In this document: one piece after another, positions 1 to 64,000 of the stretch
How positions within the stretch are numbered: position 1 is the first letter of the stretch
Layout: every line of letters begins with the position of its first letter
Source of the DNA: Kaistella soli
GTDB lineage: Bacteria > Bacteroidota > Bacteroidia > Flavobacteriales > Weeksellaceae
DNA: 64,000 nt
NCBI RefSeq assembly: GCF_019038595.1
Contig: NZ_JAHOPF010000002.1
Coordinates: 1 to 64,000, forward strand
Reading direction: 5' to 3'
Translations under genes and position numbers: made by a program
Notes under the pieces: generated by a model
What the model was told of the DNA's origin: nothing
What the model saw: the letters and a program-made list of their open reading frames with translations, nothing else
Databases searched by the model: none

Positions 1-65
1 TCGCTTAATGCTTCAACTACTACTTTAAATTTGAATCCTGAATTGAATTTTCTTCGCTGTGACAT
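1..65 (-). CDS. IS3-family transposase OrfA, N-terminal fragment cut by the window edge
   Basis: An open frame starts at an ATG on the minus strand at position 65 and runs off the left edge. Its 21 complete codons read MSQRRKFNSGFKFKVVVEAL and onward. This is the typical start of the small helix-turn-helix protein OrfA of IS3-family elements, in which a basic 'RRKF' start is followed by 'FK.KV..EAL'. OrfA binds the element ends, and the catalytic DDE part (OrfB) would lie further left. The family call rests on about 20 residues, so the subgroup cannot be given, and whether the element is intact cannot be seen. Confidence 0.6.
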   Translation of the reverse strand, partial: MSQRRKFNSGFKFKVVVEALS

Positions 66-93
66 ATTGTAAATTTAATTGTTTTTTTTCAAC

Positions 94-125
94 TAAACTT
101 ACTGTCCGATTTTCCGGGGGAACTA
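94..125. mobile_element. Probable terminal end of the IS3-type element
   Basis: Read on the minus strand, the stretch just upstream of the OrfA start contains AGTTCCCCCGGAAAATCGGA. C-rich then GAAAATCGGAC-like ends are common in IS3-family terminal inverted repeats (recalled, not searched). The sequence abuts the stop codon of the neighbouring secreted-protein gene. The exact boundary and any target duplication cannot be fixed without the other end. Confidence 0.4.
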
Positions 126-890
126 TAAAATGGTCAGGGATTTTCCACCCGACATTCCGGCTAATGCAGAGGTCAGCCCGGTGAAATCATAAACCACTTT
201 CTTGGCTTTTGTAGGAACGCCTTCGAAAGTGAGATCTACTGTTTCTTCAGAGGTAACCTTTCCACCTTTTCTGGATTTCGTGACGTTTAGTTGATTTTCA
301 ACTGATTCTTTTGCATCCTGCAGCGTTCTGTGAATACTCCAGTTCATTTCTCCTGAATATGGACATTGAACGGTATTCAGAAAAGTCCAGTAACACCTGT
401 TTCCCAGTTCCACACTTCTTCCGGCAAAATCAATCGAACCAATTTCCATAGAAACAAAGTTTTCATCCGGAATTTTATTGTCGATAATGGCGTTAACTAA
501 TTGCTCTTCGGTTTCCTTATCCGGTGTACCGTTTTTGATAAACCAAACAACATTCGTCTTTTTATCCGGAGTTTCGACGAAATAATAAGTGTCCGTTTGA
601 TAGTTATTGTCCGTAATTTTTTGCTGTTTTGATACAGACAGATTATTATACCTGATCCGGTTGTTTTTTAGCTTAGCATCTGATTCCTGGATCTGGTGTT
701 TCCTGAAAATCTTTTTCAGACCTTTTTCATCAAATGCAGTATTAAATGTTTCGCTCGTTACACTGTAACCATCAATATTATACCAAATCTTTCCGTTATT
801 TTTTAAAGCAGAAAGTCTTTCATAAAGAGTATTCTCCTGCGAAAAGCAAACAGAAAAAATGAAAATGAATAAGAGTTGTAGTGTTTTCAT
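123..890 (-). CDS. Secreted hypothetical protein, possibly 3'-truncated by the adjacent IS
   Basis: This 255-residue protein has a clear signal peptide (MKTLQLLFIFIFSVCFSQ, cleavage near residue 17-18), so it is exported to the periplasm or surface. The rest is a soluble, charged domain with two cysteines near residues 165-175 and no motif I recognise. The C-terminus ends abruptly after a glycine-rich stretch (GLTSALAGMSGGK). The TAG stop lies exactly where the putative IS3 end begins, so the natural C-terminus may have been replaced. No operon partner is visible: the IS lies on one side and a repeat-rich gap on the other. Function unknown. Confidence 0.7.
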   Translation of the reverse strand: MKTLQLLFIFIFSVCFSQENTLYERLSALKNNGKIWYNIDGYSVTSETFNTAFDEKGLKKIFRKHQIQESDAKLKNNRIRYNNLSVSKQQKITDNNYQTDTYYFVETPDKKTNVVWFIKNGTPDKETEEQLVNAIIDNKIPDENFVSMEIGSIDFAGRSVELGNRCYWTFLNTVQCPYSGEMNWSIHRTLQDAKESVENQLNVTKSRKGGKVTSEETVDLTFEGVPTKAKKVVYDFTGLTSALAGMSGGKSLTIL

Positions 891-1031
891 GTAGAATGGT
901 ATTTGTCATTACGCCTAACGGCTTTATATTACTAATCTTTGTAAATATAACGAAAAGGACAATTAGCGAAAATCTTTATGATGTAAACTCCAGCCCCGCT
1001 AATAGAAAAAACATCTTAGCTGAAATAATTT

Positions 1032-1406
1032 TTAGTATTCCTCATCATCAGGTTTCCAATTAATTTCATTTACAATATCCTCAAACTGATATTTTCCAAG
1101 TTTTAAAATTTCTCCATTTTCATTGATGAATCCTTGATTTTCACAAACAATAGAATAATGGTGACAATCTCCTTCCTTCGCGTGCTCATCCCAGGGAATT
1201 TTTTTACATTTTTCTCCAACAATCGCTTTTCCCTTATGAAAAGAGGTTGCAATTTCAAATTGCGGTTTAATCAATATCTTGCCATATTCATTGGCAAACC
1301 CGATTTTATCTTCACTGTCAATTATTCTGATTTTGTTTTCACAGACTCCCAACATCGAACAGTATACGAACAGTGTATATACAACGGATATAGAATGGAT
1401 ATACAA
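1032..1406 (-). pseudogene. WG-repeat protein, decayed N-terminally truncated remnant
   Basis: The 124-residue frame carries two WG/KWG-type repeats: 'IGFANEYGKILIKPQFE' followed by 'GFINENGEILKLGKYQFEDI', typical of exported WG-repeat proteins of Bacteroidota. Such proteins normally begin with a signal peptide and are longer. Here the first ~20 codons are read out of an 11-bp tandem array and make no sensible signal sequence. The gene therefore looks cut at its 5' end by repeat expansion or recombination. WG-repeat function is poorly known (probable binding). I call it a pseudogene, but a short cytosolic product cannot be excluded. Confidence 0.55.
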
Positions 1407-1440
1407 CGGTTAGACAAAGGATATACAAAGGATATAGAAA
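1375..1440. repeat. 11-bp tandem repeat array, six units
   Basis: Six consecutive 11-bp units lie at 1375, 1386, 1397, 1408, 1419 and 1430. Examples are GGATATACAAC, GGATATACAAA and GGATATAGAAA; the unit at 1408 (GGTTAGACAAA) is degenerate. Spacing is exactly 11 throughout. The array overlaps the 5' end of the WG-repeat remnant. A second array with the same period and a shared CAAAGGA core lies at 3602. Confidence 0.85.
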
Positions 1441-2084
1441 CTTGTCATTCATTTTCTTTGTTCAGGATGCTGTTTCCTCTGAAAATCTCAGTCATACCGC
1501 ACGTTTAGCTAAGGTTGCCTGAGAATAGCAGTCTTTCCTTAAATGCCCAAAACTGCCTTTTCTTTCCCTTTTATGGAAATTTTTGGAAAAAAAGCGCCTT
1601 TCTTTACATTTCAGAACCTTCCTTTCCACTTAGGAGATTTTTGTGTTAGGAGATTTTCAAAAGCAAGGTTCAAAACCGACCTAGGAGATTTTTGCGTAAA
1701 GAAAATTGCAATTATTTCACCTCCGATCCTGTCAACTTCTCCCGCATAAAAATCCCCACTGTTCGAGTGGCGACAAAAACCTATCATCGAAGCGATACTC
1801 ACCTTAACGGCACCCCACAAACGACTTAGGAGATTTTTGCGTTAAAAAAAATTGGAATTTCTTCGCAACCAAATCTTCAATTGGCAATACCTAAAAATCC
1901 CCATTGTTTGAGTGGCGGCAAAAAATTGTGTACACAAAAACTTGTTGACTTCCCGCCCGAGTTTAGGGGATTTTCTTGAAGAAATTGCAATTTTTTAGCA
2001 ATCCGCCTTAGGCGGATCGCCGATTCAATTAAAAATATATAAAAGATGAGGCAAAAAGATCCAGTCTTGATTTTTTCGTTCTCG
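1441..2084. repeat. Gene-free stretch with a dispersed hairpin repeat family
   Basis: No convincing gene is present. The motif TTAGGAGATTTTTG or a close variant occurs at 1630, 1646, 1681 (CTAGGAG) and 1826, with a diverged copy (TTTAGGGGATTTT) near 1961. A second unit starting AAAAATCCCCA occurs at about 1748 and 1893. It holds a small hairpin, CCACT-GTTCG-AGTGG in the first copy and CCATT-GTTTG-AGTGG in the second, so pairing is kept through a wobble. AAAATCCCC is the reverse complement of GGGGATTTT, so the two unit types are inverted relatives. The short open frames here run through these repeats and are not credible genes. Confidence 0.6.
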
Positions 2085-2092
2085 TATGTTTG
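2085..2092 (+). promoter_or_regulatory. -7 box TATGTTTG of the IS110 leader transcript
   Basis: TATGTTTG matches the Bacteroidota -7 consensus TAnnTTTG exactly and is followed by the frequently seen C. A TTG at 2067-2069 could be a poorly spaced -33 element. Transcription from here would start near 2098 and give a leader of about 210 nt before the transposase ATG at 2311. Confidence 0.5.
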
Positions 2093-2097
2093 CAATA

Positions 2098-2310
2098 CTA
2101 TAAATATCAGTTACTTTGGAGAATAAAGCTAAGAGGCAGAAGAAATATTTTGGTTCAGGTAATTAGCTCTAATATACCGTAAAAAGAAAGATTCTCTGTC
2201 TCTAAGTTTCTCCGAATCTGAACAGTACTTAGGGAGTTTTATACATCCCGCATAAATGCGAGAAAAGATGAAAAGGAACTGTAGCTTTTTTCCAATCAAA
2301 AAATAAATCT
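2098..2310 (+). ncRNA. Candidate IS110 bridge RNA in the transposase leader
   Basis: The leader is long for this genome and non-coding. It contains AGATTC...GAATCT (6-bp stem, about 19-nt loop) at about 2189-2220, a small CGCAT-AA-ATGCG hairpin near 2257, and AAAAG...CTTTT just before the start codon. IS110-group elements are known to encode a structured bridge RNA in the non-coding end upstream of the recombinase, with loops that pair to target and donor DNA. That this leader is such an RNA is inference; no donor or target loop match was tested. Confidence 0.4.
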
Positions 2311-3345
2311 ATGGAAAAGCATTGTGTCGGGATTGATGTCTCAAAAGATTACCTGGATTGCTGTTTTGGAAGTTCAGACAGCTTTCAGAACCAAAAATTT
2401 ACAAAGAGTAAAAAGTTTGGTAATGACAAGGCCGGATTTAAGGAGCTTTTAAAGTGGGTGAATGCCCAGAAAGTTTCAGAAGAGATGTTGTTTGTAATGG
2501 AGGCCACTGGAGTTTATTACGAACATTTGGCCTACTATTTAAGCGAACATGATTGTAAATTATCAGTCTTACTTCCCAATATGGTGAAGCACTATTCAAA
2601 GAGTTTGAATGTGAAAACCAAGACGGATCGGAAGGACTCAGAAGTTTTATCCAGACTGGGTTTGGAAAGAAAACTCACCAGTTGGAATATGCCTACGAAA
2701 ATCATGCGAAATCTGAAGTTTTTGAGTAGGGAATACCGTGAAGTAAAAGATAAAATTAATCAGGTCAAAAATCAGTTGCACGCTCGACATCATAGTTATA
2801 GTTGCCCTGTTTCTACTGAGAAAAGATTAAAGAAGCAGCTGGCTTTGCTGGAAACGCAAGTGGTGGAAATAGAGGCGGAACTAAGGATGTTGGTGATGTC
2901 AGATTCAGAGTTTTATGAAAAGGTTCAAAAAATATGCAGCATTCCCGGTGTAAGTTTTATTACGGTGATTTGTATTATCGCGGAAACTAATGGATTTGCG
3001 TTAATCAGCAATACAAGGCAATTGGCTAGTTATGCAGGATTGGATGTCCAGCACAACCAATCAGGGAACAAGCAAGGCAAGAGCAGAATATCCAAAAAAG
3101 GAAATAGTTTTATTCGGTACGCTTTATATATGCCAGCATTGTGTGCGACCAGGTTTAATCCCGTGATGAAGGATTTTTACAACAATATGAATGACCGCAA
3201 ACCAGCCAAGAAAATAGCAATAACTGCGGTGGCGAGAAAGCTATTAATCCTGATCTATATACTGTGGAAAAATGCCGATGAGTTTGATCCGGCTTATGAG
3301 GAAAATAAGAAAGTAGACAGGGTTGCGCCTGCCTACACAGGATGA
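2311..3345 (+). CDS. IS110-family transposase (DEDD recombinase)
   Basis: The 344-residue protein has the two-domain plan of IS110-family recombinases. The N-terminal RuvC-like DEDD domain (about 1-160) shows 'CVGIDVSKD' (Asp9), 'EATGVYYE' and 'KTDRKDSEVL'. The C-terminal domain (about 205-310) shows 'CSIPGVSF', 'LASYAGLDVQHNQSG' and 'ISKKGNSFIRYALYM', including the serine-containing segment. A coiled region joins them (about 165-200). The length is normal and the frame intact, so it may be active. It catalyses RNA-guided element excision and insertion in characterised IS110 members. The 5' leader is the candidate guide RNA; the IS1111 subgroup, with guide RNA at the 3' end, cannot be excluded. 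Confidence 0.93.
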   Translation: MEKHCVGIDVSKDYLDCCFGSSDSFQNQKFTKSKKFGNDKAGFKELLKWVNAQKVSEEMLFVMEATGVYYEHLAYYLSEHDCKLSVLLPNMVKHYSKSLNVKTKTDRKDSEVLSRLGLERKLTSWNMPTKIMRNLKFLSREYREVKDKINQVKNQLHARHHSYSCPVSTEKRLKKQLALLETQVVEIEAELRMLVMSDSEFYEKVQKICSIPGVSFITVICIIAETNGFALISNTRQLASYAGLDVQHNQSGNKQGKSRISKKGNSFIRYALYMPALCATRFNPVMKDFYNNMNDRKPAKKIAITAVARKLLILIYILWKNADEFDPAYEENKKVDRVAPAYTG

Positions 3346-3601
3346 ACATAAAGTTCTCCTTAAAATAGTTTAAACAAATATCGAAAAATATTTGGAAATT
3401 AACACAGTACCTTTTGCATCAAGGCAAAAGAACTTAAGTAAAAAACAACGACTTTTCTAGCACCCTCCTTTGGGAATCCTTGCCGCCGCTTCCCAAAAAA
3501 CTCCCTTTTTAGCAACAAATCCGCAACAAACCCGCAACAACATCTCCAGAAATTCGCTTCAGTTTATAAAACCACATCACTCCCTGAAATAATAACTCAC
3601 C
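3346..3601. other. Non-coding right side of the IS110 element with three perfect hairpins
   Basis: No gene is seen. Three perfect inverted repeats follow the transposase: AAATAT/ATATTT at 3376-3393, CTTTTGC/GCAAAAG at 3411-3430, and TTTGGGAA/TTCCCAAA at 3469-3497 with a C-rich 13-nt loop. Short direct repeats of CGCAACAA follow at about 3521-3540. Some of this may be the element's right end; the boundary was not identified. Confidence 0.5.
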
Positions 3602-3645
3602 TCAAAGGAATGTCAAAGCAAGGTCAAAGGAATGTCAAAGGAAAG
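3602..3645. repeat. Second 11-bp tandem repeat array, four units
   Basis: Four 11-bp units lie head to tail: TCAAAGGAATG (3602), TCAAAGCAAGG (3613), TCAAAGGAATG (3624) and TCAAAGGAAAG (3635). The period and the CAAAGGA core match the array at 1375-1440, so the two arrays bracket the repeat/IS110 island. The remaining bases to 3788 hold no recognisable gene. Confidence 0.85.
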
Positions 3646-3788
3646 GGTAACTAATGTCCTCAATATTAGATTCACGAACGGAGTAGAAGAAACGGCGGAG
3701 TAAAATGCTCGAAGATGACGCAAAAAATACTTCCTGCATTTCCAACAATAATTTTTTCCAGGTATTTTTATCTTCTCAATTATTTCCC

Positions 3789-3796
3789 TATTTTTG
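3789..3796 (+). promoter_or_regulatory. -7 box TATTTTTG of dnaX, only 4 nt before the ATG
   Basis: TATTTTTG matches TAnnTTTG. The dnaX ATG follows at 3801, so the transcript would begin at or near the start codon, implying a leaderless or nearly leaderless mRNA. No clear -33 TTTG is seen at the usual distance. Confidence 0.45.
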
Positions 3797-3800
3797 ACCA

Positions 3801-4886
3801 ATGGAAAATTTCGTGGTTTCTGCAAGAAAATACCGTCCCCAAGAGTTTGATACTGTAGTGGGACAAGCTCATATTACAGATACTTTAGAACACGCCATTG
3901 AAGAAAACCAGCTCGCGCAGGCGCTTTTGTTCTGCGGTCCGAGAGGGGTGGGGAAAACCACCTGTGCACGAATCCTGGCAAGAAAAATCAACGAAAGAGA
4001 CGGTTCCACATCAGAAGACGGTTTCGCTTACAACATCTTCGAACTCGATGCTGCTTCCAACAACTCCGTGGAAGACATCCGCGAACTGACCGATCAGGTA
4101 CGTTTTGCGCCTCAGGTCGGGAAGTACAAGATTTATATTATTGACGAGGTGCACATGCTGTCCTCGGCAGCGTTCAACGCCTTCCTGAAAACACTGGAAG
4201 AACCGCCCGCTCACGCAATTTTCATCCTCGCAACGACGGAGAAACATAAGATCATTCCTACCATTCTTTCCCGCTGTCAGATTTACGATTTCAAAAGAAT
4301 CACCATTGAAGACATTCAGAGTCATCTGAAGAATATCGCGGTAAAGGAAAATATCAGTTATGAAGACGACGCGCTCTACCTGATCGCTCAAAAGGCCGAC
4401 GGTGCCCTGCGTGATGCACTTTCCATCTTCGACAGGCTTTCCACCTTTACCCAGAAAAACATCACTTTGGCAAAAGCCGCCGAAGTTTTAAATATCCTCG
4501 ATTACGACCAGTACCTCAATATCGTGGATCTTGCACATGAAAACAGAATTCCCGATGCGCTTTTTGCATTTAATGATATTGTGAAAAAAGGTTTTGATGC
4601 GCACATTTTCATTGCAGGTTTGGGCAACCACTTCCGCGATTTGATGATGGCCCAGAATCCGCATACTTTAAGCTTAATTGAAGTAGGGGAGAAAACCAAA
4701 GCAAAGTTCTCTGAACAAAGCAGAAAATGGAACGCCCAGCAGCTTATTGATGCCATTGAGATCTGCAACCATGCCGATATCAATTATAAGAACTCAAAGA
4801 ATCCAAGGCTGACGGTAGAAATTGCTTTAATGCAGCTTTCTTCAATTACAGCCGCCGGATCTGAGGTTAAAAAAAAAAGTATCTGA
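3801..4886 (+). CDS. dnaX: DNA polymerase III clamp-loader subunit DnaX, gamma-like zero-frame product
   Basis: The 361-residue zero-frame product is the AAA+ clamp-loader ATPase that loads the sliding clamp. Walker A (GPRGVGKT, 46-53), Walker B/DEVH (115-118) and the sensor/arginine-finger 'TILSRC' near 155-160 are present, followed by the lid and the helical domain III. The zinc-binding cysteine insert seen after Walker A in E. coli DnaX is absent; the segment reads 'NERDGSTSEDGFAYN'. The start MENFVVSARKYRPQ is the usual family start. The frame ends at TGA right after domain III, just past a run of ten A. The longer tau form needs a -1 shift there. A gamma-like protein ending after domain III would still be a functional clamp-loader ATPase. 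Confidence 0.93.
   Translation: MENFVVSARKYRPQEFDTVVGQAHITDTLEHAIEENQLAQALLFCGPRGVGKTTCARILARKINERDGSTSEDGFAYNIFELDAASNNSVEDIRELTDQVRFAPQVGKYKIYIIDEVHMLSSAAFNAFLKTLEEPPAHAIFILATTEKHKIIPTILSRCQIYDFKRITIEDIQSHLKNIAVKENISYEDDALYLIAQKADGALRDALSIFDRLSTFTQKNITLAKAAEVLNILDYDQYLNIVDLAHENRIPDALFAFNDIVKKGFDAHIFIAGLGNHFRDLMMAQNPHTLSLIEVGEKTKAKFSEQSRKWNAQQLIDAIEICNHADINYKNSKNPRLTVEIALMQLSSITAAGSEVKKKSI
4869..4879 (+). other. dnaX: Probable programmed -1 frameshift or transcriptional slippage site in dnaX
   Basis: Ten consecutive A followed by G (4869-4879) are read in zero frame as GTT AAA AAA AAA AGT ATC TGA. The -1 frame, entered at 4871 or 4874, stays open to 5497 with a typical tau linker and C-terminal domain. 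Known dnaX genes use an A-AAA-AAG ribosomal slip (E. coli) or slippage on an A run (Thermus). No strong downstream stem-loop is seen, which favours slippage by RNA polymerase. An assembly error in the homopolymer would look the same. Confidence 0.6.
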
Positions 4887-5497
4887 TATTAGCGCCGCTT
4901 CTTAAAGGCACCCCGTCAGTAACTTCCGAAACCCCCAAAACAGAAACTAAACCTGAGGCTGCAAAAGCAGTCCCCAGCGCAGCATGTGAACAGCCTGCAC
5001 CGGTAATCCTTAAAACTGCGGAACCGATCGCAAAGAAAAAGGTTTCTTCAAAATTCAGCATCAATGCGGTTTTGAATCAGGCGGAAACGGAGGAGGAAGA
5101 ACAGGCCGTAACTTCAGTAAAAGAAGACCTGCCCAGCAAACATTTTACCGAAACCGATCTGCAGAAAGAGTGGCAGCTGTTTTTAGCAGACCTGAAGCGG
5201 ACAGAGATTCTGATTTACAATGCCATCAGTTCTTTTAAACTGCAGAAAAAAGGCGAGGATATCATCGAGATTACCTATCCGTCAGAATCGGCAAAAACCG
5301 AGTTCGAGAAAATACGCGGCGATTTCTTCAATCATTTTATGCATAAGGTGAGTCATTTCAATCTCAGCATTGAATATAAAAATGATGTAAGCCTGAAAAA
5401 AGAAATCATCACCAAACGGAAGATTTTCGATAAATTTGCCGAGATAAATCCTGTTTTGCGGGATTTGGATGAACTTTTCAAATTTGATTTCAATTAA
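4871..5497 (+). CDS. dnaX: DnaX tau-specific C-terminal segment, reached by a -1 shift
   Basis: Read in the -1 frame from 4871, this stretch has no stop until 5497. It encodes an acidic, proline/alanine-rich linker, then 'KKKVSSKFSINAVLNQ' and a compact domain with 'LQKEWQLFLADLKR', typical of the C-terminal part of Bacteroidota DnaX. Joined to the upstream part, tau would be about 565 residues, a normal length. The internal ATG at 5072 is not a likely gene start because homology-like sequence begins well before it. The segment should link polymerase and clamp loader in the replisome. Confidence 0.8.
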   Translation, partial: KKKYLILAPLLKGTPSVTSETPKTETKPEAAKAVPSAACEQPAPVILKTAEPIAKKKVSSKFSINAVLNQAETEEEEQAVTSVKEDLPSKHFTETDLQKEWQLFLADLKRTEILIYNAISSFKLQKKGEDIIEITYPSESAKTEFEKIRGDFFNHFMHKVSHFNLSIEYKNDVSLKKEIITKRKIFDKFAEINPVLRDLDELFKFDFN

Positions 5498-5510
5498 ATA
5501 TATAAATAAG

Positions 5511-5529
5511 GGTCAATGAAATTTTGACC
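5511..5529 (+). promoter_or_regulatory. Short hairpin upstream of DAHP synthase
   Basis: GGTCAA (5511-5516) and TTGACC (5524-5529) form a perfect 6-bp inverted repeat with a 7-nt loop. It ends 16 nt before the preferred ATG at 5546 and touches the alternative ATG at 5531. It could be an operator half-site pair or a translational hairpin; its role is unknown. Confidence 0.35.
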
Positions 5530-5545
5530 GATGCAAAAGATTATA

Positions 5546-6613
5546 ATGAATTTACACGAACTGGAAAACAACTGGGTGAAAGATTTCCCCACTCCTTTGA
5601 TTATTGCTGGACCATGCAGCGCAGAGAGCGAATCACAGATGCTGGAAACAGCCCGAAGAATAAAAGAATCCAATGCAGAAGTTCCTATTTTCCGTGCCGG
5701 AATATGGAAACCGAGAACCAAACCCAACGGCTTTGAAGGCGTTGGAGTAATCGGTCTGAACTGGCTGAAGAAAGTGAAGGCAGAATACGGCTTTAAAACA
5801 GCAACCGAAGTAGCCAACGCTCATCACGTGGCGGCAGCACTGGAAGCGGATGTAGATATTTTATGGATCGGCGCACGCTCCACCGTGAATCCTTTTACCG
5901 TACAGGAAATTGCAGAAGCATTAAAAGGAACCGATAAACCGGTTTTCGTTAAAAACCCTGTAAACCCGGATTTGGCTTTATGGATCGGAGCGCTGGAAAG
6001 ACTTTTAGGTCAGGATGTGAAGAACTTAGGCGTTATTCACCGCGGATTCTCAACCTACCAGAAAACAAAATACAGAAACGTCCCGAACTGGCAGATTGCA
6101 TTGGATTTTAAGAATCAGTATCCGAATATTCCGATGTTGGTAGATCCTTCCCATATTTGCGGAAACAGAACCGGTTTGGCGGGAGTTGCTCAGGAAGCAT
6201 TGAACGTAGGCTACCAGGGAATGATTATCGAAACCCACTGTACGCCTGACGAAGCATGGAGTGACGCGTCCCAGCAGATTACACCGGAAGTTCTGGCTGA
6301 TTTAATCGGCAATTTACAGATCAGAAACTCCGATATCTCCGCTTTCGATGAAGAGATGGGAAGACACAGAACGTTGATATCAGATCTGGATTTCCAGTTG
6401 ATTCAGTTGCTGTCTCACAGAATGAAGATTTCTGAAAAGATCGGTACCCTGAAAAAAGAAAACAACATCGCGATCTTCCAGCCGGAGCGTTGGAAAGTCA
6501 TCACCGAATACGCAAGCCAGAAAGCTGACGAAACGGGAATGTCACAGGAATTTATAGAAAAGGTTTTCAAGGCGATTCATGAGGAATCGATTGAAATTCA
6601 GAATAATATTTAA
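5546..6613 (+). CDS. Bifunctional DAHP synthase / chorismate mutase
   Basis: This 355-residue enzyme fuses a KDPG-aldolase-like (type I beta) 3-deoxy-7-phosphoheptulonate synthase (about 1-255) to an AroQ-type chorismate mutase (about 260-350). The synthase condenses phosphoenolpyruvate and erythrose 4-phosphate. Visible signatures are 'IAGPCSAES', 'FRAGIWKPRTKP', 'IGARSTVNPF', 'PVFVKNPVNPD', 'GVIHRGFS', 'VDPSHICGNR' and the metal-ligand region 'IIETHCTPDEAWSD'. The mutase helix is seen at 'DLDFQLIQLLSHRMKISEKIG'-like residues. The fused mutase allows chorismate-pathway end-product sensing in related enzymes. The start is placed at the second ATG because homologues I recall begin near 'MNLHEL'; 5531 is the alternative. 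It follows dnaX closely and may be co-transcribed. Confidence 0.92.
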   Translation: MNLHELENNWVKDFPTPLIIAGPCSAESESQMLETARRIKESNAEVPIFRAGIWKPRTKPNGFEGVGVIGLNWLKKVKAEYGFKTATEVANAHHVAAALEADVDILWIGARSTVNPFTVQEIAEALKGTDKPVFVKNPVNPDLALWIGALERLLGQDVKNLGVIHRGFSTYQKTKYRNVPNWQIALDFKNQYPNIPMLVDPSHICGNRTGLAGVAQEALNVGYQGMIIETHCTPDEAWSDASQQITPEVLADLIGNLQIRNSDISAFDEEMGRHRTLISDLDFQLIQLLSHRMKISEKIGTLKKENNIAIFQPERWKVITEYASQKADETGMSQEFIEKVFKAIHEESIEIQNNI

Positions 6614-6637
6614 TATGACAGCATCAAATTTTAATTA

Positions 6638-7564
6638 ATGCACGGGCTCATCACCAAATCTACCGGCAGCTGGTATCAGGTTCTGGAACAGGAAACCGGA
6701 AAGTTTTTTGAAGCCAGAATCCGCGGAAAATTCAAACTGATTAAAACCAGGCTCACCAATCCGCTGGCGGTGGGCGACAGGGTAGAGTTTTCTCTGGAGC
6801 AGGACGATGTCGCATGGATTACGAAGATAGAACCGAGAAAAAACTATCTTATCAGAAAATCGGTGAATCTTTCGAAAGAAGCACATATCATTGCTTCCAA
6901 TATTGATGTAGCCTGTTTTATATATACTTTGATACATCCGGAAACATCTCTTGGATTTCTTGACAGGTTTTTGGCGTGTTGCGAAGCGTACAACATTAAA
7001 CCTTTGATTCTGTTCAATAAAATGGATGTTTTAAACGATGAAGCACAAGAAGTCGTCGAAAATATCCGGGCACTTTATGAACATATTGGTTATGAAACCC
7101 TGGAGATCTCTTCCTATTCGAAACTGAATTTAGAAACGCTGCAGGATATCATTAAAGACAAAGTCTCTGTTTTTTTCGGTCATTCAGGAAGTGGGAAGTC
7201 TACTTTGGTGAATGCGATGCAGCCCGATTTGAATATTAAAACTTCTGAAATTTCGGCATCACAGCTGAAAGGAAAACACACCACCACTTTTGCCCAGATG
7301 CATTTCTGGGATTTTGGAGGCAGCGTGATCGATACGCCGGGTGTCCGCGAATTTGCGATGATTGATGTGGAAAAAGAAGAAATTCAGCATTATTTCCCTG
7401 AAATTTTCAGGACAGGAAGAGAGTGTAAATTCCATAACTGCATGCACATCAACGAGCCGAAATGCGCCGTGCTGGCCAATCTGGAGACCGGTGAAATCGA
7501 AGAGACCCGCTATCTGACCTACTTAAAACTCATGGAAGAAGCAGAAGAAAACACTGCGCAATAA
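6638..7564 (+). CDS. rsgA: Small-ribosomal-subunit GTPase RsgA
   Basis: The 308-residue protein is the circularly permuted GTPase that acts late in 30S subunit maturation. An OB-fold N-terminal domain (about 1-70) precedes the permuted G domain, where NKMD (G4) comes before the P-loop 'GHSGSGKST' and then 'DTPGVREF' (G3). The C-terminal zinc knuckle reads C-x4-C-x-H-x5-C ('CKFHNCMHINEPKC'). Its length is normal for the family. It starts 24 nt after the DAHP synthase stop, so a shared transcript is likely. Confidence 0.95.
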   Translation: MHGLITKSTGSWYQVLEQETGKFFEARIRGKFKLIKTRLTNPLAVGDRVEFSLEQDDVAWITKIEPRKNYLIRKSVNLSKEAHIIASNIDVACFIYTLIHPETSLGFLDRFLACCEAYNIKPLILFNKMDVLNDEAQEVVENIRALYEHIGYETLEISSYSKLNLETLQDIIKDKVSVFFGHSGSGKSTLVNAMQPDLNIKTSEISASQLKGKHTTTFAQMHFWDFGGSVIDTPGVREFAMIDVEKEEIQHYFPEIFRTGRECKFHNCMHINEPKCAVLANLETGEIEETRYLTYLKLMEEAEENTAQ

Positions 7565-7565
7565 A

Positions 7566-7685
7566 AAACCCAGCCGAAGCTGGGTAAAAACTAATAACCA
7601 TGAAAACTCAAATTAAACATGAGAATCGGAATGTAAATTACAATATCCGTGCCAAATAAATTCGGCTCCTCATCATGAGAATTTT
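7566..7685 (-). ncRNA. Candidate small RNA, minus strand, divergent from ndk
   Basis: A minus-strand -7 box TACATTTG (7698 to 7691) and a minus-strand intrinsic terminator about 110 nt further on (7585 to 7568: ACCCAGC, UUCG loop, GCTGGGT, then six T) frame a short transcript. No protein-coding frame of note exists on that strand. A plus-strand micro-frame at 7600-7659 (19 codons) overlaps it but has no support. Identity of the RNA is unknown. Confidence 0.45.
7568..7585 (-). terminator. UUCG-loop intrinsic terminator acting on the minus strand
   Basis: The perfect 7-bp stem ACCCAGC/GCTGGGT carries a TTCG tetraloop when read on the minus strand and is followed by TTTTTTAT. On the plus strand it has no T tract, so it does not obviously end the rsgA transcript. 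Confidence 0.75.
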
Positions 7686-7690
7686 CATTA

Positions 7691-7698
7691 CAAATGTA
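7691..7698 (-). promoter_or_regulatory. -7 box TACATTTG for the minus-strand small transcript
   Basis: TACATTTG (minus strand) fits TAnnTTTG. It sits back to back with the ndk -7 box, 12 bp apart. A CAAA at 7724-7727 would be a -33 TTTG on this strand, but at a rather long spacing. Confidence 0.4.
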
Positions 7699-7710
7699 AG
7701 AACTTTTTTG

Positions 7711-7718
7711 TACTTTTG
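7711..7718 (+). promoter_or_regulatory. -7 box TACTTTTG of ndk
   Basis: TACTTTTG followed by C fits the Bacteroidota -7 consensus and lies 21 nt before the ndk ATG at 7740. It overlaps the TTG at 7716 that would otherwise give a longer frame, arguing for the 7740 start. Confidence 0.6.
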
Positions 7719-7739
7719 CAGCACAAAAAAACAAGATAT

Positions 7740-8159
7740 ATGTCAGGTAAAATTACATTCACCATGATCAAACCGGATGCTGTTGCAGATGGTCACATCG
7801 GTGCTATTTTAGGGAAAATCGCAGAAGGAGGTTTTAAAATCAAAGCTTTGAAACTTACTCAGCTGACCGTTGCTGATGCGCAGAAATTTTATGCAGTTCA
7901 TTCTGAAAGACCTTTTTACGGAGAATTGGTAGATTTCATGAGCTCAGGACCAATCGTTGCGGCGGTTCTTGAAAAAGACAATGCTGTTGAAGATTTCAGA
8001 ACTTTGATCGGGGCTACAAATCCTGCTGAAGCTGCTGAAGGAACCATCAGAAAAATGTTTGCAAGAAGCATCGGGGAAAATGCAGTTCACGGATCTGATT
8101 CTGATGAAAACGCTTTGATCGAGGCTCAGTTTCATTTTTCCGGAAGAGAGATTTTCTAA
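7740..8159 (+). CDS. ndk: Nucleoside diphosphate kinase
   Basis: Ndk transfers the gamma phosphate of ATP to nucleoside diphosphates via a phosphohistidine. The 139-residue product begins '[15 protein letters not shown]' and contains the active-site histidine in 'NAVHGSDS', the expected length and motif for the family. The start at 7740 is chosen over the upstream TTG because that TTG lies inside the promoter box and family members start at this methionine. It is monocistronic, with its own promoter and a strong terminator at 8182-8211. Confidence 0.97.
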
Positions 8160-8181
8160 TTCTTCTGAAAAATTAAATATA

Positions 8182-8211
8182 AAACAGGCTGTCAAAACTG
8201 ACAGCCTGTTT
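8182..8211 (+). terminator. Terminator of ndk
   Basis: A perfect 13-bp stem AAACAGGCTGTCA/TGACAGCCTGTTT with an AAAC loop is followed by a T-rich tail (TTATTTTTTT). Confidence 0.9.
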
Positions 8212-8235
8212 TTATTTTTTTAATACCGACCCACT

Positions 8236-8312
8236 AGCCCCGATAGAAGCGGCATCCTTTTTTTTCATGGGAAAGCCGTGGCAAAAAAAGATACAGCGGA
8301 TAGCGGGATAAA
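8236..8312. repeat. Dispersed hairpin repeat, copy 1
   Basis: The stretch runs from AGCCCCGATAGAAGCGGCAT to AGATACAGCGGATAGCGGGA. The two ends are imperfect inverted copies, and a T8/A7 stem with CATGG/CCGTG closes the middle, so the whole folds as one long hairpin. A second copy lies at 49300-49371. Both sit between convergent genes. I recall this sequence type as recurrent in flavobacterial intergenic regions (not searched). Confidence 0.7.
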
Positions 8313-8316
8313 GCTC

Positions 8317-8967
8317 CTAAATTTTCAGAAGCTCAATAGTTCTTTCAGGATTTTCTGAGGAAAAAACCGCATTTCCGGCAACCAGAACATCAGCGCCGGC
8401 TTCGAAAAGTTTTGCTGCATTATCCAGATTCACTCCGCCGTCAACCTGAATTAACGCGGTAGAATTGTTGGAAAGGATTAAATCTTTTGTTTCAGCAATT
8501 TTCTTGTAGGTGTTTTCAATAAATTTCTGGCCTCCAAACCCAGGATTCACGCTCATCAACAGCACTAAATCTACATCGGAAATGATGTCTTCGAGCATCA
8601 GCACAGGCGTCGCAGGATTCAGAACCACTCCGGCTTTTGCGTCTTTATCCTGAATCAAACTGATGGTGCGGTGAAGATGCGTACACGCTTCATAATGCAC
8701 GGAAATGAGGTCTGCGCCCATATCGATAAACTCCTCAATATATTTTTCAGGTTCAACGATCATCAGGTGAACATCCACAAACTTTTTGGAAAATTTCTGC
8801 ACGGTTTTCATTACCGGAAATCCAAAAGAAATGTTCGGGACAAATCTTCCGTCCATCACATCAACATGCAGCCAGTCTGCCTGAGAACGGTTGAGCATTT
8901 CGATATCCCTTTCCAGGTTTCCGAAATCTGCCGAGAGCAGGGAAGGAGCGATCAGTTTTGTTTTCAT
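8317..8967 (-). CDS. rpe: Ribulose-phosphate 3-epimerase
   Basis: Rpe interconverts ribulose 5-phosphate and xylulose 5-phosphate in the pentose phosphate pathway. The 216-residue TIM barrel shows 'APSLLSADFGNLERD' at the N-terminus, 'DVMDGRFVPNISFG' with the metal-binding Asp, 'VDVHLMIVEP', 'MSVNPGFGGQKF' and 'VDGGVN'. Length and motif order are normal. It lies 54 nt downstream of the M42 peptidase gene on the same strand and may be co-transcribed with it. Confidence 0.96.
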   Translation of the reverse strand: MKTKLIAPSLLSADFGNLERDIEMLNRSQADWLHVDVMDGRFVPNISFGFPVMKTVQKFSKKFVDVHLMIVEPEKYIEEFIDMGADLISVHYEACTHLHRTISLIQDKDAKAGVVLNPATPVLMLEDIISDVDLVLLMSVNPGFGGQKFIENTYKKIAETKDLILSNNSTALIQVDGGVNLDNAAKLFEAGADVLVAGNAVFSSENPERTIELLKI

Positions 8968-9021
8968 TTTTGAGTTGATTTTTCTTTTTATTATTTCAGT
9001 TTACTTTTCGGGAAGGAAGAT

Positions 9022-10098
9022 TTAGTGGTATTTCAGTTTCATGTCCGGCTTGATCTGCAGCAGTGTTTCATAAATTAATTTAATCACATTAGAAACATCT
9101 TCTTTGGATACCATTTCTACCGTTGTGTGCATATAACGCAACGGAAGAGAAATCAGTGCTGAAGGAACGCCGCCGTTGGAATGCGCGAATGCATCGGTAT
9201 CGGTTCCTGTTGCCCGGCTTGCTGCAGCTCTCTGAAACGGGATTTCCTTGGTTTTTGCGGTATCTACAATAAGTTCGCGGATAACGTGATGAACGCTGGG
9301 TGCAAAGAAAACAACGGGCCCGTCGCCACATTTCTGGTCGCCTTCTTTTTTCTTTTCAATCATCGGAGTAGTCGTATCATGGGTGACATCGGTGATGATG
9401 GCAATGTTAGGTTTAATGGTGTCTGCGATCATATCGGCTCCGTATAAACCAACTTCTTCCTGTACGGAATTGGTTATGTAAAGTCCGAAAGGGATTTTCT
9501 TTTTGTTTTCTTTTAACAGACGGGCCACTTCGGCAATCATAAATCCGCCGATTCGGTTATCCAGCGCTCTGCAGACAAAATATCGGTCATTCAGTTCGAA
9601 AAATTCGTCAGGATAGGTAATCATTGTCCCTACGAAAACTCCTAAATCTTCCACTTCTTTTTTGGTGGTTGCGCCGCAGTCGATAAAAATATTTTCGAGT
9701 TTCGGAACCGGTTCGTTGGAACTTACGCCTCGGGTATGAATGGCCGGCCAACCGAAAACACCTTTTACTATTCCTTTTTCTCCGTGAATGTTGACCACTT
9801 TTGAAGGGGCAATCATCTGGTCGGAACCGCCGTTTCTGATGACATAAATTAACCCTTCATCCGTAATGTAGTTCACATACCAGGAAATTTCGTCAGCATG
9901 GGCTTCAATTACCACTTTAAATTCAGCTTCCGGATTGATGATTCCATAACAGGTTCCGTAATGGTCGAATTCAATTTTGTCAACAAATGGCTTGATGTAT
10001 TCCATCCAGGCTTTTTGTCCGTTATGCTCGTAACCGGTTGGACTTGCAGTGTTTAGATATTCTTCTAAAAATTTAATGGATTTATTTTCAAATTTCAT
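9022..10098 (-). CDS. M42-family aminopeptidase
   Basis: This 358-residue cytosolic metallopeptidase of the M42 (glutamyl aminopeptidase/FrvX-like) family trims N-terminal residues from peptides in large tetrahedral particles. Ligand and catalytic segments are visible in order: 'EAHADEI' (His, Asp), 'RALDNRIGG' (bridging Asp), 'QEEVGLYGA' (Glu-Glu base and ligand), 'ITDVTHD' and the late 'MHTTVEMVS' (His). The PA-like insertion domain lies at about 75-170. No signal peptide is seen. Substrate preference cannot be read from the sequence. Confidence 0.93.
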   Translation of the reverse strand: MKFENKSIKFLEEYLNTASPTGYEHNGQKAWMEYIKPFVDKIEFDHYGTCYGIINPEAEFKVVIEAHADEISWYVNYITDEGLIYVIRNGGSDQMIAPSKVVNIHGEKGIVKGVFGWPAIHTRGVSSNEPVPKLENIFIDCGATTKKEVEDLGVFVGTMITYPDEFFELNDRYFVCRALDNRIGGFMIAEVARLLKENKKKIPFGLYITNSVQEEVGLYGADMIADTIKPNIAIITDVTHDTTTPMIEKKKEGDQKCGDGPVVFFAPSVHHVIRELIVDTAKTKEIPFQRAAASRATGTDTDAFAHSNGGVPSALISLPLRYMHTTVEMVSKEDVSNVIKLIYETLLQIKPDMKLKYH

Positions 10099-10152
10099 AA
10101 AAAAGGGAATGAATTTTGTTAGTAATATTTGATTTTATAGGAAGTAAAAGTA

Positions 10153-10860
10153 ATGAAATTTAATAAACTGATAGGTACCTTTCTTCTGTTTTCGGCGCTT
10201 TTAGTCAACGCACAGAAGGATTCACTTTTTACACCAAAACCTTTAAGCCAATATCCACCGGAACTTTTAAAAACCGACGAGTTTGGAAATAAATACTATT
10301 ACGACGAAGCACAGAAAGCAAAAATATACGAAATTGACGGAGAAAATGTTGTGGTAATGGATGAGCTGGTGCTCCTGAACAAGCCGAGATTCAACAATCA
10401 GCTTGATCAGAACTATTACTTCTTTCTCAATAAAAAGCTCAACCGCGTGTACCCGCTTTTTGTAACCGCTTTGGCGCAGTATGAGGACATACAGAAAGAT
10501 TTAAAAGATATGGACAAGCGTTCTCAGCGAAGGTATGTGGAAAGCCGGCAAAAGGCTTTGGCTGATCAGTACGAGCTGCAGCTGAAAGATTTAACCACAA
10601 CCGAAGGGAAGGTTTTTGCAAAACTGATGAACCGCGCCACCGGTAAAACGGTGTACGAAATCATCAAAGAGCTCCGCGGCGGATGGAGTGCTTTCTGGTG
10701 GAACGTAAAAGGCAATATCGCTGATGTTGACCTTAAAGAACCCTACGACCCGCACAAAAACAGGTCGGACGAATTTGTGGAATCTCTTCTTCAAAGCAAC
10801 TGGAATGCCGGGTATTTTCAGCCTTATCCGGGTTATCTGAATTTTAAAATCAAGAAATAA
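10153..10860 (+). CDS. DUF4294-type secreted protein
   Basis: The 235-residue protein has a signal peptide (cleavage after 'LLVNA', residue ~20) and a conserved-looking domain with 'NQLDQNYYFFLNKKLNRVYPLF', an 'EDIQKDLKDMDKRSQRRYVE' helix and 'GKTVYEIIKELRGGWSAFWW'. I recognise the pattern as DUF4294, often next to M42 peptidase genes in Flavobacteriia (recalled). No catalytic motif is visible and the function is unknown. It is divergent from the M42 gene and followed after 4 nt by the S1/P1-type nuclease gene, so these two exported proteins are probably co-transcribed. Confidence 0.8.
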   Translation: MKFNKLIGTFLLFSALLVNAQKDSLFTPKPLSQYPPELLKTDEFGNKYYYDEAQKAKIYEIDGENVVVMDELVLLNKPRFNNQLDQNYYFFLNKKLNRVYPLFVTALAQYEDIQKDLKDMDKRSQRRYVESRQKALADQYELQLKDLTTTEGKVFAKLMNRATGKTVYEIIKELRGGWSAFWWNVKGNIADVDLKEPYDPHKNRSDEFVESLLQSNWNAGYFQPYPGYLNFKIKK

Positions 10861-10864
10861 ATTA

Positions 10865-11656
10865 ATGAAAAAGTTTTTTTTAAACTTAGTGCCTTTACTT
10901 GCGGTATTGAGTTTTACTTCCGTTTATGCTTACGGAACGACAGGGCACCGCGTTGTTGCGGAAATTGCTGAAAATCACCTTTCGGGAAAAGCGAAAAGAC
11001 ATCTTAAGAAGATTATCGGAGACGAAACACTGGCGTATTGGGCAAACTGGCCGGATTTTATCAAATCTGACACCACCGGAGTCTGGAAACATACCGATCA
11101 GTGGCATTATGTGAACATTAATCCCCAACCGAACTTGAAAATGTTTTCCGACAGCCTACAGGCTCAGACCGGTCCTAATCTTTATACCCAGATCAAAACC
11201 CTTTCTGCGCAGATTAAAGACAAAAACACTTCCGATAAAGACAGAGAAATTGCTTTAAGATTTCTTATTCATTTAGTAGGGGATTCTTCCCAGCCGATGC
11301 ACGTCGGAAGAGCAGAAGACCTTGGCGGAAACAGAATAAAGCTGAAGTTTTTTGGAGAAAACACCAATCTGCATACACTTTGGGATTCCAAACTGATTGA
11401 TTTCCAAAAATACAGCTATACAGAATACGCGAGAGTTCTGGATGTAAAATCTAAAGAGGAAGTAAAACAGATACAGTCCGGAACGCTTGAAGAATGGCTT
11501 TATGACAGTCATCAGAGCGCCAATAAAATTTACGCAAACACTTTAATGGACGGTTCTTATTCCTATGATTACAATTACAAATTTGCCGGCCTTATGGAAC
11601 AGCAGCTGTTGTACGGAGGTTTAAGACTTGCTAAGATTCTGAACGAAATTTTATAG
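10865..11656 (+). CDS. Secreted S1/P1-type nuclease
   Basis: This 263-residue exported zinc nuclease should degrade single-stranded DNA or RNA, or 3'-nucleotides. A signal peptide ends at about 'SVYA'. The mature protein starts 'YGTTGHRVVAEIAE', with Tyr where fungal P1/S1 nucleases have the zinc-binding N-terminal Trp. Further ligand segments are 'DQWHYVNI', 'HLVGDSSQPMHVG' and 'NLHTLWDSKLID'. It lies 4 nt after the DUF4294 gene. Role: nutrient phosphate/nucleotide scavenging is likely but inferred. Confidence 0.92.
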   Translation: MKKFFLNLVPLLAVLSFTSVYAYGTTGHRVVAEIAENHLSGKAKRHLKKIIGDETLAYWANWPDFIKSDTTGVWKHTDQWHYVNINPQPNLKMFSDSLQAQTGPNLYTQIKTLSAQIKDKNTSDKDREIALRFLIHLVGDSSQPMHVGRAEDLGGNRIKLKFFGENTNLHTLWDSKLIDFQKYSYTEYARVLDVKSKEEVKQIQSGTLEEWLYDSHQSANKIYANTLMDGSYSYDYNYKFAGLMEQQLLYGGLRLAKILNEIL

Positions 11657-12067
11657 AAATTTTTCTTTCAGTTTTTCAAAAACAATTTTATCTACAGGTA
11701 AAGGAAATGGGTTCTCATCAGTATCGATGGGAATCCATTCTGTTTTTTCAATGCACGGATCCATGATCAGAAATTCATTTTCATCTTCTATTTCAACGTG
11801 ATAATATACCGTTAAAAGTTGCTCATTATCCCGGAAACGCGATACCAAAAAATCTTCCTGGGTATATAAATGACCGATGATTTTAATCTTTACATTCAGC
11901 TCTTCCTCGAATTCGCGGTGAAGACATTCCAGCACACCTTCCCCGAATTCCAGTCCGCCGCCCGGAAGTTTCATCAGATGCTCGCCCGCATATTCTTCGT
12001 GCAGAACCAAAACCTTTCTGTCTTTTACTGCGGCAGCGTACACCCTGATATTCATTTTGTCGATCAT
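11651..12067 (-). CDS. Nudix hydrolase
   Basis: The 138-residue protein carries a complete Nudix box, 'GGGLEFGEGVLECLHREFEEELN' in split view: G-x5-E-x7-REFEEEL. It should cleave a nucleoside diphosphate linked to another group, though the substrate cannot be predicted. It is cytosolic, with no signal peptide. Its 3' end overlaps the end of the convergent nuclease gene by 6 bp. Family members of this size act in nucleotide-pool cleaning. Confidence 0.88.
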   Translation of the reverse strand: MIDKMNIRVYAAAVKDRKVLVLHEEYAGEHLMKLPGGGLEFGEGVLECLHREFEEELNVKIKIIGHLYTQEDFLVSRFRDNEQLLTVYYHVEIEDENEFLIMDPCIEKTEWIPIDTDENPFPLPVDKIVFEKLKEKFL

Positions 12068-12111
12068 GATTGATTTTTTTTTTTGAAGTTAGACAAAGTT
12101 ATTAAAATTCA

Positions 12112-12789
12112 TCAATCATTTTTTACGGCATTAATCATTTCCCTTTTTCCCGGAGGTCCGGCTTTTTTTTCTATTTTAAAATTGAGCTCCTGAAGGATTC
12201 TTCGCACACTTCCTTTGGAGGAATACGTGGTAAGCAGACCGCCTTTTTCCATTTTGTCTGAAACCATTTCGAATAAAGGTTTTTCCCATAAATCGGGCTG
12301 CACCCTAGCTCCGAAACAGTCATAATAAACCAGATTAATCTTCGGTAAATCAAGGTTTTTCAGGTCGAAGAAATCGCAGTGGAATTTGGTGAAGTGAAAA
12401 TTGGGCAGAATTTCGGTAGATTTGTTCCATTCGCAGTCATGAATTTTATGATAATAATTTTTCATTTTGCTGTCCTTAAAAAATGAATCATAACCTAATT
12501 CATCCACTTCCTTTTTATTTACGGGATATTTTTCAATCGTAAAGAATTTCACAATATGACTTTTGTCAGTTTTCAAAAATTCATCAATAGTGACTAAAAC
12601 ATTAAGACCTGTCCCAAAACCGAGTTCTAAAATGTTAATTTCATAAAAATCAACCAGATTTAATCCATTTTTGATAAAGACATGTACTGCCTCCTGAAGT
12701 GCTCCGTGATGCGAATGATAATTCTCATTAAGATCATTGATATATAGTGTTTTACTGCCGTCAGCGGTCGTTTTTATTTCTCTTTCCAT
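12112..12789 (-). CDS. mnmD: tRNA U34 methyltransferase MnmD
   Basis: MnmD is the stand-alone methyltransferase counterpart of the MnmC C-terminal activity, completing 5-methylaminomethyl(-2-thio)uridine at the wobble position. The 225-residue protein shows 'TADGSKTLY', 'YHSHHGALQEAVHVF', the SAM-binding 'NILELGFGTGLNV' and the late 'YYDCFGARVQPDLW' and 'GPPGKREM' segments. The start is set at ATG 12789; the longer frame would need a TTG at 12804. It is separated from the divergent ilvE gene by an 84-bp promoter region. Confidence 0.88.
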   Translation of the reverse strand: MEREIKTTADGSKTLYINDLNENYHSHHGALQEAVHVFIKNGLNLVDFYEINILELGFGTGLNVLVTIDEFLKTDKSHIVKFFTIEKYPVNKKEVDELGYDSFFKDSKMKNYYHKIHDCEWNKSTEILPNFHFTKFHCDFFDLKNLDLPKINLVYYDCFGARVQPDLWEKPLFEMVSDKMEKGGLLTTYSSKGSVRRILQELNFKIEKKAGPPGKREMINAVKND

Positions 12790-12840
12790 CTTAAATTTTT
12801 TCAAAATTAATTTAAAATTTTGATATTTAAAAAATTATAT

Positions 12841-12848
12841 TAAATTTG
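12841..12848 (+). promoter_or_regulatory. Promoter of ilvE
   Basis: TAAATTTG is a perfect -7 box, with TTTG at 12821-12824 as a -33 element (16-bp spacer). The box ends 25 nt before the ilvE ATG. Confidence 0.6.
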
Positions 12849-12873
12849 TAGAACATCAATTAAATTTTTTAAA

Positions 12874-13947
12874 ATGATAATTCAAAAAACTACAAATCCA
12901 AGAATTTCAACTTTCGATCCTGAGAATTTTTCGTTTGGAAATACTTTTATCGACCACATGGTCATCTGCGAATTTGAAGACGGCAAATGGGGTGATGTGA
13001 AGCTGGTTCCTTACGGTGCGCTGCCATTTTCACCTGCGATGATGGGTGTAAACTATGGCCAGGCATGTTTCGAAGGAATGAAAGCCTATAAAGATAAAGA
13101 CGGCCAGGTTTTCCTTTTCCGTCCGGAGAAGAATTTCGCCAGAATTAATAAATCAGCTACCCGTCTTGCAATGCCGGAAATTACTGAAGAAATGTTTTTG
13201 GATGGCTTGAAAGCTTTGGTTGATATCGACCGTGCATGGATCCCTCAGGGAGAAGGAAATGCTTTATATATCCGCCCTTTGATTTTTGCTACGGAGGAAG
13301 CTTTAAAAGCAAGAATATCCAATAAATATATGTTCGCGATTGTTGCAACTCCTGCAAAAAGCTATTATACTGAGCCGGTTTCAGTTTTAATTTCAGATTT
13401 CTATTCAAGAGCAGCAAACGGTGGAGTAGGTTCTGCAAAAGCAGCCGGAAATTATGCAGCTTCTTTTTATCCTACACAGTTAGCGATTGAGGAAGGTTAT
13501 GAGCAAATCATCTGGACCGACGATGCAACGCACGAATATTTCGAGGAAAGCGGTACAATGAATGTTTTTGTAAGAATTAACGATACTATTTATACGCCGC
13601 CAACTTCAGAAAAAATTCTTGACGGAATTACCAGAGACAGTTTCATACAGCTGGCTAAAAAAAGAGGTATCGAAGTGAAAGTGGAACCAGTGGCAGTGAA
13701 AACGGTCATTGAAGCGCAGAAAAACGGAACCCTGAAAGAAGTATGGGGCGTAGGAACTGCAGTAGTGACAAGCGTTTTCCGTGCTTTAGGTTACAAAGGG
13801 GAAAAGCTGGAACTTCCATCACTTTCTCCTGAAGAAAGTTTTGCATTAACCTTACAGAAAGATTTGGTAAATATCCAGACCAACCATTCAGAAGATCCTT
13901 TTGGATGGAGAGTTTTGGTTGAAAAAAAGATTTTGGAAACTGTATAG
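12874..13947 (+). CDS. ilvE: Branched-chain amino-acid aminotransferase
   Basis: This 357-residue fold-type IV PLP enzyme transfers amino groups between glutamate and leucine, isoleucine or valine. Visible signatures are 'YGQACFEGMKAY', 'FRPEKNFARINKSA', the PLP lysine K189 in 'GVGSAKAAGNYAAS', and 'EESGTMNVFV', followed by 'ILDGITRDSF' and 'WGVGTAVVTSV'. Length fits the eukaryote-like (class II) BCAT subgroup common in Bacteroidota. It is monocistronic, with its own promoter and a terminator at 13974. Confidence 0.95.
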   Translation: MIIQKTTNPRISTFDPENFSFGNTFIDHMVICEFEDGKWGDVKLVPYGALPFSPAMMGVNYGQACFEGMKAYKDKDGQVFLFRPEKNFARINKSATRLAMPEITEEMFLDGLKALVDIDRAWIPQGEGNALYIRPLIFATEEALKARISNKYMFAIVATPAKSYYTEPVSVLISDFYSRAANGGVGSAKAAGNYAASFYPTQLAIEEGYEQIIWTDDATHEYFEESGTMNVFVRINDTIYTPPTSEKILDGITRDSFIQLAKKRGIEVKVEPVAVKTVIEAQKNGTLKEVWGVGTAVVTSVFRALGYKGEKLELPSLSPEESFALTLQKDLVNIQTNHSEDPFGWRVLVEKKILETV

Positions 13948-13973
13948 TTTGAATTAAAACAATATAAAAAAAG

Positions 13974-13993
13974 CCGGGAAAATTTTATCCCGG
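13974..13993 (+). terminator. Terminator of ilvE
   Basis: The stem CCGGGA/TCCCGG has flanking A and T runs and is followed by TTTTTT. Confidence 0.85.
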
Positions 13994-14122
13994 TTTTTTC
14001 GTTTTATCATTTGATACGAATTGCTTATTTTCGCAAAAGTTTTTATGGAATCGCTTTAATTTTAAATGCCTTTTTTATTTGAATTCATCGATTGCGGAAG
14101 GCTCAAAAGTTAATATTTACAT

Positions 14123-14632
14123 TTGAAAAGAATATTTTTAATATCGTCACTAGTGCTCATCGGCTGTGCTCAGAACCAGCAGACTCATCCTCCTGTAGGC
14201 GGTTTTTTGAGTGAAAAGGATTTGACTACTTCTAAAAACAGAGCTAAAAATCTCAACGCAACGGAAAGAATACAAATTCAGGACTGGGTGAATAGCCAGC
14301 AGGAAAAGTTTTATCCGATGAGCCTTAATTACTGGGTAAACGTAGAGAATCTGCGGCAGAATCCTAAGAAAAATGATGGAGAAACCGTTTCATACCAGTA
14401 TGACATGTACGATTTTGATGGGGTAAAACTGTATGAAACTCCTAAAAAAAATATTAACGTTCAGTTAGGGCATTTCGAAGAATTAAAAGCGGTGGAAGAT
14501 GCCTTGAGATATCTGAATAAAGATCAGGAAGCTACTCTTTTAGTACCGTCAGTTCTGGCTTTCGGAACTTACGGAGACAATGAAAAGATTCCGAACGATA
14601 TGCCTTTAATCATCAAAATAAAAATACTGTAA
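14123..14632 (+). CDS. gldI: GldI-like FKBP-type prolyl isomerase lipoprotein
   Basis: The 169-residue lipoprotein (MKRIFLISSLVLIGC, lipidated Cys15) has a single FKBP-like domain with 'VSYQYDMYDFDGVKLYE', 'LGHFEELKAVEDALRYLNKDQEATLLVPSVLAFG' in pieces, and a 'PLIIKIKIL' end. It resembles GldI, the FKBP lipoprotein needed for gliding/T9SS-dependent motility in Flavobacterium. The only start that keeps the lipoprotein signal is a TTG at 14123, because no in-frame ATG lies nearby. FKBP active-site aromatics are poorly kept, so it may be a chaperone more than an isomerase. It lies 12 nt before the dual isomerase gene, so an envelope-folding operon is likely. Confidence 0.75.
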   Translation: MKRIFLISSLVLIGCAQNQQTHPPVGGFLSEKDLTTSKNRAKNLNATERIQIQDWVNSQQEKFYPMSLNYWVNVENLRQNPKKNDGETVSYQYDMYDFDGVKLYETPKKNINVQLGHFEELKAVEDALRYLNKDQEATLLVPSVLAFGTYGDNEKIPNDMPLIIKIKIL

Positions 14633-14644
14633 AAATTAAAGTTA

Positions 14645-15769
14645 ATGGTAAAGAAAAATTTTTTAATCGCATTAGCAGCGGTTTCGCTGATTAGTTGCAC
14701 CCCAATTTATAAAAAAATGAACGTAGACAAAGAAACTTACGAAGGCTTGAAAGACGGCCTTTATGCAAATTTCCAAACTTCAAAAGGAAATATGATTGTG
14801 AAATTCGAAGACAAAAAAGCACCGGTAACGGTTGCTAATTTTGTTGGATTGGCTGAAGGAAAAATCGAAAACAAAGCCAAAGCGAAGGGAGTTCCTTTTT
14901 ATGACGGAACGATTTTCCACAGGGTGATCAAAGATTTCATGATTCAGGGCGGCGATCCTCAGGGAACAGGAATGGGCGATCCGGGTTATAAATTTGATGA
15001 CGAAAAAAATGATCTGCAGCACACAGGGAAAGGAATTCTTTCCATGGCTAACTCCGGTCCTAATACCAACGGTTCTCAGTTTTTCATTACTGAAGTGGCT
15101 ACCCCTTGGTTAGATGGAAGACACACCATTTTCGGTTCTGTTGTAAAAGGAGAAGATGTGATCGACGCTATTGCAAATGTGGAAAAAGGAGCTCAGGACA
15201 AACCTAAAACTGATATTGTCCTGGAGAAAGTTTCCGTATTCACTAAAGGTGATGAATATAAAAATTACGACGCTGCAAAACTTTTCAGCGAAGGTAAAGG
15301 GAAGATCAAGGAAAATAATAAGGCAGCAGAAGCTAAAATTGAAGCTGATAAAAAGAAAAAAGAGGAAGAGTTTGCTGCAAATCAGCAAAAGCTTGTAGAT
15401 GATTTAAAAGCCGGAATGCAGGTAACTCCATCAGGTTTATATTACAAAATCACCAAAACAACTTCCGGTGTTTCTCCGAAAGCAGGTGAAGAAGTGGCAG
15501 TGCATTACGCAGGAAAATTAGTTGACGGAACTGAGTTTGATTCTTCATTCAAAAGAAACCAGCCTATCGAAATTCCAATCGGAGTAGGACAGGTAATTAA
15601 AGGTTGGGATGAAGGAATTTTATTAATGAAAGAAGGAGAAACTGCTACACTTTTAATCCCGTCTGAATTGGGTTACGGAGCTAGAGGTGCTGGAGGCGTG
15701 ATACCGCCAAACGCATGGTTGATCTTTGATGTGGAACTTGTAAAAGTAAACAGCAACGCCGTAAAATAA
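14645..15769 (+). CDS. Dual-domain prolyl isomerase lipoprotein (cyclophilin + FKBP)
   Basis: This 374-residue envelope protein joins two unrelated prolyl isomerase folds. After a lipoprotein signal (lipidated Cys19 in 'VSLISC') comes a cyclophilin domain (about 38-195) with 'TIFHRVIKDFMIQGGDP', 'SMANSGPNTNGSQFFIT' and 'LDGRHTIFG'. A lysine/glutamate-rich helical linker (about 205-255) leads to an FKBP domain (about 262-370) with 'VAVHYAGKLVDGTEFDSSF', 'GWDEGILLMKEGE' and 'SELGYGARGAGG'. Both active sites look complete. It should help fold or refold exported proteins. Dual-family immunophilins are known in Flavobacteriia. It is cotranscribed with the GldI-like gene and followed by a strong terminator. 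Confidence 0.94.
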   Translation: MVKKNFLIALAAVSLISCTPIYKKMNVDKETYEGLKDGLYANFQTSKGNMIVKFEDKKAPVTVANFVGLAEGKIENKAKAKGVPFYDGTIFHRVIKDFMIQGGDPQGTGMGDPGYKFDDEKNDLQHTGKGILSMANSGPNTNGSQFFITEVATPWLDGRHTIFGSVVKGEDVIDAIANVEKGAQDKPKTDIVLEKVSVFTKGDEYKNYDAAKLFSEGKGKIKENNKAAEAKIEADKKKKEEEFAANQQKLVDDLKAGMQVTPSGLYYKITKTTSGVSPKAGEEVAVHYAGKLVDGTEFDSSFKRNQPIEIPIGVGQVIKGWDEGILLMKEGETATLLIPSELGYGARGAGGVIPPNAWLIFDVELVKVNSNAVK

Positions 15770-15823
15770 TTGAAACAAGAAGACTGTTTTATTCGGTCAT
15801 TCTGATGTATTTCAAAAATGTAG

Positions 15824-15854
15824 AACGCCTCAAAACAAATGTTTTTGAGGCGTT
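15824..15854 (+). terminator. Terminator of the prolyl isomerase operon
   Basis: The 12-bp stem AACGCCTCAAAA/TTTTGAGGCGTT is followed by a T run. Confidence 0.9.
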
Positions 15855-15894
15855 TTTTTGTTTAGCACTGCTGAGCGCTGAGAAAATAATTAAG

Positions 15895-15926
15895 AAAACC
15901 AAAGCAAAATGAATTGCTTTGGTTTT
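15895..15926 (-). terminator. Terminator of the acyl-CoA dehydrogenase gene
   Basis: A perfect 13-bp stem AAAACCAAAGCAA/TTGCTTTGGTTTT with a 6-nt loop lies 40 nt past the dehydrogenase stop. It has T-rich flanks on both strands and could act in both directions. Confidence 0.8.
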
Positions 15927-15965
15927 TAAATGTATTAAATGTTTCCTAAATCTGAAAATCAAATG

Positions 15966-17147
15966 CTAGCCAAAAGCATTGATTCCGGTAACATCCATAC
16001 CGGTGATCAGCAAATGAATATCATGGGTACCTTCATAGGTAATCACAGATTCTAAATTTGCGGCATGGCGCATCATTGGAAACTCGCCCATGATTCCCAT
16101 TCCGCCCAGCATTTGTCTGGATTCTCTGGCAATATCGATGGCCATTTTTACATTGTTTCTTTTCGCCATTGAAATCTGCGCGGGACTTGCCTTATGTGCA
16201 TTTTTAAGATTTCCAAGCTGAAGACAGAGCAACTGTGCTTTGGTAATTTCTGTTAAAAATTCTGCTATTTTTTTCTGCTGTAACTGGAAGCCGGCAATTG
16301 GTTTTCCGAACTGTTTTCTTTCTTTGGAATATTGAACAGCCGTACAGTAACAGTCGATTGCAGCTCCGATAACGCCCCAGGAAATTCCGTAACGTGCAGA
16401 ATTCAGACAGGACAAAGGTCCTTTTAATCCAACCACTTTCGGTAATAAATTTTCTTTTGGAACCTTTACGTTATTGAAAACGAGCTCGCCGGTTTTAGAG
16501 GCACGGAGACTCCATTTGTTATGGGTTTCAGGAGTGGTGAATCCTTCAAAAGCACGTTCCACAATCAGTCCCTGAACTTTTCCTTCTTCATTTTTTGCCC
16601 AAACAACCGCGATGTCGCAAAGGGGAGCGTTGGTGATCCACATTTTGGCACCGTTCAGTAAATAATGGTCGCCTTTATCTTCAAAATGAGTTTCCATTGA
16701 ACTTGGATCAGAACCGTGATTAGGCTCAGTAAGACCGAAGGCGCCAATCATTTCGCCGGAAGCTAAATGGGGTAAGAATTTTCTTTTCTGTTCTTCGGAA
16801 CCGAATTCATTGATCGGGAACATCACCAGCGAACTTTGTACAGAAGCCGCGGAACGTACAGCGGAATCGCCTCTTTCAAGTTCCTGCATGATAATTCCGT
16901 AAGAAATCTGATCCAGACCGGAGCCGCCGTATTCTTCAGGAATATATGGACCCAGAGCGCCAATTTTCCCCAGTTCTTTCATCAGGTTAGGAATATCGGT
17001 ATGATTTTGTGCCGCTTCATCAATTTTTGGCATCACAAAACTTTCAACCCAATCTCTTACAGATTGCCGGATTAACTTGTGTTCATCGGTTAAAAGATCA
17101 TCCATCAGATAATAATCAGGGATGGTTGTGAGCGGGTAATATGACAT
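15966..17147 (-). CDS. Acyl-CoA dehydrogenase, glutaryl-CoA dehydrogenase-like
   Basis: This 393-residue flavoenzyme of the acyl-CoA dehydrogenase family most resembles glutaryl-CoA dehydrogenases. Features seen are 'AFGLTEPNHGSDPSSM' and 'MWITNAPLCDIAVVWAK' (FAD/substrate contacts), 'SARYGISWGVIGAA', and the catalytic Glu372 in 'YEGTHDIH'. In glutaryl-CoA dehydrogenase that glutamate and a nearby arginine handle the dicarboxyl substrate; Arg in 'NSARYGI' fits. It would oxidise glutaryl-CoA to crotonyl-CoA in lysine/tryptophan breakdown. It has no operon partner, and the exact substrate is inferred from family resemblance. Confidence 0.85.
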   Translation of the reverse strand: MSYYPLTTIPDYYLMDDLLTDEHKLIRQSVRDWVESFVMPKIDEAAQNHTDIPNLMKELGKIGALGPYIPEEYGGSGLDQISYGIIMQELERGDSAVRSAASVQSSLVMFPINEFGSEEQKRKFLPHLASGEMIGAFGLTEPNHGSDPSSMETHFEDKGDHYLLNGAKMWITNAPLCDIAVVWAKNEEGKVQGLIVERAFEGFTTPETHNKWSLRASKTGELVFNNVKVPKENLLPKVVGLKGPLSCLNSARYGISWGVIGAAIDCYCTAVQYSKERKQFGKPIAGFQLQQKKIAEFLTEITKAQLLCLQLGNLKNAHKASPAQISMAKRNNVKMAIDIARESRQMLGGMGIMGEFPMMRHAANLESVITYEGTHDIHLLITGMDVTGINAFG

Positions 17148-17222
17148 AATTTTTAGATTTGGCTAAAATTAGGATTTTTCGGAAAGATGGCGAAATTTTA
17201 AAGCAAAATAAAAGCAGAAAAC

Positions 17223-17966
17223 CTATTTTTTATCTACAAATTTGTAGAGATAGGGCGCTTTGTTTGCAGAACCGTCAAAAAACTTTTCCAGCCGCTCCAG
17301 TGAGTTAAGAGCAAGGATTTTTCGCTGAAAATTATTTCTTCTGAATTTTTCATTAAGGACAGTTTCGTAAACGGTCTGCAATTCTTTCATCGTGAATTTT
17401 TCCGGAAGCAGGTTGCTCGCAACGATTTGGGTGTCAATGTTTTTACGGATATGATTAAGTCCGATACTGATAATTCTTTCATGATCGAAAGCCATATTCG
17501 GAAGTTTATCTACTTCGAACCAGGCACAGGTTTCATTAAACGCATCCGGAAAAGTATCTACCAGTGTGAAATCAATTAAACTGCAGTAACCAACGGTAAT
17601 GAACCGCTGAAAGATCCAGTGTTCCTTTGGAACTTCAATATTTTTATTTTTCAGAAGAATTTGATGAACGTTATTTTCTGTTCTGTCCTTTCGCCCAAAG
17701 GTGTGGAACTGCTCCAGAAAAATATCGGAAAGATGCGTCCTTTCATAAAGTACGCGGGATGCTGCCTCGCGCAGATCTTCATCATTAAAAACAAAACCGC
17801 CCGGAAGCGACCATAAATCGAGATCGTGATATTTTAAAAGCAAAACTTTCAGAATTCCGTTGGAAAACCCAAAAATAGCACAGTCCACAGAGAGGTGGTC
17901 CACGAATTCTTTAGTATCGATAAGCTGCTGTAAATTCTGTTTGTTCTTGGTATCGTCGATTCTCAT
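17223..17966 (-). CDS. Nudix-domain transcriptional regulator (NrtR/AraR type)
   Basis: The 247-residue protein has a Nudix domain (about 20-160) and a C-terminal winged-helix region (about 165-235, 'LLPEKFTMKELQTVYETV'). The box reads 'GGFVFNDEDLREAASRVLYERTHL': the catalytic RE-x-EE glutamates are partly lost (RV in place of RE). That is expected for Nudix-fold sugar-responsive repressors such as AraR and NrtR, not for hydrolases. It lies 12 nt downstream of the MFS transporter gene on the same strand and faces the glucan-utilization operon, so it is the likely local regulator. Effector (perhaps a released sugar) unknown. Confidence 0.85.
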   Translation of the reverse strand: MRIDDTKNKQNLQQLIDTKEFVDHLSVDCAIFGFSNGILKVLLLKYHDLDLWSLPGGFVFNDEDLREAASRVLYERTHLSDIFLEQFHTFGRKDRTENNVHQILLKNKNIEVPKEHWIFQRFITVGYCSLIDFTLVDTFPDAFNETCAWFEVDKLPNMAFDHERIISIGLNHIRKNIDTQIVASNLLPEKFTMKELQTVYETVLNEKFRRNNFQRKILALNSLERLEKFFDGSANKAPYLYKFVDKK

Positions 17967-17978
17967 AGTAAGACAAAA

Positions 17979-19172
17979 TTAATAATTATTTTCTTTTTTT
18001 GAGACATAAGATTTAAAATAAATAAAACTTAAACCAAAAAGTACAATTACTGCTAACGAAATGAAGAATGCGTAATAATTTCCGTAATGGTACTGAAAAA
18101 GATAAGACATCATGACCGAGCCGAATGAGCTGCCCATGGATGAGAAAATGACGATGAGTGAGGTGAAGATATTGATGTCGTTTTTGGGAATGTTGGTGAT
18201 CATGCGCGAACTGATGACCGGATAAAGCGGCGCCAGGAATAACCCGATGAGCGGAAAAATAAACAGGGAAACTTTGGTAAAACTGTTTAACAATAAGGTT
18301 TGGGAAAATATCAGCATCAGAAATATGATAATAACGCAAACCATGAAATAACGGAAAAGTGAAAAACGCTGAATGATATTTGCGGTGACCATTCGGCCAA
18401 TAAAAGAGAAAAGCGCCAGAAATGCCGATGCCTGCAGTGCAAAAAATGAATTCACATTCAAATGGTTTTTATAGAAAGAAGGCAGCCAGGAATTGAAATT
18501 CTGCTCGATGAACACAATACTGAAAATAATCATTAAAAAAAGCAAATGACGTTTATTGAGAAACTGAGTAACTGAAACCAACGAAGTTTTCTTATCAGTG
18601 GTGGAATTATCTGAGATTTCTGTTCTGAATAATATGAACACATTTAAGAATGCTAAAAGGGAAATCAGCAGGAAACCGAATTTCCAGTATTCCGAATATT
18701 CACTTGCGATCAGCCATCCGAAACCAAGGTTCACTACGAAAATACCGATCATAAAGGAGGCTTCCACGCTGCTCATCACTTTAGCGAGGGCAGTTTCGTT
18801 AAGAATATTATTTCTGAGGATTCCGTATACCGAAATTTTCGCCAGAGAAAAACTTATACCGATCACCGCAAACCAAACTTTGAAAAACCAGAAAACATCA
18901 AGCAATGGAAGGAGGAAACAACAGATCCCAACCGTCAGTAAAGACAAGATCAGGGATTTTTTTGTTCCAAAACGGTTGATAAAACTGGCTGCAAAAAGTG
19001 ATATAAACGCGATCGGCAAATCTTTAAAAGCCTCTAAGAACCCAAGTTTGCTGTAGGAAATATCGTTTCCCGCAAGCTGCAGGATGACGATGCCCATACA
19101 GTTCAGCACCATAGAAAATATCAGAAAACTGATCTTTAACGGGAATGAGATGGATTTATATTTTAGAGACAT
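17979..19172 (-). CDS. MFS sugar transporter
   Basis: The 397-residue inner-membrane protein has about 12 predicted transmembrane helices and no signal peptide. Features include 'FLEAFKDLPIAFISLFAASFI' and the loop 'NRFGTKKSL' between helices 2 and 3, which is typical of the major facilitator family. It heads a two-gene unit with the Nudix regulator and is divergent from the SusC operon. Its job is therefore probably uptake of glucose or a short glucan fragment from the periplasm. The substrate is inferred only from context. Confidence 0.82.
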   Translation of the reverse strand: MSLKYKSISFPLKISFLIFSMVLNCMGIVILQLAGNDISYSKLGFLEAFKDLPIAFISLFAASFINRFGTKKSLILSLLTVGICCFLLPLLDVFWFFKVWFAVIGISFSLAKISVYGILRNNILNETALAKVMSSVEASFMIGIFVVNLGFGWLIASEYSEYWKFGFLLISLLAFLNVFILFRTEISDNSTTDKKTSLVSVTQFLNKRHLLFLMIIFSIVFIEQNFNSWLPSFYKNHLNVNSFFALQASAFLALFSFIGRMVTANIIQRFSLFRYFMVCVIIIFLMLIFSQTLLLNSFTKVSLFIFPLIGLFLAPLYPVISSRMITNIPKNDINIFTSLIVIFSSMGSSFGSVMMSYLFQYHYGNYYAFFISLAVIVLFGLSFIYFKSYVSKKENNY

Positions 19173-19209
19173 TCAAATAAATTTTTGTTCCAGCGTTCAA
19201 TTTTGGGGA

Positions 19210-19240
19210 TTAATTTAACAGTAATTTAGTCTTAAATTAA
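19210..19240. promoter_or_regulatory. AT-rich inverted repeat between the MFS and susC genes
   Basis: TTAATTTAA and TTAAATTAA form a perfect 9-bp inverted repeat with a 13-nt centre in the divergent promoter region. It is AT-only, so it could be chance. Confidence 0.25.
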
Positions 19241-19331
19241 CAAAAATTAAACATTACAAGGCTCAAAAATACTGGAAAAATTGAAATAAGTTAAAAAAAA
19301 ATAAAAGTTGTCAAAAAAAAAGATAAATTTA

Positions 19332-19350
19332 TTGTCTCATATTGAGATAA
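19332..19350. promoter_or_regulatory. Candidate operator of the glucan-utilization operon
   Basis: TTGTCTCA-TAT-TGAGATAA is a 19-bp near-perfect palindrome (one mismatch) that ends 16 nt before the susC ATG. It follows a weak -7-like TAAATTTA at 19324. A repressor bound here would block transcription start or elongation. The divergent Nudix-type regulator is the natural candidate. Confidence 0.5.
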
Positions 19351-19366
19351 CAAAAACTAAAATAAT

Positions 19367-22117
19367 ATGAATTTAAAGTATTCTAAAAGTCTGGGATTAG
19401 TCGCAGTACTTTATTTTACAGTAAACATGAATGCTCAGGTTTCCGATTCTTTGAAAGAAAAGAAAATTGAGGAAGTAGTGGTGATTGGTTATGGAACTCA
19501 GAAAAAATCAAATTTAACCACTGCAATTTCTACCATTAAAGCTGATGCTTTTGACAACAGACCTATCACCAATGTTGCCCAAGGCTTACAGGGCAATGCC
19601 TCTGGCGTAAATGTTGTACAGCCCTCGGGGAAACCTGGAGGAAATTTAAAGGTCAACATTCGGGGTTTAAGTTCTGCTTATTCGAGCAATGATCCGATCT
19701 TTATTGTGGATGGTGTACAAACATTTGATGTAAGCGGAATCAACTCTGAGGATATTGTGGATATCTCCATTTTAAAAGATGCAGCTTCTGCTTCTATTTA
19801 TGGGGTAAATGCAGGTTCCGGCGTGGTTTTAATTACTACTAAAAAAGGAAAATCAGGAGTGGGAAAATTAGATTTTCACACCTATTTTGGTTTTTCAAAA
19901 CTGGAAAACAATATTTCAGTCTTAAATACTCCGCAGTATATTGCTTTGCAACAGGAAAGGGGAGTTAATATGAGTTCTTATTTAAACAATTCTAATCCGG
20001 ATGCCAATTCATTAATTAATACTGACTGGCAAAAAGAAACATTCCAAACAGGAGTGGATCAAAACTACAATGTCTCTTATGGAGGAGGATCTGACGAATT
20101 GAGGTATTTTGCTTCCATCGGTCATCAAATTACTCAGGGAATCGTAAAGCCTTCAGATTACACAAGAACGTCTCTAAGATTAAATTTGGATGCAAAAGCC
20201 AATTCCTGGCTGAAAATGCATGCTAACTTAAATTATATCACCTCAGAAAATAATTTCATTGGGGATAATTTATCTTCGGCAAGTGGTGGTGTGGTTTTGG
20301 CCTCATTGCTTACTCCACCTATTTTAGCAATTTACAAGAGCGACAACAGCGGCCAGTTCGCACAAAACCCTTTTCAGAGTTCTTGGGAAAATCCATTGGC
20401 TTACACCACTAGAGTAAACAGAAATAACATTGACCGCGTAATGTCAAGTTTAGGATTGGACGTGTCATTACTAAGTAATTTGGTCTACAGACCTTCAGTT
20501 TCTTTGGATTTCTCTGCCTTAAATAATGATTATTTCGTTGACGGCTACCGAACAAGCTATGGAAGAGAAAAACAAGGTGTGGGTTCTAACAGAAGAAACA
20601 ATTACAGCAATTTAATTTTCGAACACACTTTAACGTATGATCTTAAAGATGCCAACAACAATTTCCAGATGTTATTAGGAAATGCTGTGGGGCAAGCAGA
20701 TTATGATGGGAAATATGTTTATGCTGAAAAGTTTCCTTCAGATTTGCGCGAACTCGATTTAAGACTTTCAACACAGGTAAACGCACCGGTTTACGAAGCA
20801 AGCAGAGTAAATACGGTTTCCGGTTTTGCACGAGCCAATTACAGTTATCAGGATAAATATTTACTTACAGCTACAATGAGAGCCGATGGTTCATCTAAAT
20901 TAGCGGAAGGCAAGAAATGGGGATATTTTCCTTCTTTTTCCGCCGGATGGATTATTTCGAAAGAGAATTTTTATGGAGAAAACAGACTGATGAACCTTCT
21001 TAAAATAAGAGGTGGCTGGGGAAAAACAGGAAACATTACAGGAATTACCCCTTATTCTTCTTATAATTTAGGTGTTTATAATGCTGAAGGCACTACACTT
21101 TCTCAAACTCAAATCGGAAATTCAGATTTAAGCTGGGAAACTATTACCCAAACCAATATCGGTTTAGATTTAGGATTCTTAAATAACAGAATTTCATTAA
21201 ATGTGGATGCTTATCAGAAAATAACTGACGATTTATTGGTAAGTTTTGTTTCGTCAGCAAACACGAATCCAGTTTGGGCAAATTTAGGAAGCATAGAAAA
21301 TAAAGGGATTGAAGCAACTTTAAACACCAAAAATATCGTCTCTGACAATTTCACATGGACTTCCAATTTCAACATTTCCTTCAATAAATCGAAGGTAAAA
21401 GATCTAGATACTAAATTCAGTTCAATGGTTGGAAATGTTCCAATGTCCGGTAACGCTGTATATTTTACAGAAGGTCAACCCCTAAGCTCATTTTATGGTT
21501 TGAAAGTAGATCATGTGGATGCCAATACGGGATATATTATTTACAAAGACCTGGATGGTGACGGTATTGCATCAAGCAACACAGTGTACGATTCCGATGA
21601 CAGAACCTTCCTGGGCGATGCGCAACCTGATTACGTTTTTGGATTCAGTAACAATTTCTCCTATAAAGGCTTTAATCTGGATATGTTGATTACGGGTTCT
21701 CAGGGAAATGAAATTCTGAATGCCTCAAAAATCCAGTTGGAATCAATGCGGGATTCAAACAACCAATCCGTAGCAGTACTGGACCGCTGGACCGCACCAG
21801 GACAGATTACCAATATTCCTAAAGCAAATGATCCTTTGGCCTCACAAATTTCAGACCGTTGGGTAGAAGATGGTTCTTATATCCGTTTAAAAAGTGTAAC
21901 ATTAGGATACACCTTCAATAAAAACGGTTTTGTTAATAAATTAGGCCTTAAAAATCTAAATGTCTATGCAACTGCACAGAATTTATTTACCATCACTGAT
22001 TATACAGGTTTTGATCCGGAAGTAAGTGCTTTTACGACCGGTTTAAGTTCTGGAATTGATTTCGGTACTTATCCTCAGGTAAAAACATACATAATGGGAT
22101 TAAAAGTTGGTTTTTAA
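19367..22117 (+). CDS. susC: SusC/RagA-type TonB-dependent glycan transporter
   Basis: The 916-residue outer-membrane transporter imports oligosaccharides, energised by TonB. After a signal peptide ('VNMNAQ', about 24) comes the TonB box/SusC signature 'IEEVVVIGYGTQKKSNLT', then the plug (about 45-165, 'PIFIVDGVQ', 'ISILKDAASASIYGVNAGSGVVLITTKKG' in pieces) and a 22-strand barrel ending in '...YIMGLKVGF'. The carboxypeptidase-regulatory-like domain that usually precedes the plug in SusC proteins is absent, so the protein is on the short side. It forms a complex with the SusD lipoprotein encoded next. First gene of the locus; the palindrome upstream suggests repression. Confidence 0.96.
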   Translation: MNLKYSKSLGLVAVLYFTVNMNAQVSDSLKEKKIEEVVVIGYGTQKKSNLTTAISTIKADAFDNRPITNVAQGLQGNASGVNVVQPSGKPGGNLKVNIRGLSSAYSSNDPIFIVDGVQTFDVSGINSEDIVDISILKDAASASIYGVNAGSGVVLITTKKGKSGVGKLDFHTYFGFSKLENNISVLNTPQYIALQQERGVNMSSYLNNSNPDANSLINTDWQKETFQTGVDQNYNVSYGGGSDELRYFASIGHQITQGIVKPSDYTRTSLRLNLDAKANSWLKMHANLNYITSENNFIGDNLSSASGGVVLASLLTPPILAIYKSDNSGQFAQNPFQSSWENPLAYTTRVNRNNIDRVMSSLGLDVSLLSNLVYRPSVSLDFSALNNDYFVDGYRTSYGREKQGVGSNRRNNYSNLIFEHTLTYDLKDANNNFQMLLGNAVGQADYDGKYVYAEKFPSDLRELDLRLSTQVNAPVYEASRVNTVSGFARANYSYQDKYLLTATMRADGSSKLAEGKKWGYFPSFSAGWIISKENFYGENRLMNLLKIRGGWGKTGNITGITPYSSYNLGVYNAEGTTLSQTQIGNSDLSWETITQTNIGLDLGFLNNRISLNVDAYQKITDDLLVSFVSSANTNPVWANLGSIENKGIEATLNTKNIVSDNFTWTSNFNISFNKSKVKDLDTKFSSMVGNVPMSGNAVYFTEGQPLSSFYGLKVDHVDANTGYIIYKDLDGDGIASSNTVYDSDDRTFLGDAQPDYVFGFSNNFSYKGFNLDMLITGSQGNEILNASKIQLESMRDSNNQSVAVLDRWTAPGQITNIPKANDPLASQISDRWVEDGSYIRLKSVTLGYTFNKNGFVNKLGLKNLNVYATAQNLFTITDYTGFDPEVSAFTTGLSSGIDFGTYPQVKTYIMGLKVGF

Positions 22118-22141
22118 TAAAGTTTACTAAGAAGAAAAATT

Positions 22142-23590
22142 ATGAAAAATACGATAAAAATATTAGGAATTGCTTCCATTGCTGTTATTAGCTTAAATTC
22201 TTGCAGAGATTATCTTTCAACGGAACCCATTGTAGAAACTACATTTCCCTATGAAGAGTTTAAAATTAAAAACGGTGCAGAAGCTGAATTATTAATGAAC
22301 TCAATCTACTCAGAATTTGGGGGGGAATACTGGCAGTTAGATTACTTTGTTATCGGTGATTCACAAACCGATAATTCTTACGCGGGAGCAGATAATCCGG
22401 AAAATTTCCAGCAGGATGAATACCGTATTTATACCACCAATGGAAATGTAAACCGTGACTGGAACTATCTTACCGGGATGGTGAACAAGTGTAACAAAAT
22501 CATTTATTATGTGAATGAAGTTTCAGATTTATCTCCATCAAGAAAAGATGAAATGATTGGTGAAGCTTATGCTTTGAGGGCTTTAGCAAATTTTCAGGCA
22601 GTACAGCTTTGGGGAGATTTCCCACTAATTACAAAGGTTATTACCAATGTAACTCCCGAAAATCTGGATGAGCTTTATCCGTTCATTTATCCCTCAAGAA
22701 ACAGTGTCGAAGAAGTTTATGCTTCCATTATTGAAGATCTTACGCAATCCATTGCAAAAGCACCTACTTCTAATGCTGCTAATAAAGGAAAAGCTACCAG
22801 AAACGCAGCAAAAGGTCTTTTAGCTAAAGTATATGCTACTAAGCCAAGCCCCGATTGGGCAAAAACAGAACAACTTTCCTCAGAAGTTATTAATGGCGGA
22901 TATAGCTTACTGCCGGCTTACGAACATCTGTTCGATAACCAACACGAACTTAATGCAGAATCTATTTGGGAAGTTGACGGGCAAGGATGGGGAAGTACCA
23001 TCGGAGCGTGGGGAACCGGTATGTTTTTAGGAACCGACTGGAAAAAATTCATGACACCTTCCAATGATTTGGTTCAGTCTTTCGATAATGAAAATGACAC
23101 CGAAAGAAAAGCAACCTCCGTCAAATTTACAAACGTGACCTGGCCTGATACATATTGGGGCAGCAATTTCCCTTTTGCGAATAAAATGCGTGATACCAAT
23201 GGAAATCAAAATTTTTATCTTCTTCGTCTTGCTGATTTAGTTTTATTAAAAGCTGAAGCAAAAGTAAATTTAGGTGATTTATCAGGTGCCGCAGATTTAA
23301 TTAATCTTGTTAGAGGAAGGGTAAATTTAAGTCCGGTTTCAATCGTATCTAAAGAAGACGGAATTAATAAAATTCTGCATGAAAGAAAACTGGAACTCTC
23401 ATTTGAAGGACAGCGCTGGTTTGATCTGAAACGAACTGGAAAAGCTGTTGAGATTTTGTCCAAACAGAAAGATGGAAATGGGGCAATACTTCCGTATGCA
23501 GCCAATATTAATCAGAACCGATTATTGTGGCCGATACCGCAAAATCAACGAGATAAAAATATAAATCTTACTCAAAACCCAGGTTATTAA
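22142..23590 (+). CDS. susD: SusD/RagB-type glycan-binding lipoprotein
   Basis: The 482-residue surface lipoprotein (lipidated Cys20 in 'ISLNSCRDYLSTEP') forms the lid over the SusC channel and binds the glycan. TPR-like helices of the RagB fold are visible ('AEALLRALANF' type 'GEAYALRALANFQAVQLWGD'), with the characteristic late 'ILHERKLELSFEGQRWFDLKRTG' and C-terminal 'LLWPIPQNQRDKN' segments. It follows susC after 24 nt. The glycan bound is inferred from the enzymes downstream: beta-1,6/beta-1,3-glucan fragments. Confidence 0.95.
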   Translation: MKNTIKILGIASIAVISLNSCRDYLSTEPIVETTFPYEEFKIKNGAEAELLMNSIYSEFGGEYWQLDYFVIGDSQTDNSYAGADNPENFQQDEYRIYTTNGNVNRDWNYLTGMVNKCNKIIYYVNEVSDLSPSRKDEMIGEAYALRALANFQAVQLWGDFPLITKVITNVTPENLDELYPFIYPSRNSVEEVYASIIEDLTQSIAKAPTSNAANKGKATRNAAKGLLAKVYATKPSPDWAKTEQLSSEVINGGYSLLPAYEHLFDNQHELNAESIWEVDGQGWGSTIGAWGTGMFLGTDWKKFMTPSNDLVQSFDNENDTERKATSVKFTNVTWPDTYWGSNFPFANKMRDTNGNQNFYLLRLADLVLLKAEAKVNLGDLSGAADLINLVRGRVNLSPVSIVSKEDGINKILHERKLELSFEGQRWFDLKRTGKAVEILSKQKDGNGAILPYAANINQNRLLWPIPQNQRDKNINLTQNPGY

Positions 23591-23592
23591 TT

Positions 23593-25035
23593 ATGAAGAT
23601 CATAAAAATAAAGAGTTCTTTTTTAAAAAGTGCTGCACTTAGCGGTGTAGCGCTTTTTTCTTTAATTTCCTGCGGGAACAGAGCCGCGGTAGAAACGGAA
23701 ACTCCCGCAAATAAGAAGATTGAATTCTGGCTTACCAAAGGCGATGAATCAGTAAAACTGCAGCAACAGAATTCTTTTCTGTTTTCTAATGTTTCCAATG
23801 GTTTTCAAACCATCGAAATTGACGGATCACAGCAGTTCCAGACTGTTGACGGGTTTGGTTATACGCTTACAGGAGGTAGTGTACAAGTCATTAACAGACT
23901 TTCAGCAGCTAAGCGAAAAGCTCTTTTGAACGAAATTTTCGGAAGTGCTGAAAACGCAATTTCTGTGAGTTATTTAAGGCTGAGCGTCGGCGCGTCAGAT
24001 CTGGACGGTGAAGTTTTTTCTTACAATGACCTTCCGACAGGACAAACGGATATTAATCTGGAGAAATTCAGTTTAGCGAGAGACAAAGATTTAATTGCAA
24101 TGCTGAAAGAAATTCTTGCAATCAATCCGAAAATTAAAATTATTGCCGCACCGTGGTCGCCTCCGGTTTGGATGAAAGATAATGGAAGCTCAGTGGGAGG
24201 CAGTTTAAAACCTGAATTTTATGGTGTTTATGCTAAATATTTCGTGAAATATATTCAGGGAATGAAAAAGGAGGGAATTACCGTTAATGCGATCACACCG
24301 CAAAACGAACCGCTGCATCCAGGAAATAATCCAAGTCTTTTGATGACTTCCGAAATGCAGAAAGATTTTATTAAAAATCATTTAGGTCCTGAATTCAAAA
24401 AGTCAGGAATTTCCACCAAAATTGTAGTTTACGATCACAACTGTAATAAACCGGAATATGCCATTAATATTTTAGATGATCCCGAAGCCAACAAATACAT
24501 TGACGGCTCAGCATTTCATTTATATGAAGGTGATATTTCCGCGTTAAGTACCGTCCACAATGCTCATCCGGACAAAAATTTATATTTTACAGAGCAGTGG
24601 ACCGGTTCCAGAGACAGTTTTCACGGAGATTTAAACTGGCATACAAAAAATGTAATTATCGGCTCGATGAGAAACTGGAGCAAAATCGCTTTGGAGTGGA
24701 ATCTTGCGAATGATGCCAGTTTTCAGCCTCATACACCAGGCGGATGTACCGAATGCAAAGGAGCCATTACCATTAATTCTTCTGAAGAATTTACAAGAAA
24801 TGTGGCTTACTATATCATCGGACACGCTTCTAAATTTATCCCACAGAACTCTGTAAGAATTGCTTCAACACAGACCGAAACTCTTGCTACAGCTGCATTT
24901 AAAACTCCTTCAGGAAAAACAGTGCTTATCGTACAGAACGACAGCGAAAATGTTGAAAACTTCAATATTAAAATTAATGAACTTTCAGCACCGGTTTCAA
25001 TTCCGGGGAAATCTGCGGCAACCTATATTTTTTAA
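23593..25035 (+). CDS. GH30 glycosidase, likely endo-beta-1,6-glucanase (first copy)
   Basis: The 480-residue protein has a lipoprotein signal (Cys27 in 'LFSLISCGN'), so it is probably surface-bound. It is a GH30 (beta/alpha)8 barrel with a flanking beta domain: 'VDGFGYTLTGGS', 'YLRLSVGASDLD', 'PWSPPVWMKDN', acid/base Glu239 in 'TPQNEPLHPGN' and nucleophile Glu334 in 'YFTEQWTG'. Many Bacteroidota GH30 enzymes in SusCD loci with GH3 partners cut beta-1,6-glucan (subfamily 3). The subfamily here is inferred from context. It starts 2 nt after the susD stop, so translation is probably coupled. Confidence 0.88.
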   Translation: MKIIKIKSSFLKSAALSGVALFSLISCGNRAAVETETPANKKIEFWLTKGDESVKLQQQNSFLFSNVSNGFQTIEIDGSQQFQTVDGFGYTLTGGSVQVINRLSAAKRKALLNEIFGSAENAISVSYLRLSVGASDLDGEVFSYNDLPTGQTDINLEKFSLARDKDLIAMLKEILAINPKIKIIAAPWSPPVWMKDNGSSVGGSLKPEFYGVYAKYFVKYIQGMKKEGITVNAITPQNEPLHPGNNPSLLMTSEMQKDFIKNHLGPEFKKSGISTKIVVYDHNCNKPEYAINILDDPEANKYIDGSAFHLYEGDISALSTVHNAHPDKNLYFTEQWTGSRDSFHGDLNWHTKNVIIGSMRNWSKIALEWNLANDASFQPHTPGGCTECKGAITINSSEEFTRNVAYYIIGHASKFIPQNSVRIASTQTETLATAAFKTPSGKTVLIVQNDSENVENFNIKINELSAPVSIPGKSAATYIF

Positions 25036-25044
25036 AATTTTTAA

Positions 25045-27273
25045 ATGAAAAAGCTCTTTCTTTCCCTGTTCGTTATAAGTTTCGGCATTGGCATTTCAGC
25101 ACAAAAATCTGTCGCTCAAAAAGTTTCAGAACTATTGGCAAAAATGACAATTGAAGAAAAAGCCGGTCAGCTCAGTCAGCTCAATTCCGATTGGGAAGAT
25201 CTTACCGGTCCTATTCTTCAAAAGAAAGATGAAGACAAGGTTGCGCTTATTCAACAGGGAAAATTAGGGTCTGTTCTCAATGTCCGTTCGGTCGCACAAA
25301 CCAGAATGCTTCAGGAATACGCCATGAAATCGAGGCTTAAAATACCGTTGCTTTTCGGGCAGGATGTGATCCACGGTTTCCGGACCTCATTTCCGGTAAA
25401 TATCGGTCAGGCAGCAAGCTGGGATTTAGGTCTAATTGAAAAATCAGAAAGAATAGCCGCTACAGAAGCCTCCGCATTCGGAATACACTGGACTTTTGCA
25501 CCCATGGTGGACATTTCAAGAGATCCGAGATGGGGAAGGGTGATGGAAGGAAGCGGTGAAGATACTTATCTGGGAAGTCTGATCGGCGTTGCGCGGGTGA
25601 AAGGTTTTCAGGGAAAAGGATTGGGAAATATTGATGCGGTAATGGCGACTGCCAAACATTTTGCAGCTTACGGTGCTGCAGTTGGCGGACGCGATTATAA
25701 TTCGGTAGACATGAGTTTGCGCCAGCTTCACGAGATTTATCTGCCGCCCTTTAAAGCAGCTGCAGAAGCGGGAGTTGCCACTTTTATGAATTCATTCAAT
25801 GATATCAATGGAATTCCCGCAACCGGCAGCAAATATTTGCAGAGAGATTTGCTTAAGAATAAATGGGGATTCAAAGGTTTTGTGGTTTCAGATTGGGGAA
25901 GTGTCATCGAAATGGTGAATCACGGCTTTGCTAAAGATAAAACCGATGCTTCTCTGAAAGCCATTCTTGCAGGAAGCGATATGGATATGGAAAGTCGCGC
26001 TTACATTGAAAGTCTCCCGCAATTGGTGAAAGACGGAAAAGTTGATATCAAGATCATCGATGATGCGGTGAGGAGAGTTTTAACTAAAAAATTTGAACTC
26101 GGTCTATTCGATGATCCTTTTAAATTCTGTAATGACGAGAGACAGAAACAGCAAACCAACAACGCAGAACACAGAAAATTCGGAAGAGAATTCGGTGCTA
26201 AAAGTGTTGTTCTTATTAAAAATGAAACTCAAATTCTGCCACTTTCAAAATCTACAAAAACCGTTGCTTTAATAGGTCCTTTTGGTAAAGAAACTGTTGC
26301 CAATCACGGTTTTTGGTCGGTTCCGTTTAATGACGATAAAGAAAGAATCATCACTCAGTTTGACGGAATTAAAAATCAGCTTGATAAAAGCTCCACATTG
26401 CTTTACGCAAAAGGTTGTAATGTCGATGATCAGGACAGATCGATGTTCGAGGAAGCAGTCGAAACTGCAAAAAAAGCAGATGTTGTGATTATGACTTTAG
26501 GGGAAGGCCACGATATGAGCGGTGAAGCGAAAAGCCGTAGCAACATTCACTTTTCCGGTGTTCAGGAAGAATTGCTGAAGGAAATTCACAAAACCGGAAA
26601 ACCAATTATTTTAATGATCAACGCCGGAAGACCTTTGGTTTTCGATTGGGCATCCGACAATATCCCCACCATAATTTATACCTGGTGGCTCGGTACAGAA
26701 GCCGGAAATTCAATCGCCGATGTGATATTCGGAACCGCAAATCCGGGTGGAAAATTACCGATGAGTTTTCCAAGAACCGAAGGACAGATTCCTGTATATT
26801 ACAATCATTACAATACCGGAAGACCTGCCGCAAAATCTACTGACAGAAACTATGTTTCCGCATATATCGACCTCGATAATGACCCGAAATATCCTTTCGG
26901 TTTCGGATTGAGTTATACCGATTTCTCCTATTCTGATTTTAAACTGAGTTCAGAAAGCCTTACCGCAAACCAGACTTTAACCGTCAATGTAACCATCACC
27001 AACAAAGGAAATTTCGATGGGGAAGAAGTTGCGCAGCTTTATATCCGCGATTTGGTGGGAAAAGTGGTTCGCCCTGTGAAGGAATTAAAAGGTTTCCAGA
27101 AAATATTCCTTAAAAAAGGAGAAAGCAAAACTTTGACCTTCAAACTGTCACCTGAAAGTCTGAAATTTTATGATGACGATTTGAATTATGATTGGGAAGA
27201 AGGCGAATTCGACATCATGATCGGAACCAATTCCAATGATGTTCAAACCAAAAGAATTTATTGGAGAAAATAA
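25045..27273 (+). CDS. bglX: GH3 beta-glucosidase (BglX type)
   Basis: The 742-residue exported enzyme releases glucose from beta-glucan oligosaccharides. A signal peptide (about 1-19) precedes the GH3 N-terminal barrel with 'LLFGQDVIHGFRT', 'FAPMVDISRDPRWGR', 'TAKHFAAYG' and nucleophile Asp283 in 'FVVSDWGS'. The C-terminal alpha/beta sandwich ('GEGHDMSGEAKSR') and a fibronectin III-like domain (about 645-735) complete the normal plan. It should act in the periplasm on products of the GH30 and GH16 enzymes. It begins 9 nt after the GH30 gene. Confidence 0.94.
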   Translation: MKKLFLSLFVISFGIGISAQKSVAQKVSELLAKMTIEEKAGQLSQLNSDWEDLTGPILQKKDEDKVALIQQGKLGSVLNVRSVAQTRMLQEYAMKSRLKIPLLFGQDVIHGFRTSFPVNIGQAASWDLGLIEKSERIAATEASAFGIHWTFAPMVDISRDPRWGRVMEGSGEDTYLGSLIGVARVKGFQGKGLGNIDAVMATAKHFAAYGAAVGGRDYNSVDMSLRQLHEIYLPPFKAAAEAGVATFMNSFNDINGIPATGSKYLQRDLLKNKWGFKGFVVSDWGSVIEMVNHGFAKDKTDASLKAILAGSDMDMESRAYIESLPQLVKDGKVDIKIIDDAVRRVLTKKFELGLFDDPFKFCNDERQKQQTNNAEHRKFGREFGAKSVVLIKNETQILPLSKSTKTVALIGPFGKETVANHGFWSVPFNDDKERIITQFDGIKNQLDKSSTLLYAKGCNVDDQDRSMFEEAVETAKKADVVIMTLGEGHDMSGEAKSRSNIHFSGVQEELLKEIHKTGKPIILMINAGRPLVFDWASDNIPTIIYTWWLGTEAGNSIADVIFGTANPGGKLPMSFPRTEGQIPVYYNHYNTGRPAAKSTDRNYVSAYIDLDNDPKYPFGFGLSYTDFSYSDFKLSSESLTANQTLTVNVTITNKGNFDGEEVAQLYIRDLVGKVVRPVKELKGFQKIFLKKGESKTLTFKLSPESLKFYDDDLNYDWEEGEFDIMIGTNSNDVQTKRIYWRK

Positions 27274-27320
27274 ACACTGATTATATAATCCGGGTAAAAG
27301 CGTCCGGAATATTTAAAAAT

Positions 27321-29252
27321 ATGAAACGAAAAATCACATTATTATTTTTGATTTTCTGTGTTAAATTATTCACGGCAAATGTTTCGGTACCGCATTTTTT
27401 CTCTGATAATATGGTGCTGCAGAGAGACGCTGAAATTCCGATTTGGGGATTTGCAAAACCGAATGAAACCGTTACCGTAGCATTTAAAAATCAGATCAGA
27501 AAGACAGTTGCTGACGCGTCAGGCAACTGGAAAGTCCTTTTGAATAAAGAAAAATTCGGCGGTCCCTTTGAGCTGAAAATTTCAGGAGAGAACGAAATTA
27601 TTTTAAAAAACATCTTAATTGGTGATGTATGGCTTTGCAGCGGACAAAGCAATATGGAATGGAATTTGGCCCAATCTGACGGTTTTCATAATGAACTTTC
27701 TCAACAGAATTTCCCTTTAATCCGTCATATTAAAATCAACAAATCCATCAATACCTTTCCACAGAAAAATATTGAACAGACGGAATGGAAAGTTGCAGAT
27801 GCCACCACCATCGGAGATTTTTCCGGAGTTGCTTATTTTTTCGCTAAAAAAATGTTTCTGGAAACAAAAGTCCCAATTGGATTGATCAATTCTTCTTGGG
27901 GCGGAACGAATATTGAAACCTGGATTCCAGGAGAAGGTTTTGAAAATTCTGACGATTTTAAAAACATGATTTCTAAAATGCCGAAGATTTCGGTTGATTC
28001 ATTACTGAACCTTTCCAGCGCTTCTAAAATTGCCAATATTGAAAAGAATCAGAAAATAAAGATTAAAGATTTCAACGGGCTTGAATTTTTAAAAAATAAT
28101 TTTGATGAAACAAATCTTGCAGAAATTAAGCAGCCGAAAGCTTGGGAAGAACAGGGCTATGAAGGTCTGGACGGAACAGTATGGCTGAGAAAAACCATTA
28201 ATTTAACTGAGGAAGATCTCGATGGAAGTGCGAAACTGTATCTTTCAAAAATTGATGATGAAGATATAACTTATTTCAACGGAATCCAAGTGGGAAGTAC
28301 CAATGGTTATGATGTAAACCGCATTTACGAGATTCCAAAAAACCTGCTGAAGATTGGAAAAAATGTGATTGTCATTAAAGTAACCGATAATGGAGGCGGA
28401 GGCGGAATTTGGGGAGACTCCGAAAACCTTAAACTCATCACCTCAAAAAACACCCTTTCACTTGCCGGAAACTGGAAAATTGCCGTTGAAAAAATACTTA
28501 ATAAAATCAGTGAAAATGAGTTCCCGGATTTGGCCTACAATGCTATGATTGCGCCACTTGTTCCTTTCCAAATAAAAGGAATTTTGTGGTACCAAGGCGA
28601 ATCGAATATCGACCGTGCTGTTGAATATAAAACGAGTTTTCCATTATTAATTAAAAGCTGGCGCGGAAAATTCGGTAAAGATCTGCCGTTTTATTTTGTG
28701 CAGCTCGCCTCTTTTGCCATTTCAGGCAATAACAGCAATCAAGGAAATTCCTGGGCGGAACTGCGTGAAGCCCAAACCAATACTTTGAAAGTGAAAAACA
28801 CCGGAATGGTGGTTACAACGGACATTGGAAACCCGCGTGACATTCACCCGACCAATAAAAAATCAGTGGGAGAGCGCTTAGCGGATTTGGCGCTGAAAAA
28901 CGGAAATATAAGTCCGGTATTTAATAATTTTAAAATTCAGAAAGACGAAATTTCTGTAGGATTTAAACCCGATTTAAACCTAAAAACTTCTGATGACTCA
29001 GGCATTGTAAAAGGATTTGAAATTGCCGGGAATGATAAAATATTCTATCCGGCGTTGGCAAAACTGGTAAAAAACAGAGTAATGGTTTCCAGTGAAAGCG
29101 TAAAAAATCCTGTTGCGGTAAGATTTGGCTGGAAAGGAGATGCTTCGGAAAGTAATTTATTCACAGTTCAGAATTTGCCTGTTTCTCCTTTCAGAACAGA
29201 TAATTTCCCTTTGACCACTGAAGATGTTTATTATCAAATTAATTTAAAATAA
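27321..29252 (+). CDS. SGNH-type sialate O-acetylesterase-like esterase
   Basis: The 643-residue exported protein is of the sialate O-acetylesterase family (carbohydrate deacetylase). After a signal peptide, 'FSDNMVLQRDAEIPIWG' begins the family's N-terminal beta domain, followed by the nucleophile region 'WLCSGQSNMEW' and 'LWYQGESN'. A galactose-binding/beta-galactosidase jelly-roll-like insert ('TVWLRKTINLTEEDL', 'GGGGGIWGDSENL') sits in the middle. The start is put at ATG 27321, because the longer frame begins inside the GH3 end with no signal. The substrate is probably an acetyl group on a polysaccharide, not sialic acid. The gene overlaps the next by 1 nt (TAATG). Confidence 0.88.
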   Translation: MKRKITLLFLIFCVKLFTANVSVPHFFSDNMVLQRDAEIPIWGFAKPNETVTVAFKNQIRKTVADASGNWKVLLNKEKFGGPFELKISGENEIILKNILIGDVWLCSGQSNMEWNLAQSDGFHNELSQQNFPLIRHIKINKSINTFPQKNIEQTEWKVADATTIGDFSGVAYFFAKKMFLETKVPIGLINSSWGGTNIETWIPGEGFENSDDFKNMISKMPKISVDSLLNLSSASKIANIEKNQKIKIKDFNGLEFLKNNFDETNLAEIKQPKAWEEQGYEGLDGTVWLRKTINLTEEDLDGSAKLYLSKIDDEDITYFNGIQVGSTNGYDVNRIYEIPKNLLKIGKNVIVIKVTDNGGGGGIWGDSENLKLITSKNTLSLAGNWKIAVEKILNKISENEFPDLAYNAMIAPLVPFQIKGILWYQGESNIDRAVEYKTSFPLLIKSWRGKFGKDLPFYFVQLASFAISGNNSNQGNSWAELREAQTNTLKVKNTGMVVTTDIGNPRDIHPTNKKSVGERLADLALKNGNISPVFNNFKIQKDEISVGFKPDLNLKTSDDSGIVKGFEIAGNDKIFYPALAKLVKNRVMVSSESVKNPVAVRFGWKGDASESNLFTVQNLPVSPFRTDNFPLTTEDVYYQINLK

Positions 29253-30064
29253 TGAAAAATTCAATCTATAAAAATATTGCAGCTTCGGTTTTATTTCTTG
29301 GAATGATTGCAGGTTGTAAAAATCAGACACCGCTGACGAAAGACGGTAAAACCTTGGTTTGGAGTGATGAATTTAACGGAAAAGGGTTGCCTGATTCCAC
29401 CAAATGGAATTACGATGTGGGCGGCGATGGTTACGGAAACAACGAAGCACAGTTTTACACCAAAAACCGTCTTGAAAATGCAAGACAGGAGAACGGAAAT
29501 TTAATTATCGAAGCAAGAAAGGAGAACTGGGAAAACAGCAAATATACTTCTGCAAGACTATTGACGAGAGGAAAACATTCCTGGAAATACGGAACTTTCG
29601 AGATCCGTGCAAAACTTCCGAAAGGCCGCGGAACCTGGCCTGCGATCTGGATGATGAGTGAAAATATGAAAGAATGGCCTGATGACGGCGAACTGGATAT
29701 TATGGAACATGTAGGTTTCAATCAGGGTTTTATTCATGCCACAGCGCATACCAAAAAATACAACCACATGATCAATACCCAAAAGACAGATACTTTGGTG
29801 GTGAAAGATGCTTCAGAGAAATTCCATGTCTATAAAATGGACTGGACGCCTGAAAAAATTGACGTTTACGTAGATGACCAAAAATATTACACCTATATCA
29901 ATACTGAAAAAACCTATGACGCCTGGCCTTTTGACCAACCTTTTTTTATGATTCTTAATTTGGCGGTCGGCGGCGACTGGGGCGGACAGAAAGGAATTGA
30001 TGACAGCATTTTCCCACAAAAATTCTATATCGATTATGTGAGGGTTTACGCACCAAAACAATAA
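29252..30064 (+). CDS. GH16 endo-beta-1,3-glucanase (laminarinase)
   Basis: The 270-residue lipoprotein (Cys22 in 'MIAGCKN') has a GH16 jelly-roll domain: 'LVWSDEFNGKGLPDSTKWNY', 'GNNEAQFYT', 'WKYGTFEIRAKLPKGRGTWPAIW' in parts, and the catalytic E147-x-D-x-x-E152 in 'GELDIMEHVG'. This is the laminarinase-like subgroup, cutting beta-1,3 linkages inside glucans. The start codon overlaps the esterase stop by one base, indicating translational coupling. With GH30 and GH3 it completes a set for branched beta-1,3/1,6-glucans. Confidence 0.93.
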   Translation: MKNSIYKNIAASVLFLGMIAGCKNQTPLTKDGKTLVWSDEFNGKGLPDSTKWNYDVGGDGYGNNEAQFYTKNRLENARQENGNLIIEARKENWENSKYTSARLLTRGKHSWKYGTFEIRAKLPKGRGTWPAIWMMSENMKEWPDDGELDIMEHVGFNQGFIHATAHTKKYNHMINTQKTDTLVVKDASEKFHVYKMDWTPEKIDVYVDDQKYYTYINTEKTYDAWPFDQPFFMILNLAVGGDWGGQKGIDDSIFPQKFYIDYVRVYAPKQ

Positions 30065-30080
30065 AAAAGCAAATAGTGAT

Positions 30081-31520
30081 ATGAAAAAAATAATGATGTC
30101 ATGTTTCATGATCGGCGCTGTTTTTAACGGATATTCACAGAATTACTGGAAGAATAACACGAAAAAAACTGCGAAGGTTATTTTGACCAATTCAGCAACC
30201 AAAGAAAAGCTTTCAGATAAAGGACAGGTGCAATTCGAGAAATTTCCTCAGCCAAAGGAAACCGATGCGTGCATTTTCGTCGATCCCGATTTTAAATACC
30301 AGAAACTGATCGGCATTGGAGGCGCAATTACAGATGCTTCTGCCGAAACCCTTTACAAAATGCCGAAAGCTAAACAGAAAGAAATTCTTGATGCTTATTA
30401 TGGTAAAAAAGGTCTTGGATACACGGTTGTCCGCACGAATATGAATTCGTGCGATTTTTCCAGTGATTCTTATACTTATGTAAAGGACAACGACACGTCT
30501 CTGAAATCATTTTCGGTTGCACATGATGAGAAATTTAAAATTCCGATGATCAAAGAAGCACAGAAACTCATCGGCAAAGATTTCACTTTTTACTTCTCAC
30601 CGTGGAGTCCGCCTGCCTGGATGAAATCCAACAATAGTATGCTCAAAGGCGGAAGACTGGAAAATAAATATTACCAGACCTGGGCAGATTATTATATTAA
30701 ATTTATCAATGAGTATCAGAAAAGAGGCATCAATGTGTGGGGATTAACCATCCAGAATGAACCGATGGCAACGCAAACCTGGGAATCATGTATTTATACC
30801 GCAGATGAGGAAGGCGACTTTTTAAGGAATAATTTAGGTCCGGCCTTATGGAAGAACGGTTTTAAAGACAAAAAAGTAATCATCTGGGATCATAACCGGG
30901 ATTTAATTTATCAGCGCGCGACAACGACTCTTCAGAATCCGGAAACCGCGAAATATGCGCACGGTATAGGTTATCACTGGTATGAAACCTGGAATAACAA
31001 AACTCAGTTATTTGATAATCTAGGCGAAACGCAGCGTGCATTCCCGAATATGTTTCTGGCATTTACGGAAGGCTGCAAAGAACAGTTTAAAATGGATGGG
31101 ATTTACGATGTCTCTCTCGGGGAGTTGTATGGCAGAAATATGCTGAATGATTTCAACAAAGGAACCGCACTGTGGACAGACTGGAATGTTTTACTTGATG
31201 AAACCGGCGGCCCGAACCATGTAGGAAATTTCTGTTTCGCGCCAATTATTGCAGACACAAAAACCGGCGAAGTACATTATACTTACGAATATTATTATAT
31301 CGGACACGTTTCCAAATACATAAAGCCGGGTGCACAGCGCATCGGAAATTCCTCCAACAGAGCGGCTCTGATCTCAACTGCTTTTTTGAACAGAAACGGT
31401 GAACTGGTTACCGTAATTATGAATGAATCTGATAAAGATACTGACGCTTACCTTTGGATTGAAGGGCAGGCTGCGAAATTATCAGTTCCGGCACATTCAA
31501 TACAGACCATAATATTATAG
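30081..31520 (+). CDS. GH30 glycosidase (second copy)
   Basis: The 479-residue exported protein has a signal peptide (about 1-19) and a second GH30 barrel: 'GIGGAITDASAETL', 'VVRTNMNSCDFS', 'YFSPWSPPAWMKSN', acid/base Glu227 in 'TIQNEPMATQ' and nucleophile Glu330 in 'AFTEGCKE'. It is clearly diverged from the first GH30 of the locus (which reads 'YFTEQW'). It has no lipobox, so it may work in the periplasm while the first is on the surface. Substrates: beta-1,6-glucan or beta-glucosides. It is the last gene of the operon, followed by a terminator. Confidence 0.88.
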   Translation: MKKIMMSCFMIGAVFNGYSQNYWKNNTKKTAKVILTNSATKEKLSDKGQVQFEKFPQPKETDACIFVDPDFKYQKLIGIGGAITDASAETLYKMPKAKQKEILDAYYGKKGLGYTVVRTNMNSCDFSSDSYTYVKDNDTSLKSFSVAHDEKFKIPMIKEAQKLIGKDFTFYFSPWSPPAWMKSNNSMLKGGRLENKYYQTWADYYIKFINEYQKRGINVWGLTIQNEPMATQTWESCIYTADEEGDFLRNNLGPALWKNGFKDKKVIIWDHNRDLIYQRATTTLQNPETAKYAHGIGYHWYETWNNKTQLFDNLGETQRAFPNMFLAFTEGCKEQFKMDGIYDVSLGELYGRNMLNDFNKGTALWTDWNVLLDETGGPNHVGNFCFAPIIADTKTGEVHYTYEYYYIGHVSKYIKPGAQRIGNSSNRAALISTAFLNRNGELVTVIMNESDKDTDAYLWIEGQAAKLSVPAHSIQTIIL

Positions 31521-31541
31521 TTAGATTTTTACATTAAAAGG

Positions 31542-31567
31542 GAAGAGCAACTAACGGGTTGCTCTTC
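31542..31567 (+). terminator. Terminator of the glucan-utilization operon
   Basis: The perfect 10-bp stem GAAGAGCAAC/GTTGCTCTTC with a 6-nt loop is followed by TTTTATTTTT. Confidence 0.9.
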
Positions 31568-31592
31568 TTTTATTTTTACTGATCTCAAAACA

Positions 31593-32105
31593 TTATTTCG
31601 AAGTGAATTTTTTCTCAAAATCTTTACAGTCTACCTGTTTTAGGGCCTGTCCGTCATATTTTATTTTTGCTGGATTTGCGTATAGGTCTTTATTTCCTTC
31701 CACTTTATGATCGCCGATTCCTTCAATTAAATTTCCTTCTTTTTTAAAGAAATAAATTTCTCTTTCCGAGGTAGTTCCTTCCGCCTGGAAAGTATAGCTA
31801 AGTTTCAGCGTATCACCGTTCTGCGTTCCCATCACATCCCCGAAAGAACTGTCTTTTTCAAAATTCTTGTAACGCATTTTCCCGGTAATTGTACCTAAAT
31901 TATCATCTAAAGAAACAAAAACCGAATCTTTACCGGTAGCAGCTAAATAGCAGGTCTGCAGCGTAGAGGACTCTACAGGCTCGTTGGATTCCGGAACGGT
32001 CACAGAGTCGGGTGGAGTGGTTTGATTATCAACGGTTCCGGTGATTTTTTTTTCGCAACTTACCGCTGTAATAACGATGAATGCTGATAAAATGTAATTT
32101 TTCAT
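31593..32105 (-). CDS. Hypothetical lipoprotein
   Basis: The 170-residue protein has a lipoprotein signal (MKNYILSAFIVITAVSC, lipidated Cys17), then a Ser/Thr/Pro/Glu-rich linker (about 20-45). A beta-rich domain follows with 'TCYLAATGKDSVFVSLD' and 'NLIEGIGDHKVEGNKDLYANPAKIKYDGQAL' in pieces, and two cysteines that could pair (Cys52 and Cys160). No family is recognised. It looks like an outer-membrane lipoprotein of Bacteroidota with a lipocalin-like small beta fold, which is only an impression. It stands alone between the glucan operon and a gene-free gap. Confidence 0.7.
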   Translation of the reverse strand: MKNYILSAFIVITAVSCEKKITGTVDNQTTPPDSVTVPESNEPVESSTLQTCYLAATGKDSVFVSLDDNLGTITGKMRYKNFEKDSSFGDVMGTQNGDTLKLSYTFQAEGTTSEREIYFFKKEGNLIEGIGDHKVEGNKDLYANPAKIKYDGQALKQVDCKDFEKKFTSK

Positions 32106-32830
32106 AGAATTATTTATAAAGGTAAAACTACTGAATATTTATTGTATAAATTGTTTATTATGTTAAATGCGCTCAATCTTTGTTTTTAGACTGTGTAGAA
32201 TTGATTTGTTTTGGCTTGGGGAATCTAATAATCTTTTTAAATGTTGGGCGATAAATAAAAGTGCAGAAACAGTTAAACACGTTAGGGAACAAATTTGGTT
32301 CCTAAAACTTCAGTGTTATGAAATCCTTAGAAGAATGCATTGGAACGCAGTATAATTTTTTTTAAAAATATTTCTAATCGCTGAGAATTGTCTGGAAAAT
32401 ATTTTAGAGATATTTATCAATTACATTTAATTAAAATAGATTTGACTCGTAAGCTGGAATCTTCATTACATTTTCTAACCGCTGAGAATCCTCTCTATAA
32501 TATTATGGAAAGTAATTCGTTATGTAAGCTTTTTGATTCAATCAAGGATTCTTGTTTTGAACAGGATTTGAATCTGCTAGCTATAATAGCTTTGACTCCA
32601 ATTTTTAAATCATTTAACAATGTAAACAACTTATCATAAAAAGTCCTATAATTTATATTATGTTAAATTAGATTTGTTTTTCACAATCTGAAATTATTTG
32701 TCCTAAAACGACATTTAATTCCCTAATGATTGATAAACCTGCTCCTTTCATAAATTAGTTATTTTCCAAAATATTCTACCACAATTGCAACTTGAAAAAA
32801 ATATGAAACAAAACAGTTCCAAAACAGTAT
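32106..32830. other. 760-bp AT-rich gap, no convincing gene
   Basis: Two weak plus-strand frames (about 32167-32355 and 32388-32639) lack good starts and known domains. A near-identical 18-base segment, TTCTAATCGCTGAGAAT and TTCTAACCGCTGAGAAT, occurs at about 32370 and 32475, which suggests duplicated, decayed sequence. The second frame, with 'LHFLTAENPLYNIMESN' near its middle, could be the remnant of a lost gene. I could not identify it. Confidence 0.4.
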
Positions 32831-32834
32831 AAAA

Positions 32835-32860
32835 AAAGTCTTCCGTTTCCGGAAGACTTT
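32835..32860 (-). terminator. Terminator of the S9 peptidase gene
   Basis: The perfect 11-bp stem AAAGTCTTCCG/CGGAAGACTTT has a GAAA tetraloop on the minus strand and a following T run. Confidence 0.9.
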
Positions 32861-32865
32861 AAAAA

Positions 32866-35268
32866 TTATTTTTTCAGACATTTTTCAAGGAACTGATCCT
32901 GTTCCCATAATACATGCAGAATATTTTCTTTCGCTGCATAACCATGAGCTTCTTTTGGTAAAAGTACCATTCTTACAGGTGCTCCAAGGTTTTTCAGTGC
33001 CTGGAAATATCTTTCAGTCTGTAATGTGAAAGTACCCGGATTATTGTCTGCATCACCGTGAATAAGCAATAATGGCGTCTTCATTTTGTCCGCATTCATA
33101 AAAGGTGACATTGTATTATAAACTTCAGGAACATCCCAGTAATTTCTCTGCTCGCGCTGGAATCCAAACGGCGTTAAAGTTCTGTTATAAGCGCCGCTTC
33201 TTGCAATTCCACACGCATAATCTTTGGAATGCGTAAGAAGATTAGCAGTCATAAATGCTCCGTAAGAATGCCCTCCTACAGCCACTTTTTTCCTGTCGAT
33301 ATAACCGCGCTCATCCAAAGCATCTATCGCTGCTTTTCCGTTCGCTACCAGCTGAGAAATGAATGTATCATTCGGTTCTGTTTTTCCTTCGCCAATAATC
33401 GGAAACGCAGCATCATCCAAAACTGCATAACCTTTTGCAACCCAATAAATAAAAGATCCGTAGCTTGGGAATGTAAAATCATTCGGGTTTTGGGTATTCT
33501 GTCCTGCGGTATCCTTGTCTTTATATTCCGTCGGATATGCCCAAATAAGGAGCGGAAGTTTTTCCTTATGGTTTTTTCTGTCGTAGTTTGCAGGCAGATA
33601 AAGGGTTCCGGTAAGTTCTACGCCGTCGTTTCTTTTGTATTTGATCACTTCTTTATAAACATCTTTAATGCTTTCAAACGGGTTTGCAAACTGAGTAACA
33701 GCCTTTCCTTTACCGTTCTTGATATTTCTTACAAAGTAGTTTGGATATTGACTGGAGGACTGTTCCACTACCAGAACATCTCCTTTTTTGGCGTCCAGAA
33801 TATCTACAATGTTTTCTTTGGAATTTTTAAGTTTGGAAGTGTAAACTCTTTTCTTCGCTAATGAATTGAAATCAAATTCATCAATGAAAGGAAACTGACC
33901 GTCTTTCGTAAATCCGGCTCCTATCAGGTTGGTTTTATTGTTTTTAACGTCGATAACGTATCTTCCATATTGGTTTTTGGTCGTATTGAAAGTTCCCGGA
34001 TCGCTGTAAACGTCCTGAGAATTGCGGTCTTCAATAATCTTCGAACTGTTATCTTTCAGATTAATTAAATAAGATTTTGTATTTCTTGTGTCGTACCAAC
34101 CGTCGGAAACTACTGCGAAATCAGCATTAGACCAGTCAACGCCGTTAAAACGCTGCTGAGTTTTAAAGAAAGATTTCGGTGCATTATTAAATGGTGCCTC
34201 CCAAAGGAAAATCTCATCTCTGTAATCCGCTGTTTTAGCCTGATCACCTCCATCCAAAGCTTCAGCATAAACCAGTGTAGAAGGCTGATCATCACGCCAG
34301 CTCATGTTTCTTTTGCCGGTTCTTACCGATGAAAAACCTTTCGGCATTATTTCGTTCAAAGGAACCTCATTTACGGTTTTCACTAAATTTCCGTTAGCGG
34401 CGTAAACACTGGCAGTCATTGGAAATCTGCTTAAAGGAACAATATAAGAGTACGGTTTCTGAATGGTGGTAAGCATTAAATAATTACCGTCCGGGGAAAA
34501 ACTTACTCCGGAATAAATTTCGGCAGATTTATAAGGCTGGGAATTTCCGTTTAAAGAAACCTTCACTAATTCCGATTTTGCCAATGTTTCAAAATTAGCT
34601 TCATCCTGTGGATTTTTAAGCAGATCCTGGTAGGTTCTGTTTTGTGAAACTTTCCCGTCAGAGCTGGAAACTGTCGGCCCGGTTGGAAGCGTGGTTTTAT
34701 CGTCTATGAGAGCGTTTCTGCCCGCCGGAATCTGTCTTACCAAAAGTGTTTCGGAATCTTTCATCCAGACATAAGGCATTCCCAAATTAGCATTAAGGTT
34801 ATCCGCAGTAATTTTTTTTGCGGTATTGGATGCCAGATCCAAAATCCACAATTCAACTCCTTTTGCCGTGGTATTGGTAAAAGCCAGTTTTTTTTCATCC
34901 GGTGAAAAAGCGGTGTAAGCAATTTTCGGATTTGCCGGCAATCCGTGCACCTGAACTTCAGTTTTATCAGTAAGTCTTCTGATCTTAAGGTTGTTGGAAT
35001 AAGTGATGCTGCTGGAAATATTGGTCACAGGATTCACCCTTAAACCGGCCAGTTTCATTTCTTCCTGATTGAGGTCGTCCAATGATTTATAGGTCGGGCG
35101 GTAAGAAAAAACCATCCAGTCTTTTTTGCTGTTCATCATCACACTCGGTGCTCTTTGGAATTCCGCAAGCTGAAGGATTTCAGACGAAGGTTTTTGGTAA
35201 GTGACACTTTCCTGCGCATTGGCAAACACCGCAAAAAGAAATGCAACTGCCGTTAATCTCAGATTCAT
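32866..35268 (-). CDS. S9-family prolyl oligopeptidase-type peptidase (S9D-like)
   Basis: The 800-residue exported serine peptidase has a signal peptide (about 1-18), a long beta-propeller (about 80-560) and an alpha/beta-hydrolase C-terminal domain. The catalytic triad is visible: Ser in 'GGHSYGAFM', Asp in 'IHGDADNN' and His in 'KEAHGYAA'. Length and the 'GGHSYGAFMTANLLTHS' context fit the glutamyl endopeptidase-like S9D subgroup (plant chloroplast enzyme and bacterial relatives). It would degrade peptides in the periplasm. It is monocistronic with its own terminator. Confidence 0.92.
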   Translation of the reverse strand: MNLRLTAVAFLFAVFANAQESVTYQKPSSEILQLAEFQRAPSVMMNSKKDWMVFSYRPTYKSLDDLNQEEMKLAGLRVNPVTNISSSITYSNNLKIRRLTDKTEVQVHGLPANPKIAYTAFSPDEKKLAFTNTTAKGVELWILDLASNTAKKITADNLNANLGMPYVWMKDSETLLVRQIPAGRNALIDDKTTLPTGPTVSSSDGKVSQNRTYQDLLKNPQDEANFETLAKSELVKVSLNGNSQPYKSAEIYSGVSFSPDGNYLMLTTIQKPYSYIVPLSRFPMTASVYAANGNLVKTVNEVPLNEIMPKGFSSVRTGKRNMSWRDDQPSTLVYAEALDGGDQAKTADYRDEIFLWEAPFNNAPKSFFKTQQRFNGVDWSNADFAVVSDGWYDTRNTKSYLINLKDNSSKIIEDRNSQDVYSDPGTFNTTKNQYGRYVIDVKNNKTNLIGAGFTKDGQFPFIDEFDFNSLAKKRVYTSKLKNSKENIVDILDAKKGDVLVVEQSSSQYPNYFVRNIKNGKGKAVTQFANPFESIKDVYKEVIKYKRNDGVELTGTLYLPANYDRKNHKEKLPLLIWAYPTEYKDKDTAGQNTQNPNDFTFPSYGSFIYWVAKGYAVLDDAAFPIIGEGKTEPNDTFISQLVANGKAAIDALDERGYIDRKKVAVGGHSYGAFMTANLLTHSKDYACGIARSGAYNRTLTPFGFQREQRNYWDVPEVYNTMSPFMNADKMKTPLLLIHGDADNNPGTFTLQTERYFQALKNLGAPVRMVLLPKEAHGYAAKENILHVLWEQDQFLEKCLKK

Positions 35269-35300
35269 AAATATATTTTTAAAAGTTTATTACAAAAAAA

Positions 35301-35326
35301 AATGCATAAACAGCCGTTAATGCATT
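35301..35326 (-). terminator. Terminator of the DoxX gene
   Basis: AATGCAT/ATGCATT (7 bp, 12-nt loop), read on the minus strand, is followed by an unbroken T run of eight or more. Confidence 0.75.
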
Positions 35327-35345
35327 GCAGATGTTATCATCATGA

Positions 35346-35774
35346 TTACCATTTAGATTCCTGCCTTTTCCCGATCATATAATCGATGGAATATCGTCCA
35401 GGTCCAAAAGCGAAAAATATTAGATACACCGAAAGGTAAAGCAAACTTGTTTCTTTTTTCGGGAAAGGATCGCCACTGTGAATTACAAGCCCGGCAACTG
35501 CCATCGTTATAATTAAAAAAAATACAGCAAACCGCGTAAAAAGTCCCAAGATGATAAAAATTGAGCATACAAATTCTGCAAAAACAGCCAGAATCAATGA
35601 GGTTTTCTGGCCCATTCCGAGAAAATCGTAAAACTGAATTTCTTCACCCGAAAGCAGGTCCTGAAGTTTCGGAAAGCCATGTGAAAGCATAGCAAAACCA
35701 ACAAAAATTCTAATAACAAGAAGAACAATATCCACCAGAATGGGATTGCTTTTTGTTGATGTAAAATAATTCAT
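35346..35774 (-). CDS. DoxX-family membrane protein
   Basis: The 142-residue inner-membrane protein has four predicted helices. The DoxX signature is seen in 'LVIRIFVGFAMLSHGFPKL' and, later, 'GLFTRFAVFFLIITMAVA' followed by 'PFPKKETSLLYLSVYLIFFAFGPGRYSID' in pieces. Related proteins are linked to redox or sulfur metabolism, but no reaction is established. It is preceded by era on the same strand (63-nt gap) and has its own terminator. Confidence 0.85.
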   Translation of the reverse strand: MNYFTSTKSNPILVDIVLLVIRIFVGFAMLSHGFPKLQDLLSGEEIQFYDFLGMGQKTSLILAVFAEFVCSIFIILGLFTRFAVFFLIITMAVAGLVIHSGDPFPKKETSLLYLSVYLIFFAFGPGRYSIDYMIGKRQESKW

Positions 35775-35837
35775 GCAGCAATTTTCACCAAAAATAAGAA
35801 AAATCCCCTGTATAAAGGCATTATTACTGCGATATGT

Positions 35838-36713
35838 TTAGCGGTAACCGAAGTTTTTCAGATCTCTGTCATTTTTCCGCCAGTCTTTTTTCACTTTTAC
35901 AAAAAGATTCAGGTGTATTTTTTTGGAGAAGAATTTTTCCAGGTCCAATCTTGCCTCAGTTCCGACTTTTTTAATGGCTTCGCCTTTGTGGCCGATGATA
36001 ATCCCTTTCTGCGTATCTCTTTCCACATAAATTACTGCATCAATAAAGATGATGCCTTCTTTTTCGTTGAAAATTTCAGTCACCACTTCTACAGAATAAG
36101 GAATTTCCTTTTCATAATTCAAAAGAATTTTCTCCCGGATTGCTTCGTTTACAAAGAATCTTTCAGGTTTATCGGTATATTGATCCTTGTCGTAATAAGG
36201 CGGATTTTCCGGAAGCAAAGATTTAAGTTTAGGCAAAATAACCTCAGTATTAAATCCTTTCAGCGCAGAGATTGGAAGAATTTCCGCCTTAGGAATTCTT
36301 TCGTGCCACAACTCCATCACTTTTTCCAGATTTTCCTGGTTCGATTCATCAATTTTATTGATCAGAATTAAAACCGGCACCGGAATTTTATTGAGCTTAT
36401 CAACCAAATATTCAAAAGGTTCTGTTTTATCCAGAATATCAACAATGAAAAGAAAAACATCGGCATCCTGCAAAGAATCTTTAACAAAATCCATCATTTT
36501 TTCCTGCAAACCGTATTTAGGATCTAAAACTCCTGGAGTGTCAGAAAAAACAATCTGTAAATCCTCCTCATTATAAATCCCGAATATTCGGTGTCTTGTG
36601 GTTTGTGCTTTTTGGGTAACGATGGCCAGCTTCTCTCCCATCAGTTGGTTCAGAAGTGTCGACTTGCCTGCGTTGGGTTTACCAACGATATTTACGAATC
36701 CTGCTTTGTGCAT
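35838..36713 (-). CDS. era: Ribosome-assembly GTPase Era
   Basis: Era binds the 3' end of 16S rRNA during 30S maturation. The 291-residue protein has an N-terminal GTPase domain: 'GKPNAGKSTL' (P-loop), 'QTTRHRI' (switch I), 'DTPG' (G3), 'NKID' (G4) and 'SALKG' (G5). A C-terminal KH domain (about 200-285) follows with 'GIIIGHKGEAIKKVG'. Length and motif set are complete. It is upstream of doxX, with no close upstream partner (97-nt gap to the methyltransferase gene). Confidence 0.97.
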   Translation of the reverse strand: MHKAGFVNIVGKPNAGKSTLLNQLMGEKLAIVTQKAQTTRHRIFGIYNEEDLQIVFSDTPGVLDPKYGLQEKMMDFVKDSLQDADVFLFIVDILDKTEPFEYLVDKLNKIPVPVLILINKIDESNQENLEKVMELWHERIPKAEILPISALKGFNTEVILPKLKSLLPENPPYYDKDQYTDKPERFFVNEAIREKILLNYEKEIPYSVEVVTEIFNEKEGIIFIDAVIYVERDTQKGIIIGHKGEAIKKVGTEARLDLEKFFSKKIHLNLFVKVKKDWRKNDRDLKNFGYR

Positions 36714-36809
36714 TGTTGTATTTAAAAAAGATTAAGGGGTTTTCAGCTTAGAAACCTGAAATTTCTAAATTCTGAAACTGTGTGCAAAGATAGTGAATCT
36801 GGAATTGTA

Positions 36810-37577
36810 TTATGGTTTAATCACCACCGGAAGTATCTCATTTTCCATCAACCCGTATTTCTTTCTTTCTTCATTTGAAAATTTCCTTGAATAGAAATTG
36901 ATATCGGTTTGAAAACCAGCGTTTTTAAGCCTTTCAAAATAATCCATTCCGTACCAGCGGACATGGTCGTACTGGCCGAAATGTTTCTGTCTTTCTTTGG
37001 GATCTTTAATAGAAAAATCTTCGTAAGTTTTTTCCAAAGCGTTTTTCATCGGAACCTGAAAGATTCCCCAACCGCCTTTTTTCATGACGCGGTATAATTC
37101 GCTCATCGCCTTGCTGTCATCTTCAATATGCTCCAGAACGTGATTACAGAAGACTACATCAAAACTTTCATCCTCAAAAGGAAGATCCAAAATATCAGCT
37201 TTCACATCAACAATCGGTGAAAATAAATCAGCTGAAGTATAATCCAGATTATCCATTTTTTTGAATTTCCTCAGAAATTCCTGCTCTGGTGCGATGTGAA
37301 GAACTTTATAGTTTTTAGTAAAAAAATCGGTTTCATTCTGCAGATAAAGCCACATTTGGCGATGTCTTTCGAGGCTTAAAGTTCCGGGAGAGAGCGCATT
37401 TTCCCGCTGTTTTCCGTAGCCGTATGGAAGAAATTTCCGGTAAGATTTTCCGTCAATAGGATCTGTAAACTGATCGCCTTTAAAAAACTGGTAAATTAAA
37501 GGACGGAGAAAAATACTTAAATTAATAAGCATCGGACGAGGAATTTTATTCAGCAAAAATTTTGCTATTTTTTTCAT
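36810..37577 (-). CDS. Class I SAM-dependent methyltransferase
   Basis: The 255-residue protein has a Methyltransf_11-type Rossmann domain in the middle (about 100-215). 'VLHIAPEQEF' replaces the usual glycine-rich motif I, followed by 'DILDLPFEDESFDVVFCNHVLEHIEDDSKAM' in parts (motifs II-IV). The N-terminus is basic and amphipathic, suggesting membrane or polysaccharide contact. The substrate is unknown; related genes often act on lipids or surface glycans. It shares one base with the map gene end, so the two are translationally coupled. Confidence 0.8.
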   Translation of the reverse strand: MKKIAKFLLNKIPRPMLINLSIFLRPLIYQFFKGDQFTDPIDGKSYRKFLPYGYGKQRENALSPGTLSLERHRQMWLYLQNETDFFTKNYKVLHIAPEQEFLRKFKKMDNLDYTSADLFSPIVDVKADILDLPFEDESFDVVFCNHVLEHIEDDSKAMSELYRVMKKGGWGIFQVPMKNALEKTYEDFSIKDPKERQKHFGQYDHVRWYGMDYFERLKNAGFQTDINFYSRKFSNEERKKYGLMENEILPVVIKP

Positions 37578-38386
37578 TAAAAATTCAATGTAAATGGTGC
37601 TTCTTCGTCACTTGTGATTCCCAAAGCATCATAAATATACTGATATGTTGACAGCAAAACCGGTTTACCGTTAATGATGCAGACATCATGTTCGAAATGT
37701 GCGGAAGGAGAATTATCGAGAGAGGTCACCGTCCAGCCGTCATCATGAAATTTAACTTTTTCTGTTCCTAAATTTACCATAGGTTCAATGGCAAGAACGA
37801 TTCCGTCTTTCAGAACTTTTCCGCTGCCTTTTCTTCCATAATTCGGAACCTGAGGATCTTCGTGCATTTTGCGTCCTAAACCGTGACCCACCAATTCGCG
37901 TACAACGCCGTAACCGTGTTTCTCGCAATATTCCTGAATGGCATTAGAGATATCTCCTACTCTTTTCCCGCGGACACACTGTTCGATGCCTTTATATAGC
38001 GATTCTTTGGTGATTTTAAGTAATTTTTTTGTTTCAGGAGCTACTTCACCAACTTCAAATGAGTATGCATGATCTCCGTAAAATCCGTTCATATAGACGC
38101 CACAGTCAACAGAAAGAATATCACCTTCTACCAAAGGTTTATCGTTGGGAATACCATGAACAACTTCTTCATTTGGAGAAATACAGAGGTTTTTCGGGAA
38201 ACCGTACATTCCTAAAAATGCTGGCTCACCGCCATGATCGCGGATAAATTCACCGCCCAGTTTATCAAGATGATTGGTCGTTGCACCGGGCTTTACCTCT
38301 TTGGCAAGCATGCCTAAAGTTTTCGAAACCAGTTGCGCACTTTCCCGCATTAACCGCAGTTCGTCGAGTGTTTTTAATATGATCAT
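37577..38386 (-). CDS. map: Type I methionine aminopeptidase
   Basis: Map removes the initiator methionine from nascent proteins. The 269-residue enzyme shows the five metal ligands of the pita-bread fold in order: Asp in 'SVDCGVYMNGFYGDHAY' (two), His in 'GHGLGRKMHE', Glu in 'AIEPMVN' and Glu near 'HFEHDVCI'. The length is normal for type Ib. Its stop overlaps the following methyltransferase start (37577), and the HAD-type gene lies 13 nt upstream, so a three-gene operon is likely. Confidence 0.96.
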   Translation of the reverse strand: MIILKTLDELRLMRESAQLVSKTLGMLAKEVKPGATTNHLDKLGGEFIRDHGGEPAFLGMYGFPKNLCISPNEEVVHGIPNDKPLVEGDILSVDCGVYMNGFYGDHAYSFEVGEVAPETKKLLKITKESLYKGIEQCVRGKRVGDISNAIQEYCEKHGYGVVRELVGHGLGRKMHEDPQVPNYGRKGSGKVLKDGIVLAIEPMVNLGTEKVKFHDDGWTVTSLDNSPSAHFEHDVCIINGKPVLLSTYQYIYDALGITSDEEAPFTLNF

Positions 38387-38399
38387 AACTTATTGCCTT

Positions 38400-38831
38400 T
38401 TACCAGAAAAGTCCTTTTTTCTTTTCTTTTTTCATTTTAGAATAAGGTAAAACTTCTTTACCTTCAACACGAAATTCTATTCTGTCATTGATGATATTAT
38501 AGATTTCGCCCCAGCCAGGAAAACCACCAAGATTTCGGTCATCAATAAATAAATCGGCATCAATTTTTCTGGAAGCCTGTTCGTTACTGAACACTTCACC
38601 TTCAAAACTTGAATTAACGGCGTAAAATTCCACCCCGTGTTTTTTACAGAATTCTACTGCTTCATCCAAAGTTTTGCCGTGACGGTAAGTCCACAGAATC
38701 AAACGATAACCTTCCGACTGAAGTTTTTTCAACGTTTCGAATGCGAAAGTTTTTGGTTTTCCGATCCCGGGATATGCGTCTTCTACAACGGTTCCGTCAA
38801 AATCTATAGCCAGTTTTTTATTGCTTTTCAT
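38400..38831 (-). CDS. BT0820-like HAD hydrolase
   Basis: The 143-residue protein carries the HAD phosphatase nucleophile motif 'IDFDGTVVEDAYP' (Asp10/Asp12) and the late acidic motif 'DLFIDDRNLGG'. It lacks a cap domain. It resembles the small haloacid dehalogenase-like BT0820 family of Bacteroidota. The substrate is unknown. It starts the likely operon with map and the methyltransferase gene. Confidence 0.8.
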   Translation of the reverse strand: MKSNKKLAIDFDGTVVEDAYPGIGKPKTFAFETLKKLQSEGYRLILWTYRHGKTLDEAVEFCKKHGVEFYAVNSSFEGEVFSNEQASRKIDADLFIDDRNLGGFPGWGEIYNIINDRIEFRVEGKEVLPYSKMKKEKKKGLFW

Positions 38832-38872
38832 TGTTCTAAAATTTCAGAATGTGCAAAGATAAGAAAATAAAA

Positions 38873-38897
38873 GAGTGGTTGAAAAAATCGACCACTC
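38873..38897 (-). terminator. Terminator of the desaturase gene
   Basis: GAGTGGT/ACCACTC (7 bp, 11-nt loop) is followed on the minus strand by TTTTATTTTC. Confidence 0.75.
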
Positions 38898-38930
38898 CTG
38901 AGAAAATAAAATTTAATAGATAATATGGTA

Positions 38931-39908
38931 TTACGATTTAACCCATTTAAACTGATATTCCTGATCCGGTGTGGAAATTCTATCAGTAATTTTCTGTAAT
39001 CTGCCCGGCAGTTTCATCAAGTATTCCTGAGCTTTTTCGGCTTTTTCATTAAGTCCGGAAATATGTTCAATTTTCCAGTCGTTTAGAAGTTCGCTTAAGA
39101 TATTGATGTAATCCTGACCTGTATATACCATCGCTCTTTGAGCAGCGTCAGAAAAATGTCCCCAAAGTTCACCGGCTTTCTGACCAGATTCGCGCATCAA
39201 ATGGGCAGGCATTACAATTTTTTTACGCATCATATCTTCGAAAGCTAGCATCATTTCAGAAGGATCAAGTTCAAAAATTCGGGTAACGAAATGTTTGTAT
39301 GCTTTTGCGTGACGGGCTTCATCAGCAGCAATCACTCCGCACATTCTGGATAGTTTTGTGTTTCCGGTCTGCTTTGCTAAAGAGCCAACTCTACGGTGCG
39401 AAATATTGGTAGCAGTTTCCTGAAAACTTGTATAAACAAAGTTTCTATACGGATCCATTGAGGTTCCGATATCAAAACCATCCTGAATTAAATATTGCGT
39501 GGTAATTTCCATTTCACGCATATTCACCCGGCCACAGAGATACAGATATTTATTAAGTAAATCGCCGTGACGGTTTTCTTCCGCTGTCCAGCTTCTTACC
39601 CATTGCGACCAGCCTGAACGGTTTTCCTGTTCCACACCGTCAATTCCCATAATCCACGATTCATAGCTTGGCAAAGCTTCCTCGGTAATACAGTCGCCAA
39701 TTAAGGTGACAAATAAGTCATAACCCATTTCGCGGGCATAAGTTTGAAGTTCTTCTACATCATATTTAAAACTGTCAGAAGATGGATCCGGAAGAAAATC
39801 AGTAGGTTGCCAAATTTTTTCAACCGGTGTTAAGTAAGAGGAAATAAAGTCGTCTACTTCTTTTCCCAAATTCTTCATCACCTCAAGTCTTACTAATTTA
39901 TTGTACAT
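38931..39908 (-). CDS. Acyl-ACP desaturase
   Basis: The 325-residue diiron desaturase inserts a double bond into acyl-ACP. The two carboxylate/His metal motifs are visible: 'EENRHG' (about 109-114) and 'DEARHAKAY' (about 195), within the ferritin-like four-helix bundle. No membrane segments are present, as expected for the soluble ACP-dependent type. This would supply unsaturated fatty acids. It is monocistronic, with a promoter at 39929-39936. Confidence 0.93.
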   Translation of the reverse strand: MYNKLVRLEVMKNLGKEVDDFISSYLTPVEKIWQPTDFLPDPSSDSFKYDVEELQTYAREMGYDLFVTLIGDCITEEALPSYESWIMGIDGVEQENRSGWSQWVRSWTAEENRHGDLLNKYLYLCGRVNMREMEITTQYLIQDGFDIGTSMDPYRNFVYTSFQETATNISHRRVGSLAKQTGNTKLSRMCGVIAADEARHAKAYKHFVTRIFELDPSEMMLAFEDMMRKKIVMPAHLMRESGQKAGELWGHFSDAAQRAMVYTGQDYINILSELLNDWKIEHISGLNEKAEKAQEYLMKLPGRLQKITDRISTPDQEYQFKWVKS

Positions 39909-39928
39909 TTTTTACTTTTTAGAAGGAA

Positions 39929-39936
39929 CAAATATA
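39929..39936 (-). promoter_or_regulatory. -7 box of the desaturase gene
   Basis: TATATTTG on the minus strand lies 20 nt before the ATG. No clear -33 element is seen. Confidence 0.5.
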
Positions 39937-40058
39937 TATTAAAATATTATTATTTAATGCATAGGTCTTTAAAAAATACAGCCGCAGAGTGAATTTCGGG
40001 CTGTACATTGCAGTTGTTATAACAGGATATCTCTTAAGAAATTCTTTTATAGCAAAAA

Positions 40059-41588
40059 TTAATCCACCAAAATCTCCCCAGTCATTATTTCAGGAATTTC
40101 TACACCCATCACTTTTAAAATGGAAGGTGCAATGTCTCCAAGTTTTCCAGGTTTCAGGTTCCAAGTGTGATCTTTATCCATCACAATAAGCGGAACTAAA
40201 TTGGTTGAATGCTGTGTATTCGGGCTTCCGTCAGGATTCTTCATCACATCCGAATTTCCATGATCGGCGAGGATAAACACGGCATATCCATGTTCATAAG
40301 CTGCTGTCGCTACTTTTTCGATACATTTATCCACAGTTTCTGCGGCTTTTACAGCAGCGGAAAAAACTCCGGTATGACCAACCATATCAGTATTTGCGAA
40401 ATTGAGACAGATAAAATCCGCGGTTTCGTTTTCGATTTCCGGCAGGATTTTTTCGGTGATATCATAAGCTGACATTTCCGGTTTGAAATCATAGGTAGGC
40501 ACATCTTTGGGACTTGGACAAAGCAATCTCCTTTCTCCGACAAATTCTTCTTCCCGGCCTCCCGAAAAAAAGAATGTAACATGAGGATATTTTTCGGTCT
40601 CAGCAACACGAATTTGAGTTTTACCGTTTTTTTCAAGGATTTCTCCCATCGTTCCTTCCAAAACGTTTTCGTCAAAAACAACCTTTACATTTTTAAAATC
40701 TTTATCGTAATTTGTCATCGTAACGTAGTACAAATCAAGATGATGCATACCGTACTCCGGGAAATCCTGCTGCGAAAGAACTTCTGTAATTTCTCTACCT
40801 CTGTCCGTTCTGAAATTGAAACAGAAAACAACGTCCTCGGAATCGATTTTTGACATCGGAAGATTACTGTCTTTCAGGCACACAATCGGCTTAAGAAATT
40901 CATCGGTTATTCCGGCCTTGTATGAGTTTTCTACCATTGCCAAAACATCATGTGTGGACTCACCAATGCCATTCACCATTACGTCATAGGCTAATTTTAC
41001 ACGTTCCCACCTTTTGTCGCGGTCCATCGCATAATATCTTCCGGTAACGGTTGCCAGTTTTCCGGTCGTTAAACTCATGTGATTCAAAAGGTCTTCCAGA
41101 AAACCCTTTCCGGAATGAGGATCGCAGTCGCGCCCATCTGTAAATGCATGAACGAAAACGTTATTATTTAATCCGTATTCATGGGCTGCAGTTAAAAGTC
41201 CTTTTAAGTGATTAATATGTGAATGAACTCCGCCATCAGAGACCAAGCCCATAAAATGAACTTTTTTATTATTTTTCACAGCGTATTCAAACGCCTGGGT
41301 AATCACATTTTCTTTTCCTAATGTAGCATTTTCAACAGCCATATTAAGTTTAACCAGGTTCTGATACACTACCCTTCCCGCTCCTAAATTCATATGACCT
41401 ACTTCGGAATTTCCCATCTGACCAAAGGGCAAACCTACTGCAATACCGCTGGCCTCCAGAGTCGTATGCGGAAATTTTTCGTAACAGGAATCCATAAAAG
41501 GGGTGTTGGCCTGCGCAATGGCAGAAACTTCCGGATTGAGACCTAATCCCCATCCGTCAAGTATCGCTAAAATGGCTTTTTTTGACAT
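40059..41588 (-). CDS. gpmI: 2,3-bisphosphoglycerate-independent phosphoglycerate mutase
   Basis: GpmI interconverts 3- and 2-phosphoglycerate in glycolysis. The 509-residue enzyme has the alkaline-phosphatase-like plan: 'AILDGWGLG' (metal Asp11), catalytic Ser61 in 'GNSEVGHMNLGAGR', 'FTDGRDCDPHSG' and 'GRYYAMDRD', and the C-terminal metal cluster 'NFANTDMVGHTG' and 'FILADHGNSDVM'. Length and motifs are complete. It is monocistronic, with a promoter at 41610-41617. Confidence 0.97.
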   Translation of the reverse strand: MSKKAILAILDGWGLGLNPEVSAIAQANTPFMDSCYEKFPHTTLEASGIAVGLPFGQMGNSEVGHMNLGAGRVVYQNLVKLNMAVENATLGKENVITQAFEYAVKNNKKVHFMGLVSDGGVHSHINHLKGLLTAAHEYGLNNNVFVHAFTDGRDCDPHSGKGFLEDLLNHMSLTTGKLATVTGRYYAMDRDKRWERVKLAYDVMVNGIGESTHDVLAMVENSYKAGITDEFLKPIVCLKDSNLPMSKIDSEDVVFCFNFRTDRGREITEVLSQQDFPEYGMHHLDLYYVTMTNYDKDFKNVKVVFDENVLEGTMGEILEKNGKTQIRVAETEKYPHVTFFFSGGREEEFVGERRLLCPSPKDVPTYDFKPEMSAYDITEKILPEIENETADFICLNFANTDMVGHTGVFSAAVKAAETVDKCIEKVATAAYEHGYAVFILADHGNSDVMKNPDGSPNTQHSTNLVPLIVMDKDHTWNLKPGKLGDIAPSILKVMGVEIPEIMTGEILVD

Positions 41589-41609
41589 TTTATAATATTT
41601 TTAATAGTA

Positions 41610-41617
41610 CAAATTTA
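41610..41617 (-). promoter_or_regulatory. -7 box of gpmI
   Basis: TAAATTTG on the minus strand lies 21 nt upstream of the gpmI ATG. Confidence 0.5.
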
Positions 41618-41662
41618 GTGAATTGTCCGCGATTTCGAAGGTTTAAACGCTTTTGATTTCCG

Positions 41663-42187
41663 TCATGTGGATAATATTTTTTCAAATGCTTTCCTCGAAG
41701 CTCCCCGGAAATAAACTTCGCCACAATAAGTATAGCCTAATTTTTCCAGAATTTTTAACATGGGAGCATTATCGAAATTGGTGTCAACTTTGATGCTGAA
41801 AACCTGGTTGCTCTTTGCGACACTCTCAATTTCTTCAAAAATTTTTGTTGCAATACCCTGTCCTGCAAACTGATCAGAAATTGCAACGCGGTGAACTACA
41901 ATATATTCACCATTGCTGAGCCATTTTCCTTCAATGACTTCATAGGCCGGTTCAATAGCGAAAATAATGGCAGCATAACCTGCAATTTCACCGTTGATTT
42001 CAAGAACAAATCCGTAATTATTCTTAATATCGGCCTCAACGGTATCCTGATTCGGATAACCGTCCTGCCACTGGCTGCTTCCGTCACGCCTTCTCCTTTC
42101 AACAGCCTGCTGAAGGATTTTCCAGATTATTTCCTGATCTGATGATTTTGCTTGTCTTAAATTATAATTTTCTGTTCTTTCGGGCAT
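41663..42187 (-). CDS. GNAT-family N-acetyltransferase
   Basis: The 174-residue protein has a GNAT fold with 'VHRVAISDQFAGQGIATKIFEEIE' in parts, the acetyl-CoA-binding Q/RxxGxG/A loop reading 'QFAGQGIA', and 'NAPMLKILEKLGYTYCG' at the end. The acceptor cannot be predicted; the gene stands alone. A -7 box lies at 42205-42212. It is divergent from the sirtuin gene, an arrangement worth noting because the two could in principle put on and remove acetyl groups. Confidence 0.85.
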   Translation of the reverse strand: MPERTENYNLRQAKSSDQEIIWKILQQAVERRRRDGSSQWQDGYPNQDTVEADIKNNYGFVLEINGEIAGYAAIIFAIEPAYEVIEGKWLSNGEYIVVHRVAISDQFAGQGIATKIFEEIESVAKSNQVFSIKVDTNFDNAPMLKILEKLGYTYCGEVYFRGASRKAFEKILST

Positions 42188-42204
42188 TATTAATATTTAT
42201 CAGA

Positions 42205-42212
42205 CAAATTTA
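42205..42212 (-). promoter_or_regulatory. -7 box of the GNAT gene
   Basis: TAAATTTG on the minus strand lies 17 nt before the start codon at 42187. Confidence 0.5.
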
Positions 42213-42277
42213 TGCAAGTTTTTTTCATCTGACTTTGAGTTGTAAATCCAAAATTTTGTATTTTTAAAGAAAAAGGA

Positions 42278-42964
42278 ATGAAAAAGAGATTTGTGGTTCT
42301 GTCGGGTGCCGGTATCTCTGCGGAAAGCGGTGTGAAAACTTTCAGGGATTCCGATGGATTATGGGAAAATCACAGGATTGAAGACGTAGCGAGTCCCGAA
42401 GGTTTTGCGAAGAATCCACAAATGGTGCTGGATTTCTATAATGCAAGAAGACGGCAATTAAGTGAAGTGGAACCCAACGATGCACATTACATGTTAGCTG
42501 AACTGGAAGATTTTTTCGATGTGGAAATTATCACTCAAAATGTAGACGATCTGCATGAAAGAGCCGGATCTTCTAAGGTTAGTCATCTGCATGGTGAACT
42601 GAAAAAAGCGAGACCTATAAATTCTACTGATAACATCATTTCCTGGGAAACTGACTTAAATTTGGGAGATTTGAATGCGGAAGGAATTCAGCTGCGTCCT
42701 CACATCGTTTGGTTTGGCGAAATGGTTCCGGAGATGGAAAAGGCTATACAGATTACGGAAAAAGCGGATGTTTTTTTAATCATCGGAACGTCAATGCAGG
42801 TTTATCCGGCAGCAGGGCTGATCAACTATATCCCGGAACACTGTGAAGTTTTTGTCATTGACCCTAACTTAAAAAACAGTTTTGCTACAAACGAAAACTT
42901 CTTTAAAACTTCAGCAACCGAAGGAATGAGACTGCTGAGTGCTTTGCTAAAAAAGAAAGAGTAA
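42278..42964 (+). CDS. cobB: Sirtuin NAD-dependent deacylase (CobB type)
   Basis: The 228-residue Sir2-family protein uses NAD to remove acyl groups from lysine. The Rossmann motif 'SGAGISAESGVKTFRD' (9-24), 'TQNVDDLHERAG' and the catalytic His105 in 'SHLHGE' are present. Tyr54 and Arg57 in 'FYNARRR' match the Y-x-x-R pair of SIRT5/CobB desuccinylases. The zinc-binding cysteines between His105 and 'PHIVWFGE' are missing: the region reads 'KKARPINSTDNIISWETD'. It therefore belongs to a zinc-free subgroup. It is divergent from the acetyltransferase gene. Confidence 0.92.
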   Translation: MKKRFVVLSGAGISAESGVKTFRDSDGLWENHRIEDVASPEGFAKNPQMVLDFYNARRRQLSEVEPNDAHYMLAELEDFFDVEIITQNVDDLHERAGSSKVSHLHGELKKARPINSTDNIISWETDLNLGDLNAEGIQLRPHIVWFGEMVPEMEKAIQITEKADVFLIIGTSMQVYPAAGLINYIPEHCEVFVIDPNLKNSFATNENFFKTSATEGMRLLSALLKKKE

Positions 42965-42980
42965 CATGATGTTACTCTTT
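42956..42980 (+). terminator. Terminator of the sirtuin gene
   Basis: The perfect 10-bp stem AAAGAGTAAC/GTTACTCTTT with a 5-nt loop includes the sirtuin stop codon. Only a short T run follows. Confidence 0.65.
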
Positions 42981-43067
42981 CAATCGCTTTAAAAAAAATA
43001 AATATAAAGAAAAAATTGTTCGGTTTTGTTATATCAAAATTATATCAAAAATTTAAACTGTAAAAGA

Positions 43068-43201
43068 GTGAAAACACCCTAAATTTTAGGCAAGAAAAAA
43101 ACCGGTTAAAAAACCGGTTCTTTTCTTTTCATTATTTGTGTGATATTTGATGTCTCAAAACTACATTATTAAAAAGATACAAAATAGCGTGAAAACACCC
43201 T
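43068..43201. repeat. Repeated GTGAAAACACCCT motif (43068-43080 and 43189-43201)
   Basis: The identical 13-mer appears twice, 121 bp apart, downstream of the response-regulator gene. A near-match (GTAAAATCACCCT) lies at 45882, upstream of the same operon. This could be a protein-binding site; the role is unknown. Confidence 0.5.
43100..43119. terminator. Terminator-like hairpin between convergent genes
   Basis: AACCGGTT-AAAA-AACCGGTT forms a perfect 8-bp stem with A-rich and T-rich flanks, suited to ending the minus-strand two-component operon and plus-strand readthrough. Confidence 0.7.
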
Positions 43202-43204
43202 TTT

Positions 43205-43849
43205 TTAATACAGATTGTGTTTTATCGCGAATAAAACAATTCCCACTCTGGTTTTCACATTGAGTTTTATAAATACGGAATCTCTGTAACCGTCAATAGT
43301 TCTGGGACTTAGAAACATTTGATCCGCAATTTCTCTGTAAGTAAGTTCGGAGCATGCCAGTTTGATAAATTCAAGTTCTCTGTCTTTTAAAGTGTCATTG
43401 AGTGAATTCATAAACTTTTCTTCGGTCTTAATTTTCAGAAGACTTTGGGTAAGAAGATCTGTGTAAAAAATTCCTTTCTTATGAACAATATTGATGGCGT
43501 CAAAAAGAATGTCAGGTGACATGTCTTTGAGCAGATAACCTTTAGCGCCTGCTTTCAGCATTTTGATGATGGTACTTTCGTTATCCTCCATCGTGAGCGC
43601 GATTACTTTCAGATTCGGAAATTCCTTCGATATTTCTGCGGTGGTTTCGATACCGTTTTTAATAGGCATATTGATATCCATTAAGACTACATCCGGATAC
43701 GTTTTCTTTGCCCTTAATTCATCCAGAAAATCCTGTCCGTTAAAGCAATTCATGATCACTTCAAAATTCGGGTTGAATGAAATCATGTTTTCCAGAGCTT
43801 TAGAAACCAATTTATGATCATCAACAATAGCTATCTTTATAGTTCCCAT
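43205..43849 (-). CDS. LuxR/NarL-family response regulator
   Basis: The 214-residue protein has a receiver domain (about 1-120; acidic pocket 'IVDDH', phospho-acceptor Asp58 in 'VLMDINMP', 'ALTMED' and 'LLKDMSPD') and a C-terminal LuxR-type helix-turn-helix (about 150-210, 'LTYREIADQMFLSPRTIDGYRDSVFIKL' in parts). It should be phosphorylated by the histidine kinase encoded just upstream (5-nt gap) and then bind DNA. Target genes are unknown; the repeated GTGAAAACACCCT motif nearby is one candidate site. Confidence 0.93.
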   Translation of the reverse strand: MGTIKIAIVDDHKLVSKALENMISFNPNFEVIMNCFNGQDFLDELRAKKTYPDVVLMDINMPIKNGIETTAEISKEFPNLKVIALTMEDNESTIIKMLKAGAKGYLLKDMSPDILFDAINIVHKKGIFYTDLLTQSLLKIKTEEKFMNSLNDTLKDRELEFIKLACSELTYREIADQMFLSPRTIDGYRDSVFIKLNVKTRVGIVLFAIKHNLY

Positions 43850-43854
43850 ACAGA

Positions 43855-44625
43855 TTATTTTTTATAAATAATGGTTACTTTCGTTCCCTCGTTTTCAACA
43901 GAATTAATACTGAATTCAGCATTGATAATTTTTGCGCGGCTTTTCATATTTCTAAGTCCGCTGCCCTCGCTGTCAGGACGATCAATAAAACCGACTCCGT
44001 TATCATTCACATTTATTTTAATAAATTCGGGCTGATCTTCAACCAGAAGCTGAATCTCCTTAGACTTGGAATGTTTAATAACATTATTGATGCACTCCTG
44101 TACAATTCGGAATAAGATAAGGGCGTGATCGGAATTAATTCTCAGATCGTGATTATTGATGTGATAATCTACCTCCATAAGTTCCAGTCTTTTAATTCGG
44201 AAGATTTCCCTTTCGACAGATTCAATAAATCCGAACTGTTTTATCTGTTTGGTAATGAAAACTTTAGAAAGATTTCTAATATCCTGAATGCATTCACCAA
44301 CAAGAAGATTAATCTCTTCAGCAATTTGTTTACGGTCTTCGTCACTGGAAAGCGCAATTTTATTGGTCATCAGTCTGGCGACAGATAGTTTCTGTCCCAA
44401 ATCGTCATGCAGTTCCTGGCCGATATAATTCAGGGTTTGTTCCTGAATTTCCACCTGAGAGATCGCAAGTTCCTGTTCAAATACAGCATCTTTCCGTTGC
44501 TGAGTGAGCATCAGCTGTGATCTTTTTTTAACGAAAACACCATAAATTGCAACCATCATCAATACTACAAAAAGTATGATGATGGTTGAAATGATAATCA
44601 GTATGTCAACTTCATTCGTTTTCAA
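43855..44625 (-). CDS. Sensor histidine kinase (HisKA_3/NarL-partner type)
   Basis: The 256-residue kinase has one N-terminal membrane segment (about 8-32), a coiled stretch, the dimerisation/phosphotransfer helix with His73 in 'GQELHDDLGQKLSVARL', and a HATPase_c domain ('ECINNVIKHSKSKEI', 'VNDNGVGF', 'GSGLRNMKSRAKII'). There is almost no periplasmic sensing domain, so the signal probably comes from the membrane or from its partner membrane protein. Its start overlaps that gene by 4 bp (ATGA), and the response regulator follows after 5 nt. Confidence 0.92.
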   Translation of the reverse strand: MKTNEVDILIIISTIIILFVVLMMVAIYGVFVKKRSQLMLTQQRKDAVFEQELAISQVEIQEQTLNYIGQELHDDLGQKLSVARLMTNKIALSSDEDRKQIAEEINLLVGECIQDIRNLSKVFITKQIKQFGFIESVEREIFRIKRLELMEVDYHINNHDLRINSDHALILFRIVQECINNVIKHSKSKEIQLLVEDQPEFIKINVNDNGVGFIDRPDSEGSGLRNMKSRAKIINAEFSINSVENEGTKVTIIYKK

Positions 44626-45299
44626 TGAGTCTTCCTAATTAATTTTTCCGTCTTACTAAATAAAATGCCGATAAACATAATTGCATATCCTGTAAAGTTA
44701 ACGGAATAAAGTAAGATGAAAAAAATATTTTTTGAAATTGACAGTTCCACTGCTCTCTTGCTGATGACGATAAGCGGAACAAGTCCCACATAAAGAACAA
44801 TCAGACTGATAGCAATCCAGAATGGATAGTAGCTCAGGATATTCAGAATTTTTTCCGAGTTGAAAGTTTCAAAGAAAAACAGGGTTACTGAGGCTAGAAG
44901 TAAAATAATAGTCACAAAATAAGTTGGATAAGGAAGGAAGATGAAAAAGTCTTTAATAAGAATTAAAGAGAGAATCACATTTACACAATTTACCGCAATT
45001 ATTCCCAATTGAATCCGCTTTGACCATCTGTTTTCCAGAATTTTGTAGAAATAAATAAATACAGTGACAAAAAAGCAAATAATAATACCGCCTGCCATAA
45101 ACGGTGTGGAATTAAACTGCTCGCCATATATCACTTTTCCTACTGTTGAAAAAAATTCAGAGCAGAAAACAATAATCATTGCAAAAATAAAATACGAGAT
45201 ATGGTTTCTCAATTTTTGTCTTTTGGCAATTAGCAATACGATAATGGCCAAATAAATAACAAGCAGTGCGCTGCTAAAATATAGTCTGTTAATTTCCAT
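44622..45299 (-). CDS. Polytopic membrane protein of the two-component operon
   Basis: The 225-residue protein has about seven predicted transmembrane helices, short loops and no signal peptide, for example 'LYFSSALLVIYLAIIVLLIA' and 'NIFFILLYSVNFTGYAIMFIG' in pieces. No family is recognised. It overlaps the kinase start by 4 bp, and since the kinase lacks a sensing domain, this protein is a plausible sensor or signal-input subunit. That role is inferred only from gene order and topology. Confidence 0.7.
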   Translation of the reverse strand: MEINRLYFSSALLVIYLAIIVLLIAKRQKLRNHISYFIFAMIIVFCSEFFSTVGKVIYGEQFNSTPFMAGGIIICFFVTVFIYFYKILENRWSKRIQLGIIAVNCVNVILSLILIKDFFIFLPYPTYFVTIILLLASVTLFFFETFNSEKILNILSYYPFWIAISLIVLYVGLVPLIVISKRAVELSISKNIFFILLYSVNFTGYAIMFIGILFSKTEKLIRKTH

Positions 45300-45307
45300 A
45301 GCAACAC

Positions 45308-45832
45308 TTAGTAAGGAGGGTTAGTCCATGAAAGATCCATTCCGGCAATACCATCTATTTCTCTTCCTCTATCAAGTGAATCCTTTACGGCTGCTGATTT
45401 TTCGTGCGTGGCTTTTGACGGAAGACCTGTAGGTACTAAATATACGGCCTGATAACCCAGATATTTCGGATTAAGTCTGGGATCGAACGGTTCCTTTTCG
45501 GGATACTGTCCCATTTTTATTTTCATCCCTACAATTTTATAATCCTTGTTTGCTGCTTCCTTCTTTACAAATGCAATATATCCTTCCAACTCTTCAATGG
45601 AGTACCAGTACTCTTTTGAATCCGGACTTCCTTCCGGGCGGGTTTTATTGATGATCTGATAATTTTTCTCAGCATAATTTGCATCGAGTTGCGCCATCAG
45701 ATTTTTGTCGATCAGTTTCTCTTTGTAGCTTTCACCGAAGGTGGGTTCATTGTTTTTGTTGTTGCACATTACCAGGACGAAAACTGCGAGAAAACTCGTG
45801 ACAGCGCCTAAAAGAAAGAATTTTATTTTCAT
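45308..45832 (-). CDS. Exported hypothetical protein of the two-component operon
   Basis: The 174-residue protein has an N-terminal hydrophobic signal/anchor (about 5-22, 'FFLLGAVTSFLAVFVLVMC') with a cysteine at 23, but the preceding residues fit a lipobox poorly. The rest is a soluble domain with 'YWYSIEELEGYIAFVKKEA' and 'YLGYQAVYLVPTGLPSK'. No family is recognised. It is first in a four-gene operon with the membrane protein, kinase and regulator, so it may take part in periplasmic signal sensing. Confidence 0.7.
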   Translation of the reverse strand: MKIKFFLLGAVTSFLAVFVLVMCNNKNNEPTFGESYKEKLIDKNLMAQLDANYAEKNYQIINKTRPEGSPDSKEYWYSIEELEGYIAFVKKEAANKDYKIVGMKIKMGQYPEKEPFDPRLNPKYLGYQAVYLVPTGLPSKATHEKSAAVKDSLDRGREIDGIAGMDLSWTNPPY

Positions 45833-45849
45833 AGTTTTTTATATTTAAT

Positions 45850-45857
45850 CAAATTTA
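45850..45857 (-). promoter_or_regulatory. -7 box of the two-component operon
   Basis: TAAATTTG on the minus strand lies 17 nt before the first ATG of the operon. It is nearly adjacent to the divergent yggS -7 box at 45861. Confidence 0.5.
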
Positions 45858-45860
45858 CTT

Positions 45861-45868
45861 TATATTTG
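45861..45868 (+). promoter_or_regulatory. -7 box of yggS
   Basis: TATATTTG on the plus strand lies 55 nt before the ATG. The leader contains a GTAAAATCACCCT motif related to the repeat at 43068 and 43189. Confidence 0.45.
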
Positions 45869-45923
45869 AATATAATTTCAGGTAAAATCACCCTTTTTTA
45901 TAAATCCTCATTTAATTTACAAA

Positions 45924-46592
45924 ATGTCTTTAGAAAAAATCACAAAGAGCTACGAAAGAATTAAAAATATACTCCCGGACGACGTACAGCTTGTAGCAGT
46001 TTCAAAAACGCATCCTGCAGATCAGATTCTGCATGTTTATAATTTAAGACAGCGAGTTTTCGGTGAGAATAAAGTACAGGAACTTGTTGAGAAATATCCT
46101 CTTTTGCCTAAAGATATTCAGTGGCATTTGATTGGGCATCTTCAGACGAATAAAGTAAAATATATTGCAGAATTTATTGATACTGTTCAAAGTGTAGATT
46201 CTGAAAAACTTTTAGAGGAAATTAATAAGCAGGCCGGAAAACATCAGCGTAAAATCAAAGTTTTACTTCAGGTAAAAATTGCTGAAGAAGAAACAAAATT
46301 CGGATTGGAAATTCACGAAGCCAAAGAAATTTTTCAGAATTATATCAACGGCAAGTTCCCTAACGTAGAGATCACAGGTTTAATGGGAATGGCCACTTTT
46401 ACAGATGATCAAAACCAGATCGTAAAAGAATTCACTTTACTGAAACAGATTTTTGATAAACTGTCACTGTTAAAAAAATTAGATGTGCTGTCGATGGGAA
46501 TGAGCGACGATTTCCCTGTTGCAATTCAATGCGGTGCCAATTCGGTGCGCATCGGTTCGGCGATTTTCGGGAGCAGACAATATGACTTATAA
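45924..46592 (+). CDS. yggS: YggS-family PLP-binding protein
   Basis: The 222-residue protein is a single-domain (beta/alpha)8 PLP carrier involved in pyridoxal phosphate homeostasis, not a known catalyst. Signatures are the PLP lysine in 'LVAVSKTHPADQI', 'FGENKVQELVEK', 'WHLIGHLQTNKVKY' and the late 'LSMGMSDDFPVAIQCGANSVRIGSAIFG' in pieces. Length is normal. It is divergent from the two-component operon with its own promoter. Confidence 0.95.
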   Translation: MSLEKITKSYERIKNILPDDVQLVAVSKTHPADQILHVYNLRQRVFGENKVQELVEKYPLLPKDIQWHLIGHLQTNKVKYIAEFIDTVQSVDSEKLLEEINKQAGKHQRKIKVLLQVKIAEEETKFGLEIHEAKEIFQNYINGKFPNVEITGLMGMATFTDDQNQIVKEFTLLKQIFDKLSLLKKLDVLSMGMSDDFPVAIQCGANSVRIGSAIFGSRQYDL

Positions 46593-46669
46593 TACCACTT
46601 AGGTATGATTGTTGCTCAATAATCAGGAAATTTTTAAACTAATTTCATTAAATCCATAAATTTTTACTA

Positions 46670-47854
46670 ATGCAAAAAATCTTAATTGTTGAAGATGAAA
46701 AAGCCATTTCAGGCGTACTTCAAAGTATTCTGTCCGACGAACTGCCGGATTACGAATTCATCATTGCCGAAGACGGTTTAGAAGGCTTTAAACAGATTGA
46801 AAAAGAAGATTTCGCCTTGGTGGTTTCAGATATTAAGATGCCCAAACTTTCCGGTACCGAACTTCTGAAACAGGCCTTACAGATTAAACCGGACACTACC
46901 TTTGTGATGATTTCAGGTCACGCAGATATCGATACTGCAGTTGCATGTCTCAAAGAAGGCGCCTATGATTTTATTTCAAAACCCATAGATATCAACAGGT
47001 TGATTACCAGTGTTAAAAACGCGCTGGACAAAAGAATTCTCCAAAAAACAAATCAGGTTCTGAATATCGAGAATACGACTTTAAAGAAAAAAGTCAACAA
47101 AAAATATCAGATGATTGGTGAATCTCCTGCATTGAAGAAAATTCAGGATATGATTGAAAAAGTAGCTACTTCTGATGCCAGAGTTTTAATTACCGGACCA
47201 AACGGGGCCGGAAAAGAGCTTGTTGCACATGCTATTCACTCACAAAGCGACCGGAGTAAAGGTCCAATGATTGAAGTGAACTGTGCTGCGATTCCTTCTG
47301 AATTAATTGAATCTGAACTTTTCGGACACGTTAAAGGAAGTTTTACTGGTGCCATTAAAGACAAACAGGGGAAATTCGAACTGGCGAATAACGGAACGAT
47401 TTTTCTGGACGAAATAGGTGATATGAGCCTTGTTGCTCAGGCTAAAGTTTTGCGTGCATTACAGGAAAGCAAGGTATCTCCTGTCGGAAGTGACAAAGAA
47501 ATTAAAGTAGATGTTCGTGTTCTTGCAGCGACTAACAAAAACATGCAGAAAGAAATTGCTGCAGGTAAATTCCGGGAAGATCTTTATCACCGTCTTTCAG
47601 TGATTGAAATTTATGTTCCGCCTTTGGATGAGAGAAAAGAAGACATCAGACTTTTGGTTAATCACTTCTCAAAAACGATTTCTGACGAACACGGAACGGC
47701 TAAAAAAGAATTTGACGAAAAAGCAATTAAAGCACTTGAGGATTTCAGCTGGACCGGGAATATCCGGGAACTTAGAAACGTAGTGGAAAGGCTGATGATC
47801 TTAGGATCAAATCCTGTTTCTGCGGACGATGTTGCAAGTTTCGTAAGAAAATAA
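46670..47854 (+). CDS. NtrC-type response regulator lacking the DNA-binding domain
   Basis: The 394-residue protein has a receiver domain (1-120; phospho-acceptor Asp54 in 'VVSDIKMP', 'MISGHAD', 'SKPID') and an AAA+ sigma-54-activation domain (about 145-385). The latter has Walker A 'GPNGAGKE' (176-183), the sigma-54 contact loop as GSFTGA (223-228, usually GAFTGA), Walker B 'GTIFLDEIGDM' and 'WTGNIRELRNVVERL'. It stops right after the AAA+ lid, and no Fis-type helix-turn-helix follows; the stop codon is genuine. Such regulators may activate sigma-54 holoenzyme from solution. No kinase gene is adjacent. Confidence 0.92.
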   Translation: MQKILIVEDEKAISGVLQSILSDELPDYEFIIAEDGLEGFKQIEKEDFALVVSDIKMPKLSGTELLKQALQIKPDTTFVMISGHADIDTAVACLKEGAYDFISKPIDINRLITSVKNALDKRILQKTNQVLNIENTTLKKKVNKKYQMIGESPALKKIQDMIEKVATSDARVLITGPNGAGKELVAHAIHSQSDRSKGPMIEVNCAAIPSELIESELFGHVKGSFTGAIKDKQGKFELANNGTIFLDEIGDMSLVAQAKVLRALQESKVSPVGSDKEIKVDVRVLAATNKNMQKEIAAGKFREDLYHRLSVIEIYVPPLDERKEDIRLLVNHFSKTISDEHGTAKKEFDEKAIKALEDFSWTGNIRELRNVVERLMILGSNPVSADDVASFVRK

Positions 47855-47884
47855 ATTACATTAATTTAAATAAACTAGAAAAAG

Positions 47885-47906
47885 TTTGCAGTATTTTTGC
47901 TGCAAA
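47885..47906 (+). terminator. Terminator of the NtrC-type regulator gene, overlapping the MATE promoter
   Basis: TTTGCAG (47885-47891) and CTGCAAA (47900-47906) form a perfect stem with A's before it and nine T after it, a textbook intrinsic terminator. The loop is exactly TATTTTTG, a -7 promoter box. Confidence 0.75.
47892..47899 (+). promoter_or_regulatory. -7 box of the MATE gene inside the terminator loop
   Basis: TATTTTTG followed by C matches the -7 consensus and ends 22 nt before the MATE ATG, the same distance as in ndk. Confidence 0.55.
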
Positions 47907-47921
47907 TTTTTTTTTCACAAT

Positions 47922-49295
47922 ATGGCATTTCTCAATAAACAATACACCAAAGCCTGCCTTACCCTCGCACTTCCCGTAATGATTACTCAGGTTGGGCAGG
48001 TTTCTGTTAACTTATTCGATAATATTATTGTCGGGAAATTACTGGGAGCACAGGCTTTAGCGTCGGTTTCTTTAGGAAATGGCGTGTTTTTCTCCATTTT
48101 TGTTTTTGCTTTGGGATTTTCGTTTGCAATTCCGCCTTTGGTTTCTGAGGCGCATTCTCAGGAAAAACATGATACCATTAATTCGGTTTTCCGTCACGGC
48201 TTTGTAATTAATCTCGGTATCGGATTCCTTCTGATGCTGCTTCTTTATTTAGCTTTACCGCTACTCTATCACATGGATCAGCCCAAAGAAATTATCCCTG
48301 ATACCATTGGATTTTTGGGGATTATGACTTTGAGTATTCTCCCGTTCATGGTATTTCAGACTTTAAGGGAAGTTTCTGAAGGTTTATCTTTTACCATCGG
48401 CGTTACTAAAGCTACAATCATCGCAAATGTTATCAATATCGCATTAAATTATGTCTTTATCAAAGGGATGTTCGGATTGCCTCCGATGGGCGTAAAAGGC
48501 TCTGCATTGGCGAGTTTGATTGCAAGAATTTTCATGATGGTTTTCCTTTACTATGTACTGTTAAAAGAAGAAAAAACCAGAAGGTACATCAAAGATTTCT
48601 CATTAAAAATTACTGAATTTTCAAAAGCGATGTTCAGTAAAATGCTGAAAATCGGTTTTCCTACAGCTTTGCAGATGTTTTTTGAAGTGACGGCTTTTGC
48701 GGGTGCAGCTTTTATCTGCGGATTAATTTCTGCGAAAGATATCGCGTCCCACCAAATTGCACTTTCAATGGCATCTTTTACCTTTAATCTCTGCATCGGA
48801 TTCAGTGTTGCATCTACGGTTTTAATCGGCCGGAAATCTGGCGAACATGATTTTGTGGGACTGAAGAAAATTGGCGTCAACAATCTTAAAATTGTGTTCC
48901 TTTTTATGTCGGCTTGTGGAGTGCTTTTTATTTTGGGAAGACATATTCTCCCGACTTTTTTCACTAAAGCTGAAGATGTTGAAGTCATTCAGCTTGCGGC
49001 CAAACTGATGATTATTGCGGCATTGTTTCAGCTTTCAGACGGTATTCAGGTTGTAGCGCTTGGAAGTCTGCGCGGCATTCAGGATGTGAAAATTCCGTCG
49101 ATGATTACTTTTGTCGCTTATTGGCTGCTGGCTATTCCTTTAGGTTATTTCCTCTGTGTAACAATGAAAATGGGTGCTTTCGGGATGTGGATCGCATTAG
49201 GTTTGGGACTTACGGTTTCGGCTGTTCTTCTTGTATTCCGATTTTTGAGTCTTTCCCAGAAAAAGATCGATTCGCTGGAGAAAACTACCGCTTAA
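47922..49295 (+). CDS. MATE-family multidrug efflux transporter
   Basis: The 457-residue inner-membrane antiporter exports drugs or metabolites with Na+ or H+. Twelve helices in two related bundles are seen, beginning 'CLTLALPVMITQVGQVSVNLFDNIIVGKLLGA' in parts and including 'MGVKGSALASLIARIFMM' and, in the second half, 'IGFPTALQMFFEVTAFAGAAF'. The start at 47922 is chosen because the longer frame from 47886 begins inside the terminator/promoter. It is convergent with the AcrB gene, with a hairpin repeat between them. Confidence 0.93.
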   Translation: MAFLNKQYTKACLTLALPVMITQVGQVSVNLFDNIIVGKLLGAQALASVSLGNGVFFSIFVFALGFSFAIPPLVSEAHSQEKHDTINSVFRHGFVINLGIGFLLMLLLYLALPLLYHMDQPKEIIPDTIGFLGIMTLSILPFMVFQTLREVSEGLSFTIGVTKATIIANVINIALNYVFIKGMFGLPPMGVKGSALASLIARIFMMVFLYYVLLKEEKTRRYIKDFSLKITEFSKAMFSKMLKIGFPTALQMFFEVTAFAGAAFICGLISAKDIASHQIALSMASFTFNLCIGFSVASTVLIGRKSGEHDFVGLKKIGVNNLKIVFLFMSACGVLFILGRHILPTFFTKAEDVEVIQLAAKLMIIAALFQLSDGIQVVALGSLRGIQDVKIPSMITFVAYWLLAIPLGYFLCVTMKMGAFGMWIALGLGLTVSAVLLVFRFLSLSQKKIDSLEKTTA

Positions 49296-49299
49296 TTTA

Positions 49300-49371
49300 T
49301 AGCCCCGATAGAAACGGCATCCTTTTGTGAGGACGAAGGACGAGCAAAAGATACAGTGGATAGCGGGACGG
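49300..49371. repeat. Dispersed hairpin repeat, copy 2
   Basis: This runs from AGCCCCGATAGAAACGGCAT to AGATACAGTGGATAGCGGGA and is closely similar at both ends to the copy at 8236. The centre is different (CTTTTG...CAAAAG arms), so the ends are kept while the loop varies. Confidence 0.7.
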
Positions 49372-49437
49372 GTTTATCAGAGCAGCGACCGTCTTCCTGC
49401 TTCTCATTATTACCAAAATATATTATTTATTAAAATA

Positions 49438-49471
49438 GAAAAGCCGTTTCAGTAATTTGAAACGGCTTTTC
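49438..49471 (-). terminator. Terminator of the efflux operon
   Basis: The perfect 14-bp stem GAAAAGCCGTTTCA/TGAAACGGCTTTTC with a 6-nt loop has T-rich sequence following on the minus strand. It may work in both directions. Confidence 0.85.
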
Positions 49472-49495
49472 ATTCTAACACTAAAAAACTATAAT

Positions 49496-52400
49496 TTAAA
49501 CTTTATGTTTCGGAGTAAATCCGTCATCGCTAAGTTCGTTGTGTTCGTACTCAGCGGTCATTTCGTATTCAAAATCTATTTTCTGATCCTTACCCATTCT
49601 TCTGAGCAGTGAATCGAAAAGTGAATAAACCACCGGAACGATAATCAAGGTAAGGAAAAGCGAAGAGGTTAATCCTCCAATTACCACCCAGGCCAAACCG
49701 TTGTTCATTTCTGCACCTGCTCCTTTTGCCAAAGCAATTGGAAGCATCCCGAAAATCATCGCAATGGTAGTCATCAGAATCGGACGTAGCCTTGCGTGGT
49801 TTGCCTGAATCAGCGCATCGTGAGTGTTTGCTCCTGCTGCTTTTCTCATGTTGGCAAAATCGACAATCATAATCGCGTTTTTCGCTACCAAACCAATCAG
49901 CATGATCATTCCTAACATGGTAAAAATATTCAGCGTGTTTCCTGTCAGAGCCAGAATTACCATCACCCCGATGAGTGCCAGCGGAATGGAGAACAATACC
50001 ACAAACGGATATACAAAGCTGTCATATAAAGAAACCATTACCAGGTAAACCAATACAATTGCCGCCAGTAAAGCTACTCCCAGAGTACCGAAACCTTCTG
50101 TCTGGTTTTCCATATCACCACTCCAGATGTAATTAACGCCTGCAGGTTTTGTTTTTTCGTTATCCATGAACTGTGCAGCCCATTCATTCGCCACATCTCC
50201 CGCAGGCCGGCCTACTACTTTTGCAAGTACTTTTACCGAAGGTGATTTGTCTCTACGCTGAAGTAAACTTGGCCCTGAACTCATATCGACAACAGCAAAC
50301 TGGCTCAGTCTGATCTGCTCTCCTTTTGAATTGGTAAACATCAGATTTCGGACATCATCAATTGATTTTCTGTTGTTATCTGCAAAACGGATGTTGATAT
50401 CGTATTCATATTCTCCTGTTCTGAACTTTCCGTCGGTGTTTCCGTTAAATGCAGTCTGCATCGCCTGTCCCACACTTGAAAGATTTAAACCTAAAGCGGA
50501 CATTTTATCCCGATCGATATTTACACGCACTTCCGGACTTCCAGTATCAGTTGACAGTTCGGCATCTACAGCTCCCGGAACTTTTTTAAGTAATTCGAGG
50601 ATTCTCGAGGCTTCTTTGTTTGCTGTTTCATTATCAGCGGCCGTTACCACCATCTGGATCGGCGCCTGATTAGCTCCCATCAATCCTATCGGTGCAGTTT
50701 TGAATTCTACCCCGGTGAATTTTTCTTCAAGATCTCTTTTGATTTTTGCCGACATAATATCGGTCGTTTCAGAACGTTCGGATTTATCATTTAAAATCAC
50801 CTGAACTTCCGACTGATAAGCTGTCGCCTGAGCACCGCCAAAACCTGAGGATTGCTGCCCTACTGTCGTGATTAAATTCACAACATTCGGGTTATCTCTT
50901 AAATATTTTTCAACCTGCAGCGTAACCTGATTTGTTTTTTCAATGGTTGCATCTTTAGGTAATTCCATCTGTACAAGGAACTGTCCGCGGTCCATCTTAG
51001 GGAAAAATTCACCTCCGATAAATCCGAATACCACCAATAAACATGAAGCAACCAACACGAAAAATGTAACAACTACTGTCATGATCCTTCTTGCACCTGT
51101 TTTTAAGCACCATTCCAGGATGTCGGTGATCCAGTGGGTGAATTTGTCCAACTGTGTTTCAAACCAGAGGATGAATTTTTCAAAAGGATTTTTACCTGTA
51201 AGATGCACCACTTTCCCGAATCTTGAAGATAACCAGGGAATAATTGTAAATGAAGATAATAATGAAAATAAAGTAGCAATAACTACTGTTACACAGAACT
51301 GTGCAAGAATATTGGATACCAAACCGGAGCTCATCGCGATCGGTAAAAATACCACAACAATTACCAAAGTAATCGCTGTTACGGTAAAGCCGATTTCTGA
51401 TGCACCGTCATACGCTGCACGAATCCTGCTTTTACCCATTTCCATGTGACGGTAAACGTTTTCCAAAACTACAATGGCATCATCCACCAAAATACCAACT
51501 ACCAGGGAAAGCCCAAGTAAACTCATCAGGTTCAGGGTGTATCCCATTAAATACATCCCGATAAAAGTTGCGATCAGGGAAATTGGGATAGAAACCATCA
51601 CGATGAACGCATTTCTGATATTGTGAAGGAAAAGAAGCATTACAATCGCCACCAAAACAATCGCTAATACCAAATCGAAAATTACGTGATTGGCAGATTC
51701 CAATGTAAACTCTGTACTGTCATTAACGATATTCACCTTTACATCCTGAGCTTTGTAATTGTTGGTTACGTCAGCCATTGTTTTCTGAATACTTTCAGAC
51801 ACTGCAACGGCATTGGCATCAGACTGTTTTTTGATCTGCATCAAAATGGTAGGGTTCTGATTGTATCTTGCGATTTTGTCTACATCTTTCTGCGTGTCAA
51901 AAACTGTTGCAACATCTGAAAGACGGATCTGCGCACCGTTTTTTGAAGAAATCACCAAGTTATTCATCTCCTCCACCGATTTATACTTTCCGGATAATCT
52001 GATGGTAGATTTTGTAGTTCTGGATTTTAAACTTCCGGTTGGGAAGTCAAGATTTGAGGATAGAATTGCCTGCTGAACTTCCCCAATGGTAAGCCCGTAA
52101 CCCTGCAGTTTTTTATCATCGATGCTTACCTGAATTTCTCTTTCCTGTCCACCGATAAGATCAACCTGAGCAACACCGTTTACACGGGAAAATATAGGTT
52201 CAATTTTCTTATCCAGTAAGTCGTAAAGCTCTTTGCTGTTGAGTTTGGTACTGGAAACACTCATAGTGATGATCGGTAAATCATCCAGGGAAAACTTATT
52301 CAGTGAAGGTGCATCTGCGTCATCCGGAAGTTTGGATAAAATAGCGTTCACTTTACGCTGAGCGTCATTCAATGCATAATTTACATCTGCACCGGTATTC

Positions 52401-52684
52401 AGCTGAACCATGATCACGGAAAGGCTTTCGTAAGATGAGGATTCTACTTTCTTTACGTTTTCCAAAGATCCTACCGCATCTTCAATTTTTCTTGTTACCG
52501 AAGTTTCTACCTCACTTGGCGACGCACCGGGGTATACCGTAGAAATCGTTACCATATTGGTTTCAAACTTCGGGATGAGCTCGTACCCCATCATGGAGTA
52601 GCTCAGTAAACCGCCCAGAGTAAGTATTGTAAATAAAACAATAATTAAGGATGGTCTTTTAATAGATATTTCTGCTAACTTCAT
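49496..52684 (-). CDS. RND efflux permease, AcrB/HAE1 type
   Basis: The 1062-residue inner-membrane pump exports hydrophobic or amphipathic compounds with proton influx. It has the duplicated plan of 12 helices and two large periplasmic loops. Hallmarks are 'SIKRPSLIIVLFTILTLGG' at the N-terminus, 'GASPSEVETSVTRKIEDAV', 'LVVGILVDDAIVVLENVYRHME' in parts (helix 4, with the proton-relay aspartates), and 'KGAGAEMNNGLAWVVIGGLTSSL' in parts near the end. Last gene of the TetR-TolC-AcrA-AcrB operon; 4 nt separate it from acrA. Confidence 0.96.
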   Translation of the reverse strand: MKLAEISIKRPSLIIVLFTILTLGGLLSYSMMGYELIPKFETNMVTISTVYPGASPSEVETSVTRKIEDAVGSLENVKKVESSSYESLSVIMVQLNTGADVNYALNDAQRKVNAILSKLPDDADAPSLNKFSLDDLPIITMSVSSTKLNSKELYDLLDKKIEPIFSRVNGVAQVDLIGGQEREIQVSIDDKKLQGYGLTIGEVQQAILSSNLDFPTGSLKSRTTKSTIRLSGKYKSVEEMNNLVISSKNGAQIRLSDVATVFDTQKDVDKIARYNQNPTILMQIKKQSDANAVAVSESIQKTMADVTNNYKAQDVKVNIVNDSTEFTLESANHVIFDLVLAIVLVAIVMLLFLHNIRNAFIVMVSIPISLIATFIGMYLMGYTLNLMSLLGLSLVVGILVDDAIVVLENVYRHMEMGKSRIRAAYDGASEIGFTVTAITLVIVVVFLPIAMSSGLVSNILAQFCVTVVIATLFSLLSSFTIIPWLSSRFGKVVHLTGKNPFEKFILWFETQLDKFTHWITDILEWCLKTGARRIMTVVVTFFVLVASCLLVVFGFIGGEFFPKMDRGQFLVQMELPKDATIEKTNQVTLQVEKYLRDNPNVVNLITTVGQQSSGFGGAQATAYQSEVQVILNDKSERSETTDIMSAKIKRDLEEKFTGVEFKTAPIGLMGANQAPIQMVVTAADNETANKEASRILELLKKVPGAVDAELSTDTGSPEVRVNIDRDKMSALGLNLSSVGQAMQTAFNGNTDGKFRTGEYEYDINIRFADNNRKSIDDVRNLMFTNSKGEQIRLSQFAVVDMSSGPSLLQRRDKSPSVKVLAKVVGRPAGDVANEWAAQFMDNEKTKPAGVNYIWSGDMENQTEGFGTLGVALLAAIVLVYLVMVSLYDSFVYPFVVLFSIPLALIGVMVILALTGNTLNIFTMLGMIMLIGLVAKNAIMIVDFANMRKAAGANTHDALIQANHARLRPILMTTIAMIFGMLPIALAKGAGAEMNNGLAWVVIGGLTSSLFLTLIIVPVVYSLFDSLLRRMGKDQKIDFEYEMTAEYEHNELSDDGFTPKHKV

Positions 52685-52688
52685 CTTT

Positions 52689-53750
52689 CTACTTTACGAT
52701 ATTTATTTTTGCTCCGTTCTCCAGGTTGATCTGTCCGCTGGTGATTACCTGTTCACCTCCGTTCAGGCCGCTAATAATCTGTACTTTATCACCATATACT
52801 TTTCCGGTTTTTACGGTAGTAAGTTTTGCAGTTCCGTTCTGTACAATAAATAGCTGTCCTGAGCTTACGCCGTTAACAAATGCAGCAGCAGGAACGGTTA
52901 ACAGATTCTGGTTTTCTGCTCCGTAGTTTGTTTTAAACAAAGCTGTTCCGTACATACCCGCTTTTAACTGTCCGTTGTTTGAAACTTCCACTTCTACAGG
53001 GAAATTTAATGAGGCATCACTTTTTGGGGCAATAAATGTAATTTTTCCGCTGAAAGTTTCATCAGGCAAAGCGTTCACATTAATAGAAACCTGCTGACCG
53101 ATCTGGATTCTTCCAACCTGGCTTTCATCCACTAAAACTGAAAGTTTCAAACTGTTGATGTTCACAATTTCGAATAAAGGGGTTCCCGGTGACACAACCA
53201 TTCCCGGCTCCACCATTCTTTTATTGATCGTTCCGCTGATGCCTGCTCTCACGCTTGTATCATTAATTTTCACTCTTTGGGCACGTACGGCAGCCTGAGC
53301 ATTTTTAAGCTGCAATCTGGAATTATCAACCTGCTGTTTGGTCACACCGCCGGTTTTATAAGCATTTTCGTAACGCTGATTGTCGATAATTGCATTCTGT
53401 AAAGTATTTTGCGCCTGAGTAACATCGACTTCTATCGCATCTCTTTTAATGGTCGCCAAAACCTGCCCTGCTCCCACCCTGGAACCTTCTTTTGCAAATA
53501 CACTTACAACACGTCCGGAAATATCAGCACTCTGATTTGTTTCCTGTTTTGGGATAAAAGTTCCGTTTGCAGAATAGTCGGTATTAATGTTTTCTCTTGT
53601 TGCAGTTACCACGTTCACGTTGATTTTATCAACCTGTTTTGCCACTTCTTTTACTTCAGTTTCCTGTTGCTTTTTGTTGCTGGAAATTTTGTATGCTCCG
53701 AGGCCGATAAGTACAGCTGCTACGATGATATATATTAAAGTTTTTTTCAT
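52689..53750 (-). CDS. RND efflux periplasmic adaptor, AcrA/MFP type
   Basis: The 353-residue membrane-fusion protein joins the AcrB pump to the TolC channel. It has an N-terminal hydrophobic anchor (about 5-20), a lipoyl/beta-barrel core with 'ADISGRVVSVFAKEGSRVGAGQVLATI' in parts and an alpha-hairpin ('DVTQAQNTLQNAIIDNQRY'). A 'VRAGISGTINKRMVEPGMVVSPG' segment in parts and the 'VTSGQINLENGAKINIVK' end complete the usual plan. It sits between tolC and acrB with 4-8 nt gaps. Confidence 0.95.
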   Translation of the reverse strand: MKKTLIYIIVAAVLIGLGAYKISSNKKQQETEVKEVAKQVDKINVNVVTATRENINTDYSANGTFIPKQETNQSADISGRVVSVFAKEGSRVGAGQVLATIKRDAIEVDVTQAQNTLQNAIIDNQRYENAYKTGGVTKQQVDNSRLQLKNAQAAVRAQRVKINDTSVRAGISGTINKRMVEPGMVVSPGTPLFEIVNINSLKLSVLVDESQVGRIQIGQQVSINVNALPDETFSGKITFIAPKSDASLNFPVEVEVSNNGQLKAGMYGTALFKTNYGAENQNLLTVPAAAFVNGVSSGQLFIVQNGTAKLTTVKTGKVYGDKVQIISGLNGGEQVITSGQINLENGAKINIVK

Positions 53751-53757
53751 GTCAGTT

Positions 53758-55107
53758 TTATTTTAAATAAGTTTTAAGTTCTCCTTTTGCTTTATAATAT
53801 TGTATTTCTGCTATTTTGTAATCTAAAACAGCATTGCTGTAATTATTTTTAGCTTCAACCAAAGCGTTTTCGGCTTCCAGCAATTCCGTAAGAGTTGCTA
53901 AGCCGTATTGGTAATTGCTTTTTGTGTTTGCAGCTACCGTTTCGGCCAATGCGACATTCGCCTTTTGGCTTTCTAAAGATAAAAGGCTGTTTTCAATCTG
54001 GGATTTTGCATTTTGGTAAGATAAATCCAAACCAAGCTTTGCATCCGCAATGTCAACTTCCAATTTATCGAGTTCTATCTGTGCCATTTCCACCCGGGCC
54101 TTCGTAGCAAAACCGTTGAAAATAGGGATATTAACTCCTAAAGTTACTGCCGAATAATCTGCCCAATAAACGCCGTCCTTATTTCCATGAGTTAAAGGAA
54201 ATTTATTTCCCAACCCTTGCCAGCTGTAATTGGCATTTAGGTTTACCGTCGGATAATAAGCTGCTTCAACCGCTTTTTTATTATATTGTAAAAGCTCTTT
54301 TTGTTTAGTTAAAATTTTAATTTCAGACCTTTCGTCGGTGCCTACCGTTTCCTCCAGTAAATGAGGTGTTACTTCCATATCGGATTTTACGAGTTCAATT
54401 TTGTTTTCAATCGGCATTCCCATATAGAATTTCAGGGCATTTTCCGCCTGATTGATGGCGTTTTGCTGTTGTTTCAAAATGGTGCTGATGTTGGTAAGGT
54501 TCACGTTGGTTCTGTCTAAATCTACTTTTTTAGCCAAACCATTATCAAATAAACTTTTAATGATATTTCTTGCTTTTTCAGTGCTTGTAAAACTACTTTC
54601 CAGAGTTTCTTTCTTCTGCTGAATGGTAAAAACCTGAAAATAAGCATTTGAAACCCTTTCTATAATCTGTTCCTCCGTTAATTGAGCATTAAGCTGGTAG
54701 AATTCTTTAGTCGATTTTGCGGCTTTAAGACCAACAAATACCTGCTGATTAAATAGTGCCTGAGACAGTTGCAGACCACCTCCGGCATTCCATTTCTGAC
54801 CTAAGGAAATCAGCTGAATATTGCTGGGACCGCCACTGAAAGCTCCTGTATCTAAAGCAGTTGTCTGTAATATTGGGTTGTAGGTAATGTTTGCGACTCC
54901 ATTAATTTTTGGTAGGGCTCCAGCTTTCGCTTCCATAATTTGATAATCGGCATTGCGGATATCCAGTTTCGCTTTCTGTGCTTCTGCTTTATTCTGCAGA
55001 GCGTACTCGATGGCTTGTTTGAGGGTGACGGTTTCCTGTGCCTGCAATTCTGTCATTGAGAACGCAAGTAGAAGTACGCCGAGCGCCATTTTTCTCCAGT
55101 TGGTCAT
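53758..55107 (-). CDS. TolC-family outer-membrane channel
   Basis: The 449-residue protein has a signal peptide (cleavage near 'TELQA', about 23) and two TolC-type repeats of helices and strands: 'VTLKQAIEYALQNKAEAQKA' and the late 'LTELLEAENALVEAKNNYSNAVLDYKIAEIQYYKAKGEL' in parts. It forms the outer-membrane exit of the RND pump. The gene lies 71 nt after the tetR stop and 8 nt before acrA. Confidence 0.94.
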   Translation of the reverse strand: MTNWRKMALGVLLLAFSMTELQAQETVTLKQAIEYALQNKAEAQKAKLDIRNADYQIMEAKAGALPKINGVANITYNPILQTTALDTGAFSGGPSNIQLISLGQKWNAGGGLQLSQALFNQQVFVGLKAAKSTKEFYQLNAQLTEEQIIERVSNAYFQVFTIQQKKETLESSFTSTEKARNIIKSLFDNGLAKKVDLDRTNVNLTNISTILKQQQNAINQAENALKFYMGMPIENKIELVKSDMEVTPHLLEETVGTDERSEIKILTKQKELLQYNKKAVEAAYYPTVNLNANYSWQGLGNKFPLTHGNKDGVYWADYSAVTLGVNIPIFNGFATKARVEMAQIELDKLEVDIADAKLGLDLSYQNAKSQIENSLLSLESQKANVALAETVAANTKSNYQYGLATLTELLEAENALVEAKNNYSNAVLDYKIAEIQYYKAKGELKTYLK

Positions 55108-55141
55108 TTTATATTGGGTTATTATTTATTATAACGTTGAG

Positions 55142-55149
55142 AGTTTCCT
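55142..55149. promoter_or_regulatory. AGTTTCCT motif before tolC, shared with the tetR promoter region
   Basis: AGTTTCCT at 55142-55149 recurs at 55838-55845 and, inverted, at 55928-55935 (extending to a 9-mer with the tolC copy). All three lie in non-coding gaps of the efflux operon. This may be an operator for the TetR-family protein, though statistical support is weak. Confidence 0.3.
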
Positions 55150-55178
55150 TTTTACTTTAATTGAAAATATTTTTCAAA

Positions 55179-55787
55179 TTAAACAGGATCTTTTTTAGCG
55201 GTGATTTTCTTTAAATAATCTTTGCCTTTCTCTGTCGTGATGGCGTTCATGAAAAACATCAGTGCTTCATTATTATAATGTGCCCTGTCTATTTCATTGG
55301 TGTCGAGAAACGGCGAACTGTCATATGACATCACAAGCTGGAAGAAAATCTTTCCATAAATTCTGGCGTCGAAATCGTTTCTGTAATATCCCTGATCTCT
55401 GCCTTTTTCGATATTGTGGACCAGCACTTCCGAAAACCTTTCTGAAAATTCCATCATGTGCTTATTGAAAATTGCTGGATAATACTTAATCAACTGTCTT
55501 ATCAGAATGGTATTATTAGATTGGGCAGCTTTTTCAAAATGTTCATCACGGCAAAACATTCTTTCGATGGCATTTTCAATTTTCGCATCCAGTTCGTTGA
55601 GTTTTTCAATAACTTCGTTGAGTTTGAAATGAAGTACATCACCCAAAAGAGCTTCCTTGTTGGTGTATTTTTGGTAAAGCGTTTTTTTGGACATCCCGAA
55701 TTCTTTGGCAATATCATCCATCGTTAATGTCTTAGCGCCATTTTCAATGAAAAGATCTACTACTTTTTCTATAAACTTTTTATCCAT
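55179..55787 (-). CDS. TetR-family repressor of the efflux operon
   Basis: The 202-residue protein has an N-terminal helix-turn-helix ('TLTMDDIAKEFGMSKKTLYQKYTNKEALL' in parts, about 20-50) and an all-helical ligand-binding C-terminal domain. It is the first gene of the efflux operon and most probably represses it until an exported compound binds. The start at ATG 55787 is chosen; the longer frame starts with a TTG 6 nt earlier. A -7 box (TAGCTTTG) lies at 55806-55813. Confidence 0.92.
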   Translation of the reverse strand: MDKKFIEKVVDLFIENGAKTLTMDDIAKEFGMSKKTLYQKYTNKEALLGDVLHFKLNEVIEKLNELDAKIENAIERMFCRDEHFEKAAQSNNTILIRQLIKYYPAIFNKHMMEFSERFSEVLVHNIEKGRDQGYYRNDFDARIYGKIFFQLVMSYDSSPFLDTNEIDRAHYNNEALMFFMNAITTEKGKDYLKKITAKKDPV

Positions 55788-55805
55788 TATCAAATATTAC
55801 GGGGG

Positions 55806-55813
55806 CAAAGCTA
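55806..55813 (-). promoter_or_regulatory. -7 box of the efflux operon
   Basis: TAGCTTTG on the minus strand, followed by C, lies 18 nt before the tetR ATG. AGGAAACT lies just upstream of where the -33 element would be. The rest of the gap up to 56065 holds no gene. Confidence 0.5.
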
Positions 55814-56065
55814 CAAAGAAAACTTAAAAACATAAAAAGTTTCCTAGTTTATTTTAATAGACTACAGCTATCTGTTTTATTGACAACACCATTATGTCTA
55901 TTAAAAAAAGGGTTTTCAGCTTACTCCAGGAAACTCTTTTACGGTAAAAATTATCATCTTTCAAAAAGAAAAATTTGAAAAGGTGATTTAACGATACGCC
56001 TCATAGTTTTTATGGATATTTCTAATTTCATTGTTATCTGTGATTTATTCAGTCTTCAATCACTA

Positions 56066-56073
56066 TACATTTG
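56066..56073 (+). promoter_or_regulatory. -7 box of the curli operon
   Basis: TACATTTG fits the -7 consensus and lies 32 nt before the curlin ATG. No TTTG is present at -33 spacing, so an activator may be needed. The gap from 55814 to 56065 shows no gene and no CsgD-like regulator. Confidence 0.5.
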
Positions 56074-56105
56074 TACCACAAACTAACCAATAAAATTATT
56101 TAACC

Positions 56106-56936
56106 ATGAAAAAATTATTTGCAGGTGCATTCGCACTAATGGCAGTTACAATCGGTTTTGCACAGAATAACCATGATGTAACAACTCAGATGGGTAATCA
56201 AAACACAGCTAACGTTGACCAACACGGTAAGGAAAATTCCAATACCATTTATCAGAAAGGAAACCAGAACGAAGCAAAAGTATCGGAGTACGGTAGAAAG
56301 AACGTAAATAATACTGAAAGCCTTGGTGATAAAAACAAGGAATTAGTGTATCAAAGCGGTAAATCCAACGACAATGATACCTGGCAAAAGGGTGATAAAA
56401 ACTCTGCTACCACCAAACAGTACGGAGAATTCAATAAAGTTACCCAAAAACAGAAAGGTGACAATAACTCTGTTTACGCTTTACAATGCGGCGATAAAAA
56501 TATTGCGATGCAAAATCAAAACGGTGATCATAATAAATTGACATCAGAGCAATATGGAGATAACAACAATGTTAATCAAATGCAGAAAGGTGATCGTAAT
56601 AGTGCTGATGGATGGCAAAATGGTAAAGGAAATAAAATTACCCAAAACCAGGATGGTGATCATAACGATGCCAAAGCAACACAGACTGGATATGACAATA
56701 AGATTACTCAAAAACAGGATGGTGACTGGAATAGAGCTATTGCCACCCAAACAGGTGACAGAAACACTATCAGCCAAACTCAACTTGGAAACGGACATTA
56801 TTCAAAAGATACTCAAGTGGGATGCGATAACAAGATTACTGTTTTACAGGAAACAAATCATTCCAATGGCGGCGATTGCTGTGCACCTCCAATGCCTCAG
56901 CCAAAATGTAACCAGCATTCAGGAGACGGTTGCTAA
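56106..56936 (+). CDS. csgA: Major curlin subunit (CsgA-like), 20 repeat units with a Cys-rich tail
   Basis: The 276-residue secreted amyloid subunit has a signal peptide ending near residue 19. From Gln28 to residue 247 it consists of 20 consecutive 11-residue units with no gap. Their consensus is Q-x-G-[DNK]-x-N-x5, which is half of the curlin repeat, so 10 curlin turns. In known curlins the Q and N ladders stack in the amyloid beta-solenoid. The tail (248-276) is not repeat-like and carries Cys258, Cys259, Cys268 and a C-terminal Cys276, plus prolines. Two further Cys (128, 240) sit in repeats. E. coli CsgA has five repeats and no such tail. It is the first gene of the operon. Confidence 0.9.
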   Translation: MKKLFAGAFALMAVTIGFAQNNHDVTTQMGNQNTANVDQHGKENSNTIYQKGNQNEAKVSEYGRKNVNNTESLGDKNKELVYQSGKSNDNDTWQKGDKNSATTKQYGEFNKVTQKQKGDNNSVYALQCGDKNIAMQNQNGDHNKLTSEQYGDNNNVNQMQKGDRNSADGWQNGKGNKITQNQDGDHNDAKATQTGYDNKITQKQDGDWNRAIATQTGDRNTISQTQLGNGHYSKDTQVGCDNKITVLQETNHSNGGDCCAPPMPQPKCNQHSGDGC

Positions 56937-56968
56937 TAAACTGCTCATCTGATATTAATTCAACCCTT

Positions 56969-56995
56969 GGGAGAAACTATCCAATAGTTTCTCCC
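56969..56995 (+). terminator. Intercistronic hairpin between the two curlin genes
   Basis: GGGAGAAACTAT/ATAGTTTCTCCC is a perfect 12-bp stem with a CCA loop, followed by TTTTA. The short T run suggests partial termination or 3'-end protection, which would raise the csgA transcript over the rest of the operon. Confidence 0.75.
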
Positions 56996-57016
56996 TTTTA
57001 CCCAAAAAATAATATC

Positions 57017-57421
57017 ATGAAAAATTTATTTTTAGTTAGCATGATTTTATGTAGTTTTTTGATGAGTGCACAAAGCATTGATTTTGGCAATATCAACAGT
57101 CAAAATATTTTAAATATCCTTGCTGCCCCGGAAACGAGTCCTTCTGCGGTGTCTTCAAAAACGTCAGTTACACAGTTAGGAAATAATAACAATGCTATGA
57201 TTTATAATAAAAGTAAAAGAAGTGATTTAATGATTCGGCAAACGGGTGATTTTAATACCACTTTGATGACTAACACTAATCCTCATTTGGAAAACAAACA
57301 GAAAGTAAATGTTGAAGGCAATAATAATTATATCGACATTACAGGAAACAACAGCAACGCTAAAGAAATGCAGATCAATCTGAAAACCAACGACAAAATG
57401 ATTTTTGTCCGTCACTACTAA
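57017..57421 (+). CDS. csgB: Minor curlin-like subunit, probable nucleator (CsgB-like)
   Basis: The 134-residue secreted protein has a signal peptide (MKNLFLVSMILCSFLMSAQ) and a shorter, less regular set of curlin-type units: 'VTQLGNNNNAMI', 'IRQTGDFNTTLM', 'VNVEGNNNYIDITGNNSN'. In other curli systems the second curlin anchors and nucleates the fibre. That role is inferred here from gene order and divergence. The start at 57017 is chosen because the signal peptide begins there; the longer frame starts in the csgA end. It is separated from csgA by a strong hairpin. Confidence 0.8.
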   Translation: MKNLFLVSMILCSFLMSAQSIDFGNINSQNILNILAAPETSPSAVSSKTSVTQLGNNNNAMIYNKSKRSDLMIRQTGDFNTTLMTNTNPHLENKQKVNVEGNNNYIDITGNNSNAKEMQINLKTNDKMIFVRHY

Positions 57422-57439
57422 CTTTACTTTATAATAATT

Positions 57440-58177
57440 ATGAAAAAGTTTATTTTAAACCTGTGCTTCATCTTTCTCCTCATCTTCGGGATCAGTTGTA
57501 ACGCTCAAGATGCTCAAACGGTAACAGCAAAAATTGAAAGTGAAAATATAGAAGGAACACTCAATCTGAAGGCAGTTGCAAAAAACCAAGGTCAGGTACA
57601 TCAGTCACTGAATTATATTTTTCTTGCCGTAAAAAAGGACCGAGGAAAAAACATGTCCTCCTCCCAACAGCAAAATAAATTTACCCTACTTCCGAAAGAG
57701 AGCAAAATTCTTTCGGAAATATCTATTAATGTCAATAAGGACGATGCGCTGAAAGTTTATCTATTTATTAAAGATGAAAAAACCGCAAAAGTTATCGCAA
57801 AGGACAGTTTGGAAATGAATGCAAAAAGCTTTAAAAACAATGTATCCTATGAAAAAACTACCAATGAGGAGAATATGATGATGAAAGGTTTAATCATCAA
57901 TGAGACAAAAACTAGAATTGGCGACGATTTTTACAGCAGATTCTATTCACTCCTGATGCTGAATGCGATTGAGTTCGGTTTTAGAATCAGAGTTTCGGAG
58001 GTTCCTTCTACGGGTACAAACACACAACTTCAGATTTTTGCGGATGATGAGAATATTCTGACATTTTTTGCAAGGCCTGAAGATGATTATCTGGATGATA
58101 TCGTAAAAGAAACGATTGCAAGCCTAATACAATACGACAATGACCGGCAAGTCACCGATAAAGGCTTCATTTATTAA
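57440..58177 (+). CDS. csgE: CsgE-type curli secretion chaperone with an N-terminal CsgH-like domain
   Basis: The 245-residue exported protein has two domains after its signal peptide (about 1-23). The C-terminal part (about 148-240) is CsgE: 'GLIINETKTRIGDDFYSRFY', then 'TGTNTQLQIFADDENILTFFARPEDDYLDD' in parts. CsgE caps the periplasmic side of the CsgG pore and delivers substrate. The N-terminal part (about 28-130) is an all-beta domain, with 'SLNYIFLAVKKD' and 'SSSQQQNKFTLLPKESKIL'. It resembles CsgH/CsgC-type immunoglobulin-like inhibitors of curlin aggregation. E. coli CsgE lacks this part. The fold of the N-terminal domain is inferred from pattern, not tested. Confidence 0.82.
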   Translation: MKKFILNLCFIFLLIFGISCNAQDAQTVTAKIESENIEGTLNLKAVAKNQGQVHQSLNYIFLAVKKDRGKNMSSSQQQNKFTLLPKESKILSEISINVNKDDALKVYLFIKDEKTAKVIAKDSLEMNAKSFKNNVSYEKTTNEENMMMKGLIINETKTRIGDDFYSRFYSLLMLNAIEFGFRIRVSEVPSTGTNTQLQIFADDENILTFFARPEDDYLDDIVKETIASLIQYDNDRQVTDKGFIY

Positions 58178-58191
58178 CCAAAAATAAAATT

Positions 58192-58587
58192 ATGAAAACA
58201 CTTGTTTTTTATTTTGTCTTTGGGGTTAGTTTTGCCTATGGACAGCAGTTTGTTTATAAACCGGTAAATCCTGCTTTTGGCGGAGATACCTTTAATTACC
58301 AATGGCTTTTAAGCTCTGCTTCCTCGCAAAATCAGTTCAAAGGAACTACCTCAGATTTCGGCTCACTCAGCACTCTGGACAGCTTTACAGAAAGCCTGAA
58401 CAGGCAGTTATTGAGCCAGTTATCCCAAAAGCTCTTCGGAGATCAGTTTGGGAGCGGAAATTTAAAACCGGGGAATTATACCTTCGGTTCTATGTACATT
58501 CAAGTTACACAGTCTGACAAAGGATTATTAGTAAGAATTTTAAATACAACAACAGGTGAACAGTCAGAAATCATAATCCCGAACTAA
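58192..58587 (+). CDS. csgF: Curli accessory protein CsgF
   Basis: CsgF plugs into the CsgG pore and places the nucleator at the surface. The 131-residue protein has a signal peptide ('YGQQF', cleavage about 17). The CsgG-binding N-terminal motif is present as 'FVYKPVNPAFGGDTFNYQWLLSSASSQN' in parts, matching the 'NPNFGG...LLNSAQAQN' pattern of E. coli CsgF. A C-terminal beta domain ends 'TTGEQSEIIIPN'. Length is normal. It sits between csgE and csgG with about 13-nt gaps. Confidence 0.92.
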   Translation: MKTLVFYFVFGVSFAYGQQFVYKPVNPAFGGDTFNYQWLLSSASSQNQFKGTTSDFGSLSTLDSFTESLNRQLLSQLSQKLFGDQFGSGNLKPGNYTFGSMYIQVTQSDKGLLVRILNTTTGEQSEIIIPN

Positions 58588-58599
58588 AGAATTAATATC

Positions 58600-59991
58600 A
58601 TGAAAAAGTTTTTAACAGCCAAAATTATATTGCTCCTTACAATATTAGCAGTAATGGGAAGTTGTGGCACAATGATGAATCTTCCTGCTGAAGGTGATAC
58701 TTCCACTTTAGGAGAAATGACACCTTACACTAAACAACTGAAAGAACTCCCTGCTCCAGACGAGAAAATTGTAATCGGAGTTTACAAATTCAAAGACCAA
58801 ACCGGTCAGTACAAATTAGCGGAAAACGGCAGCAACTGGAGCACCGCAATTCCACAGGGTACCACCTCCATTTTATTAAAGGCATTAGAAGACAGCAAAT
58901 GGTTTCGCCCAATCGAACGGGAAAACATTGGAAACCTTCTTAATGAAAGACAAATTATACGTTCTACAAGAAAAGAGTACGAAGTAGCCAAAGACGGAAA
59001 AACGGTGATCAGTGACCAGCTCCCACCGCTGCTCTACGCCGGAATTCTTCTTGAGGGTGGAATTATTTCTTACGATACCAATGTAATGACTGGCGGTATT
59101 GGAGCCAGATATTTTGGTATTGGCGGAGGCACCCAATACAGACAAGATCGCGTAACTGTTTATCTGCGGGTAGTCTCGAGTATGACCGGCGAGATTCTAA
59201 AAACAGTATATACATCCAAAAACATTCTTTCGACAACGGTGAACGGAAGCTTTTTCAGATACATCGATACTGACAGAATTCTGGAAGCTGAAATGGGGTT
59301 TTCCCAGAACGAGCCCGTCAGTTTAGCAGTTACTCAGGCTATTGAAAAGGCGGTGTATACCTTAATTTTAGAAAGCGTGCAGGACGGAACTTTCAGAATT
59401 GAGAAAGTTCACGAAAAAGAGATGATGGACCTTCTTTCAAAATATCACGCCGAACAGGAAAAAAACACTAATCAACTGGTCGGAAATAAGTTTGCAGATA
59501 AGGAAAGATCTAAAGCATCGGTGTTATTCATGGCCAACGGAGACTTAATAAAAGGCGATTATACAAATGCAAAAATGAATATTGGAGGAAAAGCGGGCTT
59601 CAAATACTTTTTAACACACCACCTGAACGCTGAAATCAGTGCGGGGTTTGAAACCCTTCAAAATAAAGATATCGTTAGAAACAATTTCATGTACACTGAT
59701 CTTAACCTGGAATATCTTCTTTTGCCAAAATTTACTCTTTCTCCATATGGTTACATTGGCTTGGGTTCGATGTTCAACGGTAAAAATTTTCTGAAATATC
59801 AGTTTGGAGGAGGGTTAGAATATTTGGTAGGCAGCAATCTCGCTTTACGCCTAAACGCGCAGTATGACATGGGTTTTGATGATACCTGGGATGAATTTAC
59901 CAATGGTAAAAGGAAAGATCAGGCATTTCATATTGGTGTCGGGATTAATTATTACCTAAGGCAGGCGAAAAGACTAAACACAAAAAAATAA
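58600..59991 (+). CDS. csgG: Curli secretion pore CsgG with an extra C-terminal beta-barrel domain
   Basis: The 463-residue outer-membrane lipoprotein (lipidated Cys22 in 'VMGSCG') is much longer than E. coli CsgG (277). Residues about 25-285 are CsgG: 'SNWSTAIPQGTTSILLKALEDSKWF' in parts, 'NLLNERQIIRSTRKE', 'GGIGARYFGIGGGTQY' and 'SFFRYIDTDRILEAEMGFS'. CsgG forms a nine-subunit, 36-strand pore. Residues about 300-455 form amphipathic strands with aromatic ends ('GGKAGFKYFLTHHLNAEISAGF', 'FQFGGGLEYL'-like, 'FHIGVGINYYL'), the pattern of an 8-strand OmpA-like barrel. In the constriction loop, Asn55 of E. coli is kept, Phe56 is Trp and Tyr51 is lost. Confidence 0.92.
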   Translation: MKKFLTAKIILLLTILAVMGSCGTMMNLPAEGDTSTLGEMTPYTKQLKELPAPDEKIVIGVYKFKDQTGQYKLAENGSNWSTAIPQGTTSILLKALEDSKWFRPIERENIGNLLNERQIIRSTRKEYEVAKDGKTVISDQLPPLLYAGILLEGGIISYDTNVMTGGIGARYFGIGGGTQYRQDRVTVYLRVVSSMTGEILKTVYTSKNILSTTVNGSFFRYIDTDRILEAEMGFSQNEPVSLAVTQAIEKAVYTLILESVQDGTFRIEKVHEKEMMDLLSKYHAEQEKNTNQLVGNKFADKERSKASVLFMANGDLIKGDYTNAKMNIGGKAGFKYFLTHHLNAEISAGFETLQNKDIVRNNFMYTDLNLEYLLLPKFTLSPYGYIGLGSMFNGKNFLKYQFGGGLEYLVGSNLALRLNAQYDMGFDDTWDEFTNGKRKDQAFHIGVGINYYLRQAKRLNTKK

Positions 59992-59995
59992 AATC

Positions 59996-61507
59996 ATGAA
60001 AACTCTAATATATATAGCATTCCTATCTCTCTTTTTTATGGGCTGCGTTTCCTGCAGTGAAGATTTAGTGGGAAAAACAACCAATTCGATGATTACGGGA
60101 AAGGTTGTTAAAAAAGGAACGAATACTCCGCTTGCGAATGTGAAAATTTATACCTCTCCAACTACCCAGACGGTGTTTTCCGGGGCTGACGGAACTTTTA
60201 AACTGGAAAATATTCCTTTAGGCGATTATTCTGTAAAAGCCGAACTTACAGGTTATCTGGCCAGCTTTCAGGGTGTCAATTTAAAAAATGAAAGCCCGGT
60301 CACTATTGTTTTTGAAATGTCAGATGATAATTCGCTGAATTCTCCTCCTTCAGTTCCGCAATTGCTTACACCTGCCGACCAGGCTGTTGATCAGCCCACT
60401 TCTGTTACCTTATCTTGGAGCAGTACAGACCCTGATCCGGCAGATTCTTTGAAGTTAAAGTTTAGGCTGATCGTAAAAAACAGTTTAAACAATACCGTAT
60501 TCGAAAAAGCCGACATCAAGACAAAAAGTTATGTATTAGATAATCTGATTTATGGCGTTACTTATTTTTGGCAGGTAGTGGCGAATGACACTGTAAATCC
60601 TGATGTATACAGCGAAATAAAGCAGTTTAAAGTTTCAGACACTCCAAATAACCGCTTTCATTTTGTAAGAAAATCAGGTTCAAGTTATTATATCGTATCC
60701 AGTAATGACAGCGATCAAAATTTTCAGTTTACTCCCAACACGGTGAACAGCTGGAGACCAAAACTGAATAATGCTGCCAATTTAATCGCATTCTTGAGAA
60801 CAGTGTCGGGAAGTACGCAAATTTTCACTGCTAAAAAGGATGGTTCTGATCTTAAACAGGTGACAACAACCCAGCCGGTTTTAGGTTATAATTATGAAGA
60901 TCTGGATTTCAGCTGGAGCACAAACGGCAGTGAACTTCTGTATCCAAGTTTCAATAAACTTTATAAAATTAATAAAGACGGAAGCGGTTTAACTTTGATT
61001 TATACGACGACAGATGGAAACTTCATTACAGAATGCGACTGGAGCAACGACGGTTCCAAAATCGCATTGAAAACCAATGATGTAAACGGTTATAATGCCA
61101 AAATTTTCATTATTGATACCCTGGGGAATGTTACCAAAACAATTTTAACAGGACTGCCTGGTGCAGCCGGAGGACTTAATTTTTCAATTGTCGGTGATAA
61201 ACTCCTCTATACAAGAGACATTACGGGTTACGAAAACTCCAATCACAGACAGCTGGATTCGCGGATTTTCTTATATGATTTGACCACTACTGTTGCCACT
61301 GACATCTCGGAGCTCAGCGGAAAGGCTTTAGGCTCCAATGATCTGGATCCGAGGTTTTCACCCAACGATGCAGAAGTGATTTTCACGAATACCTCGAACG
61401 ACGGTATTTCACAGAAAGACATCTACAAATTATCCTTTAATACCTCAAATACAGCGTTTACAAGAACTTTACTGTTCAGCAACGCCGAAATGCCGGATTG
61501 GGAGTAA
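59996..61507 (+). CDS. Curli-operon lipoprotein with regulatory-like, FN3 and TolB-like propeller domains
   Basis: The 503-residue lipoprotein (signal to about 17, cysteines at 17 and 20) begins 4 nt after csgG and ends the operon. In order it has a carboxypeptidase-regulatory-like beta domain (about 33-105, 'ITGKVVKKGTNTPLANVKIY'), a fibronectin III-like domain (about 118-212, 'VTYFWQVVANDT') and a TolB/WD40-like beta-propeller (about 215-500) with blades ending 'DLDFSWSTNGSELLY', 'ECDWSNDGSKIAL' and 'DPRFSPNDAEVIF'. It has no counterpart in E. coli curli operons. A surface lipoprotein that binds the fibre, the pore or an external polymer fits; its role is unknown. Confidence 0.82.
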   Translation: MKTLIYIAFLSLFFMGCVSCSEDLVGKTTNSMITGKVVKKGTNTPLANVKIYTSPTTQTVFSGADGTFKLENIPLGDYSVKAELTGYLASFQGVNLKNESPVTIVFEMSDDNSLNSPPSVPQLLTPADQAVDQPTSVTLSWSSTDPDPADSLKLKFRLIVKNSLNNTVFEKADIKTKSYVLDNLIYGVTYFWQVVANDTVNPDVYSEIKQFKVSDTPNNRFHFVRKSGSSYYIVSSNDSDQNFQFTPNTVNSWRPKLNNAANLIAFLRTVSGSTQIFTAKKDGSDLKQVTTTQPVLGYNYEDLDFSWSTNGSELLYPSFNKLYKINKDGSGLTLIYTTTDGNFITECDWSNDGSKIALKTNDVNGYNAKIFIIDTLGNVTKTILTGLPGAAGGLNFSIVGDKLLYTRDITGYENSNHRQLDSRIFLYDLTTTVATDISELSGKALGSNDLDPRFSPNDAEVIFTNTSNDGISQKDIYKLSFNTSNTAFTRTLLFSNAEMPDWE

Positions 61508-61527
61508 TACTTTGGCAGCATAAAAAA

Positions 61528-61554
61528 AGAAGTGAGCTAAAATTGCTCACTTCT
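61528..61554. terminator. Bidirectional terminator between the curli operon and holB
   Basis: The perfect 10-bp stem AGAAGTGAGC/GCTCACTTCT with a 7-nt loop has A-rich and T-rich flanks, giving a T run on both strands. Confidence 0.85.
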
Positions 61555-61569
61555 CTTTTATTTAAAATA

Positions 61570-62688
61570 TTATGCAGATTTATGAATGTATCTTGAAAGT
61601 TTAATTCCTAAATCAGTCCACACGATTTTAGCGTTGGCGTTTCTTTCAAGATGATAATCAGCGTCCGAAATTTCTTCGAGAATAGCTTCTATATTCGCTC
61701 CGTGAATAAATCTGGAAAAACTTTCCCACTTGAAACCTCCGGAATCGATCTTTTTATACACTAAACTTTCGTTTCCATAATTCTGAAGCAACGCGAGACG
61801 GAACATTTCCGAACAGTAATCCAGAAAATTTTTCTGTTTTTCACGGTTCCAGCCTGCGATATTACGGCCCCAAAAAACGATGTTTTTCAAAAACTCGGGT
61901 TTCTTTTTTACCTGAAAAGCTTCACGTACCCAGTTTACAAAAAGCTGCTCAAACTCGGTGTCAGCATTTTCGGACAGCAGAAGTTTCTGCGCAGTATTCC
62001 AGTCGCCCTGGGACTGAAAAACAGTTTCCCTCATTTTCTCATCAGTGATCTGATAATTGTTTTTCAGAAAAATCTCAATATCTTCATCCTGAATTCTTGG
62101 GATTTCAACCAATTGAGTCCGGGAAATAATCGTGGGGAGAATAGAATCGGTATTTTCTGCAGTAAGAATAATCAAAGTATCCTTTGGCGGCTCTTCCAAA
62201 AATTTCAAAAACTTATTTGCAGCCGAAATATTCATTTTGTCGGCTTGCCAAACGATGAGTATTTTACTGCCACCTTCGAAGCTTTTCAGGGAGAATTTCT
62301 TGTTCAGTTCATCCACTTCATCGGCGTAAATAGTGAGCTGTTTGTTTTCTGATTCCAAGATCCTGCTCCAGTCTTCATTATTTGAATATGGATTTTCGAG
62401 AATCATTTCCCTGAAATTTTCGATGAAATTGTCTGCAAGACCGCTGCTTTTCTCTTTGAAAACAGGAAAACTGAAATGCAGATCCAAATGATTCAGATGT
62501 TCCACTTTTGAAGATGAATGTTCATTTTCTTTGCGGAAAATCTCTTTTGCAAACGCCATAGCCAAAGGTAAAGTGCCGTAACCGTCTTTTCCGACGAAAA
62601 GCTGCGCATGGCCTACTCTATTGTCGTAAATGCTTTCTTTGAGGAGGTTTTTCAGTTTTTCCTGACCTGCGATCTGTTCCCAATTCAT
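61570..62688 (-). CDS. holB: DNA polymerase III delta-prime-type clamp-loader subunit
   Basis: The 372-residue protein is an AAA+-like clamp-loader subunit. It starts 'MNWEQIAGQEKLKNLLKESI', with 'GHAQLFVGKDGYG' where the Walker A loop would be (degenerate, no GK-T/S, as expected for delta-prime), 'SKILIVWQADKMNISAANKFLKFLEEPP' in parts and the arginine-finger 'LPTIISRTQ' motif. It partners DnaX in loading the sliding clamp. It is convergent with the curli operon. The -7 box lies only 4 nt before its ATG, as for dnaX. Confidence 0.9.
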   Translation of the reverse strand: MNWEQIAGQEKLKNLLKESIYDNRVGHAQLFVGKDGYGTLPLAMAFAKEIFRKENEHSSSKVEHLNHLDLHFSFPVFKEKSSGLADNFIENFREMILENPYSNNEDWSRILESENKQLTIYADEVDELNKKFSLKSFEGGSKILIVWQADKMNISAANKFLKFLEEPPKDTLIILTAENTDSILPTIISRTQLVEIPRIQDEDIEIFLKNNYQITDEKMRETVFQSQGDWNTAQKLLLSENADTEFEQLFVNWVREAFQVKKKPEFLKNIVFWGRNIAGWNREKQKNFLDYCSEMFRLALLQNYGNESLVYKKIDSGGFKWESFSRFIHGANIEAILEEISDADYHLERNANAKIVWTDLGIKLSRYIHKSA

Positions 62689-62692
62689 TTTT

Positions 62693-62700
62693 CAAAGATA
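62693..62700 (-). promoter_or_regulatory. -7 box of holB, 4 nt before the ATG
   Basis: TATCTTTG on the minus strand fits the consensus. The spacing to the ATG at 62688 implies a leaderless or nearly leaderless mRNA. Confidence 0.5.
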
Positions 62701-62882
62701 AAAAATTTTGTCTGAAAAATAATTGCGGAAAGTCAGCTGTATGGTTTTCAGTTTTTCCGAAAAGTTATCCATTTTTTATATAAAATGGTACCTGCAAACT
62801 GCCTTAACAAACTTTAACCAAAGTAAATTTCCTCAATTCAGTAATATTTAAGATATTTGCGCATTATTTTTAAAAATAGAGA

Positions 62883-64000
62883 ATGAAAAGAATTTTTGTA
62901 TTACCTCTCCTTGCAGCCGGATTTTTCCTGAATGCGCAATCGATTGGTAATTCTCCTTACGCTGCCTTCGGAATCGGGGATGTGAAGTATGATAACACAA
63001 CTGATGTGAATGCGATGGGCGGTATTTCTACTGCATATATCTGGGACTTCAATAATAATTTTAATTTCAGTAATCCTGCTGCTAATAAAAACTTAGAGTT
63101 GGCTACGGTAAAAATTGAAGGTACCAATGAAAATAATTTTTTCAAATCTAATTTTGATAATGCGAATGTAACCAAACATTCTTCTTATCTATCCAATATT
63201 ACTGTCGCTTTCCCGCTTTCAAGCAAAGTGAAATTTGGTTTGGGCTACCAGCCTTACAGCTCCAAAAAATATTCTGTACTTAATAAGCAAACTTTATCAG
63301 ATGGTACTGTAAAAGCCGAGATGTTTCGTGGCGAAGGTACTTTAAGCACCGTTCAGGCAGCTTTATCTTATCAGGTTTCCCCGGAATTGGGTTTTGGTTT
63401 AAGAAGTAATTTCTATTTCGGAAATCTTTATGATATCAACGAACTGACCTATTCCACGGCTGAACTGATCAATGGTTACGAGACTAAAAATAAAATAAAA
63501 ACTTTTAATTTTACCCTTGGATCCGCTTATCAGAAGAAGCTGCAGAATGACAGAAGACTTACTTTAGGTGCAACATATACTTTTGGGAATACCGGCCAGA
63601 TGGAAACCAGCTATACGAACAGCACTTATTATTATTCGGCAGGAGAAACCAAAAATAACGTAAGTATTATTGACCAGAATTTCAGCAGCGACAAAAACTT
63701 GATTCCTATGGAGTTTTCATTGGGTGCAGGTTATGGACATGATACAAAATGGTTTTTAGGAACTCAGTTTGATTATAAAAAAGGAGAAACCATTCAGTTT
63801 TTGGGACAGCCTTTTGCTAATCAGAATTCTTACAGATTTGCAGCTGGTGGTTGGTATCTGCCTAATTATAATAACTTCCGGAATTATTTTTCAAGAGTTA
63901 CTTACCGATACGGAGCGTATTACGAAAAAGGAAATCTTTCTCTGAACGGAACCAATATCAATCAGTTTGCTATAACAGGCGGTGTTACTTTACCATTCGA
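62883..64000 (+). CDS. Outer-membrane beta-barrel protein, 3' end outside the window
   Basis: The frame starts at ATG 62883 and stays open for 372 codons to the window end. A signal peptide (MKRIFVLPLLAAGFFLNAQ) is followed by 'NSPYAAFGIGDVKYDN' and repeated amphipathic beta-strands with aromatic ends, for example 'KVKFGLGYQPY', 'SLGAGYGHDTKWFLGTQFDY' and 'YFSRVTYRYGAYYEKG'. The pattern fits a FadL/OmpP1-like or related outer-membrane barrel of Bacteroidota. Substrate and role are unknown. It is divergent from holB. Confidence 0.78.
   Translation, partial: MKRIFVLPLLAAGFFLNAQSIGNSPYAAFGIGDVKYDNTTDVNAMGGISTAYIWDFNNNFNFSNPAANKNLELATVKIEGTNENNFFKSNFDNANVTKHSSYLSNITVAFPLSSKVKFGLGYQPYSSKKYSVLNKQTLSDGTVKAEMFRGEGTLSTVQAALSYQVSPELGFGLRSNFYFGNLYDINELTYSTAELINGYETKNKIKTFNFTLGSAYQKKLQNDRRLTLGATYTFGNTGQMETSYTNSTYYYSAGETKNNVSIIDQNFSSDKNLIPMEFSLGAGYGHDTKWFLGTQFDYKKGETIQFLGQPFANQNSYRFAAGGWYLPNYNNFRNYFSRVTYRYGAYYEKGNLSLNGTNINQFAITGGVTLPF

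Follow-up and report, generated by a model that had tools for sequence, protein, structure and literature searches.

A CsgG curli exporter from Kaistella soli and its relatives in Bacteroidota with a predicted OmpA-type outer-membrane barrel fused to the pore subunit

The stretch of DNA analysed here, hereafter the window, comprises 64,000 nucleotides of Kaistella soli (Weeksellaceae, Flavobacteriales; NCBI RefSeq assembly GCF_019038595.1, contig NZ_JAHOPF010000002.1, positions 1 to 64,000 of the forward strand) and contains a run of curli genes in which the product of csgG is drawn out at its C terminus into what is predicted to be a second membrane domain. CsgG, through which the amyloid fibres known as curli are exported (type VIII secretion), is a pore of solved structure, assembled from strands contributed by many subunits and widely used as a sequencing nanopore. 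The features of the locus, in window coordinates, are as follows.

56106..56936, plus strand: csgA-like curlin, 276 aa, with nine matched repeat stretches (Pfam Curlin_rpt, E=5.3e-23)
57017..57421, plus strand: csgB-like curlin, 134 aa (Pfam Curlin_rpt, E=3.4e-4)
57440..58177, plus strand: csgE, with an N-terminal CsgC/CsgH-like domain (Pfam CsgE, E=2.2e-10 at residues 148-237)
58192..58587, plus strand: csgF (Pfam CsgF, E=2.2e-37)
58600..59991, plus strand: csgG, curli exporter with a fused, predicted C-terminal barrel; ATG start, 463 aa
58600..58665, plus strand: signal peptide and lipobox, residues 1-22, lipidation of Cys22 being expected from the sequence motif only
58747..59391, plus strand: CsgG pore fold, residues 50-264 (Pfam PF03783, E=8.5e-65; PDB; Foldseek)
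59398..59484, plus strand: C-terminal helix, residues 267-295, running past the end of E. coli CsgG (AlphaFold2)
59485..59514, plus strand: linker to the barrel, residues 296-305, nearly without indels
59515..59955, plus strand: predicted eight-stranded OmpA/NspA-like outer-membrane beta-barrel, residues 306-452 (AlphaFold2, Foldseek, PF13505, alternation)
59878..59916, plus strand: last predicted extracellular loop of the barrel, residues 427-439, with conserved residues
59996..61507, plus strand: putative lipoprotein downstream of csgG, with CarboxypepD_reg, fn3 and a TolB-like propeller

Judged by its sequence, the ORF at 58600-59991 is the curli exporter of a csgA-B-E-F-G operon, a context confirmed by the adjoining csgE, csgF and curlin repeats. 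Its product scores 218 bits against Pfam PF03783 (cut-off 20.8), the top structure found by Foldseek for the CsgG part is 4uv2, and Cys22 is conserved in all 61 aligned homologues. With E. coli CsgG (PDB 3x2r, 4uv3, 6l7a) it shares its lipoprotein nature, the CsgG fold at residues 50-264 and an operon with csgE, csgF and curlin genes. At the constriction of the pore, the position of E. coli Phe71 is occupied by W80 and the aromatic character is kept (W or F in 60 of the 61 homologues), that of Asn70 by N79 (N in 25 and S in 26 of the 61), while Tyr66 is not kept, the aligned residue being A74 here and mostly S or A among the homologues.

Other products of the locus have peculiarities of their own. 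The csgA-like protein continues past its curlin repeats into a cysteine-rich tail, GGDCCAPPMPQPKCNQHSGDGC (window 56868-56933). The N-terminal domain of the csgE product matches NCBIfam CsgH (E=3.5e-7 at residues 30-114) and CsgC (E=3e-5); a 2012 curli survey described csgC as missing from Bacteroidetes (PMC3521004), and a CsgH subfamily in Bacteroidetes is mentioned by a 2016 paper. In other loci of Weeksellaceae and Flavobacteriaceae, too, csgG is followed by homologues of the TolB-like lipoprotein, and deeper lineages have shorter genes that match it.

E. coli CsgG (PDB 3x2r) aligns with residues 13-283 of the Kaistella protein (E=8e-65) and no further, so that about 165-180 residues exceed the known CsgG fold, in agreement with an initial annotation of this DNA, which had noted some 165 residues beyond it; the E. 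coli protein ends at residue 277, whereas that of Kaistella has about 170 further residues, predicted to form the barrel. Structure prediction of the monomer, which that annotation had proposed as a check, returned a closed eight-stranded barrel (AlphaFold2), with strands 1-4 at residues 306-318, 327-337, 342-355 and 359-373 and strands 5-8 at 380-392, 396-409, 414-426 and 440-452. These strands are nearly identical in the full-length model, built with a ten-sequence alignment, and in the extension folded alone. The full-length model has a mean pLDDT of 62, its local confidence being higher in the extension than in most of the CsgG part and low in the linker block 291-300, and a pTM of 0.47, which makes the orientation of the domains in it unreliable; residues 265-463 folded alone reach a mean pLDDT of 80, with most of the barrel at 88-95 and the helix 267-295 in front of it. 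In Foldseek searches of the PDB, the whole model retrieved CsgG first, followed by NspA, OmpA, OprF, Ail and OmpX, and the extension was matched foremost by OmpA, NspA, OprF and Ail; NspA was matched at a TMt of 0.70-0.77.

Residue patterns point the same way, and the profile match is marginal. Against the Pfam family PF13505 (OMP_b-brl, cut-off 28.7 bits), residues 294-463 alone score narrowly above the cut-off, with 29.8 bits, and residues 265-463 (28.6 bits) and the whole protein (25.9 bits) both below it; the domain is found in eight of ten homologues, with a best E of 2.5e-9. Hydrophobicity alternates along the strands of the extension, averaged over the 61 homologues, to a degree equalled by one in 20,000 within-strand shuffles, compared with 13,035 in 20,000, that is, no alternation, for the strands of the CsgG core, in a test whose independence is limited because the strands were delimited from the structure model. 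When no borders are set, 4 of 5,000 shuffles surpass the lag-2 minus lag-1 autocorrelation of the mean over the 61 sequences, and 209 of 5,000 surpass that of the Kaistella sequence on its own. The last strand carries aromatic residues, as in BAM substrates, and ends 2-13 residues from the C terminus in most homologues. With the OmpA/NspA/OmpX-type barrels of PF13505 the extension shares its fold, the number of eight strands, their alternation, the short turns on the periplasmic side and an aromatic C-terminal strand, but it differs in sitting at the C terminus of a lipoprotein that builds a multi-subunit pore. The known barrels of this type are, to our knowledge, separate proteins or accompanied by a periplasmic OmpA domain, and a Pfam scan found no periplasmic peptidoglycan-binding OmpA domain in the csgG product. 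Structure prediction, fold search, profile, alternation and conservation (see below) support the fusion of an OmpA-like eight-stranded barrel to CsgG that had been put forward in the annotation, and we regard it as very probable that this predicted barrel is real and located in the outer membrane.

The architecture is widespread. CsgG is matched in 74 of 197 genomes from the family of the window, and the match spans the extension in 73 of them; in the remaining one it stops at residue 215, the open frame being 225 aa long. In a sample of the phylum, 52 of 395 genomes gave matches: 41 to core and extension, one of which aligns only to residue 394 in a frame of 486 aa, ten to the core only, all under one family code (f18), and one to the barrel only. 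A chlorosome protein was found in all six of the ten core-only genomes that were examined, and their lineage is therefore taken as Chlorobiaceae; every one of the 41 other genomes of the phylum sample with a CsgG core has the extension. Conservation in flavobacterial CsgG, which had been named as a check, is therefore borne out by the 73 of 74 family genomes, but the scope was drawn too narrowly, as the extension is found across Bacteroidota (in the GTDB sense). Among the matches listed in plasmid records, only those in Spirosoma, Hymenobacter and Salinibacter are full-length, the annotation of the Salinibacter protein saying no more than CsgG/HfaB family protein, and the listed CsgG proteins of proteobacterial plasmids end at query residues 261-301, without the extension. 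Identity within the family is 0.50 for the extension and 0.76 for the core, and at phylum depth roughly 0.2 versus 0.6; on these sequence comparisons, the extension evolves faster than the core, yet wherever dN/dS was measurable it proved to be under purifying selection. A fusion created by sequencing error or frameshift was rejected, the same architecture being present in more than 100 genomes. The Kaistella genome has nine matches to PF13505, this barrel among them, and a search of it with a profile of the extension found no paralogue, on which ground a recent duplication of another of its barrels was rejected as the origin.

The barrel also occurs without the pore. The barrel-only protein of the phylum sample, of 224 residues and with a signal-peptide-like N terminus, is encoded between a glutamine-synthetase-like and a purM-like gene, the pair that in fused relatives encloses the whole csg operon. 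A family-wide search yielded further barrel-only genes. Of 27 Flavobacteriaceae genomes with such genes, 26 are missing CsgG, the single exception being fragmented and of 80% completeness. The standalone protein matches the same outer-membrane family as the fused barrel, and a standalone barrel of a csg locus (for example L069:4995-5669) is homologous to the csgG barrel by sequence and nested in its tree, but has a Sec-type signal peptide of its own and a genome without CsgG. In the tree, 26 standalone barrels form one clade (support 100/99) placed inside the fused Flavobacteriaceae barrels (100/96). Since this clade is nested among fused forms and 26 of the 27 genomes are without CsgG, the barrel is autonomous and has in these genomes survived the loss of the pore, and the gene phylogeny indicates that in this lineage of Flavobacteriaceae the domain came free of an ancestral fusion and was then kept. 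The reverse order, with a barrel-only ancestor and a later fusion to CsgG, is not favoured, given that the 26 lie within the fused clade and that fused forms occur phylum-wide. Survival without CsgG also means that, at least in that clade, the role of the barrel is not purely one of pore support.

Six measurable pairs have dN/dS values of 0.07-0.23, which are rough since dS exceeds 1 in all six. In the standalone clade many residues of strands 1-4 are fixed that vary in the fused form, which may reflect a new role; conversely, conservation at residues 294-297 and at the periplasmic turn near 372-378 is stronger in the fused form than in the standalone one, which might be expected if these parts touch CsgG. 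Two loci stand somewhat apart. At L125:6227-6799, a barrel-only ORF without an in-frame signal peptide, which falls elsewhere in the tree, adjoins a TolB-like gene where the csgA-csgG core is missing, and may be a relic, or a sign that part of the operon was lost recently. In a genome devoid of CsgG, the csg locus (L115:6223-8240) holds a tandem pair of standalone barrel genes.

How the fused barrels would be arranged depends on the oligomer. The CsgG nonamer has been solved for E. coli (PMC7304575, PMC6957492), and we assume by analogy that Kaistella CsgG is nonameric too. With idealised radii, standard barrel geometry and parameters of our own choosing, nine eight-stranded barrels placed around a barrel of 36 strands have a neighbour spacing of 32-36 A, and as this exceeds their diameter of about 26 A, they would fit sterically with lipid-sized gaps between them. 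Having an even number of strands, such a barrel has both ends in the periplasm, the side expected for the C terminus of CsgG. Across the 61 homologues the helix and linker (residues 274-305) show almost no indels, which suggests a fixed position of the barrel; Y282 and E285 are conserved within the C-terminal helix, and R303 of the linker is present in 54 of the 61. On these grounds it is plausible that nine barrels ring a 36-strand pore, and a ring-like arrangement of the barrels around the pore seems to us moderately probable.

The explanation that we find best overall, and hold with somewhat better than moderate confidence, is a CsgG variant in which each subunit bears an OmpA-type barrel and the barrels make up a covalent collar anchoring the exporter. 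The CsgG parts would assemble into the usual nonamer, with the helix and the nearly fixed-length linker keeping each small barrel beside the 36-strand pore; the nine barrels would form a membrane collar that anchors and orients the exporter and would display their conserved loops at the cell surface; and CsgG, CsgF and CsgE would most likely export curlin as in E. coli. That anchoring, rather than reception, is the main role of the barrels is put forward only tentatively.

The main rival accepts a real barrel in the outer membrane but has it act chiefly at the cell surface, as a receptor or a place of docking for curli fibres, for CsgF or the nucleator or for ligands, the ring being incidental. 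It draws on the predicted extracellular residues D428, G436 and position 431 (D or E), which are invariant in 61 of 61 homologues, and on G319-D320-Y321, kept in most, and it is strengthened by the persistence of standalone copies without CsgG under purifying selection, which implies that the barrel is useful by itself, at least in the standalone clade. However, most of the top conserved loop residues recur in standalone barrels without curli and so are not specific to curli, several of them may be structural, and the loops are short, so that we consider this reading unlikely, if the foremost of the alternatives. Somewhat less likely still is that the barrels sit in the outer membrane loosely tethered, or paired with other proteins, without an ordered ring, or that the oligomer is not a nonamer: the linker block is of low model confidence, the nonamer we used is that of E. 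coli, and CsgG homologues are expected in various oligomeric states according to a review (PMC4389571), but the scarcely varying length of helix and linker would be unusual for a floppy tether, and the stronger conservation of 294-297 and 372-378 in fused barrels is what contact with the CsgG body would produce.

Neither prediction nor Foldseek nor alternation pointed to a soluble beta domain in the periplasm or to a disordered tail, the outcome that the initial annotation had said would speak against its proposal; the marginal Pfam score could be read in favour of this outcome, but with matches mostly to outer-membrane barrels, with strong alternation and with the barrel-only form hitting the same outer-membrane family, we deem it highly improbable. 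Least credible of all is that the extra strands widen the central pore, which, being built by many subunits, could in principle admit more, for the model matches closed eight-stranded barrels and barrel-only proteins occur without any CsgG.

The collar model also bears on membrane insertion. E. coli CsgG is independent of BamA, which is "likely advantageous" for oligomeric assembly according to a 2026 review (PMC13067283), whereas an OmpA-type barrel should require BAM, and the two insertion routes therefore seem to conflict. We propose that the barrel would be inserted by BAM and that the pore part would self-insert after Lol delivery, in which case one polypeptide would use both routes. Whether exporters throughout the phylum combine all of these features, a covalent ring of nine barrels, BAM-independent together with BAM-dependent insertion and a barrel kept after loss of the pore, we regard as evenly balanced. 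A partial precedent is the outer-membrane channel of the Legionella Dot/Icm system, which PMC12857230 describes as ringed by porins (Yue et al. 2025), and one such porin (9nh2) was also matched by the extension in Foldseek. Small barrels around a secretion channel are common to both, but the likeness is one of analogy only, the Dot/Icm porins being separate proteins around a type IV system and the barrel here being covalently part of each pore subunit.

The CsgG pore and the OmpA-type barrel are each known, and their fusion is apparently undescribed: no paper reporting it was found in a literature search that left most subscription journals outside its reach, and domain databases may list the combination. 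CsgG size was found to be unaffected by curlin size in the 2012 curli survey (PMC3521004), and NanoporeDB (2026), with its 3,608 CsgG pores, trimmed its sequences to the ends of the reference structures prior to modelling (PMC13397529). The Bacteroidota version of this solved pore carries a second, predicted membrane domain. With an OmpA-type barrel on a pore subunit, how two insertion routes act on one chain becomes directly testable, and the fusion would offer a genetically linked counterpart to the unexplained porin rings of the Legionella Dot/Icm system (PMC12857230). Natural barrel-only relatives, in turn, provide a means to separate the role of the barrel from that of the pore.
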